DNA from: Dioscorea cayenensis subsp. rotundata
Lineage: Eukaryota; Streptophyta; Magnoliopsida; Dioscoreales; Dioscoreaceae
Direction of reading: 5' to 3'
DNA: 64,000 nucleotides
NCBI RefSeq assembly: GCF_009730915.1
Contig: NC_052476.1
Coordinates: forward strand, 20,317,257-20,381,256
Positions within the stretch are counted from its first letter, which is position 1, and each line of letters starts with the position of its first letter. Below, in pieces: positions 1 through 64,000 of this stretch. Below the pieces are notes generated by a model that saw only the letters and a list, made by a program, of their open reading frames with translations, ran no database searches and was not told the DNA's origin. Position numbers and translations under genes: made by a program.

Positions 1-893
1 ATTGATGTCACTTAAAATATCTTTGTCAAGCATATGTGTACAAATGCATAGATGATATATTAGTTTATTGCTTTTCCCAGATATTAAAGTGCTTTTGCAA
101 GGAAACCTAAAAAAAAGCCTAAACTAATAATACCTATCAACCGTTTAAAACATTTGCATGATATTTCAAAACCTATATGTATATCTTATAACAATTATGA
201 GATTCTCATAATTTCTAAGGTTAATATCAAAAATGAAAATTGAGAGATTGGAAACGAGCTTCTTTAAAAAAAAATTAAAAATTTTTAATTCCAAACAATA
301 TACAGAAAATAAATTTAAAATCAACCGCCTCTTTACTTACTGGTGATGCATAACTTTGCTTCGACTATTTCAATTATGATTTTTCCACCCTAGGGGTAAA
401 AGAAAGGTTTTTTTTTTACCGGTTATGCACTAGGAGGGATTTAAACTCTTGCCACTTGATTCAAAACCACGTGCTATAAATATTTGAGCTACAGACTCTA
501 CATCGTCTCCCCTAGTTTTGTTTTGACCATCTCTTCAATTATTTCAAGCTAAGAAGATGTGAAACCTATAAAATCAGTGAGTTTCGAGGTGTGAAGCCGG
601 ACAAGAGATGTTATAATTGAGTTTTGAATAATATGATTTTTGCATTCCCCCCTTGCATAGGGTATTCATTTTTGTGCAGGACTTGATCTTGAATCCCAAA
701 ATACACGCAATAGTAAAGGTATAAATGCTTATTGAATTTGCGATTGCATTTCATACATGTGCATGCCCCTAATTTTTCTTGAATAGGAGCGCTTGTTTAT
801 CGTCTATTTATCAAAATAAATAAATAAATAAATAACAATAACAAAAACAAATTATTAAAATTTATAAAATTTTAAATTCTATAAATTTGAGGA
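1..893. other. Gene-free AT-rich upstream region
   Basis: No conserved coding segment was found on either strand. The region is AT-rich with short A/T runs and a TAAA-type microsatellite near 817-833. A possible SINE remnant (about 394-505) is listed separately. The last part, with AT-rich TATA-like stretches around 856-885, probably belongs to the promoter of the downstream sucrose-phosphate phosphatase gene. Confidence 0.5.
394..505 (-). mobile_element. Possible tRNA-derived SINE remnant
   Basis: Read on the minus strand, this stretch has a tRNA-like head: a box-A-like TGTAGCTCAAAT, then a box-B-like GAGTTTAAATCCCTCC. It ends in a run of A, seen as T on the plus strand at about 407-418. 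That order is expected for a plant tRNA-derived SINE. No target-site duplication was recognised and the boxes are imperfect, so it could be chance or a decayed copy. Confidence 0.35.
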
Positions 894-1585
894 AGCATAT
901 GCTTCTTTTTGTTCATCAATTGTCTTCTTCTTCTTCCTCTTCTTCATCATCATCATTCGTAGCAAGAGAACCGCCAACGAATTTGGATCCAAATCGAATC
1001 CCTTCCATTCCATTCCTCTCATCTCTATCCCCATTCATTGGCTCCAATCCCACTCCCCAAACCCTATCTTCTCTTCCTTTTTTACCATCAAATTGTCCTC
1101 TTTTTTTTGGAAATCAATCTGTTAATCGGTTCCAGGAATCCGATCGATTCATTCATCGGTCTTGCGGTATGGAATTCATATCATAGGATTGTTTTTTTTT
1201 TTTCATTCGTTTGATTTAATTTTGATTTCAAGACGCAATTTTTTTTATTTCTTTAGTTTTTTAGGTTCTCAGTCGCTAGGGATTTCATTTGTTTCGGAGT
1301 ATTTGTGTTCCTAAATACATTAGTTTTTGATATGATGATTGAATTCATTATCAAGTTGAGATTTTGGGTGGAAATGGAAATCTCTTTCGTGAATTAGTTT
1401 TAGCGGGATGTAAGAATTGATTATCAAGTAAAGATTTTGGATGGAAATGGAGACTTAGGTTGTGAATTTAGTTTTTTTTTTCATCATTTTTTCAGTTTCT
1501 AAATGCTTATTTTTGTATCTTGTTGAATGCTAATGACTTCCTGAAATGCATGTTTGCAAGGTTTGGTTCTGCTGTATCTTGAATT
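894..1585 (+). promoter_or_regulatory. Leader of the sucrose-phosphate phosphatase gene, probably with a 5'UTR intron
   Basis: Upstream of the start codon is a CT-rich, leader-like stretch (about 900-1168) containing an open frame from ATG 899 with a run of serine codons. It is followed by a plausible donor at about 1169 (GTATGG), an AT/T-rich spacer, and a plausible acceptor at about 1560 (TTTGCAAG), 26 bases before the start codon. The serine-rich frame resembles no known protein and does not connect to the phosphatase. I read it as untranslated leader, possibly with an upstream ORF. Confidence 0.4.
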
Positions 1586-4528
1586 ATGGATAGACTCAAT
1601 AATCCGGCACGTCTGATGATTGTTTCCGATCTTGATCATACAATGGTATGTTTTGGAATTTGTCACCGATCAGTGAATAAACCTTCATGCTATTTGTTGT
1701 TTTTACCATGCTGATGGTTTTCATTTATGCAGGTTGATCACCATGACGCCGAGAACCTTTCGCTGCTCAGGTTTAATGCGTTGTGGGAATCCACTTACCG
1801 TCATGATTCTCTGTTGGTGTTCTCAACTGGAAGGTCTCCCACGCTTTACAAAGAGTTAAGGAAGGAGAAGCCCATGTTAACTCCGGATATCACTATAATG
1901 TCTGTGGGGACGGAGATAACTTACGGTGAAGCAATGGTGCCAGATGATGGTTGGGAAGAGTATCTCAATAATAAGTGGGACAGGAACATTGTTATTGAGG
2001 AGACATCCAAGTTTTCTCAACTAAAATTTCAAGTAATTTTTGTTTTTATGGTTTGTGTGTCGAATATAATGGATGAACACCAGCTAGCTTGTTTATAATT
2101 TGTGTATATATCCAGTCGGAAACGGAGCAGCGACCTCACAAGGTTAGCTTCTATGTTGAGAAGGAGCATGCTCGGGAAATAATGAAGTCTCTTTCAGGGA
2201 GCCTTGAGAAACGTGGGGTGAGATCAAATTGTTCTTACTTGATACTGTTTCTATTCATCAATGCTTCCTTATCTGCTTATAATTTTACTTTAAAGTATTT
2301 ACTGGGCTTCACTGGCAACAGTTGGATGTGAAAATAATTTATAGTGGTGGAATGGATCTTGATATACTGCCTCAAGGTGCTGGAAAAGGACAAGCTCTTG
2401 CATATTTGCTTAAGAAGTTCAAAGCCATGGGGAAACCACCAGTGAATACTCTTGTTTGTGGTGACTCTGGCAATGATGCTGAACTCTTCAGCATTCCGGA
2501 AGTTCATGGTGTCATGGTCGGTTGAATGAGTTAAGTTTGTTTGTGATTGCATGCACAGAGAATCATGTTCTTCATTTTATTTTTTCAGGTCAGCAATGCT
2601 CAAGAGGAATTGTTGCAGTGGCGTGCTGAAAATGCCAAAGACAATCCGAAAATAATCCATGCCACTGAAAGGTGTGCCGCTGGCATTATCCAGGCTATTG
2701 GCCATTTCAAGCTTGGTCCTAATGTATCTCCTAGAGATGTGGTGGACTTATCAAGTACCAAATCTGGCCATTTCAACCCAGGCCACGAATTGGTTAACTT
2801 TTATTTGGTGCACGAAAGGTGGTGTCGTGGTGAAATTGAAAAGTCTGAAGAGCTTATCCAGAATTTGAAAAATATTACAGTACGCTTAACTTTAATTCAC
2901 CCATCCTGCCTAATTTTCTTTATGACAAAAGCATGCAAGTAACATGTCTATGGCTTGGCATTAGATGCAAATGTGATTTGATGATCTTTAATTGTCATGA
3001 TTTTAGAGCTTGCAAGTTGGTTTTGGTTTTGACTATCTGAGTATATATATATAGATAGATATGCTGCTGTGTCACGCTAAACTTTCTTTATCAACTTTTA
3101 AATATGATATTGCTATTATTTGTAACACTCTTTTGTGTGATTGATAGTGTTCTGGTGGGGTCATAATTCATCCATCTGGAGTTGAGCATTCCCTTCATCA
3201 ATGCATAGGAACATTTGGGCCACGCTATGGTGATAAACAAGGGAAGCAGTTTCGAGTGTGGGTGGATAAGGTTTCCTGTTCACAAATCGGCTCAGGTGCT
3301 TGGCTGGTGAAGTTTGATAAGTGGGAGATAAATGGTGAGTTTTACTTTCTATAAGCTAAATTAACTTTGTTTCTGAGACAAATTGACATTTATGAAGCTG
3401 TTGTTCATCAGCTTCCAATAATTGTTTTTTTGGAAGAGTATATTAATGATGGAACAGAAATTATTTTATTCCAAACCAACTGAAATTTAAATGCTGGTTG
3501 TATGATCCATTTGTATCAAAAGTCGTCCTGGCTAGGAATTCAGTAAAAGTTTCTAGATAGAGTTAGGCATCAGAGTAACTGATGATCATGAAGAAAGTTT
3601 TCATCACTTTGGTGTGGTTTTTACTACTCCATGGCCATTAACCAGACTTATTTTACTGAAAGGCTTTTACTACTAGTTTTTTATATAGATGTTCTTCTGG
3701 TTACGTAATACATTTATAATATTAAATACGTGTAATTTTCTTTAAGTGTGATCAAATGTCTTTCTTTTTATAATGTAGCATCAAAATCTGATACACATGG
3801 ATCTTCATAATAGAGTTGAAACTTGAGTTGCATTGTTATGATCTTCGTTTTTATGTTCGAAGAACCAAATAATCACTGCTAAGCTTGTTGATTTACATTA
3901 TATTACCTCTTGTTGCAGATGGAGGGAGGCAATGTTGTCTTACAACAGTCTTGCTCAATTCCAAGGTAATTACCAAAGTTAATATAAAATTTTGTAAGTT
4001 TTGCATGTATACCCCCTGAAAAAAATGCATACCTGTATACATTCTCTCATATTTGCTTATTCACTCCAATGGTCAAAAGCCAACCATTTTTTTTTTAATT
4101 ATTTTTATAAATTCACCATTTTACCCTTGCATCCATTGCTAATCTCACTGTTGAATACTCTGTGCATCAGTGAGGAAATCATTTAAGTGCCCTTGTTCAT
4201 TTGCTTTGATTTTGATTTGATTTTGAACTAAAATCACGTTTTCACTGAGCAATCTATAAAAACTCACGTTTTCTATAAATAAATATCAGTATTATTAGAA
4301 GTGATATTACTTTGGACCATTTCTGGAAATTGCCACTTATACACACTAATTCACTTCGGAGCAAATTAATGCTCCTTTAGTTGGAAATTTTCATATGATT
4401 TTTTACTTATATATATATATATATATGATTATCAGGTTGATAACTCAGAAGGATTCCAATTGGTGCATGTTCATCAGACATGGCTGGAAGGCTATGCAGC
4501 AACAGATCAAACATCTTGGATTTGGTAA
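1586..4528 (+). CDS. SPP: Sucrose-phosphate phosphatase
   Basis: The enzyme dephosphorylates sucrose-6-phosphate to sucrose, the last step of cytosolic sucrose synthesis after sucrose-phosphate synthase. Exons read from the sequence: 1586-1645, 1733-2032, 2116-2217, 2322-2516, 2589-2879, 3148-3334, 3919-3965, 4436-4528. All introns have GT-AG borders and the phases agree, giving about 424 aa, the normal plant length. HAD-superfamily motifs are visible: SDLDHTM with the nucleophile Asp15 and Asp17 (residues 14-20), STGRS at 51-55, a conserved Lys region, and GDSGND at 201-206. The C-terminal third (from about residue 220) matches the plant SPP-specific domain, with [10 protein letters not shown] and a QTSWIW end. 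The start fits the family N-terminus ([15 protein letters not shown]). No defect was seen. Confidence 0.95.
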
Positions 4529-5035
4529 AATGAAATTTTACAGCAGCTCTTGGTGATACATCAATTTGAGTGCAGTTTCTTCATCCTAACTGCCTTTTTC
4601 ATTGTAATAATAAATATCCAAAACTACACAAAACTCACTTCTGAGTTACTTGCTTTTTCTATTTTGATGATGCTATTGTCCTGTTCTTCATAACATCGTT
4701 TCATATTTTCATTAGCATTAAAAATATCTACCCTTATGTTTGGATCTTATATAAATTTCATTTTCGATATATTTATAAAAATGATATAATACCCGAATTG
4801 GTCTCTCTATTTTTCTCTCTTTTCTTTTTTGGTCCATTTACTCAGAGATACTCCCAAGTAGTCCCTCTACTCTTGAAAATGGTTCTACGCAATTATTGAT
4901 TTTATTTTCAAAAGTAGAGGGACTAGATGAGAAGAGATTAATGGGTTCAGTGACTAAATTGGGTCATTTTCAAAAGTAAAGGGATTAGTGGGGTGTATTT
5001 CTGAGTAGAGAGAAGAGAGAGAAAAATAGAGAGAC

Positions 5036-5236
5036 TGTTGAGTATATATCTATAGTATATAGCTATAGTTTCTGTAAATATATTTTTCCTTGATATAGAT
5101 TTATTTAGTTTCCTTCTCTGTAGGATGGTTACCATATTTTGGGAGATTGATTTGTTTTCTTGTTCATATCTATTGTAATATATATGAAACCAAAAATCAA
5201 TGAAGAGATAAGTTTTTCCCTTCAAAGTTCTTGTCA
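5036..5236 (+). repeat. Left LTR of the copia element
   Basis: This 201-bp direct repeat matches 9668-9868 with no difference that I could see. It begins TGTTG and ends TTGTCA and lies directly after the GAGAC target duplication. Confidence 0.95.
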
Positions 5237-5250
5237 TGGTACCAGAGCCA
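5237..5250 (+). other. Primer-binding site of the copia element
   Basis: TGGTACCAGAGCCA starts at the first base after the left LTR. It is the usual plant copia primer site complementary to the 3' end of initiator methionine tRNA (normally TGGTATCAGAGC), with one change in the part shown. Confidence 0.8.
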
Positions 5251-5295
5251 TACATCTCACAAAAGTCGATCCTAAAACCCTAAGCATAGTGGACC

Positions 5296-7773
5296 ATGGC
5301 TGGTGGCAAAGATGAAAAGGACGGTGGCTCGTCCAGCAAGAAAAGATCCCCGTATGAATTGTCTCTTAATGATAATCCAGGAATCCTAATTATTCATGTG
5401 CAATTGAAAGACGACAATTATGATGAATGGTCAAAAGCCATTCGAGTCTCTCTCCGATCAAAGAAGAAGCTGGGATTCTTGGACGGAGCAATCACGTGTC
5501 CTGATCCAGATTCTGATGATTTAGAAGATTGGTACGCGGTCAATTCAATGCTTGTATCATGGATCTTCAATACAATTGAACCAACGTTGAGATCCGCTAT
5601 TTCATACAAGGAGAACATTTTTGATCTGTGGCTGGATATCAGAGAACGTTTTGGTGTCACAAACGGACCACGTATCCAGCAACTCAAGGCTGAGTTGAGT
5701 GAGTGTAGACAAGGTGCAAAATCTATTTCTGATTACTATGGGAGGATGAAAAAGATCTGGGAAAACTTGGATGAATGTGATCCTTATCCAACTTGTAGAT
5801 GTGGGAAGTGCACGTGTGATCTGGCCAAAGAATTTGACAAACGAAAAGAAGATGAGAAGGTACACCAATTCCTCATGGGTCTCAACAACATCTTATATGG
5901 AACGGTACGGTCTAACCTTCTTGCTGCGGATCCTCTTCCCAATATGAATAAAGTGTACTCAACATTGATGAGAAAAGAACATATGAGAACGGCCTCAAGC
6001 AGCAAAGATGACAAAGGCGAAATCATGGGCTTTGCTGTTCAAGCAGGTCGTGGTCGTGGTGAAGCACGACTAGAACCAAAAGACCCTAACAAATATTGCA
6101 CTCACTGTAAGCGAACATGGCATGCAGTAGAAAATTGCTTTCAATTAACAGGTTATCCGGAGTGGTGGGGTGACCGTCCAAGAGGTTCTGGACGTGGTAC
6201 ACATAGACATGGTGGAGCAGGTTTTGTTGCTGGTCGTGGCCGTGGAGGTGGTGTATGGGCTAATGTGGCAGCAACACCACCCGTCACGAGTTCTTCCCAA
6301 GGAGCTGTTAGTGAGCAAACTGGCTTTCCTGGAGTGAGCGATGAGCAGTGGAAGTGGCTCCAACATTTTTTTGACTCAAAGAATCCTAAAATGACTAGTA
6401 AAATAAATACTCCATGGTGGATACTTGATACAGGAGCTTCTCACCATATGACATGCGATATGTCTCTAATGACGAATTTGCATGATATTTCGGCAAGCCC
6501 AGTGGGAATGCCGAATGGTGAACATACTACAGCTACAAAGGAAGGCGTGGTGATCCTGGACAAACATATTACATTGTCCAATGTTTTATATGTTCCGAAT
6601 TTGACTTGCAATCTTATATCCATCTCACAACTGATTTCTGAAAATAATTGCATAGTTCAGTTCTCTAATGCTATTTGTGTTATTCAGGACCGCACTTCGA
6701 GGATGCTGATTGGTGCGGGTGAACTACGAGGGGGTCTCTACTACTTTCGTGGATTGACATTTGCACAAGCAATGAAGATGAATAGTGCGAGCTCCTATGA
6801 ATTGTGGCACAGGAGACTGGGACATCCTTCTGCAAAGATTGTAGAATTGCTTTCTAATGTTACTTTCATTAAGTCTAGTGTTGTGACGAATAAGATTTGT
6901 GATATATGCATTCGTGCGAAACAATCCAGAGAGTGGTTTCCAGTTAGTGATAATAAAGCTCATGATTTGTTTGAACTCATTCATTATGATCTATGGGGAC
7001 CATATTGTACTCCATCTGCTTGTGGTGCAAAGTATTTCTTAACTATTGTGGATGATTACTCACGTGGTGTTTGGATTTTCCTTCTATGTGATAAAACAGA
7101 GGTGGCTCAAACTATAAGACAATTCTTTACTTTGGTGGAACGACAGTTTAACAAGAAAGTTAAAATTATTCGCAGTGATAATGGGACTGAATTCATACCT
7201 ATGAAACCTTATTTTCTTGACAATGGGATTGTTTATGAGACATCTTGTACAGGAACCCCCCAACAAAATGGGCGTGTTGAACGCAAACATCAACATATAT
7301 TGAATGTTGGGTGGGCTTTAATGTTTCAAGCAAATCTACCAATCCAATTTTGGGGTGAGTGCATTTTAGCCGCCGGTTATCTTATCAATCGCACTCCATC
7401 TCTTGTATTGGATGGCAAAACTCCTTTTGAGCTTATTTATGGTGCACCACCTTCCTATAATCATTTTCGTACATTTGGGTGTTTATGTTATGTGCATAAC
7501 CAAAGAAGCAAGGGGGATAAGTTTGCAAGTCGAAGTCGTCGATGTGTGTTTGTCGGATATCCTTATGGCAAAAAAGGGTGGTATGTGTATGATTTGGATA
7601 CAAATGAGTATTTTATATCCCGAGATGTTGTTTTCTCTGAAAATGAATTTCCTTACTCACATGCAACAACTGCATCTAATAGTGCATTGGAAAATACTAC
7701 AACATGTGATAATAGCAATGAGTTTGTTGTTTCCACTCTTGATGAGCATGGTGCACCCTGTTGGAGATGGTGA
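5296..7773 (+). pseudogene. Copia gag-protease-integrase reading frame, truncated before reverse transcriptase
   Basis: This is an open frame of 825 codons. A gag domain of the plant copia type covers about residues 20-250. A zinc knuckle of CX2CX4HX4C spacing begins near residue 268. The aspartic protease active site (DTGA) is near residue 378. The integrase HHCC region (WHRRLGH ... CDIC) is near 503-540, and the integrase catalytic core, including RSDNGTEF, at about 565-665. The frame stops in the linker after integrase and the rest of pol lies in other frames. The polyprotein would make virus-like particles and integrate cDNA, but it lacks a usable reverse transcriptase. It may still supply gag or integrase in trans. 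Confidence 0.9.
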
Positions 7774-9620
7774 TTTCGACTACGTAAAACAAATGGTACA
7801 CAAGGGAGCAATGAACAAGCTACTATTGAAGATAATTCCTCGCGACATGGGGGCATAATTCACTCGTGATTCTAAAAAGTGATGATGAGCTTCTTGGAAG
7901 AGGACATCGTGCCAAGCAACGATCTGTCTTACTTCGTGATTTTGTTAGTCATACTGTCCAAAAATTGAGCCCCTCCTCTTCTAGTTCACTCAATCCAAGA
8001 TCATCCTCAGGTGCGCCTTATCCTATAGCACGTTATATGAACTGTGATAAGTTTTCCATGCAACATCGATCGTTCTTGGCAGCTATTACTACAGGTGTTG
8101 AGCCCATCACTTACTCTGAAGCAGTTAAACATGCATAGTGGCGTGATGCTATGCAAAAAGAAATGCAAGCTCTTGAGGACAATGGAACTTGGAGTCTTGA
8201 ACCACTTCCTCTTGGAATGAAACCAGTTGGATGTAAGTGGGTCTTTTCGGATCAAATATAATTCCGATGGCACCATTGAGCGCCACAAAGCTCGCTTGGT
8301 TATCTTTTGGCAACAAACAAATTGAAGGAATCGATTACAATGAAACTTTCGCCTCCCGTGGCTAAAATGACCACAGTCAGCGTGTTTTTTTCTTGCCGCT
8401 GCACCTGTCCGTGAATCGGCATATTCATCGGATGGATGTTCACAACGCTTTTTCTTCATGGTGACTTGGCGAGACCGCTTTATATGCGTCCCTCCTCCCC
8501 GGCTTTTTCTCCCTCACAACCTGGTCTTGTGTGTCGCCTCCGCAAATCACTGTATGGTCTTAAGCAAGCTCCTCGTTGTTGGTTTGCGAAGCTGGAGGGA
8601 GCCTTGCGTGAGTACGGTTTTGTTCAGTCTTACACTGATTATTCTCTTTTCACATTGCATCAAGGATCCGTTCAATTGCATGTTCTGGTATATGTTAATG
8701 ATTTAATTATATCTGGTAATGACCTTGAAGTTATTCAGGATTTTAAATCTTATCTTAGTGCTTACTTCCATATGAAGGATCTTGGTGTTCTCAAGTATTT
8801 TCTTGGCCTTGAGGTGGCTCGGAATTCTGATGGCATATATTTGTGTCAACGTAAATACGCGTTGGATATAATCTCAGAGGCCGGTCTTTTAGGCGCAAAG
8901 CCTGTTAGTATTCCTCTTGATCAAAATCATAATTTGGCTTTATCCACTAGTTCATTCCTTGATAATCCTGAGTGTTATAGACGCTTGGTTGGGCGTCTCA
9001 TTTATTTGTCAGTTACACGTCCTGATCTTTCTTATTCTGTTCATGTGTTGGCTCAATTCCTACAACAACCTAGACTTGAGCATTGGGAGGCAGCACTTCG
9101 TGTTGTTCGCTATCTGAAGGGACATCCGGGCCAAGGTATTTTACTTCGTGCCGACTCTGATTTATGGCTCTCAGGATGGTGTGATTCTGACTGGGCTCGC
9201 CGCCTGCTAACCCGACGCTCACTCACCCGGTTGGTTTGTTCTTCTTGGTCACTCTCCTATTTCATGGAAAACTAAGAAGCAACATACGGTCTCTCGTTCC
9301 TTCGCCGAAGCTGAGTATCGTTCAATGGCAACAACCACATGTGAATTGAAATGGTTAAAAGCACTCGCTCTTAGTCTTGAGTTTATCATTCTCAACCCAT
9401 GCGCCTTCATTGTGATAGTCAAGCGACCTTACACATTCGTCGCTAATCCGCTCTTTCACGAGCGCACTAAAACATATCGAAGTAGATTGTCATTTTGTTC
9501 GGGATGAGATTCAACGTGGTCACATCCAGCCCAACCCTATGTGTCCACGCTCACGCAACTTGCGTACATTTTTTTACTAAGGCCTTAGGCAAGTCTCAAT
9601 TTGATTACCTTTCTTATGCA
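7774..9620 (+). pseudogene. Decayed reverse transcriptase/RNase H half of copia pol
   Basis: Reverse transcriptase similarity starts after an in-frame TAG at 8136-8138 and continues across several frame changes between about 8240 and 8450. A longer open piece (about 8450-9275) carries the RT core, ending in the region that normally precedes RNase H. The catalytic YVDD box reads YVND (Asn codon 8697-8699), which removes one of the two metal-binding aspartates. RNase H similarity is again broken into different frames from about 9200 onward. This half is clearly non-functional as written. Confidence 0.9.
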
Positions 9621-9653
9621 AGTTGGGCATTAATGACTTGCATGCTCCAACTT

Positions 9654-9667
9654 AAGAAAGGGGGGGG
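9654..9667 (+). other. Polypurine tract of the copia element
   Basis: AAGAAAGGGGGGG lies directly before the right LTR, the position and composition needed to prime plus-strand synthesis. Confidence 0.8.
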
Positions 9668-9868
9668 TGTTGAGTATATATCTATAGTATATAGCTATAG
9701 TTTCTGTAAATATATTTTTCCTTGATATAGATTTATTTAGTTTCCTTCTCTGTAGGATGGTTACCATATTTTGGGAGATTGATTTGTTTTCTTGTTCATA
9801 TCTATTGTAATATATATGAAACCAAAAATCAATGAAGAGATAAGTTTTTCCCTTCAAAGTTCTTGTCA
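9668..9868 (+). repeat. Right LTR of the copia element
   Basis: This 201-bp direct repeat is apparently identical to 5036-5236. It is followed at once by the GAGAC target duplication and then by the right end of the MITE. Confidence 0.95.
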
Positions 9869-9889
9869 GAGACCAATTCGGGTATTATA

Positions 9890-10464
9890 CGCATAAAAAT
9901 AGATAATTGAATATACTCCATTTTTTTATTTGTCACATTTTGGAGTTTTTTTTGGTTTTTTTAACTTGTTATATTAAAAATTTTGTACAGTATTAAATAA
10001 TTTTTTACAAATTTATCCTTTAATTTAATGTATTTTTACAATTTTCAATCAATCACAATCAACTAAGCATTAAATCATATCCTCTACCATATACTTCATT
10101 TGGTGGAGTTTTAAATAGTATAGATTTTGAAAAATAATAAATTTTTTTAATAAAATATAATTACTAATTAATTTCAATCAGTTTTTTTAGTTAGGATGAA
10201 TTAGATAAATGTGACATGTAAAAAAAAAAAAACATTTGGAGTATACAGAAGAGACCTGTATTTTATGGATTTTTTTACATCATCCAGAGGTGTAAACAAT
10301 GAAATGAACACACATTTATAAATACTGTTGAGTGTGATGTACAGTACAAAAATAGAATACACAGTTTTTCGCATCATAATCATTTGATCAATAGGTTTTT
10401 TCAATCACATGCGTCAAACCTTATTTGGGGCATGAAATTTTTTTCAAAGAATAATAGAAAAAAA
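9890..10464. other. AT-rich spacer without a recognised gene
   Basis: Only AT-rich sequence and A/T homopolymers were seen between the MITE end and the promoter repeats of the next gene. Confidence 0.5.
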
Positions 10465-10705
10465 AAATACTATTGGGTTCAAACAGGGAACACTCAAACC
10501 CGTTAACATTCTTTAACAAAAAAATGACTGCTATCGGATTCCTAACCCGAGACCCTTCAACCCGTTAAGAAAGCGGTTTTCAAAAACCCAGACCAATGGG
10601 TTCCAGACCCGAAATCCATAAACCCGTTAAAGAAAGCGGGTTTTTAAAACAAAGCTATCGGGTTCCAAACCCGAAATCCGCAAACCCGTTAACGTTCGTT
10701 TTTCA
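10465..10705. promoter_or_regulatory. 62-bp periodic promoter repeat with four AACGG cores
   Basis: About four diverged tandem copies of an 'AAACCCGTTAA...GGGTTCCAAACCCGAAATCC' theme lie just before the p31comet start. The pentamer CCGTT (AACGG on the other strand) occurs at 10500, 10562, 10624 and 10686, exactly 62 bp apart. AACGG is the core of mitosis-specific activator (MSA) elements bound by three-repeat MYB factors in plant G2/M genes. Function here is inferred from the core and the gene context only. A GA microsatellite (10735-10757) follows. Confidence 0.6.
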
Positions 10706-10766
10706 AATTTAGATCACCATCGTCACTGCGCGCCGAGAGAGAGAGAGAGAGAGAGAGCTTGCAGTC

Positions 10767-12922
10767 ATGGAATCCACCGGCGAAGGAGGCGGCGGAGGAG
10801 GAGCGCTAGGGTTTACAGAGATCGAGACAACAGCGGAGGCGTTGGGGCGAGATGAGATTGCCCACATTGTCAAGGAAATCCTTGGATTCGTCCTCTACAT
10901 GCATCGCCAGATCCCATCGTGAGCAATCTTTATCCTTCCAACTCGATCTATGATGATCCATTTCCCCCCCTTTTTTTTTTTTTGGTTTCATGACGATCGA
11001 TTTGTAGGGTTTTGCAGAATCTCGAGAAGGAGTTCGATGCCCTAAAAGAAGAACACAAGGTGGGTTTGGTATCCATCTTCTTCTTCTTCTTCTTCTTCTT
11101 CTTCTTCATTGGTTGATCGTCTGAATTGTTGATTGATAGGAAGAGGAGGAGGAGATGGTGGTGGGATCTGAAGAATTGAGAGGGGCTTGGAGGAGAAAGC
11201 AAAATTGGAGGAAAAGAGAGGTGAAAAGAGGGATAAAGAGGTTGGGGAAGCTGATGAACAGTGTATCGAGCTTGATTTCAGGGTTCCGAGAAGCGATTGA
11301 TAGAGTCCCGGAGATTCAGAGCGTAGCGTTGGTTCTGGGAGGGAGTGTCCTGCGGCCTCGATGCGTCTACGAATTGGAAGTCTCGAGCGTGGGATTTGAT
11401 TCTTGTGGACCTAGAGATTCCAGCAAAACCAAACTCGCTCAAGCTCTTTCTCGAAAGGTTGGTTCTTTCTCTCTCTCTCTCTCTCTCGTTGTGGAATTTA
11501 TTTATTTATTTTTTAATTAAAATGACAGATTTTTTTAAGGAGAAATGTGAATTTGAACAAATGTTTTCTTTTTTTTAAAAAAAAATTATTTTCTGTATTT
11601 TTTTAGGAAAAAAAAAATTATTTCCTGTATTTTGTTAGGGATTAATGCAAACATAAACAAGCAAACCAGCAAGAAAATTTGCAAATTTTGCTCTGCATAT
11701 ATATATTTATATATATACAATTGAGCACAATATAGATTTGGGTGATATAGCTTTTTTTTTTGGTTTTTTAAAAGTTAATATAATTCTAATAGAAATAGAG
11801 TTAAATGGTTTAAATTGATTGAAATACTGTACATCTAATCTTTTACTGTACTATCATTCATAAGTAATATTTTAAAAAAAAAGTGAACAACAATTGGATA
11901 ATTGTATGATCACATTTAAGTTTTTGTTTTTTTTTAAAAAAATAATTTGCTTTCAATTTTCACATTATTATTGCTGTTAAATTAATGTAATAATGATAAT
12001 TAAAAAAAAAAAGGTAAACAGTATTTGAAAATATACATTTTACTTCAATTTTGATCATAGATTTGTATGTGTATATATATTGGTGTATTTCTTCACTTTT
12101 GATTTGTCATGATAAGAACTGATTTTATTATATATTTGATTAGTGGTTTATGGGAAAATTGTTTGATTCTTTTTGGGGAAACTAATATTAGTATCAAATT
12201 GTATTACTTAATTCCTGTATAATCATAATGTCCTTTTATCTGAATAAGCTAAAATTGGGAAGATGTGTCATTTGGTTATGGAATAAATGTTATTAAATAA
12301 TCCAATGTCAATTTACAACTTCCAAAATTAAATCACTCTTAAAATAAAATTTCCAAAGCAAACTTTTATGGCCAGTTACATAAATCTTAATTTTGTGCTA
12401 ATAACATTTTTGAGCAGGCAATCAGAGCTTTGATATCAAATGGGAGCAGGCAGTTCTTCCTACTTAGGTCAGTATTAACCATGGCTAATCTTTTCAAATG
12501 CTTTCCATTGTTGATAATTCTCTCCTTTACAGGTCCTACTAAGTTGTATCTAATGGTTAAATGTTCTTCAACATTCAATTTGCCGATGCATTTCCTACCA
12601 AAGCGTGATTTCAAGTACCCGAAGAAGGTAAACCCTAAACCCCGAACTCTTAACTACTTATAAACTGGTCAAGCTGAGATCTTTATTTGCTGCTGTAATA
12701 TAGGTGGTACCATTCAAACTGCATATTAAATGTAAGACTAGTTCGATTGATTGTGACCAAAATGAAATAATCTGGTATGTAATCACTCCATTTTTTTTTT
12801 CCATTCAATTTTCCACCATTTTTATTTTAAACACAGCACATGAGACTTGTTTTTCTTTCCTAAGGTTCCAATGTAAACATGCAATCAAGGGAATACCTTG
12901 CAATGTTCCACCAGAAGGATGA
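10767..12922 (+). CDS. P31comet: p31comet / MAD2L1-binding-protein homologue with a one-base frame break in exon 4
   Basis: p31comet is the adaptor through which the AAA+ ATPase TRIP13/PCH2 remodels HORMA proteins such as MAD2 and, in plant meiosis, ASY1. Exons inferred: 10767-10918, 11008-11059, 11140-11457, 12418-12467, 12533-12627, 12704-12774, 12865-12922, all with GT-AG borders and about 265 codons. Recognisable parts are EIAHIVKEILGFVLYMHRQI in exon 1, the VPEIQSVALVLGGSVLRPRC stretch in exon 3, and FNLPMHFLPKRDF in exon 5. Exon 4 begins in frame as AIRALISN. The expected GAGSSSY run then follows only after skipping one base in the GGG at 12442-12444, so the exon is one base too long for its neighbours. 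The cause may be a sequencing error or a recent mutation. Family assignment is from memory of plant homologues. Confidence 0.7.
11079..11107 (+). repeat. TTC microsatellite in intron 2
   Basis: A run of CTT/TTC triplets lies inside the second intron of the p31comet gene, just before exon 3. Confidence 0.8.
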
Positions 12923-13371
12923 GATTCTCATGTGATTTTCAACTTCACAAAAAGATTTAACCTGGATGTTGTAAAAGGCATGGTCACAATTTGAGAATCA
13001 ACAAGATTGTGACAAATTCCAAAAATTAAAGATTTAACCTAGAAGTTACATGGATGATTTTTACTTGCTCATGTTTTGCACTAAATTGTGACAGTTTTGC
13101 GTTGCTAACAAAGTGCGGTGATGTGTTATGTAGTTTGTGCTCATTAATCATGTACTTAAAGCTCAATATGAGAAGAATATGAACAGATGAATTGGATTGG
13201 ATATAAATAAATGAAAACAAGAATCCAGTGTTTTATTGAAATGCAAAAAATTGCATCAAGAAACCTGTTCTATCGTTCTTCTATTGTTTTCTAACTTAAG
13301 CTTTTACTTTATTTTCTCCCAATCCAGACAAATCTTAGACATACAAAATCACAAGTAAAAAACCCAACAGG

Positions 13372-13883
13372 GTGTTTGGATAAAGATTAAAGATGGATTG
13401 AATCTAGGCATGAAAAAGGCTTTATTCCTTCCCATATTTGGGAGAGAAATGCGGTGAGAAATTGAATTAAGGAGACTTTAAAAAAATATTGACAGTTTTA
13501 TCTTTAATTCCACATGAATGATAGACATTGATTACAACTCTAAACAATAAATACCACCCTCAAAATGACAAAATAACAGAATGAAAAGATGAAGATTCAA
13601 AATTCTAGAACTCACAAGCTATAGAACGGGGTTAGGAGCCAAAGATGAAAGAGGAACATTGATGAACCTCCAATTTCAAGTTTTGGTTGTGGATGATAGA
13701 GAAGAGTAAATAAAAAAGGGATGTAATATGAGAAAGGCGCAAAAGTAATTTTTCTATACCCCTTAATCCGAATTAAGTTACTCCTAGGATGGGGTGGAAG
13801 TAGTTTAATCCGGCAAAATTTTCAGGATTAAAGAGGATTTAGAGGATTAAATCACCCCTCAATCCTCCATCCAAAAAGGTCAC
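13372..13883. mobile_element. Probable MITE with 'ggtgtttggat' ends
   Basis: The left end GGTGTTTGGATAAAGATTAAAG is mirrored at the right by sequence whose reverse complement starts GACCTTTTTGGATGGAGG. The inner flanks are also related (repeated 'ggattaaa' motifs). The roughly 510-bp element has no conserved ORF. No clear target duplication was identified and the superfamily is unassigned. Confidence 0.45.
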
Positions 13884-14329
13884 AAATGTATATAACATGT
13901 CACGACACCATGGAACACATTTTATTATGCAACAACATCATCAAGAAATTTAAATCATGCCAACACATAAATTCCTCATTAAGGAACAAATTTATCGTAT
14001 GGGAAATGAAATAATGCATGCACATGGATTTGAGTTTGACCCAAGGGTACATACGCACAAACTAAATAAACCTAGGGGTACACACAATTTTGAAATTTCT
14101 ATGGCTACACATGCAATTTCATGTTATTTTGGGCAGTATACAAGCGAAATTTTCTAATTTCTACCAATATCAATATATATGCATCTTATACTCATCATTC
14201 AATGAATACCTTTCCACAACTCAAGCCTACAAAAGGCCTAGGGAACACAACTCAATATTTGGACAAAGCACTTCTTTATAGCATTCTAGATAGTAACAAT
14301 CCAGATAGTAACAATCTGAACATGAGAGG

Positions 14330-14830
14330 CATTTGGTACTATATTCGACATTAAAAGAGCATGATACTTCCTTCTCTCAATCCGACAAGATTCAGGGGCA
14401 TCATACTTACGTTTCCTTATCTCAATCCAACTCGAGCATTTGAAGACTATGTTCCTAATCTCAAACATATAAGACCCACAACACTTTACTCAACATTCAA
14501 AGATCATGTTTCCTCGACGCTAACCTATGTGATGTAAAACACCAAACCCAACATTCAAAAAGAATGTTTCCTCATCTGAAGCCTCCAAGACTAATGCCAC
14601 TATACTCAACATTCAAAGAGTTTGCTTCCTCATCTCATTCCCACAAGACTTACAAACTATACTACATATGCAAAGAGTAAATCTCCTCATCTCAAACCGA
14701 TAAGGCGATAACACATATGGCACTAACTTTAACATTCAAATACAAAACCTAAAAGACCAACAGCACCAGCCACATTTTGAGAGTTTGCTTCCTCATCTCA
14801 AAACAACAAAGACTTTGATTGCTAGCAAAA
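14330..14830. repeat. Degenerate tandem repeat of about 65-75 bp
   Basis: About seven diverged units share the theme 'aacattcaaagag ... tttcctcatctca ... cacaagac'. Spacing is irregular. No coding frame runs through the units. The block lies between the p31comet gene and the L33 gene in otherwise featureless AT-rich sequence (12923-15259). Confidence 0.6.
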
Positions 14831-15259
14831 CCACATACCAATTCTCAACCGACCGGTTCAATGAATGATTGATAGTCCTTTTGGTTCTTCTCAAGATTGA
14901 AACCTATCTTATAACAAAGCTCAAATTTATCAATTTCCTGCCTTATATTCAAAGCAATGAGGAAAAATTATCACAGTTGAGAAATTATCAATTCCTATAC
15001 AAGTGACACTTAGTTCTAATTAGTTCAATGTTAAGCAAAACTCTAAAACCCTAAACCCCAAAAATAGTGCAAAATTTAGCACCACAAGAGTAAATTTCAT
15101 TTTTTTTTTTTTCAAATAGAAAAACAAAAATTTGTAAAGAAATCCAGGGCTCTGCTCAGATTATTTTCAAATGCTAAAGTTCAAATTCCATGGCATAAGA
15201 ACCCTAACATCAAAATCAGAGACTATGAATGAAAACATACATACTAAATTAGATTGCGA

Positions 15260-15433
15260 TCATTTCATCTTGGCCTCAGTGAAAAGAACATGCTTATTGA
15301 CACGAGGATCATACTTGCGGAACTCCAGCTTCTCCGTGATCTTTCTAGGGTTCTTCCGCTTCACATAGAAGAAGCCCGTCCCCGCCGCCGACACCAGCCG
15401 AATGAATATCGATCCTCCCTTCGCCTTTCCCAT
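15260..15433 (-). CDS. Ribosomal protein bL33, nuclear gene of mitochondrial type
   Basis: A single-exon 57-aa protein beginning [20 protein letters not shown] and ending VLFTEAKMK matches the bacterial-type L33 family across its full length ([23 protein letters not shown] in the middle). Plant chloroplast genomes encode their own rpl33. This 57-58 aa nuclear form is the one assigned to mitochondrial ribosomes, where it is a large-subunit protein. An in-frame upstream ATG at 15446-15448 would add MEALV. I chose the inner ATG because it matches the usual family start. It is transcribed divergently from H2A.X with about 880 bp between start codons. Confidence 0.9.
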
Positions 15434-15639
15434 CACCAACGCCTCCAAGAAACCCAGACGAAATCAATGGCCGCTGACCCAAACTCTCCGATCACCAAAT
15501 CTCCATTAGAGAAGCTCGCTAGGGTTTCTCTGTTTCTCTCTCTATCTCTCTCTCTCGCGAAATGAATAGGAAGGGTTACGGGTCGGATGACAAGTGAATC
15601 CGAATCCGATTTCATGATCTGATCCCGAGGTAAAAGATT

Positions 15640-16075
15640 TACGGATGGATGATGTCTTCCTACCAATCACAAGACGACAAGGAAATGAACGGGTTTCGGA
15701 TTGGATTACCTACTAGATCCGAATCCGATATTCGATGTGCCCGATCGAAGGCTCCACGTAAGCAGAAACGCATCTCGAGGCAACAAGTTACGGATGGATG
15801 CAATTCCATGCTGGCAATCCGAGGGAAGCACTTCTCATCAATCAGAAGACGAGAAGCAAAATAAACGGGTTTCGGATTGGATTTCCTACTAGATCCGAAT
15901 CCGATATTCGATGTGCCTTATCCGAAGGCTCGACGTCAGCAAAAACGCATCTCGAGGGGAAAATTTACGGATGGATGAAACCCATGCTGGCAATCCGAGA
16001 TGACTTATTCCAACCAATCAGAAGACGATAAGCAAAATAAACGGGTTTTGTATTTTATTAGGAGCCAGATCCGAT
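15640..16075. repeat. Tandem repeat of about 185 bp in the L33/H2A.X shared promoter
   Basis: About two and a third copies share 'aaacgggtttcggattggat', 'ctactagatccgaatccgatattcgatgtgc', 'cgcatctcgagg' and 'ttacggatggatg'. Copies run roughly 15640-15780, 15781-15965 and 15966-16075, the last one partial. Each copy carries an 'aatcagaagacga' box near CCAATCA. The repeat lies between two divergent genes and so could affect both. Confidence 0.75.
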
Positions 16076-16146
16076 TGTGATCCGAACCCGAAAATTCCCA
16101 TCACTGAGTGTTCTCATCCCGAGGCACTAGTATGCTCCACAAGGAT

Positions 16147-16211
16147 CCACGTCATCAATCCTCAAGATTACAATCGAACCAATCAGAACAAAGGAGTAAC
16201 ACTATATAAAT
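16147..16211 (+). promoter_or_regulatory. Core promoter of the H2A.X gene
   Basis: CCACGTCA at 16147-16154 is the hexamer-type ACGTCA element known from plant histone promoters. A CCAATCAG box is at 16179-16186 and a TATATAAAT TATA box at 16203-16211, about 105 bp before the start codon. The order and spacing fit a histone promoter. Confidence 0.7.
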
Positions 16212-16293
16212 ACCAAACCCTCTCTGAGGTTTTCCACAGAGAACAACGGACGAAAACCAGCGGCGAACTAGTTCGATCAATCTCTAGGGTTAG

Positions 16294-16822
<529 letters not shown>

Positions 16823-17094
16823 AATTAGGGTTTTTTGGGTCGTCTATGTTTCTGTGATGACTGTAATAGGGTAGTAGTTTCGTTTTTGTGGAATTTTTGT
16901 TTACTATAATATAAGATGAAAATATTGATGTTTTCTTCATTTTTGTGGATTGCTTGCCTTTAAATCTTGTTCTTTTTTGTGTGTGTGTGTGTGTGTTTCA
17001 TCAGGATGAAGTGCATTGAATTAACAAAAAAAGGAGGCCTTTTTTTAAAAAAATATAATCTATCTCGATCGCGTGATTTAATCTTTAATTGGAA

Positions 17095-17320
17095 GTGTGT
17101 TTGTCTAGATGATCTTGTCTTTTGATGTGGTGAAATTCTTGTGCTCTTTGGTGCACTGATTTTGAAATTTTTGTCTTGATGGTCTTTTCTTTGCTGTTGT
17201 GTATTTCTTGTTTTCTTTGGTGCAGTGATTTTGGAATTTTTGTCTTGATAGTCTTTTCTTTGCTGTTGTGTATTTCTTGTTGTCTTTGTTGCAGTGATTT
17301 TGAAATTTTTGTTATTAAGG
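17095..17320 (+). repeat. Three tandem copies of about 70 bp downstream of H2A.X
   Basis: Units share 'ggtgcagtgattttgaaatttttgtcttgatggtcttttctttgctgttgtgtatttcttg' with a few changes. The surrounding 16823-18968 region has no recognised gene. The repeat could derive from 3'-flanking or transcribed non-coding sequence. Confidence 0.65.
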
Positions 17321-18189
17321 CCTGTTCGATCTGCTTGAGATGAGGGTGCTCTCTTTGAAGGGGATAAGATGTGCAAAGATTAAAAGATTTGTTCTTTAAG
17401 GTTTCTGTTTATGAATCTCTTTTGGATGATAGTTTGTATCTGATCTGTTTTTATCTTGTTCTGTGCTAATGTGTTAAGATGAAAATATTGATTGAAAGAT
17501 TGGTTGTTCTTGTTGCTGTTTTGTTTGTTTCAATGAAGTGTTTTTTTTTCTTTGTTGCAGTGTTTTTGGCGCTCTGGTTGTTATGTAATCTTGATTACCT
17601 TTCTTATTTTTTTATTATTCTCTTTCAATATGGCTTTATTGTGAACAGGGAAGAAAAGTGCTCTGTCTGAGGGAGACATACATTTTGTCTTGATTATTTT
17701 GTATTGTAGATGATGATCTTGGGAGCTTATCTTGCTGAATTGCTAGCATGTTTTCATCACAATCTTCAGTTTCTGCAACAAAACAGGTCTGTAAGTAAAC
17801 CATTACTGTTTTAGCTATAATGTTTGTTTTCTGTCCATCCTTTGTTGCCTCCTTTGATGTTATTTTTTGCTTGTGATTTATTGTGTACTAATGATTTCTT
17901 GCATGCTATGCGCTTATAGTTAGTGTTCCTTCTTTGAACGTGACTTCCTTTTCTCCCTTTAGTAATTAATCACCTATGGATCCTTATGATTTTTGGTTTT
18001 GTCATTGGTTATTGGTATTGTGGTCTTTGGCATTAATATTTGATGTTGTTGGTTTCTTGGTTATGAGTATAACAGTTTGATTTCTGCGTGGCCAGCATGC
18101 TGCATCAATTTGTATCAACATTGTAGTGGTGATTGCATTGATTTGGCATTACCCTGATGCTCTAGGTATGATTGTTTTGGCAAAATCAA

Positions 18190-18575
18190 TTAGAACATTT
18201 GCTAATTGTTGATTGGCAACTTTTCCATTAATCTGCAACCATTGTTTATGCTGAGTGATGAAATAAATTTTATAGTTATCTATTTAGAATTTCTGTGAGC
18301 TTTAAACACAACCCCAAATAATTAGTATTAACTGCTGCTTCTTGTTGTTGCTGCTGCAAGGTTTAAACACATTTTGTTTTTCCTAGCAATGGTTGTGCTA
18401 ATTGTTGATTGGCAACTTCTTCATTAGTCAGCAACCATTGTTTATGCTTAGTGACGAAATAAATTTTATAGTTTTGTGTAGGATTTCTGTGAGCTTTAAA
18501 CATGAGTCTAAATAGTTGGGACTAGTTGTTATTGTTGTTGTTGTTTAAACACATTTTGCTTTTCCTAGCAATGGT
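18190..18575. repeat. Tandem duplication of about 185 bp
   Basis: The segment with 'gctaattgttgattggcaactt', 'caaccattgtttatgct' and 'tttctgtgagctttaaaca' near 18200-18310 recurs near 18398-18505. The following 'gtttaaacacatttt...cctagcaatggt' also recurs (about 18361 and 18544). The copies differ at scattered positions. No coding function was seen. Confidence 0.7.
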
Positions 18576-18924
18576 GGTGAATAATCTTGATAGTGTGCAA
18601 CTTAGGACTAGTTTTCCACGTTTTTCAGGTGGGTTTCTTGAATTGAGTTGTAGATAAGATTGTGGCATTGTTTGAATCTTTTCTGATTTGAGAGCAATAA
18701 AATGATGGAATCTCAATATTCAAAAGAAATTATTCTATCCTGTCATGTGTAACTTAAGAAACACACACTGTGTTTTGTTTGCAAGGGTGGTGAATGACCC
18801 AGGCCACATGTTCAAAGTAGGAAATAGTTGTCTTATGTGAGGGAAGCCAAAATTGTAAATAATTTTTTGCTCTCCCCTAAATATTATTAGTTATTCTTTT
18901 TATTTTTGTCTTTCCATTGGGTGT

Positions 18925-18957
<33 letters not shown>

Positions 18958-18968
18958 CTGTATCTCAC

Positions 18969-19237
18969 TAAGGCCTTGCTTGGGAGGGGGTTAATGAGGG
19001 TATTGTAAGGTAGGGTTATAGTCCATCCCTTGTTTGGATCAAGGGTTATCTAGAGGGTAAGGTTTTAGGAGGTTAAATGGAGGGTTGAGAAACCTCCATT
19101 TATCCCATTTTCTCAACCCTCCAAATTGGGGGGTTGAGGAGGTTTTGATTTTCATCTTGACCAAAATACTCTCAACCTTTCCAAATAATTACATGTATGT
19201 ATTATTATTAGTATTAATATTAGTATATTTGTACTCG

Positions 19238-19275
<38 letters not shown>

Positions 19276-20260
19276 TAGTATTCATATTTGTATATTAGTA
19301 TTAGTATATTAGTATATTATTATTAGTATTAGTATTAGTAGTATTTCTATTAGTATATTGATATATTTGTATTATTATTAATTATTATTATTATTATTAC
19401 TATTAGTATTTATATTTGTATATTATTATTAGTATTATTAGTATTAGTATTAGTATATTAATATATTTGTACTATTATTACTATTATTATTGAGTATTAG
19501 TATATTAGTATATTAGTGTTAACATATTAGTACGGGTATTATTATTATTATTATTAGTAGTAGTTGTATATTAGTTTTAGTATATTAGTATTCTTGTTCA
19601 TATTAGTATTTGTATATTAGTATTAGTATATTAGTATATTATTAGTATTAGTATTCTTGTTCATATTAGTATTTGTATATTAGTATTAGTATATTAGTAT
19701 ATTATTAGTATTAGTATTATTAGTATTTCTATTAGTATATTAATATATTTGTACTATTATTATTATTATTATTATGAGTATTAGTATATTAGTATATTAG
19801 TGTTAACATATTAGTACGGGTGTTATTATTAATATTATTAGTATATTAGTATTATTATTATTATTATTACTATTAGTATATTAGTTTTAGTATATTAGTA
19901 TTTGTGTTCATATTAGTATTAGTATATTAGTATTCATATTAATATTAGTATTAATATTAGTATTATTGTTGTTATTATGTCTTGTGTCTTTTGTGTATTA
20001 ATAGATAAATATAATGAGTTGATAGTTTTACATAATTATATGTCATATGTGTCTTTTTTCTTATAAGGGTATTTTAGTAATATTACCATAAAACCTTACC
20101 CTCTATTACCTTCAATCCAAACATTACAAGGTTTGGTAACCTTCATTTACCTTACCTTTGTCCCAAACAAGGTATAACTTAAAAACTCCATTTCCCTTAC
20201 TTTACCTTACCTTACCTTCCATTATGAACCCCTCCTTCACCTCTCCCAAGCAAAGCCTAA
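18969..20260. mobile_element. Terminal-inverted-repeat element carrying a large TTA/TAG microsatellite
   Basis: The left end TAAGGCCTTGCTTGGGAG is mirrored at the right by sequence whose reverse complement is TTAGGCTTTGCTTGGGAG. The subterminal regions are also inverted (aaggtaaggt... / ...accttacctt). The element is about 1.29 kb without a transposase. The ends look hAT-like, but I could not identify a convincing 8-bp target duplication. Confidence 0.6.
19200..19975 (+). repeat. Expanded compound TTA/TTAGTA microsatellite
   Basis: About 775 bp consists almost only of TAT, ATT, TTA and TTAG units. It contains internal higher-order duplications: a stretch with 'cttgttcatattagtatttgtatattagtatt' occurs at about 19592 and 19650, and another with 'gtgttaacatattagtacggg' at about 19517 and 19799. 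It lies wholly inside the element at 18969-20260. Confidence 0.9.
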
Positions 20261-23200
20261 GTTATACTCTGGTTTCAGAGTTTTATTGCTTAATTGTTCA
20301 AATCCAGATTAAGCAATTAGTGATGTTAATGATTGATGACATGCTTTATACTAGCTTGGAAGCTTGTATGCTACCTATGAACATGTGTATTGCTGTGTCT
20401 TACATGTTAATTATGTTTAAAACATTTTTTCTTAAAGGTATTTTGATCACTAGTCTTTGTTATGCAGCATTGTCCGTCATGTTTCTTAGTGCTGGAGAAC
20501 TTATTACAAAGGTTAGAACTTGTCTGATTTTGTATTTATATTGTTATTACAAAGGCTATAAGTGTGCTTCAGATTTGTTAACTATACCTGAATATTCATT
20601 TTAGTCACTGAAAAAAATGGAAACTATTCATTTTGGTTTGCTAATTAATATCATGTTTGAGCTCCTGTTTTTGGATTTAGTTTTAAGGGATTTAGGCTTT
20701 TAAAAATTAGGTTTGAGAAGATGTCATTAGTCGGATTAAGGAAGGTGGGGTAAATTGGTGTAATTAAAAGCGTTAGACACTTTTAAGGTGCTAGGATTTT
20801 TTATTGCCTAAGGCCAGAGGCGTGATGAAGGTGATGAAGGTGCGCATTTGAGCGAAGTGAAACGTTAGCTAATAAGCAACTTATATATATATGTATATAT
20901 ATTGAATAATTAAAGCAAAGCAAAGTATAAAGTAAAACAAAGCATACCATAAAATCAAGCAAAACACTTTCTAGAACTATTCATGTTTTTAGAGAACAAA
21001 TTCTTTCATCATAAGTCATCTAATTTTATAGTTGTCATCATTTAAGCTACTTTCAACCCATCACTAGATTTATAACCCTCAATATTATTTTCTTGAATTT
21101 GTTATTTATAATTTTTGGTTTAAAAGTTGAAGCTCTTGCACTTTATTAGTTAATCCTTTAATTAAAATTAACTTTTGTTGTCTTATCAATTTTTTTAGTT
21201 AATTAGTTAATCTCTTAATTTACTTATTATTTTTTAAGTAAGAGTTATATGTTTAAATCACTTAGTTTTCTCGCTCAAATTTATTACACTTCTTATTAGT
21301 AACTACATTTTTTAAAAATCATTTAGTTTTCTCTTCTAAATTTATTTTTTTATTAGTAAATGTGATTTTGAAAATCACAATTATTACTAATTGAAAGCAT
21401 TAAATATAGAGCTGGTGACAATAAAGAAAAGAAAAAAAGAAAAAAAAATAAACAAACAAAGGTGCATTTTTTTTAATGCTTAATGCCCGGCGAAAAGCGC
21501 TTGCCTCGTTAAAGACGTCTTGCCCTGGCAATGCTAAGATGCTGCGGTTCTTCCGCCTCACCTTATTTTGCTTGAGTGTTCAGATGAGTGACTTTTTTAC
21601 TTTAAATAACATTGGATGAGTGTTTTTTGAATTTTATGTGATCATATAATATTTCTTATGTTGAAACGGTTGTTAGGCTAAGTATGATGTATGGGCATGA
21701 CTAAGATGAGAATGTTGAAATTTATGCTAGACGTTGCTAAGAAAGATTTAATCTTAAAAAATGAATTTATTTGTTATAGATTAGAGTTGTTTTTATCACT
21801 CACAAGTTTAAGAAACAATCAATTAAGATGGTATGAGTATGTTTTTTGATTACCAGTAGACGTCTTACAGGAAAGATGAATAAGATGAAGTGGAAGGTCA
21901 TTAAAAAATAAAGAAAAGTAGACTTAAAGATGAAGTGGAAGGTCATTAAAAAAACAAAGAAAAGTAGACTTGAAAATGTTTGATGATAAAATTTTGATTT
22001 ATCTAATTTTTTTGTTTTTTGTCAGGGTAACGCCGGAGGAAAGTATTGATGCAACAAATCTCAAATAGTTGAGAGACTAACAATTTGTTGTTGTTGTTGG
22101 GTTAGAGCGCATTCTTATTAGTGTGACAATATTTTGAATTAATATTAATCAGTAGTAAATTTTATGAAAATAAGTTGGAGTTGGTGGGATATATATTTGA
22201 GTAATTTGGTCGGAGAATATGAGAAATTCACCAACTAAAGATTGCTGTCAAAAACTATACTTTTTACTGTGTTATGAAAGAACATGAAAGAGAAAAGGAT
22301 ACCTAAGTTTTATTTGATCTTTCTGGTGTTAATGTGACATGGCTTTTGTTGTTCAAGGTTATTATATTGACAGCAGCACCTGCTATTATGTTGACTTGAT
22401 TTGGACATAATAATAAATTTAAATTAGAATTGATAGCCTTTGATTTCACATAAAACAAAAGAAGGTTAAAAAAGCAGTTGAAAACTTAGAAAAATGTTTT
22501 GTTATCTCTGTTTACTCCGAATTGGTATTTGAATGAAATTTCTTTTTTTTTTTTATATGATTCAATCATTTGTCTTTTTTATTTTATTTATTTATTTTTG
22601 AGATAAGTATTTATTTTTGAGATAAGATGATAAGCACCGATCCGCAGGGACATACGCAAGTAAAAGAATTATCATGTGTTTTTACTTTTTCAAAATTATG
22701 AAGCACGGTCAGAAAGAATTGAATTCGTATTTTTTTATAAATAATCTGATGTACTACTCGGATCACATGCCCTTTGATTGTTTTCTTTTGTTTAAAAACA
22801 ATTGCTCATTTTAAAAGTTGAAGAGTCATTAATTTATTCCTTACTTGTTGTGGACGGTGGGAAGAATGAGAAGGGACAAAAATCTTAGTTTGATTACTGT
22901 GGGTTGGTGTCAGTGATATATATCCATGGTTTAGAATCCATTGTTTGGGTTCTTCTTGATTTAATTAATTAATTTCTTTCTTCTTTTCTTGTTTGAATAG
23001 AATTTTGTCATCTAATTCCACCTCACAAAAGTTGATTTTGATTTTGATTTTAACTTTTTCTTTTGTCAAGTTTATGTGTGTCATTTCTCACATTTGATTA
23101 ATGTTAAACAACATCACATGGTTCAAAACTCTATTATTTTAATATTAAAACTTTTTTATCATGCTTAACTTTTTTTTTAATTTGTCCATGTAGCCTTTAC

Positions 23201-24278
23201 CAAATTGCAAATCAATTTTTTTTAATGATTAACAAATTTTATTTTTATGACGTCTCTTCCTATTTATTGTTGCTTTTTTGCTTATGTCAATTCTATGGAC
23301 TTATTAAAACCATGTGATTCTCATCTCTTTTGTCTTTTGTCATTAACACTACATACAAAAATTTCCTTCCCAAGTCATCTTTATCTTGCTAGAAGTTGTC
23401 TTCCATTTAGATTAATATAATTAGATTTTTTTTTTTAATATCCCTCTAAGGATTATTTGCTTTTTTTTTTTAGATCCAACCTCGATTTGGTTTTAATTCG
23501 ATTCTAGTTTTTATTCTACAATCAATAGTTCTGGTTTTATAAATTTCAAAACTGAAATTAAATCATAGTTTTAAAAATCCGGTTTTAATTTTAAGGTGGT
23601 TTTTATTCTAGTTTAGTTTCGTTCAGTCAAAATATATCAAAAAAGTTTGGTGATTTGAACCAAACTAGGGGTCAAGTATATTTTTTTATATAATTTTATT
23701 AATTGTTTTTTATTTGCTTATATATATAGTTTTTTTGTGAGATTAAGATATTTTTTTATAAATTTTACAAGGGTATAGGGACAAATATATAAGGGGCATA
23801 ATAGGAATTATGAAATGTTAATGGTTTTATAAAAAAGATTTTAGATATAAAATGACAAAACTAAAAATCTATGAATTATGTGTTCCTTTTATTTTGCACA
23901 TTGATCTATTATTATTCCAAGCATGACCACTACTTGCTTGGAAAGAGACTATTTATCAGTGATCAATTCATGATGGATACTTTTTGGATTTGTATAAATA
24001 AAAACTAAAAAGACTTTATCAAATTGAATCTATGGTTATCCATTCTCTGAATTCATTTTAAATATTTAATTGAATTTCTTGCACACCATCTTGTTTGTAT
24101 CATTTGGATGTATCTAACAATAAAAATAAAGAATGAAGTTTCATGTTGGTGTGGGTGTTTTTTTAATAATCAAACTCTTATTTATTCATGTCATTATCAT
24201 TCAAAACTCACCAACCAGTACAACACTTCTATGTACATTATAAATAAATAAATGAATAAATAATTTAAAAATAAAGAT
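20261..24278. other. Gene-free intergenic DNA
   Basis: No conserved coding segment was found. The stretch has AT-rich DNA, a possible old transposon at about 20780-21590 (GC-richer 'ggtgctagg...' and '...ccgcctcacctta' margins around AT-rich sequence), and a 45-47-bp direct duplication at about 21885-21975 ('agatgaagtggaaggtcattaaaaa'). Confidence 0.5.
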
Positions 24279-24885
24279 ATGTCCAATAGACATACTTGTT
24301 AGTTACCTCCCAATTAAGCAAAGAATCAAATCTCTCCATTTTCTTACAAAATATACCATCATTATTAAAGGCAAACGAAATTTGACTAATATGTATATAT
24401 ATAATAATAATAAATATCGACCGGAGTTGATCAAAGAGTTCAAATTTTTGTGTACGTAAAAAAAAAACTTCTGTTAAAATTAAGTCTGAGAAATGTCCAA
24501 TAGCCATGTTTGTAAGTTATCTCCCAATTAAGCGAAGAATCAAATCTCTCCATTTTCTTACGAAATATACCATTATTATTAAAGGCATAAGTAGTTTGAC
24601 TAATATGTATAATATATATAATAAGTATCGACCAAGTTGATTAAAGAGTTCAAATTTTTATGTATGTAAAAAAAAAACTTCTATTAAAATTGAGTCTGAG
24701 AAATGTCCAATAGCCATGCTTGTTAGTTACCACCCAATTAAGCGAAGAATCAAATCTCTCCATTTTCTTAGAAAATATACTATTATTATTAAAGGCGTAA
24801 GAAGTTTGACTAATATGTATATATATATATATAAGTATCGATTGGGGTTGATTAAAGAGTTCAAATTTTTATGTATGTAAAACAA
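24279..24885. repeat. Three tandem copies of a 210-214 bp unit
   Basis: Units begin at 24279, 24493 and 24703 with ATGTCCAATAG. They share 'cccaattaagc', 'gaatcaaatctctccattttctta', 'atattattaaaggc'-like and 'ttgatcaaagagttcaaattttt' blocks, with an AT-dinucleotide stretch of variable length inside each. The third unit is cut short. Similarity between units is high, suggesting a fairly recent local amplification. No coding frame is preserved. Confidence 0.85.
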
Positions 24886-26589
24886 CTTTAACTAAGAATA
24901 AGCATATATTAAAAAATAACTATATATATACATAAATATTTTAAAAATACATGTGTATATTGAATACAACTAATATTGTATCCAAATAAGCAAAACTAAG
25001 TTGAGGGAGAGAAAGATAGTAGAGGTGACTGCTATCGCTTCAGGAAGTGACTCTTTTATCTTCTTTAGTTGATTTGGTTTTGCGGTAGTTGTTATTTTTA
25101 TTTTTAGTAATTTTTTTTTCTTTATTTGACTTAATGATCCCTAGTGATTTATGAATGGCTAACCTGCAAGATAATAAAAACCTGCCATACATGAACAATA
25201 TTGCTATAATACGCAAGTGTGAGATTTTGACTCGTGTCTATCCATATATTGCCAAATGACCTACTATTTGCACAAAGATGTGTTGGCTCTTTTCTTCGTT
25301 CATTTTTTTCATTAAATCTTTTTTATTTGTCAATTTTAACTAAATCATGTATTAAAAAAAATTAGTTAAAATTAGTTAATAATCTAAAAAAATTATATTA
25401 ATTTTCTAAAATTACTCTTATTTAAAATATATTTTAAAAAATATGTAATTGAATATAATTTACTAGAAGATATAAAAAAATAAATTATAAAAAAACAATA
25501 TTTAATACTTCAAAATTTTTAAAAATTGATATGTAAGAAGCACCAAACAAAACCTCTAGAAAAAAACTTAAAAAAAAGTGAGGAGTAATTTAATGAAGGT
25601 GGTTTATGTTTTTTTAAAAAAAAGTTAACCAATTTTGAGTTGTTTAATCATCAAATCTAAAGTAACTAATATAAAATAAAATAAAATCTAAACTAATTAA
25701 TATAAAATAAAATTATTATTATTATTATATATATAGGAGACAAATTAACAAGTCCATAAATATAGCAATTAATTTATATTAAACTTGAACTCAACGAACA
25801 CGAAAAATAAAAAAATAAAAAAACAATTTTGTTCAAATCTTTCTAATCGTTATCCAAAACCCTAAATATTACTATTTATTTTTGACACGCAACCCCAATT
25901 CTTTTCTAAACCACAAAAACAAAACCAAAACAACAATCACTTGGATTTAACTAAACATAATAAATTAGGTTTAGTTTGACTTAATTGCAAGAATCCAAAA
26001 CCCCAAATCAAGACTTAAATTATATACTTTCAAACTTGCTCTCTTTATTATTTTTTATTTTTTATTTTATTATTATTATTTTTTTGGTACAAAAAGAATA
26101 CAAAATAATAAAGTTTTGAAAGAAAAGTAATGCATGCTTTTTTGTCGTCTTGCGCGCGTGTTGGACTTTGTACTCACGCGGCGACCTTTTTTGTCGTTTT
26201 CTAAATACTCTTTTTTTATTAAAAAAATTAAATAAAATAAGTTTTGCATCCACATCCCCTGACAAAACATTAAATTATTCATACACCTCATATATCTCTT
26301 ATATAAAATTATCAAATTATTTAAAAATAATAATTATTTTATAAATATCACTCTTCAAAAAAGAGAGCAAAAGATCATATAATATATACTTTATCTAATT
26401 GTATATTTTTAATTTTTTTCAAAGGGTATTTGTGAAATAGCAAACTTTATGAGAAAATATAAATATAATTTAGATTTTTTTCTGGGATATAAATTTAAAA
26501 TTAAATTCTAAATAAACAAAAATTAAAAGATGTGTTTTTTTTTTAAAAAAAATAGTTTAAATAATTAAAAAAAAATTCGTGTATTTATA
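24886..26589. other. AT-rich spacer upstream of GID1
   Basis: Very AT-rich with homopolymers and simple repeats. No conserved protein segment or RNA gene was recognised. The final few hundred bases are the presumed GID1 promoter. Confidence 0.5.
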
Positions 26590-26732
26590 GAGGGGAAGTG
26601 GAAGGGTGTTATCGGGTCCCACTGAAAACGGTTTTGTTTCCTTCTCGCCCGAATCCGAAACCAGGTTCCCTCCATTGTCTTCCGAGCTGTTGGTTTCTTT
26701 TAGGGTTTTTGGTGAACTTTTCTTGTTTGGTG

Positions 26733-28845
26733 ATGGCCGGGAGTGAAGAAATCAACGCTAATGAATCAAAGGTTTGAACTTTTTGTTATGTTTTTATTGT
26801 TTTGATTTTTTTTTTAATTTTTTTTTGAAGTTTTTATGTGGAATGGTTGCTAAGATTTGATAATGAATTGATGAAAACAAAGCTTTTGTTGGTTTTGTAT
26901 CTCAAGCTCTCTAATTGATTGAACATTTGCATTCTTTTTAGTTTAAAAAGATTCAGATTGAGAAAAATGGTTGTGTTTTTAAGCTCTTAATTTTGTTTGA
27001 GCATTTGATGTTGTTTTTCATGTGAAATGGTGTAAAGATTTGAAGAAAAAAGACATGGAAGAATATCAAATTTTTTTTTTTTATTTAATTTCTCAATTTC
27101 ACTCTTTTTTCCTTGTAAAATGATTTAGGGGAAAAAAAGTTGATGTTTTTCTGGTTCTTGATCTTTTGTGTGAGTTTTGGTTGTGATTCTATATTCTTTG
27201 ATGCTTGAGAAGAAAATTGAAAAAAGTTTGGGTTTTGATTTTATTGCTTGCATTTCTGCTGTGATTTTTGGAATGAATTGTTGAACATTTTGATTCCAAT
27301 TGAACAAAGTTTTGATCTAATTTGATTTTGATTTTGATTTTGAAGATTCCTGCTAAAAACTCTTGAAAATTGAAATAAATTTTTGAGGTAGATGCTTCTT
27401 CTGCTCTGAATTCTCTCACAGTTTTATCTGAAAAAAGCTTTGATTTTGATTCTAATCCTGTGAGAATACCTGCAAACTTTTGAGATTTTCTTTTAAAATC
27501 TCAGAATATGATTCTAATCCTTGAAATTCTTGGGTTTATAAAAGAAAAAACATAGATTTTGGTTCTAATACTTTCAAATGGTGCTTCTTTCTTCTCCTTT
27601 GAATTCTCAAACAAGAGTTCCTGATTTTGATTCCAATCCTTCACTTTTTTGCTGAAAACTCTGATTTTGATTATTTATCTTTGATTTCTGTCACAAACTC
27701 TTTGAATTTGATACTAATCTTTTGAATTCTCTCACAAAAATTATAACTTTCTGAATTCTTACTGAATTTCTTGAAGACCCCTGATTTTTTATTCTGATAC
27801 TCTGCACTCTTTTACTGAATTTTATTGATCATTTACAAAACCACTTAAAAATTCAATGCAGATGGTGGTTCCTCTAACAACATGGATCCTGATTTCCAAC
27901 TTCAAACTTGCATACAATCTTCTCCGTCGACCGGACGGTACTTTCGACCGTCATCTTGCCGAATTCCTCGACCGTAGAGTCCCTGCAAACTCTACGCCTA
28001 TCAATGGCATTGCCTCTTTCGACATCCTCATCTCATCCCTCCTCCTCCGGCTTTACTTCCCATCTGATACCCCTACACTTCCTGACTTTAGCAATCCTCT
28101 TTTCCGCCATCCTTTCCCGGTAATCCTCTTCTTCCACGGTGGCAGTTTCGCTCACTCTTCTGCCAACAGCGCTATTTATGACTCACTATGTCGTCGTCTT
28201 GTTCATCATTGCTCTCCGGCGGTAGTTATATCTGTTAATTACCGACGTTCCCCTGAGCATCGATACCCTTGTGCTTACGATGACGGTTGGACCGCCCTGC
28301 AATGGGCATACAATCAAGCATTTCTCCGCAATTCACCTAATTCTAACCCCAACATTTTTCTTTCCGGTGACAGCTCCGGCGGCAACATCGCGCATCATGT
28401 TGCTCTCCGTGCTGCCGCCACCTCTAACATCATTCTCTCCGGCAACATTTTACTGAATCCGATGTTCGGGGGGCAATGTAGGACACCGTCGGAGCTCAAG
28501 CTCGACGGAAAATTCTTCGTGACATTAAAAGATAGGGATTGGTATTGGAAGGCATTTCTCCCCATCGAGGCCGATCGTGATCACCCTGCTTGCAATCCAT
28601 TCGGACCGAACTCGGTGCCGATTTCAGGGTTACCGTTCCCGAAGAGTCTCGTCATCGTCGCCGGACTTGATCTTACACATGATTGGCAATTGAGATACGT
28701 GCATGGATTGAAGGAAGGTGGCCATGACGTGAAGCTTGTGTTCAGAGAGAGTGCCACCATTGGCTTTTACTTGCTTCCTAACAATGATCATTGTCATGTA
28801 GTTATGGATGAGATTAGAAACTTTGTCTCTTCCAATTGCCATTGA
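26733..28845 (+). CDS. GID1: GID1-type gibberellin receptor
   Basis: This is the soluble nuclear/cytosolic gibberellin receptor. When gibberellin is bound, its N-terminal lid closes and it recruits DELLA repressors for degradation. Exon 1 is 26733-26771 (13 codons, MAGSEEINANESK) and exon 2 is 27862-28845, with one 1.09-kb GT-AG intron at the early position usual for GID1 genes. Length is about 340 aa. The fold is that of hormone-sensitive-lipase-like hydrolases: HGGS at about 105-108, GDSSGG around Ser184, DGKFFVT, DRDWYWKAFLP and GLDL. The catalytic His position reads Ile in ATIGFYLLPNN, as expected for a receptor that does not hydrolyse. The N-terminal lid (TTWILISNFKLAYNLLRRPD) is intact. 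Around residues 67-80 the family 'DRGTNLL' stretch is shortened. Wording is closer to monocot GID1. Confidence 0.95.
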
Positions 28846-28954
28846 ATTTACATACCTATACTTTTTTTTTTCTTCTCTCTTTTTTCCTTTGATTTGATTG
28901 GGATATGCTTGCATTTGTATTTATGTATTCACTTAATTAATGTGTATATTTTTC

Positions 28955-28959
28955 ATACA

Positions 28960-28990
<31 letters not shown>
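28955..28990 (+). repeat. AT dinucleotide microsatellite
   Basis: An almost perfect (TA)n run about 110 bp after the GID1 stop codon. Confidence 0.85.
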
Positions 28991-28993
<3 letters not shown>

Positions 28994-30792
28994 ATGAGGT
29001 GCTCTCCTTGAATTACATACCATTGGTAATTTATTTACATCTTATTATTGATGCAGTGGGGACACGAATCAATTGAATAGAGAAAATTGAAAAATTTTAT
29101 TCTTTCACTTGAGCTCATGATTATACAGCACTACAAACCTTAAAAGCTCGAAAAAATAAAAGACATAAATAAAATAAATACATATATAAATTAAATAACA
29201 TATAAAAGCAAAGATCTTTAACAATCAGCTGGAACAACTAGACACTCAATTTCTCTGTATCAATCATCACATGTTATATATTCATTTTTGCACTATGTAT
29301 TAAGAAACTAATTGATATATATAGTAACGAAAAGTAACATTAATTATTATTATTATTATTATTTTTTTTATTTTTTTAATTTTTAAATAATGGGTTTAAT
29401 GGAGAGAATGAGTAGGCCACCCAGTACTTTGAATAGAGGGACCTTAGTTGGAGTGACAACCAGTGCAATCTCACAGCCTTTTAGGGTACCCTTTTTGGGT
29501 TGTTTATGCCCTTATTCAATGCACCTACCCCAAACATACCACCTCTGACATGGACACCAAAACTTTGTTTCTCTTCTTCACTTAACTCTTTCTCTCTAGT
29601 CTTTACATCTCTACAACCCTCATTCATTCCCTTCCCACCTAACCACATTAACAAATAAAAACAATTATATCTATTTATTTATATATATGTTTTTTTAAGG
29701 CAAAATATATTTATATAATAAGGACAAACTTTGGCACCAAACTTCTGACTCATATTCAAAAGCAAAGTTTATAAATATATATAAACCAAAGACCACACCA
29801 AACATGCAACCATTTTAGCACCAAACTCCAAAAAATTTAACAATAAGAATGTAATGACGTTGTTCTTGTCTTTATTTACGTATTTTGGAGTGTGAAATGA
29901 CGGAATTACCCTTGAACATAATGGTATAGAGATGGAAACGACAAGAGGGTATTGTTGACATTTCAAAGGGAGCCATGCAAGCTTTTGGACGTTTCCGTCA
30001 TTCACGTGACACGTTTGAAAGGGTCCAAAGTGGGAATCGCGTTTCCCACGTGAGAAAGAGCATCTTACTTAGTGTTTAAAGCTTCTAGAAGTACGCTAAA
30101 CGACAAAATAGATGCTTGTCTTTATTCGCACGTGAGGACAAAACCAAAGCAAGCAAACATCTCTCTCACATGCAACGTGGTCCGTGTGGGTCCCATCGTT
30201 GACTAGTCAACTACTTCGTAATTTTTTTTAAATTTCTTTTTTTATAAAGATTTTATTTGATTGGATATTGGACCTGTGTTGGTGTGTTCTCAATGGCTTG
30301 TTTTAAGGGGTTTTTTTATTAATTTTAATAAATAATTGTTATTAATTTTAACATAAAATATTTATTTATTTATTTAATTTTTGTGTTTGTTCCCCATTAA
30401 AGTTTGGCATTAAATTCAGTCAAGTATATAGAAATTTGTACAAAAATAAAAAAAAATAAAAAATAAAAAATCAATAAATCAATAGAATAATGAAGGGGGG
30501 AAAAATAAGATTAATTTCTAAGAAGTCAAATTTTCATAATTTTATTATATTATTTTGAGATTAGATTTTTTAATATAAACGTGAGATTAGATTGCAAATA
30601 GCTTCATAGTTCATATTGATTTTTTTTATTCTTATTTTTCCATTAAGATATATGATATTTAAAGCAAAATATGTCCCTTTATCATTCATATGTTACCCTT
30701 AAGATTTTACTTATTTATACAAATTTTAGTTTTTCTTTTATTTTCATTATATTTTTTATAATTAACTTTATAAAATTAGTGTGTATGTATAT

Positions 30793-30823
<31 letters not shown>

Positions 30824-31185
30824 AAACAAGATGAGAATATATATTGTTTAATTTAATCATTTTCACTATGTTTAAATCCCTCCAATAATCCTAGCTTAAC
30901 TATTTAATTTCTTAACAAATAAATCTATTAACTTATTAAAAAAAATCAAGTTGTATATATCATATGTGTTTCAGAGTTCTATCATAAATATTAATGACTA
31001 GTAATATTAAAAATATTATTCCAAAAAAAAAACCCAAGTTATAGATCAAAATCCATAATCAAAATAAGTCATATGAGAAAAGTGGCTTTTGGTTTATGAG
31101 ATTAATGAGCATGAATGCAAAAGTACAAAAAATAAAATAAAAATGTCCTTTTTTTAAAAAAATGCAATGAATAACCACACAAATT
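28991..31185. other. Gene-free region with a stress-motif cluster
   Basis: No conserved coding segment was recognised. CT-rich stretches occur near 29570-29640. The notable content is the motif cluster at 30003-30210, listed separately. The rest is AT-rich DNA with a TA/CATA microsatellite near 30785-30825. Confidence 0.5.
30003..30210. promoter_or_regulatory. Cluster of G-boxes and a palindromic W-box without an adjacent gene
   Basis: Three CACGTG boxes (30003-30008, 30047-30052, 30129-30134), a GCTTCTAGAAG inverted repeat resembling a heat-shock element (30081-30091), and TTGACTAGTCAA, two overlapping head-to-head W-boxes (30199-30210), lie within about 210 bp. This is the composition of an ABA/light/defence-responsive promoter. 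No ORF begins nearby, so its target, if any, is unknown. Confidence 0.45.
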
Positions 31186-32152
31186 TTGAGCTGGATTTTT
31201 TTGGAGACTATTGTGTTAAGAAAATCATGTTCTCTTGCCTTTTTCTTTTGGAAGCACTTGACTTAGTCCTTTGGATTTTTGCATGATTCTTATCTATATC
31301 TAATTAAATGTACTATCTTCGTTAAATATGTCATTGATTAGATTGGTTCAGCAATTAGGTTGGTTAGGTTGACAAGGATATTATTTGTATTTTATGTCTT
31401 CCTTTTGTTTCTACTTGCAATTTATTATTTGCATATATATATATATATATATACTCTCTAAAAGATGCTGAATTGGAACTCTTCATCCAAAAGATAATTT
31501 ACAATTTTTATTGTATTGTATTTTGTAAAACTGTTGAATGAACATGGGATTTATGGTTCCCAAGCATTAGCTAGGAGAATAGGAGCATAGATTTAATTTT
31601 AGTAGTCTTTTAGTGAATATATATATATATATATATATATATAATGACTTAAAAGTTTAAGATAAATATTTTAATAATTGTCCAATTAATTCATTTACCT
31701 TGCATATTTATGTAGCACATCTCATTTTCATTTTATAAACCATCGGCTATCTTAAATCAAATTTAGGGGTTGATGCACCTCTAATGGAATTAGAATTATA
31801 CCCTAAACCAATTCTTAGAAAAAAAAAAATTCTATTATTGTTTTTGACTTTTTTGGTTTATTTTGAAATATTCGTATCTTATTATCATCATATAAAATCG
31901 GACATATGCAAAACAATAAGTTCCTAAGCTGATAAATTTTACCTTAAGTGTTTGTTGCGTATTTGGATGCATCTATGAAATTTAGAAATTAATTTATATT
32001 TTTTTAAAACCTCTTTTTTAACTATTGTCTGACAACCATTATATTTTTAGTTTTTTTTTTTACAAAGTAGGCAAATTACATGTTAGGGGTGTACGCACCA
32101 CCGACACTTTTTGCAATTGGGTTAGTGCCAGTACACTTTTGTAATTTGTGTA

Positions 32153-32185
<33 letters not shown>

Positions 32186-32924
32186 AAAATTTATGCCTTT
32201 AAATATAAAAGAAAAACATATGTAATTCTAATGACTTAAAACAATCAAAGAATAAAACTCAACAATAACTTACACCAGCCCAAAAGGCCAAGGGCCCATG
32301 GGCTGTATTTAGCCCACATGTATCCCAAGTTCAAAATATTCAAATGAATAAAAACAGTCCACGTAAGTGTAAAAGCCCAATGGGCGTGCATGGTAGTGGT
32401 TGGGCATTGTCAAGCGAGGCTTGGCCAAGAGAAGAAAGGCCAAAAAAAATTGGCAATTTAAGTGCTCCCCTAGCCTCCTTCTCCTTAAAAAACATTAAAA
32501 ATAAGAGAGAGATGAGTAATGGTATATATATATACCATTAGCCGGGGCCAAGGTGGTGCTCAAGCACACCCTTGACCCCCTTTATTCCGCCTCTGCTTGG
32601 CGAGTGATGACAAATGTTGTCAAAGGGTGTCTGTGTTTGTTCAGTTTTTATAATCTCCTTGTAACTCCTTTGTAACTTAGGCAAAATGAGGTCTTTGGCT
32701 CGAGTGTTGTAGATGGTAATTCGGATTCATGAATGAGAAAGTCTCGAGTGTTTGGTTGCCTTTCTTTGGGTGTGCTTTTGCTTATTTGTTTCGAACTTGT
32801 GGCAAGTGCGGACTACGCTGAGCCATCATAACCAATGGCAAGGCGAATTCTAAGTATCGCAAAAGACCCTCCCTCCCAATGCGGGATGTGACCGTAAGCT
32901 TCATCGTATGTCCATCCCCTTGTG

Positions 32925-33457
32925 TAGTGGCGGATAAAACCAATCAAGCAACCGCTTTTAGGCCCCGAGGGCCTCATCTAAATAATCAATAAACTTTTTA
33001 AAATCTTATCACTACTGGGTAAATAATAATAATTGTGTACTGGGTAAATAATAACTTCAAAATTTAATTTGTGGCCTCATTATTAACTTTAAAATTTTAA
33101 AATCATATCCTTGAAATCATAATAATTATTTGTTGTATAATATTTAAACTTTTTTATTAATTCTGCACTAATTTCAAATCTTCCATCAACTAGCTTTTTA
33201 AAATAAAACTAATAAATTAAGTTCTTAATTTTTTTTATTTTAATGTATAATTAATTATGTTTTTCTCCCAACAAACAAATCTATTTCCAAAAAAATATAG
33301 CTTCAATACATAATTAATTATCTTCTTCTCCCAACAAACAAATCTATTTCAAAAAAAAAAATGTAGCTTCAATATTTTTTAATAATTTTTTTATTAACTA
33401 ATTAAAGTCAGTTTTATGCTTGGGCTTTAGGCCTTTATAAGCCTTGAGCCGCCTCTG
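32925..33457. mobile_element. Non-autonomous hAT element, 533 bp
   Basis: The ends are TAGTGGCGG on the left and, as reverse complement of the right, CAGAGGCGG. Flanking 8-bp sequences CCCTTGTG (32917-32924) and CCCTAGTG (33458-33465) differ at one base, which fits an aged hAT target duplication. The interior is AT-rich without transposase. It sits in the upstream region of LEC14B copy 1. Confidence 0.65.
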
Positions 33458-33545
33458 CCCTAGTGCATTCTATGTATTTTTACTCTTCTCCTTTTCCCAT
33501 TTTAGTTTACCGATTGCGCTTTTTTCTATTCATAAAGTTTTTTTT

Positions 33546-33775
33546 TTTTACCTAAGATGAGCAGCTAGCCACCAGGAAGAGAAGGCATGCACGAGTCTCA
33601 ACTGCGGCTTGTGAGGCCGTGCACACATTGGACGAGAGACCGCTCAAAATTCATGCTCATACCTTTTATACGCACATTCCCACCCGCAAAATTGATCCCT
33701 CACGAACTATGAAGTGATCCCACGAGGATCCAAGCGCCATTTGAATGGAAGGCCATTGGCATAATTTTTTTTTTT
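33546..33775 (-). mobile_element. Unclassified insertion with a poly(A) tail on the minus strand
   Basis: Comparison with the intact LEC14B upstream region (47880-47960) shows about 220 extra bases between 'attcataaag' and 'atcacgaattt'. The insert starts with a T run on the plus strand (a poly(A) tail if read on the minus strand) and ends in T-rich sequence. That suggests a SINE or other retroposed sequence, but no box A/box B pair was recognised. Confidence 0.45.
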
Positions 33776-36700
33776 ATCACGAATTTCCCAAAAAAGAAAA
33801 AAAGAAAAGTGTCATCCCTTACAACTAAAAACAATGACATTAATTACCATCATAGTAACAAAGGTACAATAGTAATTTTGTTTCAACCGAATTACATATG
33901 TTGTCCTCCCCAGACCCCAGGTCAAACAGTTACACAGAATAGAGAGGGGGCAAGGTAGTCATTTGACTATGAAGAGGAGTTGCTGAGTGGCCGGTAGACT
34001 AAATGATAATGATTGTTCTGCAGAAAATCTTTAAAGAATGTTTCCTGTAGATCATGAGATTACTCATCTCACTAGGCTTAGATGAGAACCGAGTGCGAAG
34101 GCTCAGAAAGCCATCCATCCTTCATGGAAAATGCCGATCCCTATAATTAAGATGTTGTATGGAAAGGAGGCTAATTCCGGGAGGGGGAGATTCTTTTTAG
34201 CAGATTGCTCTGATGTCCTTGTTCAATATTTGCCTGTCAATGGTCTATCGCATGTTGACAAGATAATAGTAAAGTATATGTATCACAGTTCTCTGCTGAT
34301 GGTTCACTCTTTGCTGCGGGATTAAAGGTATTATTTTGCTCAATACTTGCAATGACAAAAGTTTTTCTTTTTATGAATTGTGATTGATGTTTTCACTGAC
34401 AATGAGATTCTGAATAGAGAGGCCCCATCAAAATATTTGATGTCAATAAAGGCTGGGCATTACACAAAAACATTGTTGCTAGAAATTTGTGAGACACGAT
34501 AAAAAATACATCTCTCTCACTATCTTTAACTTGTCTTCTACTAAACCAAGAAAAAAACTGCCTATTTTTGGAGACTATCATCTTTGAAATATTTTGAATC
34601 TCTCAAATATTTTTGGCCAAGTTTTGCTTTCACACCTAACATACCTCACAACGAATGGGGTTGAATGACATCGGCATAGGAGGTACTTTTAAAATTGGTT
34701 TAATACTCTATTTAGTCCCTCTACTATAGTCAGTCAGTCTCTTTAGTCCCCTATTAATTTGTCTGTTGTTAGTCCCTTTATTTTCACATTTGGGAAATGT
34801 CAAATTAATAATGTTGTCTTGTTTTACTCATATTTTTGCTGTATATATCAAATTCGAATTCTATTGTGTTATATGAAATCCTTAGAGATTCTACTACTTA
34901 TTTGATGCAGGAAATCCAAGAAAGTCTAGTTTTGTCTACTGCTAATGGCATGAGGATTTTTTTCTGTGAAATTCTCACCTGATGGTAGAGAGCTTTTTGC
35001 TGGAAGCAGTAACAATTCGATATACACATATGACTTGCAAGCAGATAAAGTGACATCACACATATTTGTGGCTCATGTTGTATAGCTTCTTATCCTCAAA
35101 TGAGTTAATTGTTTTGTCAAATTTATCACATCAAAGAGTTTTGGAATAAGTTCTTAAAATCCAATAAGAATGATCATGCATGAAAAACTATATTCCTTCA
35201 TTTGTCAATTGATAAATTTGTAATTTGAAGACTTATCGCATATTGCACATACCAAAATTTGATATGCATTTTTTTGTTATTGTTCTTTAATTTAGTTTAA
35301 ATGAATTGTTCATTTCAATCATACATAATGAACTCATTCACTCAAATAATTTCTCGCATGATGATGTGGCACTATGAAAAGAAAAGAAAAATGTTAATGA
35401 TTCTTTAATCGAACATCTTTATACATCATAAATGTTAAAACGATTGACAGCTGGTTCGAATAAGAAAATATTTTTGCTATTCTGAGTAATGTCAATAAAT
35501 TTTTTGTCGGTTTTTCTTTTCTTTTACAGTCCTTTTGTGAACACAGTTACTTTTTGCTGATGACTTTGGGCAACTAATGTATTTAGGGGGTGAAAATAGA
35601 TGATGTAAGGTATATTCCCGTTTTCATTGTCTCATCTAAAATACATGATTTTATTTGATTTTAAACTTGAATCTGTTCTATATCATTTCAGCCTTTATTG
35701 TGAATTTACTTCCTGAATCTTGGATATGTTTTTCTTTTATGTTTAAAGGTCTGGGACAGATGCTGCCCCAGTCCAACTGCAAGTGACAGACAAGTGGGGT
35801 TTTTGTTTGGTCATTCAGAGGGAGTTGCATTCATTGATAGCCGGAAAGATGGATGGTATTTTGCATTCAATGGTAAAGATCAAACAATCAAACATTTGAG
35901 ACATCCGAAAAATGGACTCCAATGCTAATGTGGAAATTAGAAACGTGGAACACTAAGAATATATGTCAGCTACATATCAAGGCCATTCGGTACCACCTGC
36001 TTTGATACGCTGTTACTTCTCTCCTAAATTCAGGTATTGTTTACATGTTTCATTATTTGTGGCCCATGTTATTGCTGCATTTTTGCTGTCACACTGACAA
36101 ATTAGTTTTGTTCATTTCAGCACTGGGCAGAATTATATCTACACCGGATTGAATAATAATAGTTTATATAATTTTTATGTTGTATGTAATCAAAAACATC
36201 ATTTTTTTTTTCTCGTATTCTTGTAATTATTTGGTTGAACTGGGTCGCGGATAATATGTTTGGTTTGCTGATGTTTCTGATAACCATGCACAAGTTGCAA
36301 AACCATTTCATAGCCCGCCGAGATTGTAGCTGGCACCCTTATCATTCGATGCTGATCAGTTCAACTATCGATTGCCAGATTGCTCGAATGGAATTCTCAT
36401 GAAACGAACATGACACTATATTGGTGACAAAAAAAAAGGCCAACGGAATCATGCTAGCCATTGATAGGCCGATTAAAGTGCATTATGTGAAGTTGAATCT
36501 TGTGTGCCAATTGTAGAAAAATGTGTATTCTTGATTAATGAATTGTTTTTTAGAATTGGATATATTTTTCTTGATGAGTTGGTTATTTAAATTGTTCCAA
36601 GATAATATATTCTTGATGATTTTACTTTGTTTTAGTATTTGATGGTGATTTGCATTATGATATTCTTCGAATCCTTTGGACGAACTAAGATTGAGAACAT

Positions 36701-37104
36701 CATTCTTGTGAGTTTTGTGAGAAGTTTGTTGCTTTAATTTACAAGTGTTTCACATTGTTGGTTTATTTGAGAATAGTTGGAATATGATTCAATATTTATG
36801 TATAAATTTTATTGCTTTATCACTACCGTTGATAAAATTCTGTTACTCAATGTATGCACAATGAGGTGTTTGTAGAGTGATGAGTGTGTTGTGATTGGTA
36901 CCAAGATGCAGGAAAGGAGGTTAATAAGTGATGATGGTTGTTCTGCAGACAATCTTTAAAGAATGTTTCATGTTGATCATAAGATTACACATCTAACTAG
37001 ACTTAGATCAGAACCGAGTGCGAAGGCTCAGAAAGCCATCCATCCTTTAGGGAAGATGCCAATCCTGACAATTAAGATGTGTGAAAGAGAGGCTAATTAT
37101 TCCG

Positions 37105-38155
37105 GGATGGATAGTGAAATATATATATGGCAGTTCTTTTGTCCTTATATTTAAAGAGTGTGATGTGATTGGTGCCAAGAATTTGTGTTTATAATACAAA
37201 TAAAAAAAACACACTTATATATTGCTTAAAAAGTTATAATTTTAAAATTTGTGTTTTTATATTCAAATATATTCTTTAAAATTATTTTTTTAATAAATTA
37301 AAAAATTACATAGTTTTTTTAAATAAAATTTGGGTTAAATAACCAAAGGGAAAAGATAATATGTTAATTATTAAACAAATAAGGGATTTAAATTAAAAAA
37401 CACACTTATATATTTTTTAAAAAGTTATTTAAAAGTTTAGTAAATTTTAAAATACTAATAATTTTTTAAAAAAAAATTGGTTAAAAAAACCCAAGAATAA
37501 CCCAATTTATTGATTATAAAACAATTTAGGGGTTAAAATATAAAATTCACGATTTTTAATTTAAAAATGCTGAGTCAGCAGCCAGTCAGCGGTCAGTCAG
37601 CATGTTGCATCACCCATGTGGGTGATGTGATGGTCCTAGGGCCATTTTGAAAATTAAAATGGCCCTAGGGCCGTTTAGTTAAATAAATAAATAAAAAAAT
37701 AGGGCCAAGCTATTAAAAAGCCCTAGTTATTATGATTTATAATTTTCTTAAACTTCTTTCAAGCCAAAATCTAAGCGAACTCGAGCTTGGCTCTTTTTAT
37801 CATAAATGAACTTCTTTCGAGTTGAGCTCGAAGCGAGCTCAAGCTTAGGTTTACTATCTCGAGCCAAGCTTGAGCTTACAAGTATGGGCTCAAATCGAGC
37901 TCAAGCTGAGCTCGAGCCTGTAGCTAATTATGTCGAGCCGAGCTCAAACACTTCAAAGTTTAGCTCGGCTCGGCTCGATTGCACCCCTACCTTATAGTTC
38001 TAAAGCTTCAATTATGAATCAATGCTTGGGTTTGTTAGAGTGATATAGTTTGTTACATTTTATTTGAATTTTAACATAAAGGTTGGGAATGCCTAAATTG
38101 CTACCCAGATAATCTAATGGTGCTTTTGTATATTCTGAACTCATTTGGAAATTTT
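37105..38155. mobile_element. Insertion of about 1.05 kb inside exon 1 of LEC14B copy 2
   Basis: This segment separates two halves of one exon when compared with 48496-48849. It begins AT-rich and ends with a GAGCTC/CTCGAG-rich block (about 37770-37990) that closes '...ctcggctcgattgcacccctacc', a type of end known from plant transposons. Its left end and class are not resolved. The open frame at 37806-37997 is repeat-derived, not a protein. Confidence 0.55.
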
Positions 38156-38288
38156 GGCAAATTGTTCTCATGTCTTTGGCCAATACTTGCTTGTCAATGG
38201 TCCATGATGTGTTGGCATGATGGATAGTAGAAGATATATATCACAGTTCTCCGCTGATGGTTCGCCTGTGATTGATGTTTTCATTGTT

Positions 38289-41212
38289 TGTTTTTTTTGT
38301 TAAGTACTAATCTTTGCTTAAATTTTAATTTGAGCACCAACATTCAATTTGTATCTAAGTGACCACTAACATTTAATTTAGTTGCAGCTGCAAGACTATT
38401 GGGGCTTTCCAGTGAGAAATCAATGACGTGGATGCCGGACTGCATGCGTGGACACTTATACTCCACGTCATTTTCACCCATGGGGGTTTCCACATCAGTA
38501 ACTTATTCACATGTGCATTTTTTCTCCATGTCGGGTGCCACATCATGGTTTCTTCTCCTTCTTCTTCCCTTTTTCTCCCAAGCGTTCAATAACCTAGAAA
38601 ATCACCGCAGTGCGAAAGCATCTTCTAGCAAGCATGAGATCACTTGCAACAGAGAAACGGAGGGGCCTCCACGCCGGAAATAGTTTTTAAAGAGTCTTGC
38701 ACTTCCAAATCAGGAGATAGAGGCGTAGTGATAGGTGTAACTAAAAAAGAAGCTTGGTGGGAGCATCATGGAGGTTGATCGGGCAGTAAGACAGACCATC
38801 GAATGTGGGACCACCAATTTACTTTAAGCTATCTCCTATATTGTTTAGAACTTTGAATTCATGTTAGGGTTTGGGTTAATGAATTTTAAGATGGAATTCG
38901 TGGTGGTAAACAGTTTAAGCACATTGATTATTGCAAACTTGAAGTTTGTTATAATGTAAATTTTCTGTCGAATTTTCTTTAGTTTCTATTAACTTGAATT
39001 GGGCTATCCCTTAGGGTAGAGAAAATGTAATCTTCTTTGCATGAGAATTAAATTTGCTCAATTCATTAGGTTTCATTGCAAGTGTTGGTGATTTATTTGG
39101 TATAGGTTATTTTCCCCATGACTAAGTTGAGAAAAGTGTTGTATTTAGGTTTTATAATTTGGGACATATTCTAGGGTGTACTTTATAGGATCAATTTCAT
39201 TGATTTTATGTCACCGTAGTGTTAAAGTTCATATGAGTATTTCTTTTATTTGGGCAATACAACAATGTTTTGTTGTTTATTTATACATGTGAGTGTCTTA
39301 GGGTATGTTATTGGTTGGCTATTTTAGGTAATTGAATGTGTGGGGGTATGTATTCTAACTCTTTGAGTTATCTTCAAAGCAGTTGGGAATATATTGTTCT
39401 TTTGACTCCATCAAATGTTTTCCCATTAAATTTCTCTTTAGGAAGAAGGTGTGATTTCCCTGTAGTTGATGTTGTGATGTTTTGGTGATTTAAAATAATG
39501 CATATGGAATTAAACCAATGTATTAGGATAAATCTAGTTTTCTCCACCACATTATTATGTATTCATTTGATTGTAAAAAGTGATGTTGTAATGATTGATG
39601 ATTTCCATTTTATTATGTAGTACCATTCAATTACTTTGTTCTTTCGACAACATTGTTATATATTCATTGTTGCTGGTAAATCAATAATCATAATTTATGT
39701 ATACATTGTTTATGTATGTAATGATTAATGTGGTTTTTTTTTATAAAAAAAATATTACATATTTTTTTTAATTACGTAAATAAGTAATTTTGATTACTTA
39801 TTTATGTAATTAAAAAAAATATTTAATATTTCAAAAAAAAAATCCGGTTTATGTTGCTGGTGAATGAGTAATCTTAATTTGGTTTTGATACACTGTTTTG
39901 TAACATGGAGGCTTTTTATAGGGAAATGGTGAATGTGATAAGATTTTATGTGTTTGGATACAAATTTATAGGCATAATGATTAATGTAAGAATTTTCAGT
40001 GAGTTCTTTTACTTCTTTTGTTACAACCAACTGATATATGAGAGGAATAAGTGGGTTACATGCTATTATGAGATGACATGCAAGTATAAAAATTAATTTA
40101 AGTGATCTAATGGTGTGTTAAGTAGTTTATATATTTCTGATATGGACAACTAATTAGGTTAATTCATCATTACTCTCTGTTTAAGATTGTAGTTGTTCTT
40201 ATCCATGCATCATGTTCAAGTTAGGTACTAATTGTTTAGTCAATTTAATATCAGCACTCAAATAGAATACTTCACAATGGTGGTCCATTAAACAGTAGGC
40301 AATGATTTGCAATTACCAGATGCCTTGTATTGAGGCCCCAAATGAAGAACAATTAGGCAAGAGAGAAAGAAGTTATGGAGGAAAAAAAAAGAATAATATG
40401 AAAGCTATACCAAGTGTAGGAGGCTCTACTGCATCTGCACCTTGGAAGAACTCTTGATTAGTTCTTTTCCTTAAAGGAACTAGGTTTTTTTTTTTTAGCG
40501 AAAAAACTAGTGCAAATGAAGAAACTAAATATGGTGTGAGTTTTGATCAAATATGTACATCTGTTAAAATTTGTACCAAAGAACAATCGGAATCGAATGC
40601 ATTATATATTTTTCCTTGATGAATTGTGTTTGTGGTTCTGAAATCTTATTGTTGATGTATTTTTTCTTTCACTGTTTCTTGATGAATAATGTTCCTTTTA
40701 TGGAACTCTCCTCCAATGGTGCATTTTTTAGTATTACACTAATAGCCAAAGTTCTGTGTTTCTATATAATTCAAGTAATATATCAATAAGACGTGTATTT
40801 ATTCCTTGTTCTACTCCACTTAGTTTTGTCTGATTTTTGTAATCCTCACATGTATCATTTGTGTATTTTTACATGCATATATTCCAACAGAATGGTGTAT
40901 ATGATACAAATATAGTTAAAATTCAGGTAATGCGTAGGATTTGCAGATTTATATGATGTTGTCCACTAACAGAGAAAAAACATGTACCAATATCTAATCT
41001 TCTTAAATAAGTTGCTGATGTGGCAGATGACATGGAGTATGGATGTCCACGCATGTGGTCCGACGTTCATGTCATGGATTTCTCGCCAAAAAATCACAGT
41101 AGCCTCACCGGTGCAACCAAATTAAATGTTAGTATTCATTTTGATATAAATTGAATGTTAATGCCTAAATTGAAATATGAGCAAAGGTTAATACTCAATC
41201 AAGAAAATTACC
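38289..41212. mobile_element. Element of about 2.9 kb with long (about 200 bp) terminal inverted repeats
   Basis: The first about 200 bp ('...aagtactaatctttgc', 'caacattcaattt', 'cactaacatttaattt', 'ggcgagaaat'-like, 'catgcgtggacacttatactccacgtcat', 'gccacatca') are mirrored, with divergence, by the last about 200 bp read in reverse complement. The element interrupts intron 1 of LEC14B copy 2, so its borders are known to within about 10 bp. Long TIRs suggest a Mutator-like origin. No transposase was seen inside and the target duplication is not clear. Confidence 0.7.
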
Positions 41213-41299
41213 CTTTCACTAACAGTGAGATTCTGAATAGGGAAGTTGCATCATAATATATGATGTTGATAAAAGTTGTCACTAACAATGACACAAAGA

Positions 41300-41526
41300 A
41301 CCAACGACTTTCGGGTCTATTGGTACACGGGTCGCCGATAGAGCTCTCACCGAGTGGTGAGAGTTCGATTCTCGACTGAGGGCACATTTATGGGAGTTAT
41401 GAATAGTGGTTGTGTACGGGTAGTTTCAAAATCTACGTAAGCGCGGCCCCGTCCCCAATTGTTCCACCGAGGCTTGTGCACGTCCCTGGGTCTCTAGTGG
41501 TTTCGCCCCGCTCCACTTCCCCAAAA
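41300..41526 (+). mobile_element. tRNA-derived SINE with a 16-bp target duplication
   Basis: The body is flanked by perfect copies of AACAATGACACAAAGA (41284-41299 and 41527-41542). The head contains a tRNA-like region with a box B (GAGTTCGATTCTCG at about 41367-41380) and a plausible box A upstream. The 3' end is 'ccccaaaa'-like just before the duplication. Inserted in an exon-2 remnant of LEC14B copy 2, where the parent sequence reads through without it. Length is about 227 bp. Confidence 0.8.
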
Positions 41527-42188
41527 AACAATGACACAAAGACATTGTGATGGACGATAATAGATACATCTCTCTCGCCGAATCAGCGGTTTCTTGCAAG
41601 TTTACTCATCCAAGTGATCATCTTTATAATATGGACTTTGAGTTGCTAAAATTTTGGCTTTCATTTGTTGCCCAAAAAAAGATAACTCTACTTGCTTAAA
41701 AACAGACAATAGACAATTTTAAGACATGTGGTTTAAGCATGCATTCAAACAATATAATTATCTCTAACCAGTCGTGGCTTTCCTAAATTTCAAATTTAAG
41801 CTCAGTTGACAAAATGCACAAGTTCCACAAGACTAAAATCTCTAACTGCCAACTCCAGCTTCATTTAGGTTTGACTCAATGCATGATAACTAAGCATTGA
41901 TGTTAACAGATCCTGGCTGGGTAAGCTTAAAATTGAGCATCGTCCTAACGAACCGGTTTAGTATTGGGTTTCTCATATCATCAATTTCATTTCATTACAT
42001 TTCATTTCTGTTGATTTACTATTAACCCTAAAATAACTTCCTAGATACTTTCATGGTAAATCAGATGCTTAGATCATTTTCAGTCGAGCAATTAGAAAAG
42101 ACAGGTATATCATAAGAAAGACAGATTTCCACCAGATGGAATCCATAACTTTTGGTATTAAGAATTGCTTGAAGACTTGCGAATCACA

Positions 42189-45050
42189 TCACCTTAGCGA
42201 TGCCAGACCGAGAGAGGCTCGAAGCCTGTTGGCTTCGGCAATCTCTGGATTGGAATGGTCGGTACTGTCACTCTTCTTCTCCTTTCCTTTCTTCTTCTTT
42301 GGTTGTTCCTCCCTGGAATTGCTGTCGTCGGCTAGGCGCCTATGTGGGCTAATGCTGCCACAAGCATGACTCTTGCGGTGGTTAATATCATCTCGGTGCC
42401 GTTCCCTGCGATCGTTGCTTCTGCTCCTTGAACGGTTTCTTCGACGAGCACGGTCCCTGTCCCTTCTATGCCTATCCCAACCTTCCCATTCTCTATCTCG
42501 ATCCCTGTCTCGGACATAATCCCTTTCATCTCTGAGTCGGTAGCAGTCCCTGTCCAGGTCTCTGTACCTATCTTGGTCATGATCACTATCTCTTTCTTGT
42601 CCCCTTGCATACTCACGATCATAGTCTTTGTCCCGAACCCGGTCCCTATCCCTGTAAAGGATGAGATAAGATATGAAATGCACATGAATGCACTGTTGAC
42701 ACTTATGAAGTAATCAAAGATTCTTATTTCAAATGGGCATGTAAAGTTGTAAACAGGGACCAAACAAGTTATTATGAACAATTAAACTCATTGAGTAAAA
42801 AATTAAAAAATCACAGTAAGAAATTTAGAATTGGACATGGCAACAAATGGTTGAAATACTGTAAATAATCTAAAAAACTAAGAACCATCATCACCAGTCC
42901 TCATGCCCTGTTTAGTTTCATGTGTCACTATGACACTGATCTTAGGTTGACTGATAACCAATGACAAATCATATTTTCAAAACATAACAATCCATGATAC
43001 TTGAATTCATGACCATTTTTAGTCATGCAGTAAAAGAACATGAGAAAAATGCAGTAGGCAGTAAAATCAATATAAATTATCTGAGTTGTCTGACTCATCA
43101 TACTTCGTCAGCACAGAGAAACCTGGCAGAGCCATCACTGAATCACTTTAGGAAGCAAATCTTTCTGCCAATGGCTCTTGAAATTTACATGCCATGGCAG
43201 TAACACACATGGAATATCTAGCAAAATCAACGATTCAAAACAAATGCTTCCAAAACGATCAACATGCGAGCCTAAGGGCGCCTATTAGCAGTCCATTCAA
43301 AAAACCTAAAGCAAAGAAATCCTAACCTCATGGGACCCGATAAGTCTAAGCCACTCCAGAAGTTTTCAGCACATGATGTGTCATAAGTTTAAGAGAAGAC
43401 ACAAGAGCTACTTGTGAAGTGGAAGACCAAACAAAATGAAATGAAGAACAAGTGAAACATACCAAACAGAAATTGGATGAGGAAAGTGAAAACAATAGAA
43501 CTGCCCCAAAATACCGTTCAATAGTAATAAAATGTTGGGTCATATGATATACCTGCATTGTTTAGCACGCTTCCTATATCTTTCCCCATCCCTCCCAGGA
43601 CTTCTTCCACGATAATCCTGTTACGAAGCAATACTCAGGTTAAATAAGACTACTTTAAAAAAAAATAATGAAGTATCAAGAGAAGAAATGAGATTAGCTT
43701 CCAACCTTCTCATGAGTCTCATCCTCTAAAGCTGGCTGTTCTTCCTCTTCTTTCTCATCTTGTTTTTCAAAATCCCCATCTAAAACACTTTGCCAGGGTT
43801 CCAACACACCAGCTGCCTCAAGAGGCCACCTGAAATATTGAACAAAATGAGACAAGACATTCAGGATATCATAAAATGTGTATACAAGCAGTACTGATAA
43901 AGTAAAGAAAAAGGTTACTTGGGCTATAACTCAAAACATAGTGTATCAAATCAAAGGGAGATAATCCAACAAACTAGATCAATTCATGCACTGTCATTCT
44001 ATATCTAGTAACCTTACAAGTTGAAAAATTTGTTGAATCAAAGACCATTAGTGTCACGCAATGAGATCAAAATAACCACAAGGGAAAGGAAAAAGCCACC
44101 TCTTCCGGATGCGGGGTAAAGCAATATCACCAGAGTGATCCATTGTAAGTAGTTCATCGATCACCTCATCCACATGAGTCAATGAAAAACCTAAAACAAA
44201 AGAAACGACAAATGCCAAGCAACCAATAATTAACAAATAATCAAGTGGATCATGGCAAAGCTAAAAACAGAAGAGTAGAGTATAAAATCTCACTTCCATC
44301 TGACATTTTCCTCCTAAGCTTCCGATTGTCATTATAAAGCGGCCAGAGGTAACTGTGCACATCAGTGACAGTCCCAGTCAATCGCATGTAAAAAGCCCCA
44401 AGAACTCGCACATATCTGCAATGCATAGTCAAACTCTGTCAGACAAGGAATACTACTGATCAACGCAACAGGATACCAATGAAGTAAAAAATTAAAAAAA
44501 CATGGTTTTTCCAATGAACACACACACAAAAATATATATATATATATATATATTCAGAGGATTAATCGTTCATCCAATGTTCACAAAAACAAAAATCTAA
44601 ACTTTTTCACAGAAATACCTTTCTTGCTGCAAATCCGAAATTGATTCCGAAAACTCAAACTTTAATGAGGAAATTGGATTAAAAACATAGTATGTGAGTA
44701 TGTCCAATGAATTCATAAAAAAGATAAGAAGAAACGAGCTAGGGTTTCAAAGAATCATACTTATAATGCGTGTTCAAAATAAACTCGGCGACGATGTCCT
44801 TGGGCGGCTGGATCTGGAGCATCTTCATAACAAGACACATGAATGGCGTCGGCCGGCGATTGCCTCCATAAGTGCCTCCCAAATGATCAAGCTCCATCGC
44901 CTTGTCGACCAGCGTCTCCGCCGTCAGCCCGAAGCACTGCTCCTTCCAGAAAGTACTCTCATAAATCTTCGATCGCACAATCTTCTCCACAAGATTCTGA
45001 GGGTTCGTCCCGTGTATGCTCTTCGCCAGAGGATCCGTCCTGTTCGCCAT
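42189..45050 (-). CDS. PRP38A: Pre-mRNA-splicing factor PRP38A
   Basis: PRP38 is a tri-snRNP/B-complex protein needed for spliceosome activation. Exons in transcript order on the minus strand: 45050-44761, 44415-44294, 44190-44100, 43829-43706, 43617-43553, 42651-42189. All have GT-AG borders and agreeing phases, totalling 1155 nt, 384 aa. Residues 1-180 are the PRP38 domain, starting MANRTDPLAKSIHGTNPQ, with WKEQCFGLTAETLVDKAMEL, YVRVLGAFYMRLTG and FSLTHVDEVIDELLT. Then an acidic linker (EKEEEEQPALEDE) and an arginine/aspartate/serine-rich tail (RDRDR..., RSRSRSN) from about residue 232, ending GLASLR. I chose the inner ATG (MANRTDP) over an in-frame one six codons upstream because it is the conserved family start. 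No defect seen. It lies between LEC14B debris and the intact LEC14B gene. Confidence 0.95.
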
Positions 45051-45136
45051 CCCTCTCCCCCTCCACAACCCTAACCCTAATTCCCTCCTTCTCCGATCCC
45101 CCGCCTGTTTAATAAATTTTTTAACCTAAAACTCCG

Positions 45137-45180
<44 letters not shown>

Positions 45181-45544
45181 TCTTGTTTATATAATTTTTT
45201 TTTAATTCCTACTCCTATTAAAAGCTTATTATTTTATTATGAATGGAAGGAAAAAAAAAGAAATAAATAAGTTAATATATATATATATATATATAAATCT
45301 ATCATCCTACTCTGAATAAGAGTAGAAAAAAAGTATCATCTTTTTCCAAATGGAAATTAGAAAGAAAAAAAATATTTTTTAAAAATTTAGAAAATAAAAA
45401 ATTAAATTTCTCAAAAAAAAAATTGAAATTCAAAAGAAAACATAAAGAGGAAAGATTTATTTTTTTAAAAAAAGGGAATAATTTAAATTACAAGAAAAGA
45501 ATTAGGAAAAAAAAATTTGAAATTTGAAGAAAAAAAATCACTTA

Positions 45545-45910
45545 ACTAAGATGAATCTAATTGTCTAAAACGGTTGCTTTGTAAGTATTTCTAGGAGTGT
45601 ATGAAATTTATGTATGCTATGATTTTTTGTGGCCCATTTACATACATACATATGAAAATATCAGAAAATAAGTGTTGAATAATTAACTAAGTTTTTTGAA
45701 TTTGAGCTGGATTTTTGGAGACTATTGGTTTAAGAAAATCATGTTCTCTTGTCTTCATCTTTTGGATGGAACTTTACTTAGTTCTTTGGATTTTTGCATG
45801 ATATCATACATGCTTATCTAAATCTTATTAAAGGTACTAAGTTAAATATGTCATTGATTAGATTTGTTGAGCAATTAGAGCGGTTAGGTTGATAAGGATA
45901 TTGTTTGGGT
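45545..45910 (+). repeat. Remnant of a LEC14B copy's 3' flank joined to the duplicated 5' flank
   Basis: 45545-45690 matches the 3' flank of the intact LEC14B gene at about 51433-51570 ('atctaattgtctaa', 'atatgaaatatatgcatgttatgat', 'aatatcagaaaata'). It runs directly into 45705-45910, which matches 31186-31390. This is the join expected between two tandem duplicate units, and it lies upstream of the intact gene. Confidence 0.7.
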
Positions 45911-45977
45911 TTTATCTTCCTTTGTAGGTTAAAATATCAAAATAGTCATTTTATTTTGTATTTTTTTGGCTTTTTAG

Positions 45978-47120
45978 TTACTCTAATATAAACCAAGGTA
46001 GTCAGATTCGAACCGACCCGACAGGTTCAACCGGAAAAACCTGAAACCGGCCATGTGGTCGGCCCGAGTATACCCCATTGAACCGGGTATGGAAAAACCC
46101 GATGTTAACCCTGTGATTCGGACGATTCAACCGGGAACCGGTTGACCCGGTCAGGTCACAATGTTATAGTTTTTTTTTTTACAATATTTAATAATTTATT
46201 ATTATTTTCTCATTATAAACTATAAAATCATGTATATTTATTAATATTATTTTTTAATTTATAATTAATAAATAGAATTACAATATATATATATATATAT
46301 ATATATATCATAAGCATACCAACAAAAAAAAATTGGCATTTAAAAATAAAATTTATTAATATGTTATGTAAATACTTTCTAAAATTTAATTTATTAAAAA
46401 ATAAAACAATAAATGAGTGTAGTTTTATTATAAAATATAAAAATAAAATATTCTAACTAAATAAAAAATATAAGAAAATTTAAAACAAAATAAAAACTCA
46501 ATTGAGATCGGGTAATTTATATAATTTATTGATAAAATGTATCATCCATATAAAAGATAAAAATTAGTAAATTAGATTTCTTATCTATTCTAACAAAATT
46601 AGCCAATAAACAAACAAATAAAAAAAGAAATACCAAGAGAAGTTCAATAATTATATATTAATATATTAAATTTATAAATATTTTAAAAAAAATTAAAATA
46701 AATGACATAATTAGAAAACACTAGTGTATATAAAGTCATTTATCAATTTAAATATCATATTTGAGTAGTTTTTTATATTATAATTATGATTTTAATATTA
46801 TATTTGTTCATTATTAATTATTATAATATTTTTTTTATATTTTATTATTGACCCCGGTTCAACCCCAGTTCGACTCGGTCGAACCAATTGACCACTGACC
46901 CCTGGTTTAACCGGGTCAATGCTCGGGCGGGGCCTGACAACCTAGATATAAACTTTGCCCTTTTGGTCTTTGTAATTGCACATTTTCGTCATTTTTGATC
47001 CCTTCAGTTGACGGATTCATCCTTTTAGTCTCTCAATCTGATAAATTGGAGGAATAAAAAAAAAAAAAAAGTGCAAATACGATGACCAAAAGACCGGATT
47101 TTATATTAGAGGGATTTTCA
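45978..47120. mobile_element. MITE split by a hAT element
   Basis: 'gttactctaatataaac' on the left and 'ctttgcccttttggtctttgtaattgcac' to the right of the hAT insert together mirror 'gtgcaaatacgatgaccaaaagaccgg...atattagaggga' near 47070-47115. Removing the hAT insert restores an inverted-repeat element of about 190 bp. Class is uncertain. It resembles the 'agtccctctaat' MITE families. Confidence 0.55.
45994..46945. mobile_element. Non-autonomous hAT element, 952 bp
   Basis: A perfect 8-bp target duplication ATATAAAC (45986-45993 and 46946-46953) flanks ends CAAGGTAGTC and, in reverse complement, CTAGGTTGTC. The GC-rich subterminal regions ('gaaccgacccgacaggttcaacc' and 'ttgaccccggttcaacccc') are inverted relative to each other. 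An AT-rich core lacks a transposase. Confidence 0.8.
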
Positions 47121-47639
47121 GTGACTATGTATATATATGTATATATAAGTACATATTTTTTTGATAGGTAAATAACTCTGAGGTTAGGAAAAACATTTTA
47201 ATAATTGTCTAATTAATTTATCTCCATTGCATATTTAATATAGTCATGTAACACATCTCATTTCCATTTTATGCACCATTGGTTTTCTAAAAACAAGTTT
47301 AGGGGCTAATATACATCCAATGAAATTAGATTTATACGTTAAACCAAATTCACATAGAAAAAGAAAATTTTCATTGCTTTTTATTAATCTAGTTTATTCT
47401 AAAACATGCCTAACTTCTTATCATCTGTATAACATAAAATAAACCCAAAACTACATCTTTTTCAAACTTTATTGTTTTTTTAGCTTATTGGATGTTTGAA
47501 TGTATTAATGAAAAATTAAAAAGCTAATTTTAATTTATATCGATTTTTACAAAAACCTTTTTTCTTTTTTAGTGTTGTCTAACAACCACCAAATTTTTTA
47601 TTTGTGTAATATATATATATATGAAAAAAATAAGTGTAC

Positions 47640-48021
47640 TTCTAATGACTCAATCAAAGAATAAAACCCCAGACCAAGAGACCAGGCCCATGGGCTGTAA
47701 TCAGCCCACATGCATCCCCAGTACAAAATATTCCAACCAATAAAAACAGTCCACGTAGGCTCCATTGTGTGCCTGTCAATGCCTCTCGGGTCATCATACA
47801 CGCTCGTGGCCGCCTAACCTTCGGTAGATTTCCGCTTTCTTCTTCATCTTTTTCCCCTCTTTCCGTTTTGGTTTCCAGATTGCGCTTTTTCCCAAGTAAG
47901 TGTCTCTCTCCAATCCATAAAGATTTTATCTTTTTCATGAATTACCCAAGAAAAGTGCCATCTTTGGTGTTGAATTTAGCCCCCAATAGTAGAAAAAATA
48001 TCTGTTCTTGATTCATGATTA

Positions 48022-48055
<34 letters not shown>

Positions 48056-48495
48056 TGTTTTAATGGAGATTAGGAAGTGGATGTGTTTTTCTTGATGAAT
48101 TAGTTCTTTACATTGTTCCAAGTTGATATCTTTTTAATGATTCTTTTGTGTTAATGTTTGATGGCAATTTTCATATGATGATCTTTGAATCTTTTGAATG
48201 AACTGAGATTGAGAACTTCACTGACATCATTACTGTGAGTTTTGGGGGATATAGATTGAAGTGATTGATTCTCAAGTTTGTAGTGATTGAGAAGGTCTTG
48301 GAGTATGACAATTCTATTGTTTTGATTTGCAAGCCCTTTATTATTGTTGATTTGTTTGTGAACAATTGGATTATGTTTAAGAATTTCTGTATATATTTTA
48401 TGGTTTTGCCACTACTAATGATAAAATTCTGTGAATCAATTGGATGCACGGTGAGATGTTTGTAGAGTGATGAGTGTGTTGTGATTGGTTCCAAG
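47640..48495 (+). promoter_or_regulatory. Promoter and leader region of the intact LEC14B gene
   Basis: GGCCCATGGGCTG near 47685-47697 and AGCCCACATG near 47702-47711 carry the GGCCCA-type motif often found in promoters of plant housekeeping genes. Similar sequence occurs upstream of copy 1 at about 32280-32330. A (TA)n run is near 48021-48040. The leader may contain an intron between about 47898 and 48490, which I could not confirm. Confidence 0.45.
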
Positions 48496-51323
48496 ATGCG
48501 CGAAAGGAAGCTAAGAAGTGATGGTGATTGTTCTACAAAAAATCCCCATGAAGAATGTTTTCCTGTTGATCATGAGATCACTCATCTCACTAAAGTTAGA
48601 TCAGAACCAAGTGTGAAGGCTCGCAAAGTTATCCATCCTTCAGGGAAAATGCCTATTCCAACAATTAAGATGTTGTATGGAAGGGAAGCTAATTATACCG
48701 GGAGGGGGAGGTTCTCTTTAGCTGATTGTTCTCATGTCCTCGGCCGATACTTGCCTGTCAACGGTCCATGGTTTGTTGACAGGATGGATAGTAGAGCATA
48801 TGTATCACAGTTCTCTGCTGATGGTTCGCTTTTGGTTGGTGGATTTCAGGTATTATTTTGCTCAATTCTTGTAATGATGAAAGTTTTTCTTTTTAAAGAT
48901 TGTGATTGATGTTTTCACTGACAATGGAATTCTGAATAGGGAAGCCGCATCAAAATATATGATGTTGATAACGGGTGGGCATTACGCAAAGACATTGTTG
49001 CTAAAAGTTTGCGATGGACGATAACAGATACAACTCTTTCACCGGATCAGCGGTTTCTTGTTAGTTGTTTACTCATATAAATGATCATCTTTCATATATA
49101 TTTTCTTAAACCCTAGTCTTCATCTCAGGGTTCACTGAAAACTGCTTGGAGTAAACATTTGAATAATATGGACTCAGGGTTGCTAAAATTTTGACTTTCA
49201 GAAATCATTAGATCATTTTGTTGCGGGGAAGAAAAAAAGATAGTTCGACTTTCTTATGGACATAGAAAATTTTAAGACGCGTTGTTTTAAGCATGCATTC
49301 AAACTATATATTTATCAATATACGGTCATAGTTGTGGCTTTGCTAAATAGAATTCATGCTCAGTTGGCGAAATGCTCAAGTTTCACAAAACTAGAATTTC
49401 TCATCGGATTTCTTATATTGCATGAATGCTACCTATACTGCCTTTCAAATTCATTAGGGTTGACTAAATGCATGATGAATGAGCATTAAATTTGAGCATC
49501 AACCTAACAAACCAGTTCAGTATCAGGGGGGTTCTCTTTTCATCAATTTCATTTCATTTTTTATTGATTTACTATTAACTTAGATACTTTCATACTGAAT
49601 CAATTGCAGGTTTACGCCAGTATGTCACCGGTGCTCCATATTGTAAATGTGGGAACTGCTGCAACAGAATCATATGCTAATATTAATGTAGGTTCTCAAT
49701 ATTCTGCCGTAACTTGTTTGATTAATACTGTTGGCTTGTTTAACTGGCCTTTTTGTCGTATATCAAATTCAAATTTTATTGAATGCTGGTGATATCATTT
49801 TAGATCCTACTTACGTAATGCAGGAAATCCATGAAGGTCTAGTGTTGTCTACTGATGATGATGAGGACTATTCAGTGGGGATTTTTTCTGTGAAATTCTC
49901 AACTGATGGTAGAGAGCTTGTTGCTGGAAGCAGTGATGATTCGATATATATGTATGACTTGGAAGCGAATAAAGTGACATCACGCATATTAGCTCATACC
50001 GTATGACTTCTTATCCTTAAATGAGTATTTCTTTTGTGGCTTAAGGCACTGCATTTTTCCCCTCATTTTTTTGATTCTTTAATAAAAAATCATGATACAT
50101 CATAAAGGAATTTAGGATTGTGAAATGTTAAAATGATTTACAATTTATTTGAATAAGGGAATCCTTAATGCTATTCCCTAAGTAATGTTCAATAAATTTT
50201 TTGTCAAATTTTCCTTTTCTTTTACAGTCCGATGTGAACACAGTCACTTTCGCTGATGAAACCGGTAACATCATATATTCAGGAAGTGATGATAGCCTAT
50301 GCAAGGTATATTCCTGCTTTCATCGTCTCGTCCCACATACATGATTTTATTTGATTTTAAATTTGAATTTGTTCTACATCATTTCTGCTTATATTGTGAA
50401 TTGACTTGCTGGATCTTGGATATGTTTTCTTCTGTTCAAAGGTTTGGGACCGACGCTGCCTTAGGGAAAGAGGAAGACCGGCGGGGATCTTGGCAGGTCA
50501 TGTAGAAGGAATTACATTCATCGATAGCCGGAAAGATGGATGGTATTTTATTTCCAATGGTAAAGATCAAACAATCAAACTTTGGGACATCCGGAAAATG
50601 ACCTCCAAAGACAAGTGGTATGTCTTGTAGTTTTTTTTTTTTTAATCTTGAATTTTATTTTGTGTTCATGCAATGCAAGTCCAAGCACTGCTTTATCTTG
50701 TCATCTAAAATTCATGGGATTGCAGGCGCAGACGAAAAAGGTTGCACTGGGATTATCGATGGATGGAGTATCCGTTTGAAGCTAGGAGAATGAAACACCC
50801 GAATGATATGTCATTAGCTACATATCAAGGTCATTCAGTCTTGCAAACCTTAATACGCTGCTACTTCTCTCCTCAGTACAGGTTAAGCTTAATGTTTACA
50901 TGTTTCATTGACTGTATTTTTGCTGTTGATACTGACAAATTAGCTGACAAATTAGCTTTCTTTATTTCAGCACTGGGCAGAAGTATATCTACACCGGATC
51001 GAATGATAAATGCGTATATATATTTGATGTGGTATGCGATCAAAACATAATGTTTTCTCGTATTTTTATCAATATTGGGTTGAATTGAGCTGAGGTAATA
51101 TGTTTGTTTGATGATGTTTTAGGTAACTGGAGCACAAGTAGCAAAACTAGCAGGTCATAGCTCGACGGTTCGAGATTGTAGCTGGCACCCGTATTATCCG
51201 ACGCTGATCACCTCGTCTTGGGATTGCTTGATTGCACGATGGGAGTTCTCGGGAAATGATCCTGACAATATCTTGTTGACGAAAACAGGCCGGCGGAATC
51301 GTGCTCGTTTATATGCCGATTAA
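48496..51323 (+). CDS. LEC14B: LEC14B / DCAF11-type WD40-repeat protein
   Basis: Proteins of this family (plant LEC14B, animal DCAF11/WDR23) are WD40 substrate receptors for CUL4-DDB1 ubiquitin ligases. The specific plant substrate is not known from sequence. Exons: 48496-48849, 48940-49059, 49610-49687, 49824-50000, 50228-50305, 50442-50617, 50726-50881, 50971-51031, 51123-51323. All GT-AG with agreeing phases, 466 aa. Visible WD40 landmarks are YVSQFSADGSLL, WTITDTTLSPDQRFL, VKFSTDGRELVAGSSDDSIY, VYDL-like MYDLEANK, GNIIYSGSDDSLCKVWDRR, HVEGITFIDSRKDGWYFISN, IKLWDIRK, YIYTGSNDKC and RDCSWHPYYP, ending RARLYAD. I chose ATG 48496. No earlier ATG continues the frame. It is the only intact member of a local array (copies at 31-36.5 and 36.5-42 kb are dead). 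Confidence 0.93.
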
Positions 51324-52291
51324 AGTGCATTATCTGACGACAAATTTACATGTTCAATGTATCAAATACGGTTGAATTTTGTACATATTTCATGTGGAAT
51401 AACTTTATTTTGAATACTGCCGCATGAAAATCAATCTAATTGTCTAAGATGGTTGTTTTGTATGAATTTCTAAGAGTATATGAAATATATGCATGTTATG
51501 ATATTTTGTGGTGTATATATACATGCATATGTATAAATATCAGAAAATATACGTGTTTCATAGTTAAATTTGTTTTTCATTTTTAATACTTTAAAATAAA
51601 ATTAAATTACAAAATAAAAGTTTCTAAAAACTTTTTTATTCCATAAAAGATAAGATGTGAGCATAGCAAATCAATTATGACAAGAATAAAAGATGACTTT
51701 AAGTTTTATAAATTAAAATAGAAAAAATAGAAAAAAAAATTTAAAAGATTTTCTTTTGTTTTGTATTTGTTTTCCAAATCTCTTGCATTTAAGAGAGATT
51801 TACATTCACAATTCTCTTAAAATGGGTTAATAGGTGCTTTGTCTGGGATAAATAAAAATTAGTAAAATTTGAAGGGGTGTAACTATTGATTAAAAACTAT
51901 CCATATTTATCTCAAGCAAATTCAGGCATACACTAAGCCATAAATTTTTTACTTATTTTATCCTTCTTGAATACAATGAATATGAAATAAATTCCCTCCA
52001 AATTAATTGGACAAAAATTAATTTACTAATTGCACCAAAAAATTGGATGTGTGCCACATAGCAAAAAAAAAATTAAAAACCAATGATTCATATAAAACCT
52101 TTATTGTCAATATTTTATTTGATGCAATGCACTTGGCAAAATTTAATCCAAATTCAATGATTTGCATCAAACTTATCCATAAATAATGTATTTACTATTT
52201 TTTTTGCAAAAGATTATGATTTAAATCAGTGTTATGATCACTCATTTCATAGTGCAAGAACAAAGCAGAGGAGGTTTTTGGTTGGCAAAAG
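51324..52291. other. Spacer between LEC14B and the nucleoside hydrolase gene
   Basis: AT-rich sequence without a recognised gene. The first 250 bp are the LEC14B 3' flank, which is repeated at 45545-45690. The rest is the presumed nucleoside hydrolase promoter. Confidence 0.5.
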
Positions 52292-55200
52292 ATGGAGCAA
52301 TGGAGATTGTTGCTTTTCTTGTTTGTTGCTTTTGTCGGCTTTTTCGGGGAGGTAGATGCAAAACCTCGGCGGATTCTTTTCGATACTGATGTTAATTCGG
52401 ATGATATCTATGCCCTTATTTATTTTCTGAAGCAGAATCGATCAGAAATTGAAATTGAGGTGAACTCTTACTTCTTATATCTACTAATAATATTGTAATA
52501 GTTCATCCTTAACATTTACTATATTAAATATTTTGTTGATTTTGATCTTTGATTGCCGAAGGAATGATAATTGGTTCTGATTTGCACTTCATTATTTTCA
52601 AAATAAAAGTCGGTTCAAATTCAATATTGTATAGTTTTGACATGTCGAAGCATTCTTTATTATACTGACATTAATGTCAATATTACATATGTTTAATCCA
52701 ATATCAATGTTAACATGAAATTTTATCAGTTATACTTACCGTATCAGATATGTTGTCAGTTTTAATATTCTTAAATCGGCAAAAGAATGAAATCAATGCA
52801 TGTTTGAAGTATTATATCGTTCGATAATCTTGTTCTAATCTGAGATATTTATGTGCTCAGGCAATAGTTTATGCCAAATTAATGTCAGTTTTCATCTTAA
52901 ATTTTTTATTTACTGTAAAATGTTGAAATACCATGTAGTTCAAACATCAAACCATAATTTCTGATCTTCATCAGAAAGCTTGAAGAATTTGGTTGATATT
53001 AACCTTTGATGATATCTATATATTGATTTATTTCTTGAAGCAAAATTGATCAGAAATCAATGTTAACTCTTATCGATACCACCGATATTAATTCTTATGA
53101 TATTTATGCACTTTAAAATTTTGGTTTTTGAAAACAAAAAACAAATATAATTTGAACATAAATAATGATTTCACATAATACAGTGAAATTCCTCCATTTT
53201 AGGCAATTAGTATTAGCGCAAATGCATTTCAGTAATGCCGGACATGCAGTTAATCACATATATGACGTTCTGCACATGATGGGTCGTGACGATATTTCTG
53301 TTGGAGTTGGAGGCGAAGGCGGTATATTACCAAATGGTACTATACTCGCCAATGTCGGAGGTTATCTCCCTTTAATAGAACAGGTATTGACATTTTTATC
53401 AGTCACTAAGCTCTAAAATTCAATTCGGAAATTACTGACGTTTAAGTGAAAATCAGGACATGTCAACAACAGGTAATTGTAGATATCGGCAAGCTATATA
53501 TCGAGGTGAAGGTGGTTTGCTAAGTGTCGACACGAATTACGGCTTAAGAAGAAAATTCCTTCCAATGGTAAAGAGTTAAAAAAATCTAACACTAAGCACT
53601 AAATGTTGTAATGCAGTAAATTCTGTTTGTTAATGTAAAGTGTGAATTCAGGGAGACCGACATTACATACCTCTTCGCCAGCCTACAGCACAAAACGTGA
53701 TGATCAATGCAATATCTGCCGGACCGATAACTGTGTTTCTCAGTGGATCACATACTAATTTGGCCATTTTTCTCATGACTCATCCACATTTGAAGCAAAA
53801 CATTGAGCATATATATGTGATGGGAGGTGGTGTTCGATCAAAAAGCCCCTTTGGATGCTGTCCAGAGCATTCTGCCACTTCTTGTCAGCCTAGTCAGTTT
53901 TGCGGTGATACGGGCAATCTATATACTGGTCAAGCTAGTAATCCATATGCCGAATTCAACATATTCACTGATCCATTTGCCGCTTATCAGGTTTTCTTCC
54001 ACATATTTGATCCATCTGTTTTTGAATTTCAACAGTAACTTTCTATTGTGTGTTTTGTTGCAGGTGTTTCATTCTGGTATTCCGTTGACTCTTGTTCCAT
54101 TGGATGCAACAAACACAATACCAATAAATAAGGACTTCTTCACAGCATTTCAACAACATCGAAGCACCTACGAAGCAGAATACTGTTTCCAGATGCTGAA
54201 CATTATCCGCGATACTTGGTTTGATGACTCTTTTTATGAGGTTCTGATCTTCCAGTTTTGTTCTGTTTCTTTTTTTTCTTTTGTTGCACGATAGGGTCAT
54301 ATTTGGGAAAATTCATGCAGAGTTACTTCATGTGGGACTCATTTGCTGCTGGTGTCGCTGTATCAAGCATGAAAAATCAACATTGTGAAGATGAGAATGA
54401 ATTTGCTGAAATGGAGTATATGAACTTAACAGTAGTTACTTCGAACAAACCTCATGGTTTGTATGATGGTTCAAATCCATTTTTTGACAGTCGTGCTACG
54501 CCTAAATTTGGATTGCAGAAAAATGGTGTGCATAGTGGTCATGTGCAGACTGAACTTCATGATCCATTTTGCCGTGTTGATGGAATAGAGAAAGGAATTT
54601 GTCAGGTAGAAACTTGCCTGTAAAAGAAGTTTAAAGTTCAGTTTGCATTTGAAATTTCCATGAAATTCATATCTTACCGATAACAATATAACGTCAGGAT
54701 GGATATACTAAAGAAGAGGATGGAGCAGGTGTGCGAGTTCTTGTTGCAACTAAAGCAAAGCTGAATCCTGACAAACAAAGCATCCTTGATCGAAAATTCT
54801 ACATTAGTTTTTTGAATGTAAGTTCACTAAAAATATGTGCAATCTATAAACTCTAAATTACAGCAGTAAAACAAACATTTCAGGTTTGTTATTCTTGCTG
54901 ACATTGGTAAATGCAGGCTTTAAACCAACCTCAACAATCTGCACAGTTTAATCGTACATCCCAACTTCCTTACCATCAGGAAATTCTCCGCAAACCAAGT
55001 TATAAACACAAAGTTTTCGGCAAACCTGTTGTGTTTGACATGGATATGAGTGTAGGAGATCTAGTTGCTCTTATCTACCTTCTAAAAGTACCGGTAGAAG
55101 AAATAAACATCAAGGTAAGTCAAACTGATCGTGGTCTTTTGTCAACATGTCAGTAGACACAGAAATCAAGATTAATTTTGACTGTTGCTTTTGAGTAGGG

Positions 55201-56431
55201 AATTTTAGTCAATGGTAATGGATGGGCAAATGCAGCAACAATAGACATTGTCTATGATGTTCTGCACATGATGGGCCGGGATGATATTCCAGTCGGTCTT
55301 GGAAGTTTTACCGCACTAGGAACACCGTTTCTCAATTGTAAGTATGTCAACGCTATCCCTCATGGCTCAGGAGGACTCATTGACTCTGATACACTCTTCG
55401 GTCTTGCTCACAATTTACAACAAAGTCCTAGAAGGTATCGTCATTTTGTATCTGCAACAAAATTTTCATTTCATGCATTAGCATGCAATTTTCCCAAATG
55501 TCATTACTTGGATTCAGGTACACTGTTGAAAATGATAGACAACCATCTGCCATGGAAGTTTGGCAGATGATTTCAAGATCAATTGATCAAAATAATACCA
55601 TAAATATACTCACAAATGGGCCATTGACAAACATAGCGAACATAATTCTTACCGATGAGAATGCGAGTTCAATTATTCAGGTCAGTTATGTTCCTTATTT
55701 GAGTAAACACTGCACAATGTGCAAAGATTATATAATCATTTCACATGCAGAGAATATATATAGTCGGTGGGCATATTAGTGAGGATCAGGAGAAGGGAAA
55801 TGTCTTCACCAACCCTTCAAATGAGTGTGCAGAATTCAATATGTTTCTTGATCCCTTAGCCGCAAAGACAGTAGTAGAATCTGAGCTCGATGTCACATTA
55901 ATCCCTCTTGATGCTCAGCGCAAAGTGACTTCTTTTGGTTTGGTCTTAAAACACTTGCAGCAGAAACTGAAGACATCCGAATCAGTGTTTGTGCATCATC
56001 TGCTCTCAAGATTGCATAATTTACAGAAAAGACATAAAGCATACAATCATATGGTAAGTGATAAGACATTAAACACTCAAAGTTCAAAAGATTCAACAAT
56101 CAAACATTGTTGTGAGCTCTCTGGTTTTTCTGTTTAACAGGATATATTTTTGGGAGAAATCCTTGGCGCTGTGTTCATGGTTGCTAGTGATCATCTAAAT
56201 CCAATAATCAAAGCCAAGCCAGTGAATGTCCTCGCAGGTAATATCAACACAGATGGACAAATAGTTGTCAATGAAGGACAGGGGAAAATAATTAATGCAT
56301 TGGAAAGTTTGGATTCTGAAGCATACTACAATAATTTCGCAAAATTACTCGGGGAGAAAAAACAATCTGCCGTAATCAGTAGCTTTGCTGAACAAAAGAG
56401 AATGTGGAGGATGCCACCTAATGCTTCCTAA
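52292..56431 (+). CDS. NSH3: Two-domain secreted nucleoside hydrolase (NSH3 type) with a one-base frame break in exon 2
   Basis: Plant NSH3 proteins are apoplastic nucleosidases that cleave inosine/adenosine-type nucleosides to base and ribose. Residues 1-23 form a signal peptide. The first IU-nucleoside-hydrolase domain starts with DTDVNSDD (31-38), the calcium/ribose site. The second starts from exon 8 with FDMDMSVGD, a degenerate site usual in this family's second domain. Exons: 52292-52459, 53203-53383, 53457-53567, 53652-53990, 54064-54240, 54321-54605, 54698-54817, 54917-55114, 55199-55434, 55518-55680, 55751-56053, 56141-56431; about 856 aa. Eleven exons fit together. Exon 2 has 181 nt, one too many. 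It opens as AISISANAF and only continues as [14 protein letters not shown] after skipping the C at 53230. Its tail exons are repeated as fragments downstream. Confidence 0.9.
52980..53115 (+). repeat. Decayed echo of exon 1 inside intron 1 of the nucleoside hydrolase
   Basis: 'gatgatatctatatattgatttatttcttgaagcaaaattgatcagaaat' resembles the end of exon 1 ('gatgatatctatgcccttatttattttctgaagcagaatcgatcagaaat'). It is followed by a second partial echo ('cgataccaccgatattaattcttatgatatttatgca'). The copies lie in the intron and carry stops. Confidence 0.6.
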
Positions 56432-56708
56432 TATGTACTTTCATCAGTTTAAGTCTCACGAAAATTAAAAACATCCACCTTGGTAAAATACTGAATATTT
56501 TCTGACAATATTGAATGTCAGTAGTTTTAATGTCAATTGAGTTTCAGTATCAAACCATGCCAAGTCAATTTTGGTCAGGAACCAATTATTTTCAGTAATA
56601 ATGCTGATGATTGAATGACATGCATACATGGATTTATCACAGATGTCATCATACAGCAAAATAAGACGTTTATTTCATTACTTTCTTCATGCCATGCTGA
56701 CAGCACCA

Positions 56709-58396
56709 TCAAATGATGGAGCCTCCAGCAGCTACAATGTCATCCTCAAGCTATGTAGATCACCCAACACAGCTAAAATTTAGTAAATTTGAACTTATAA
56801 TGATGAAACTCTGTGCAAGTAAGAGATATTGCACCTTCTGCATGTCCTTGATCTTGACCATTAAACGCAGGCACTCAACTTTGAGTCTATGAAGATACAG
56901 CACACACCTGCGGATTTAGTATTATGTTAAGACAGTGATGATTTTGAGTTAAATTTCTCTACGTTCAAAACTTAGAAAATTAGGATTTACCCGTCTTTGT
57001 CAACAGCCTTGCAGTAGTAATCAGGCAAAGTAACACACATATTCACCATTTGGGGGGCCCCACAGCTGCGCAAAGGAAAGGTTATGTATGAATACCCCAT
57101 GGAAACCAACAATAACATAAGAACTCTATAGATCAAGAAAATCATGTTTTCTTTTATGAGAGTTGTTATTTGAATCTAATTTCTTTTCTGGCAGTCTGAA
57201 ATTTCAATTAGACACAAATAAACAAAAAAGCAAAAACATCTTTGATTCTTTTAAAGTTTAATCTGCATACTGAAAATGATACTTAAAGCTATGATGAGCA
57301 GAGACAGAAGATTCTTCTTAAGGAATTCACAAGTACTTATCTGACGCATTTGTTTTGCTTGTCAAGCTTTACTTAATTTATATTTCACTACATTCAAAAG
57401 AATTACAACTAGAATTTATGATATTCTAAACACATTTTTTCTGGTAACAAATGCCAAAAACATATTTAGTAAATGAAGTGGATTCAATATTTTTATCATG
57501 TGACAAGCATAAGAAAATAAAGAGAAACATTGAATAAATTATGTATGTGAGAGGCTTTGGTTTTTCTCCTATGAATAAATTACCAACATCAAATATCCAG
57601 GTAAGAAAAGTTGAAAATTTTAATGAAGAAAACTTATGGGAACTAAACTCTAGCATTCTTCATATTCTCAAGATTCACACAATGGTATGAATAGCTAAAT
57701 CTATGACCATAGAAAGAAACGGCAAGAAAAATGATAATTGCACTTATACGAATAAAATAAAATTTAACAAAACAGCCCCTCCAAGTAAAGTTCTCCCACA
57801 CATTACCGAGGCTTTCACGCTAGAATAAATAGAAAATAATAATAATAATGATTTAAGATCTAAAACCGCAGCATTTTCCGTAATGTCCCAAGATTTTGGA
57901 TCAGTATAAATTCGCAAATAATCAAGGACTACAGAAAAAGAAGTAACACGTGCTGCATTATTCCTGACAGTGCTGGCCTCCAGCTGATAAACAAGCTCAT
58001 CAAGCATATGAAAGTTCACAATCTCTTTATCAATTCACCAATAAACAATGAAACACAACACTAGCAAATGGTCATGAAATGTGCAAACTTGCATACCTAA
58101 CTCAAAGCAAAACAGACATTTCATTCAGTCTTTTCTCTGCCTCTTTAAGTAAAGAGTTATTAGCCCCCGAGCAAAACCAAGTCCATCAGCATACAGGAGA
58201 CCAAACCGCTCACCCAGGATGTGCTGTTATTGCAAATGCAACAAATCAAGCTGAAATTTCACATAAAACATAAAACTAAGAAAATGGAAATATGTAAGAG
58301 ATTCCATGTTGCATCAATATACTAAATGATTACCTCATGGGCAAGGGATGATTTTAGATCTGCTAAGCTTCTCTTCAACTCTACAACTGAAGCCAT
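56709..58396 (-). pseudogene. Full-length HPt-like gene with Tyr at the phospho-His position, broken
   Basis: Six exon-like blocks match the intact HPt gene at 60361-61805: start MASVVELKRSLADLKSSLAHE (58396-58334), exon 2 at about 58220-58095, exon 3 at about 58012-57966, exon 4 at about 57066-56998, exon 5 at about 56910-56840, and a last block LEDDIVAAGGSII (56750-56709). The HPt helix reads NFHMLDELVYQLEAS: Tyr (codon 57987-57989) replaces the phospho-His and the KGS motif is EAS. Defects: exon 2 lacks one base at about the 'CTTTACTTAAAG' site and runs into TGA. The exon 2 donor and exon 3 acceptor are unrecognisable. The exon 3 donor reads GA instead of GT. Probably not functional. Confidence 0.8.
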
Positions 58397-58442
58397 TTTT
58401 TCTGTTTGTGTATTGAGAGTGTGTGTTTCTATATAGCTGTGA

Positions 58443-58716
58443 GGAAATGTTTCTAGGAGAACTTCTTAACACTCCGTTCATGGTTGAGACTGATCATCTG
58501 AATCCAATAATTAAAGCAAATCCTGCGAATGCCCTTGCACGTAATATCGAGACAAAAAGGCAGACAGTTGTCGATGAATGGCATGGGAAGATAGCAAATG
58601 CCTTGGAAAGTTCGAATTCTGAAGCATATTACAGTATTTTGCAAATTCACTTGTGATCAAGAAGCAATGCGCAACGATTTGGCAACTTCAATGAGGAAAA
58701 GAAAGTGCTAATTTTA
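58443..58716 (+). pseudogene. Fragment of the nucleoside hydrolase last exon (first of four fragments)
   Basis: Matches exon 12 of the gene at 52292-56431: FLGELLNTPFMVETDHLNPI and later KIANALESSNSEAYY are clear. The frame is open from about 58443 to a stop at 58656 and similarity fades near 58716. No upstream exons or promoter of the parent are present, so it is not a gene. Confidence 0.85.
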
Positions 58717-58869
58717 GTTCTTCTCAACTAAACAAAAAAGCTACCCTAAGGAATCAGAGTTCTCCATTACTTGCCAAATATATCTGTTTCGATACAATTA
58801 GCAGGTCATCAACAACCACCAAAAATAAAAAAAATATAAAAAAAAAAGTGATAGAATGGTGTATTATAC

Positions 58870-59260
58870 CTGTCTTGCCCTTCAGCTTACGAACATGCAT
58901 GTTGAGATTATGATAGTTCATGGCCTCTTAATCAGTTCACCAATAATCAACAAAAAACAAAAATAAATTAACCGATAGACTCTGGCATAAAATCATGGCA
59001 CACAATTTTCCATAACTAACCACCAATTTATATTTAATTTTCTCATCCTCTCTATGGTAAATATTAAATATAAACGAAACCTGCTATTCCCACTTAGGAT
59101 GTTCTTTCATTGCAAAACCACAAAGCAAGTTAAATTGTCACATCCAACACTGAACTGAAAGATGTGGCAACTCAATTTTGCATCCCTCTACTAAAGGACG
59201 ATCATCTGAGCAAGGAATTGATGCAAACTTTCTGAGCTGCTCTTCAAGAGCAGAAGCCAT
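58870..59260 (-). pseudogene. 5' fragment of an HPt-like gene with Arg at the phospho-His position
   Basis: The first exon begins MASALEEQLRKFAS (ATG at 59260). The donor after exon 1 is mutated (AT for GT). Exon 2 is reduced to scraps around 59000-59100. Exon 3 retains YHNLNMHVRKLKGK, in which Arg (codon 58889-58891) takes the place of the phospho-His, followed by a normal GTATAA donor. Exons 4-6 are absent: the next sequence downstream in its direction is the nucleoside hydrolase fragment. Confidence 0.7.
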
Positions 59261-59514
59261 TTATATGCTTGTGTGCTTAAATTGTATGCCTTCGTGGGTC
59301 CTTATATAACTGAGGGAAATAATTTCAAAATGTATAATAAGCACATTCTTTGAAATTAATCTGGAAAGAACACTGTGTGGCATGGGAATGCAACAGTTAC
59401 GAGGTTTTTACATTGTTCAATATTTCTCTTAATTCTTAGCAGCAAACGCAAGGGCAAAGTCCGAGCATGAGGTCACCCAAATATGACATAGAACTAACCT
59501 TTTTTTCTTGAGCC

Positions 59515-60005
59515 TTTAGCAAGTATTTCATAATGCAACTAAAGAAGTTGCAGCAGAAACTTAAGACAACCAAGACAATGTTCAAGCATCACATGCTCTC
59601 AAGATTGCTTATATTAAAGATACGACATAAACCATAGAATCATAAGGCAGACAATGACACAGAGAGGTTTGGATTCAGAACATTCAACCATGGCATATTG
59701 TCGTAAGTACTGTGTTTTTGTTTACAGGATATGATTTTTGAAGTAATCCTCGCGAATGTTTTCATGGCCAACTGAAAAATCTAAATCCAATAACCAAAGC
59801 AAAAGCTCATGAATATCCTCACAGGTAAATATTGACACCAATGGACAGATTGTTTCCAAAGAAGGACATGAGAAGTAGTCCATGTATTGGAAAGTTCAGA
59901 TTTGACAGTAGTAGTTTCCCGAAATTACTCAATGTAAAGAAACAGTTTGCAGTAATTGGCAGTTTTGCGAGCAAAAGACAATGTAGAGGAGACCACCTGA
60001 AAGCT
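59515..60005 (+). pseudogene. Fragment of nucleoside hydrolase exons 11-12 (second fragment)
   Basis: 59515-59650 matches the end of exon 11 ('ttgcagcagaaacttaagac...tgctctcaagattgc') and 59728-60005 matches exon 12. The intron between them is also recognisable ('tttacag' acceptor), so the copy is genomic rather than retroposed. Stops and indels are present, for example 'ggacatgagaagtag' where the parent reads GGACAGGGGAAA. Confidence 0.8.
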
Positions 60006-60360
60006 CTCAAACAGGTACCTATTATAGTCTTTCTCAACATTTGGAAAAAGGAAAAAAGAAAAAATAAACAAAACTTTCACCTTTCTGCAAGTATATCAAA
60101 TGTTTTTTGATCCAATCAGAAGAATAATCAGGGGGTTTATTTTTCGCACGTATTTCCATGGAGGAGTTTCATGGTTAGTTAACTGAATGCACACACCAAA
60201 GCAAGGCAATTCTGATAAAGGAAACTAGTTTATTCTTATTAATTATGTTGATGGACACCGAACAATAGATCATGCATACAAAGGAATAGCACTTGTGTAT
60301 GCATACAACAAAGCAACACCTTTATTTTGCTAGTTTCCTGAAGCCACACTAAGGGCACCA

Positions 60361-61805
60361 TCAAATAGAGCCTCCAGCAGCAATGATTTCATTCTCCAGC
60401 TAATAAAAACAAAACATAGCAAAGACTTGGTAAGATTCCAATGTATAAACAAGAAGGTTCATGCAAGGAAGAGATTGAATACCTTACGGATGCTTTCAAT
60501 CTTGCTCATTAGAAGCTGGTACTCTTCTTTGACATGGTTGAGAGAGACCACACACCTGCACTTCCAGCAAAACATGATAATAAGTAATGATGATTTGAGT
60601 TTAATATTTCTGCTAAAAAAATGAGAAAGACACATGTTTAAAACCAAGAAACATAGGATGTACCCTTGTTTGTTAGAAGCATCACAGTAGGTGGCCATGG
60701 TCAAACAAGCATCGGCCAAACGGGCAGCTCCAATGCTGTGCACAGGAAAAGTAATGCAGGATTAGCACATAGAAACCAACTATATATTTAGAAAATCTTC
60801 ACACATTACAAAAGTCAGGTTCTTTATTTGGGTTTTTTAAATGAATGTGATTTTTTTCCTGTCAGTATTAAGTTTCAAGTCGATTCAAATGAGGACAAAA
60901 TCTACTATTTTTTCCTCTTAGTATGAAGTTTCTTTAAGAAATTTACAAGTATTAACTTAATACAATTGTATTTTTCGCCATCTAATAATCCCAACAAAAT
61001 AAAATGTTGAGGAATTTAATGAAGCAAAATTCTAAGAACTTAAATTGAAGTGCTTTGGCATAGTCTCAAGATTTTCATGCCGATATAAATTAGGAAAACA
61101 TCTATAACAAGAGAAAGAAACGACAAGCAGAATAAAACAAAATGTAACGAAACAGTCATCTGAGGTCCCCACTACTGTCCTGAGAATTACAGGTTGGAAA
61201 AAATTACTTAGTCCTCATAGATCAAACAAACTTAATAAATCAGGTTTCTAAAGAATCAGTATCATAAAAACTGTCCCAGGTACTGTGTCCATATAAAGTA
61301 ACAAGTCATCAATAACTATGAAAAAAGAACTGATAGGTGGTGGTGTATTATACATAAGGCCGCTTCCCTTCAGACGATTAATAACCACCTCGAGCATATG
61401 AAAGTTCACAATCTCTTGGTCCCTTCATTGATAAAAAATGAAAACACAATAAGTTACATAATGATGGGCTCTAGAATATGATTATGGAATACAGAAATTT
61501 GCATAACTGACTTACAGCCTCGCAGTCAGTTCAGTCAGTGATTTCTCAGCCTCAGAATGGAAAAGAGTTATCGTTTCTGAAGCAAAATCATATCCTTCCT
61601 CGTACAGTTGATCGAACACCTCATTCAGGATTTTCTGTCATTGCAAAACAAGAAATCAAGTTGAAGTTTTGTGACAGACATAAAACAAGGAAAAATCATG
61701 ATGGAAGAAACTCCATTTTGGATCCCTATACTAAAGGATCACCTCCCGAGCAATGGAATACTTCAGATCCGCAAAGCTCCTCTTCAACTCCTGGACAGAA
61801 GCCAT
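60361..61805 (-). CDS. Pseudo-HPt (AHP6-like) histidine-phosphotransfer-type protein with Asn instead of the phospho-His
   Basis: HPt proteins carry phosphate from cytokinin receptor kinases to nuclear response regulators. Versions lacking the His, such as Arabidopsis AHP6 (Asn), inhibit the relay. Exons on the minus strand: 61805-61743, 61634-61516, 61422-61354, 60735-60664, 60555-60483, 60399-60361. All GT-AG, phases agree, 435 nt, 144 aa. Family landmarks: EVFDQLYEEGYDFASETITL, EAEKSLTELTARLDQEIVNF, then VVINRLKGSG where family members have VHQLKGSS; Asn76 (codon 61377-61379) aligns with the phospho-His. Then IGAARLADACL, YCDASNKQGCVVSLNHVKEE and the C-terminal LENEIIAAGGSI. The frame is fully open, unlike its three neighbours. 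Whether it is expressed is unknown. Confidence 0.82.
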
Positions 61806-62000
61806 TAGCTATGGTTGTGTGCTTAAGGTGTATGCCTTCATCTTTATATAACTGGAAGAAAGGACTTCAATATAGAGAATTAATTAATCATTAATATTAA
61901 AATGGAAAGACAGCAATGTAATCACGAGGACACATTTAATGCTTTCTATTCATGGAATTCAACCATTGAACCTTGTTGTATGTTCTTTGTTTCCTTTTGG

Positions 62001-62145
62001 AGAATATGTTTTTGGGAGAAAACCTAGGCATGGTTTTCATGCTTGAGAGTAATCATCTAAATCCAAAATTTTAAAACAAATCCTGTGAATGTCCTTGCAA
62101 GTAATATCAACACCATGAGCAGATTGTTGTTATTTGATGAGCAAA
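62001..62145 (+). pseudogene. Fragment of the nucleoside hydrolase last exon (third fragment)
   Basis: 'atgtttttgggagaaaacctaggcatggttttcatg' and 'catctaaatcca...cctgtgaatgtccttgcaagtaatatcaacac' match the start of exon 12. Only the first half is present, with a stop and indels. It abuts sequence related to intron 3 of the HPt-like genes (about 62150-62250, compare 57470-57540). Confidence 0.75.
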
Positions 62146-62795
62146 TCCTTAAAATGAATTTGATTCAATATTTTAATCATGTGGCAAGAATAAAAAGGAA
62201 AATGAGAAGCACTGAATAGATTATCAGGGGAGATCCAGTTAGCATGTAAAATTTCCAAGTTTTTCACCCCAGAAAAATTTAGCACCATCAAATGATCACT
62301 ATATAGACAAATATGCCAAGAAAATTAGTGAAGCAGAAACCTCAGAGCTTAATTGAAGCGCTCTGTCATAGCCCAAGAGGTACAAACCAGTGCATTTGAG
62401 CAAGTGATCTATGACCGTTGAAAGAAACGACAAACAAAATGGTGATCACGTCTGTACAAACAAAACAAATTAATGAAACAGCTAAGTAGAATTCTCCCAC
62501 ATAGTACCAAGGTTTCCATGCCTAAATAAATGGGAACAAATAATGAGACTGTCTGTAGTATTATGACAACCTTAAGGAAAGAGACATGTGTATCTATAAC
62601 CCAAGTTTTCCGTTACAGTCCTGAGAATTTCAGATCAGAATAATTTAACAAATCATGAATAACTAAATATACGAACAAAAAAGACATCCTAAAGTATCAG
62701 AATTCTCCATTACTGTACAAGACCTCTGCATTGGTATAGATTAGAAAATTATCAACAACAACCGAAAAAAGAACTGGTGTAATGGTGAATTATAC

Positions 62796-63254
62796 CTGCA
62801 TTATTGTCCTTAAGTTGATGAGTACATGTCAAGCTTATCAGGTCATGATAGTTCACAATCTCTTTCTCACTTCACCAAAAATCAGAGGAAAAAAAAAACA
62901 AATTAAGCAACATATCAACACAGATGATCATTAGTACAGAAAACTAGCATGACCAGCTCACAGCTTCACAGTTGATGGAGCCAGTGTTTTCGCAGCTTAT
63001 ATGTGGCAAGGGGTTACCCGTACCCCAGCAAAACCATGCGACGCAAGATAACAGATTGCTCACTCAGGATGAGCAGTCATTGCATAAACCACAAATAAAG
63101 GCAACACTTTATTTCAAACATCTAACTAAGAAAAACAAAAGGTGCAACAGTGCAAGAGATTCCATTTTCAGTTCTTATACTAAACAATCATATCCTAGAC
63201 AAGCAGTGACTTGAAGTCAGCTAAGCTTCTGTTCAACTCAAGGGTAGAAGCCAT
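62796..63254 (-). pseudogene. 5' fragment of an HPt-like gene that still has a His at the phospho site
   Basis: Exon 1 begins MASTLELNRSLADFKSLL and hits TAG where the others read the exon end. Exon 2 is heavily altered (about 62960-63090). Exon 3 reads EIVNYHDLISLTCTHQLKD. HQLK matches the canonical HPt motif (His codon 62818-62820), but two residues are inserted before it and the following GSS is lost. Exons 4-6 are absent. Non-functional. Confidence 0.7.
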
Positions 63255-63371
63255 GTCCTATGGTAGTATGCAAGAATGTATGCATTGGGGGTGTAGAGTT
63301 CAAAAGCAGAATTACTATATCAATTTCAATTAAAATTAAATTGGAAAGACAACAGTCGTGAGGAAACGCAA

Positions 63372-63567
63372 GAGTTATGAAGTTCTCTCAGAGTTCGATA
63401 TGTTTCCAGATCCTTCAGCAGTGAAGGCAGTGATAGAATCCAAGCTTCTGACCACACTAATCCCTCTTGATGATCAGCACAAAATGACTTCAACTGAAGA
63501 GAGCCCAGTTTCTATTCAAGCATCATCAGCTCTTAAAGTTGCTTATTTTAAAGAAAAGATATAAAAC
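63372..63567 (+). pseudogene. Fragment of nucleoside hydrolase exon 11 (fourth fragment), cut by a TRIM
   Basis: FDMFPDPSAVKAVIESKL, followed by TLIPLDDQHKMTS, matches the middle of exon 11 ([29 protein letters not shown] in the parent). It is open to 63564. Similarity ends exactly where the LTR of the adjacent TRIM begins, near the exon-11 end. Confidence 0.8.
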
Positions 63568-64000
63568 TGTTAGATTTTATATTTTTGGTACTAGAGAGTC
63601 TATATAGAGCTTTTATATGAGCTTAGGGTCTTACACCAAAAAGTCTCAAGACTTAGTGGCTCAACCCTCTATACCTATATATAAACCCATTACACTTCTA
63701 TTACACAACCGATGCTGGTACTATATTTCCAACACTCTCCTCAAGTTCAACTCATGGGGTCGAACTTGCACTGCACTCTGTACACCGTAGTCTGCTTTAC
63801 TCGTGACTCAGTACACTACTTTGTGTCTCAGAGGTCCTACACACATGGAGTCCTATTTTAACTTGACTTGTGTTCCTTCTCGAACCTCAGAGGTCTTTTA
63901 CTAGATCCCACTATAACTATCGTGATCATTTTTCCCGCAGCTCGATACCATGTTAGATTTTATATTTTTCGATCTAAGATCGCCTTATACGACTTTATAT
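63568..64000 (-). mobile_element. TRIM-like miniature LTR element, minus orientation, cut by the window end
   Basis: A 167-bp LTR-like unit (63568-63734, TGTTAG...CCAACA) is followed by about 216 bp of non-coding sequence. A second TGTTAGATTTTATATTTTT begins at 63951 and runs off the window. Reading the minus strand, TGGTATCGAGCTG (63950-63938) just inside the right LTR fits a methionine-tRNA primer site, and GAGGAGAG just inside the left LTR fits a polypurine tract. An internal region this short defines a terminal-repeat retrotransposon in miniature. The two LTR starts already differ after 19 bases, so the insertion is not recent. Confidence 0.75.

Follow-up and report, generated by a model that had tools for sequence, protein, structure and literature searches.

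Near the end of the window (the whole 64-kb stretch of DNA that was analysed), and continuing just beyond it, the 3' end of a nucleoside hydrolase gene and a plant HPt gene occur side by side in five head-to-tail units, with the hydrolase sequence on the plus strand and the HPt gene on the minus strand. HPt genes A to D lie inside the window and E lies beyond it. The array most probably, at roughly three chances in four, arose through an old tandem duplication of a divergent HPt gene that took the tail of the hydrolase along as a passenger; its copies would now mostly be pseudogenes, with one of them, unit C, a candidate pseudo-HPt of the AHP6 kind. In favour of this reading, all the tail matches reported from the genome (5 of 5) fall within the array, A, C and E share a gap, C is complete, and the divergence between units is similar throughout.

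Layout of the array and its hydrolase tails

The order is hydrolase gene (T0), HPt A, T1, HPt B, T2, HPt C, T3, HPt D, T4, HPt E (Table 1), and the array starts with the last two exons of the hydrolase gene at about 55.75-56.43 kb. Comparison of the region 51.5-64 kb with itself by BLAST (E<=1e-4) gave off-diagonal matches from unit to unit, with identities of 64-80% and a best E of 8e-55; four families of direct repeats were also seen. The shared order of units that an earlier note on this DNA had described is borne out by these matches; likewise, self-BLAST, alignment and tblastn recover its four minus-strand HPt units and its plus-strand hydrolase tails in the places where it had put them. 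A convergent pair, in which the hydrolase 3' end faces the HPt 3' end, does recur as a unit and has been trimmed differently in each copy, as that note had it. Its count of four units and four fragments is right inside the window and too low for the array, as a fifth HPt gene, with Arg, and the rest of T4 lie outside.

No match to the parent tail or to unit C was found in positions 1-50000 of the window (E<=1e-3), and past 66.8 kb no further match was found within 30 kb of added chromosome (E<=1e-4 for DNA, E<=1 for the protein of C). When 311 bases of the hydrolase tail were searched against the 584-Mb genome at E<=10, at least five matches were obtained, those reported being the five in the array; counts from genome searches with this tail are lower bounds.

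Table 1. Features of the array and its parent hydrolase gene; positions are counted from the first base of the window, except in the first row.
Feature	Position	Strand	Description
Region searched (64-kb window)	C6:20317257-20381256		Genome of 584 Mb
Nucleoside hydrolase gene, parent of the tails	52253..56434	+	Two hydrolase-like halves; last two exons = T0
HPt unit A	56709..58396	-	Exons 58334-58396, 58106-58223, 57964-58032, 56991-57065, 56835-56907, 56709-56750; Tyr codon
Hydrolase tail T1	58441..58707	+	Last exon only, internal stop; tblastn E=1.7e-24; DNA 77% over 211
HPt unit B	58870..59260	-	Exons 1-3 only: 59203-59260, 59024-59103, 58870-58934; Arg codon
Hydrolase tail T2	59527..60020	+	Last two exons, internal stops; DNA 70.8% over 496; tblastn pieces with stops
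HPt unit C	60361..61805	-	Exons 61743-61805, 61516-61634, 61354-61422, 60664-60735, 60483-60555, 60361-60399; Asn
Hydrolase tail T3	61893..62192	+	Part of last exon and part of preceding stretch; DNA 75% over 179; tblastn pieces
HPt unit D	62796..63254	-	Exons 1-3 only: 63192-63254, 62962-63073, 62796-62869; His codon
Hydrolase tail T4, first part	63388..63567	+	tblastn and DNA matches
Small LTR-flanked element in T4	63568..64000, on to 64113 outside the window (L001:113)	-	546 bases
HPt unit E	64.8-66.7 kb, just outside the window	-	Arg codon

The tails differ in extent, and T1 starts 44 bases upstream of the ATG of unit A. T4 is split by the LTR-flanked insertion, and its remainder lies outside the window at 64114-64485 (L001:114-485). 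The terminal repeats of the inserted element measure 163 and 167 bases and agree in 149 of 168 aligned columns; a 5-base duplication, AAAAC, is present at both ends, and the first repeat is followed by TGGTATC, presumably a primer-site-like motif. On these features the element looks like a TRIM.

In the parent gene, the last exon was placed by eye from after an AG at about 56136 to a stop near 56431, with the preceding exon ending at about 56052. A Pfam scan of four ORF pieces of the gene found PF01156, the inosine-uridine nucleoside hydrolase family, in two of them (53646-54038, E=1.1e-18; 55736-56137, E=4.4e-14) and no Pfam match at E<=1 in the other two; membership of this family is thus read from ORF pieces. 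Like nucleoside hydrolases of the NSH3 type, which consist of two tandem halves, the gene has two hydrolase-like halves, and it may be of this type rather than a sister gene. NSH3 is described as an extracellular nucleosidase in part of PMC4688390.

The upstream neighbour of the hydrolase is a WD40 gene at 48466-51323 of the window (plus strand), with PF00400 on one exon (E=1.9e-7). It is, we assume, LEC14B-like, and would be useful as a synteny anchor for the array. Elsewhere in the window, ORFs at 42192-45125 (minus strand) resemble by eye a PRP38-like splicing factor whose long tail is rich in Arg and Asp, and long ORFs of 827 and 286 aa at 5290-9272 (plus strand) resemble, also by eye, a Copia-type retrotransposon polyprotein.

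Structure of the HPt units

The five units were put in register by DNA alignment, introns included. Six exons are present in A, C and E; B and D stop within the third intron, the homology of D in that intron extending to about 62150. Unit C has a clean frame (435 coding bases including the stop, 144 aa) and GT-AG at its five introns, and no defect was seen in either frame or splice sites. Its protein matches the Pfam profile PF01627 (Hpt) with E=3.8e-7 and 30.7 bits, above the cut-off of 24.6, and in the comparison with solved structures its residues 7-144 match AHP1 best (E=3.7e-25; yeast YPD1, E=0.08). This wide margin of plant over fungal HPts points to a plant genome. The earlier note had looked to an HPt profile for all four units in the window: this is what was found for C, and A, B and D are instead tied in by their DNA alignment to C and by tblastn with the C protein, which reaches D through exon 1 only (E=0.66) and B through exon 3 only (E=0.37). 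Unit E, read through its defects, matches solved plant HPts with E=1.4e-23. C belongs to the plant HPt (AHP) family by the Hpt profile, and both C and the defect-read E do so by a structure match over nearly the whole length.

The remaining units are damaged in various ways. At aligned places in A, exon 2 is one base short, the donors of exons 2 and 3 are not GT and the acceptor of exon 3 is not AG. B has a shortened exon 1 and a partly deleted exon 2, and D has broken frames, has lost the exon 1 donor and the exon 2 acceptor, and carries a short insertion near the phospho-site in exon 3. In E, a base is missing from exon 2 and exon 5 is not preceded by AG; an earlier AG in intron 1, if used, might bring E back into frame while adding nine residues. 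With these lesions A, B and D are pseudogenes, and E also has disabling defects. In A, B, C and E, but not in D, a TATATA lies 39-48 bases 5' of the start codon.

The phospho-site codons of A to E are TAT, CGT, AAT, CAT and CGT, that is Tyr, Arg, Asn, His and Arg; the residues for A to D are those that had been read earlier. A single base change separates each of TAT, AAT and CGT from CAT. The phospho-acceptor His of an active HPt is found only in D, with its broken frame, the other four units having non-His residues. Aligned in place, AHP1 reads HQLKGSS and unit C reads NRLKGSG, and C has the Asn for His in an otherwise intact chain that marks a pseudo-HPt of the AHP6 kind. The ancestral unit would have carried His, retained as CAT in D, and the His would have been lost from copies after duplication. 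If CAT is indeed ancestral, at least three losses of the His would be needed, the Arg of B and E going back to one common loss or to two separate ones.

A scan of the whole genome with Pfam PF01627 gave 0 matches and missed C too, its single exons being short, so that the scan is uninformative on the number of HPt genes. The C protein gave at least seven matches in the genome at E<=10, five of them in C itself and the others on C14 (E=0.014) and C9 (E=2.64); this search missed A, B, D and E, and the count is a lower bound. The weak C14 match (G000:C14:9521659-9521871, plus strand) covers several exon positions in one intronless piece, with one stop and a His at the expected place (VHCPKG), and is perhaps a processed relative or copy. 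Nothing HPt-like was seen on inspection of the C9 match.

Divergence, selection and origin

Over all aligned columns, K2P ranges from 0.45 to 0.54 among the ten pairs of units, from which it follows that the array is old. At a substitution rate of 6.5e-9 per site and year, a K of about 0.5 corresponds to some 38 million years, and to more in slow-evolving trees; no age is claimed here. The branching of units and of tails is nearly star-like (support values of 0.82 and 0.115 for the units, 0.72 and 0.06 for the tails), and the order of duplication events is therefore unreadable; unequal crossing-over, which had been proposed as the mechanism, gains nothing from such trees. The branch of T0 is short, at 0.10 against 0.26-0.44 for the four tail copies, as expected if constraint was kept on the parent only. 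A, C and E are without four residues that all four of the solved plant HPts in the comparison have. In a tree of eight rows A, C and E group together with support of 94/92, just below the program's starred level. For the descent of the array from one divergent HPt, these four PDB sequences served as the yardstick.

In four of the ten pairs the exons are more alike than the introns, by 0.01-0.04 in identity; in the other six they are less alike. That the excess never goes beyond 0.04 counts against the preferred reading, as it would fit weak or no constraint, C included. Third codon positions are more divergent than first and second positions in A-C, A-E and C-E, and dN/dS in these pairs, from rows hand-edited at frame breaks, is 0.49 (bootstrap 0.31-0.77), 0.43 (0.25-0.71) and 0.41 (0.21-0.67), respectively. 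Such values hint at past selection; the pairs include dead copies, and the ratios thus cannot show constraint on C now. The likeness of exons and introns, taken with dN/dS, is compatible with selection that was weak and acted for part of the time, or with fast-evolving genes dying one by one.

The most likely cause of the array is ordinary tandem duplication of a gene and part of its neighbour, with later decay. One divergent plant HPt gene would originally have stood tail-to-tail with the hydrolase gene, and at a remote time the stretch from the last hydrolase exons to the HPt promoter would have undergone repeated tandem duplication, with the hydrolase tails as passengers in the repeat. The HPt gene is the sole complete gene in the repeat, and selection on it could therefore have persisted; A and E would have died late. 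On this account C, if expressed, would most likely be AHP6-like, binding phosphorelay partners without carrying phosphate and so damping cytokinin signalling.

The present function of C is the subject of two rival readings, neither of which excludes an origin by tandem duplication. According to one, a serious contender at somewhat less than even odds, the whole array is dead and C is a pseudogene that is still open by chance. Exons as divergent as introns, and the breakage of four of the five copies, are what it predicts; it has more difficulty with the open frame and full set of splice sites in C, and with a dN/dS below 1 in A-C, A-E and C-E. Chance survival was also infrequent in a simulation of point changes only, where the frame was still open in 67 of 2000 cases after 22% random change and in 378 of 2000 after 10%. 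The other reading, which we consider improbable, is that of a decoy HPt family, in which several members diversified under selection, each losing His in its own manner, so as to tune cytokinin signalling. Pseudo-HPts are known inhibitors on the AHP6 model, as parts of PMC4662812 and PMC5975490 describe, and both the differing site residues (Tyr, Arg, Asn, Arg) and a dN/dS of 0.41-0.49 are consistent with such a family, but with A, B, D and E now broken one copy at most could act, and exon and intron divergence are alike. It is equally doubtful that the array served as a lineage-specific nursery of decoy HPts, in which the phospho-His was freed, the rest of A, C and E (Tyr, Asn, Arg) was selected, and one survivor inhibits cytokinin signalling locally.

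Far less probable than any of these is a functional link between HPt and nucleosidase, with the convergent tails giving antisense or read-through control. The convergent order is indeed kept across units, yet hitch-hiking accounts for it without function, and the tails are truncated or contain stops, and vary in extent by unit. The coupling of a phosphorelay to a nucleosidase suggested in the earlier note is accordingly rejected as unsupported, since broken tails fit passengers.

Comparison with known HPts

Like AHP6 and other pseudo-HPts with Asn for His, unit C has Asn at the phospho-site, and it aligns with AHP1 over nearly the whole chain. The likeness to AHP6 consists of this Asn and known biology, the comparison having been made with the four PDB HPts, all of which have four residues that the array proteins lack. 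The cluster had been described as one of pseudo-receivers, a misnomer for HPt proteins, which are phosphotransmitters and not receivers. It had also been called unusual, which is too strong, as clustered non-canonical HPts are already published. Part of PMC6518804 describes HPTs that are non-canonical in having Arg, Ile or Leu in place of His; its HPT-X clade has Arg in Medicago, Ile in Vitis and either Arg or Leu in other legumes, and the two Medicago members lie in a cluster on chromosome 2, with weak expression. Set beside this published description, the array likewise combines a non-canonical residue with local clustering. It differs in that each unit lies beside a hydrolase tail, whereas section 6 of PMC6518804 mentions no such neighbour for HPT-X. 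Part of PMC5975490 describes HPT copies lying near one another in banana and puts the origins of pseudo-HPTs at two or more, and it is suggested in part of PMC12785465 that membrane-type HPts without function may have turned into pseudogenes. A limited search of the open-access literature returned no title dealing with HPt arrays that have hydrolase tails.

The array is a readable fossil of a signalling gene multiplied together with a fragment of its neighbour, and among its sister copies the phospho-His position is taken by three other residues. If C works, it would be a further non-canonical HPt to set against AHP6; otherwise, the array warns annotators against counting its copies as HPt or hydrolase genes.
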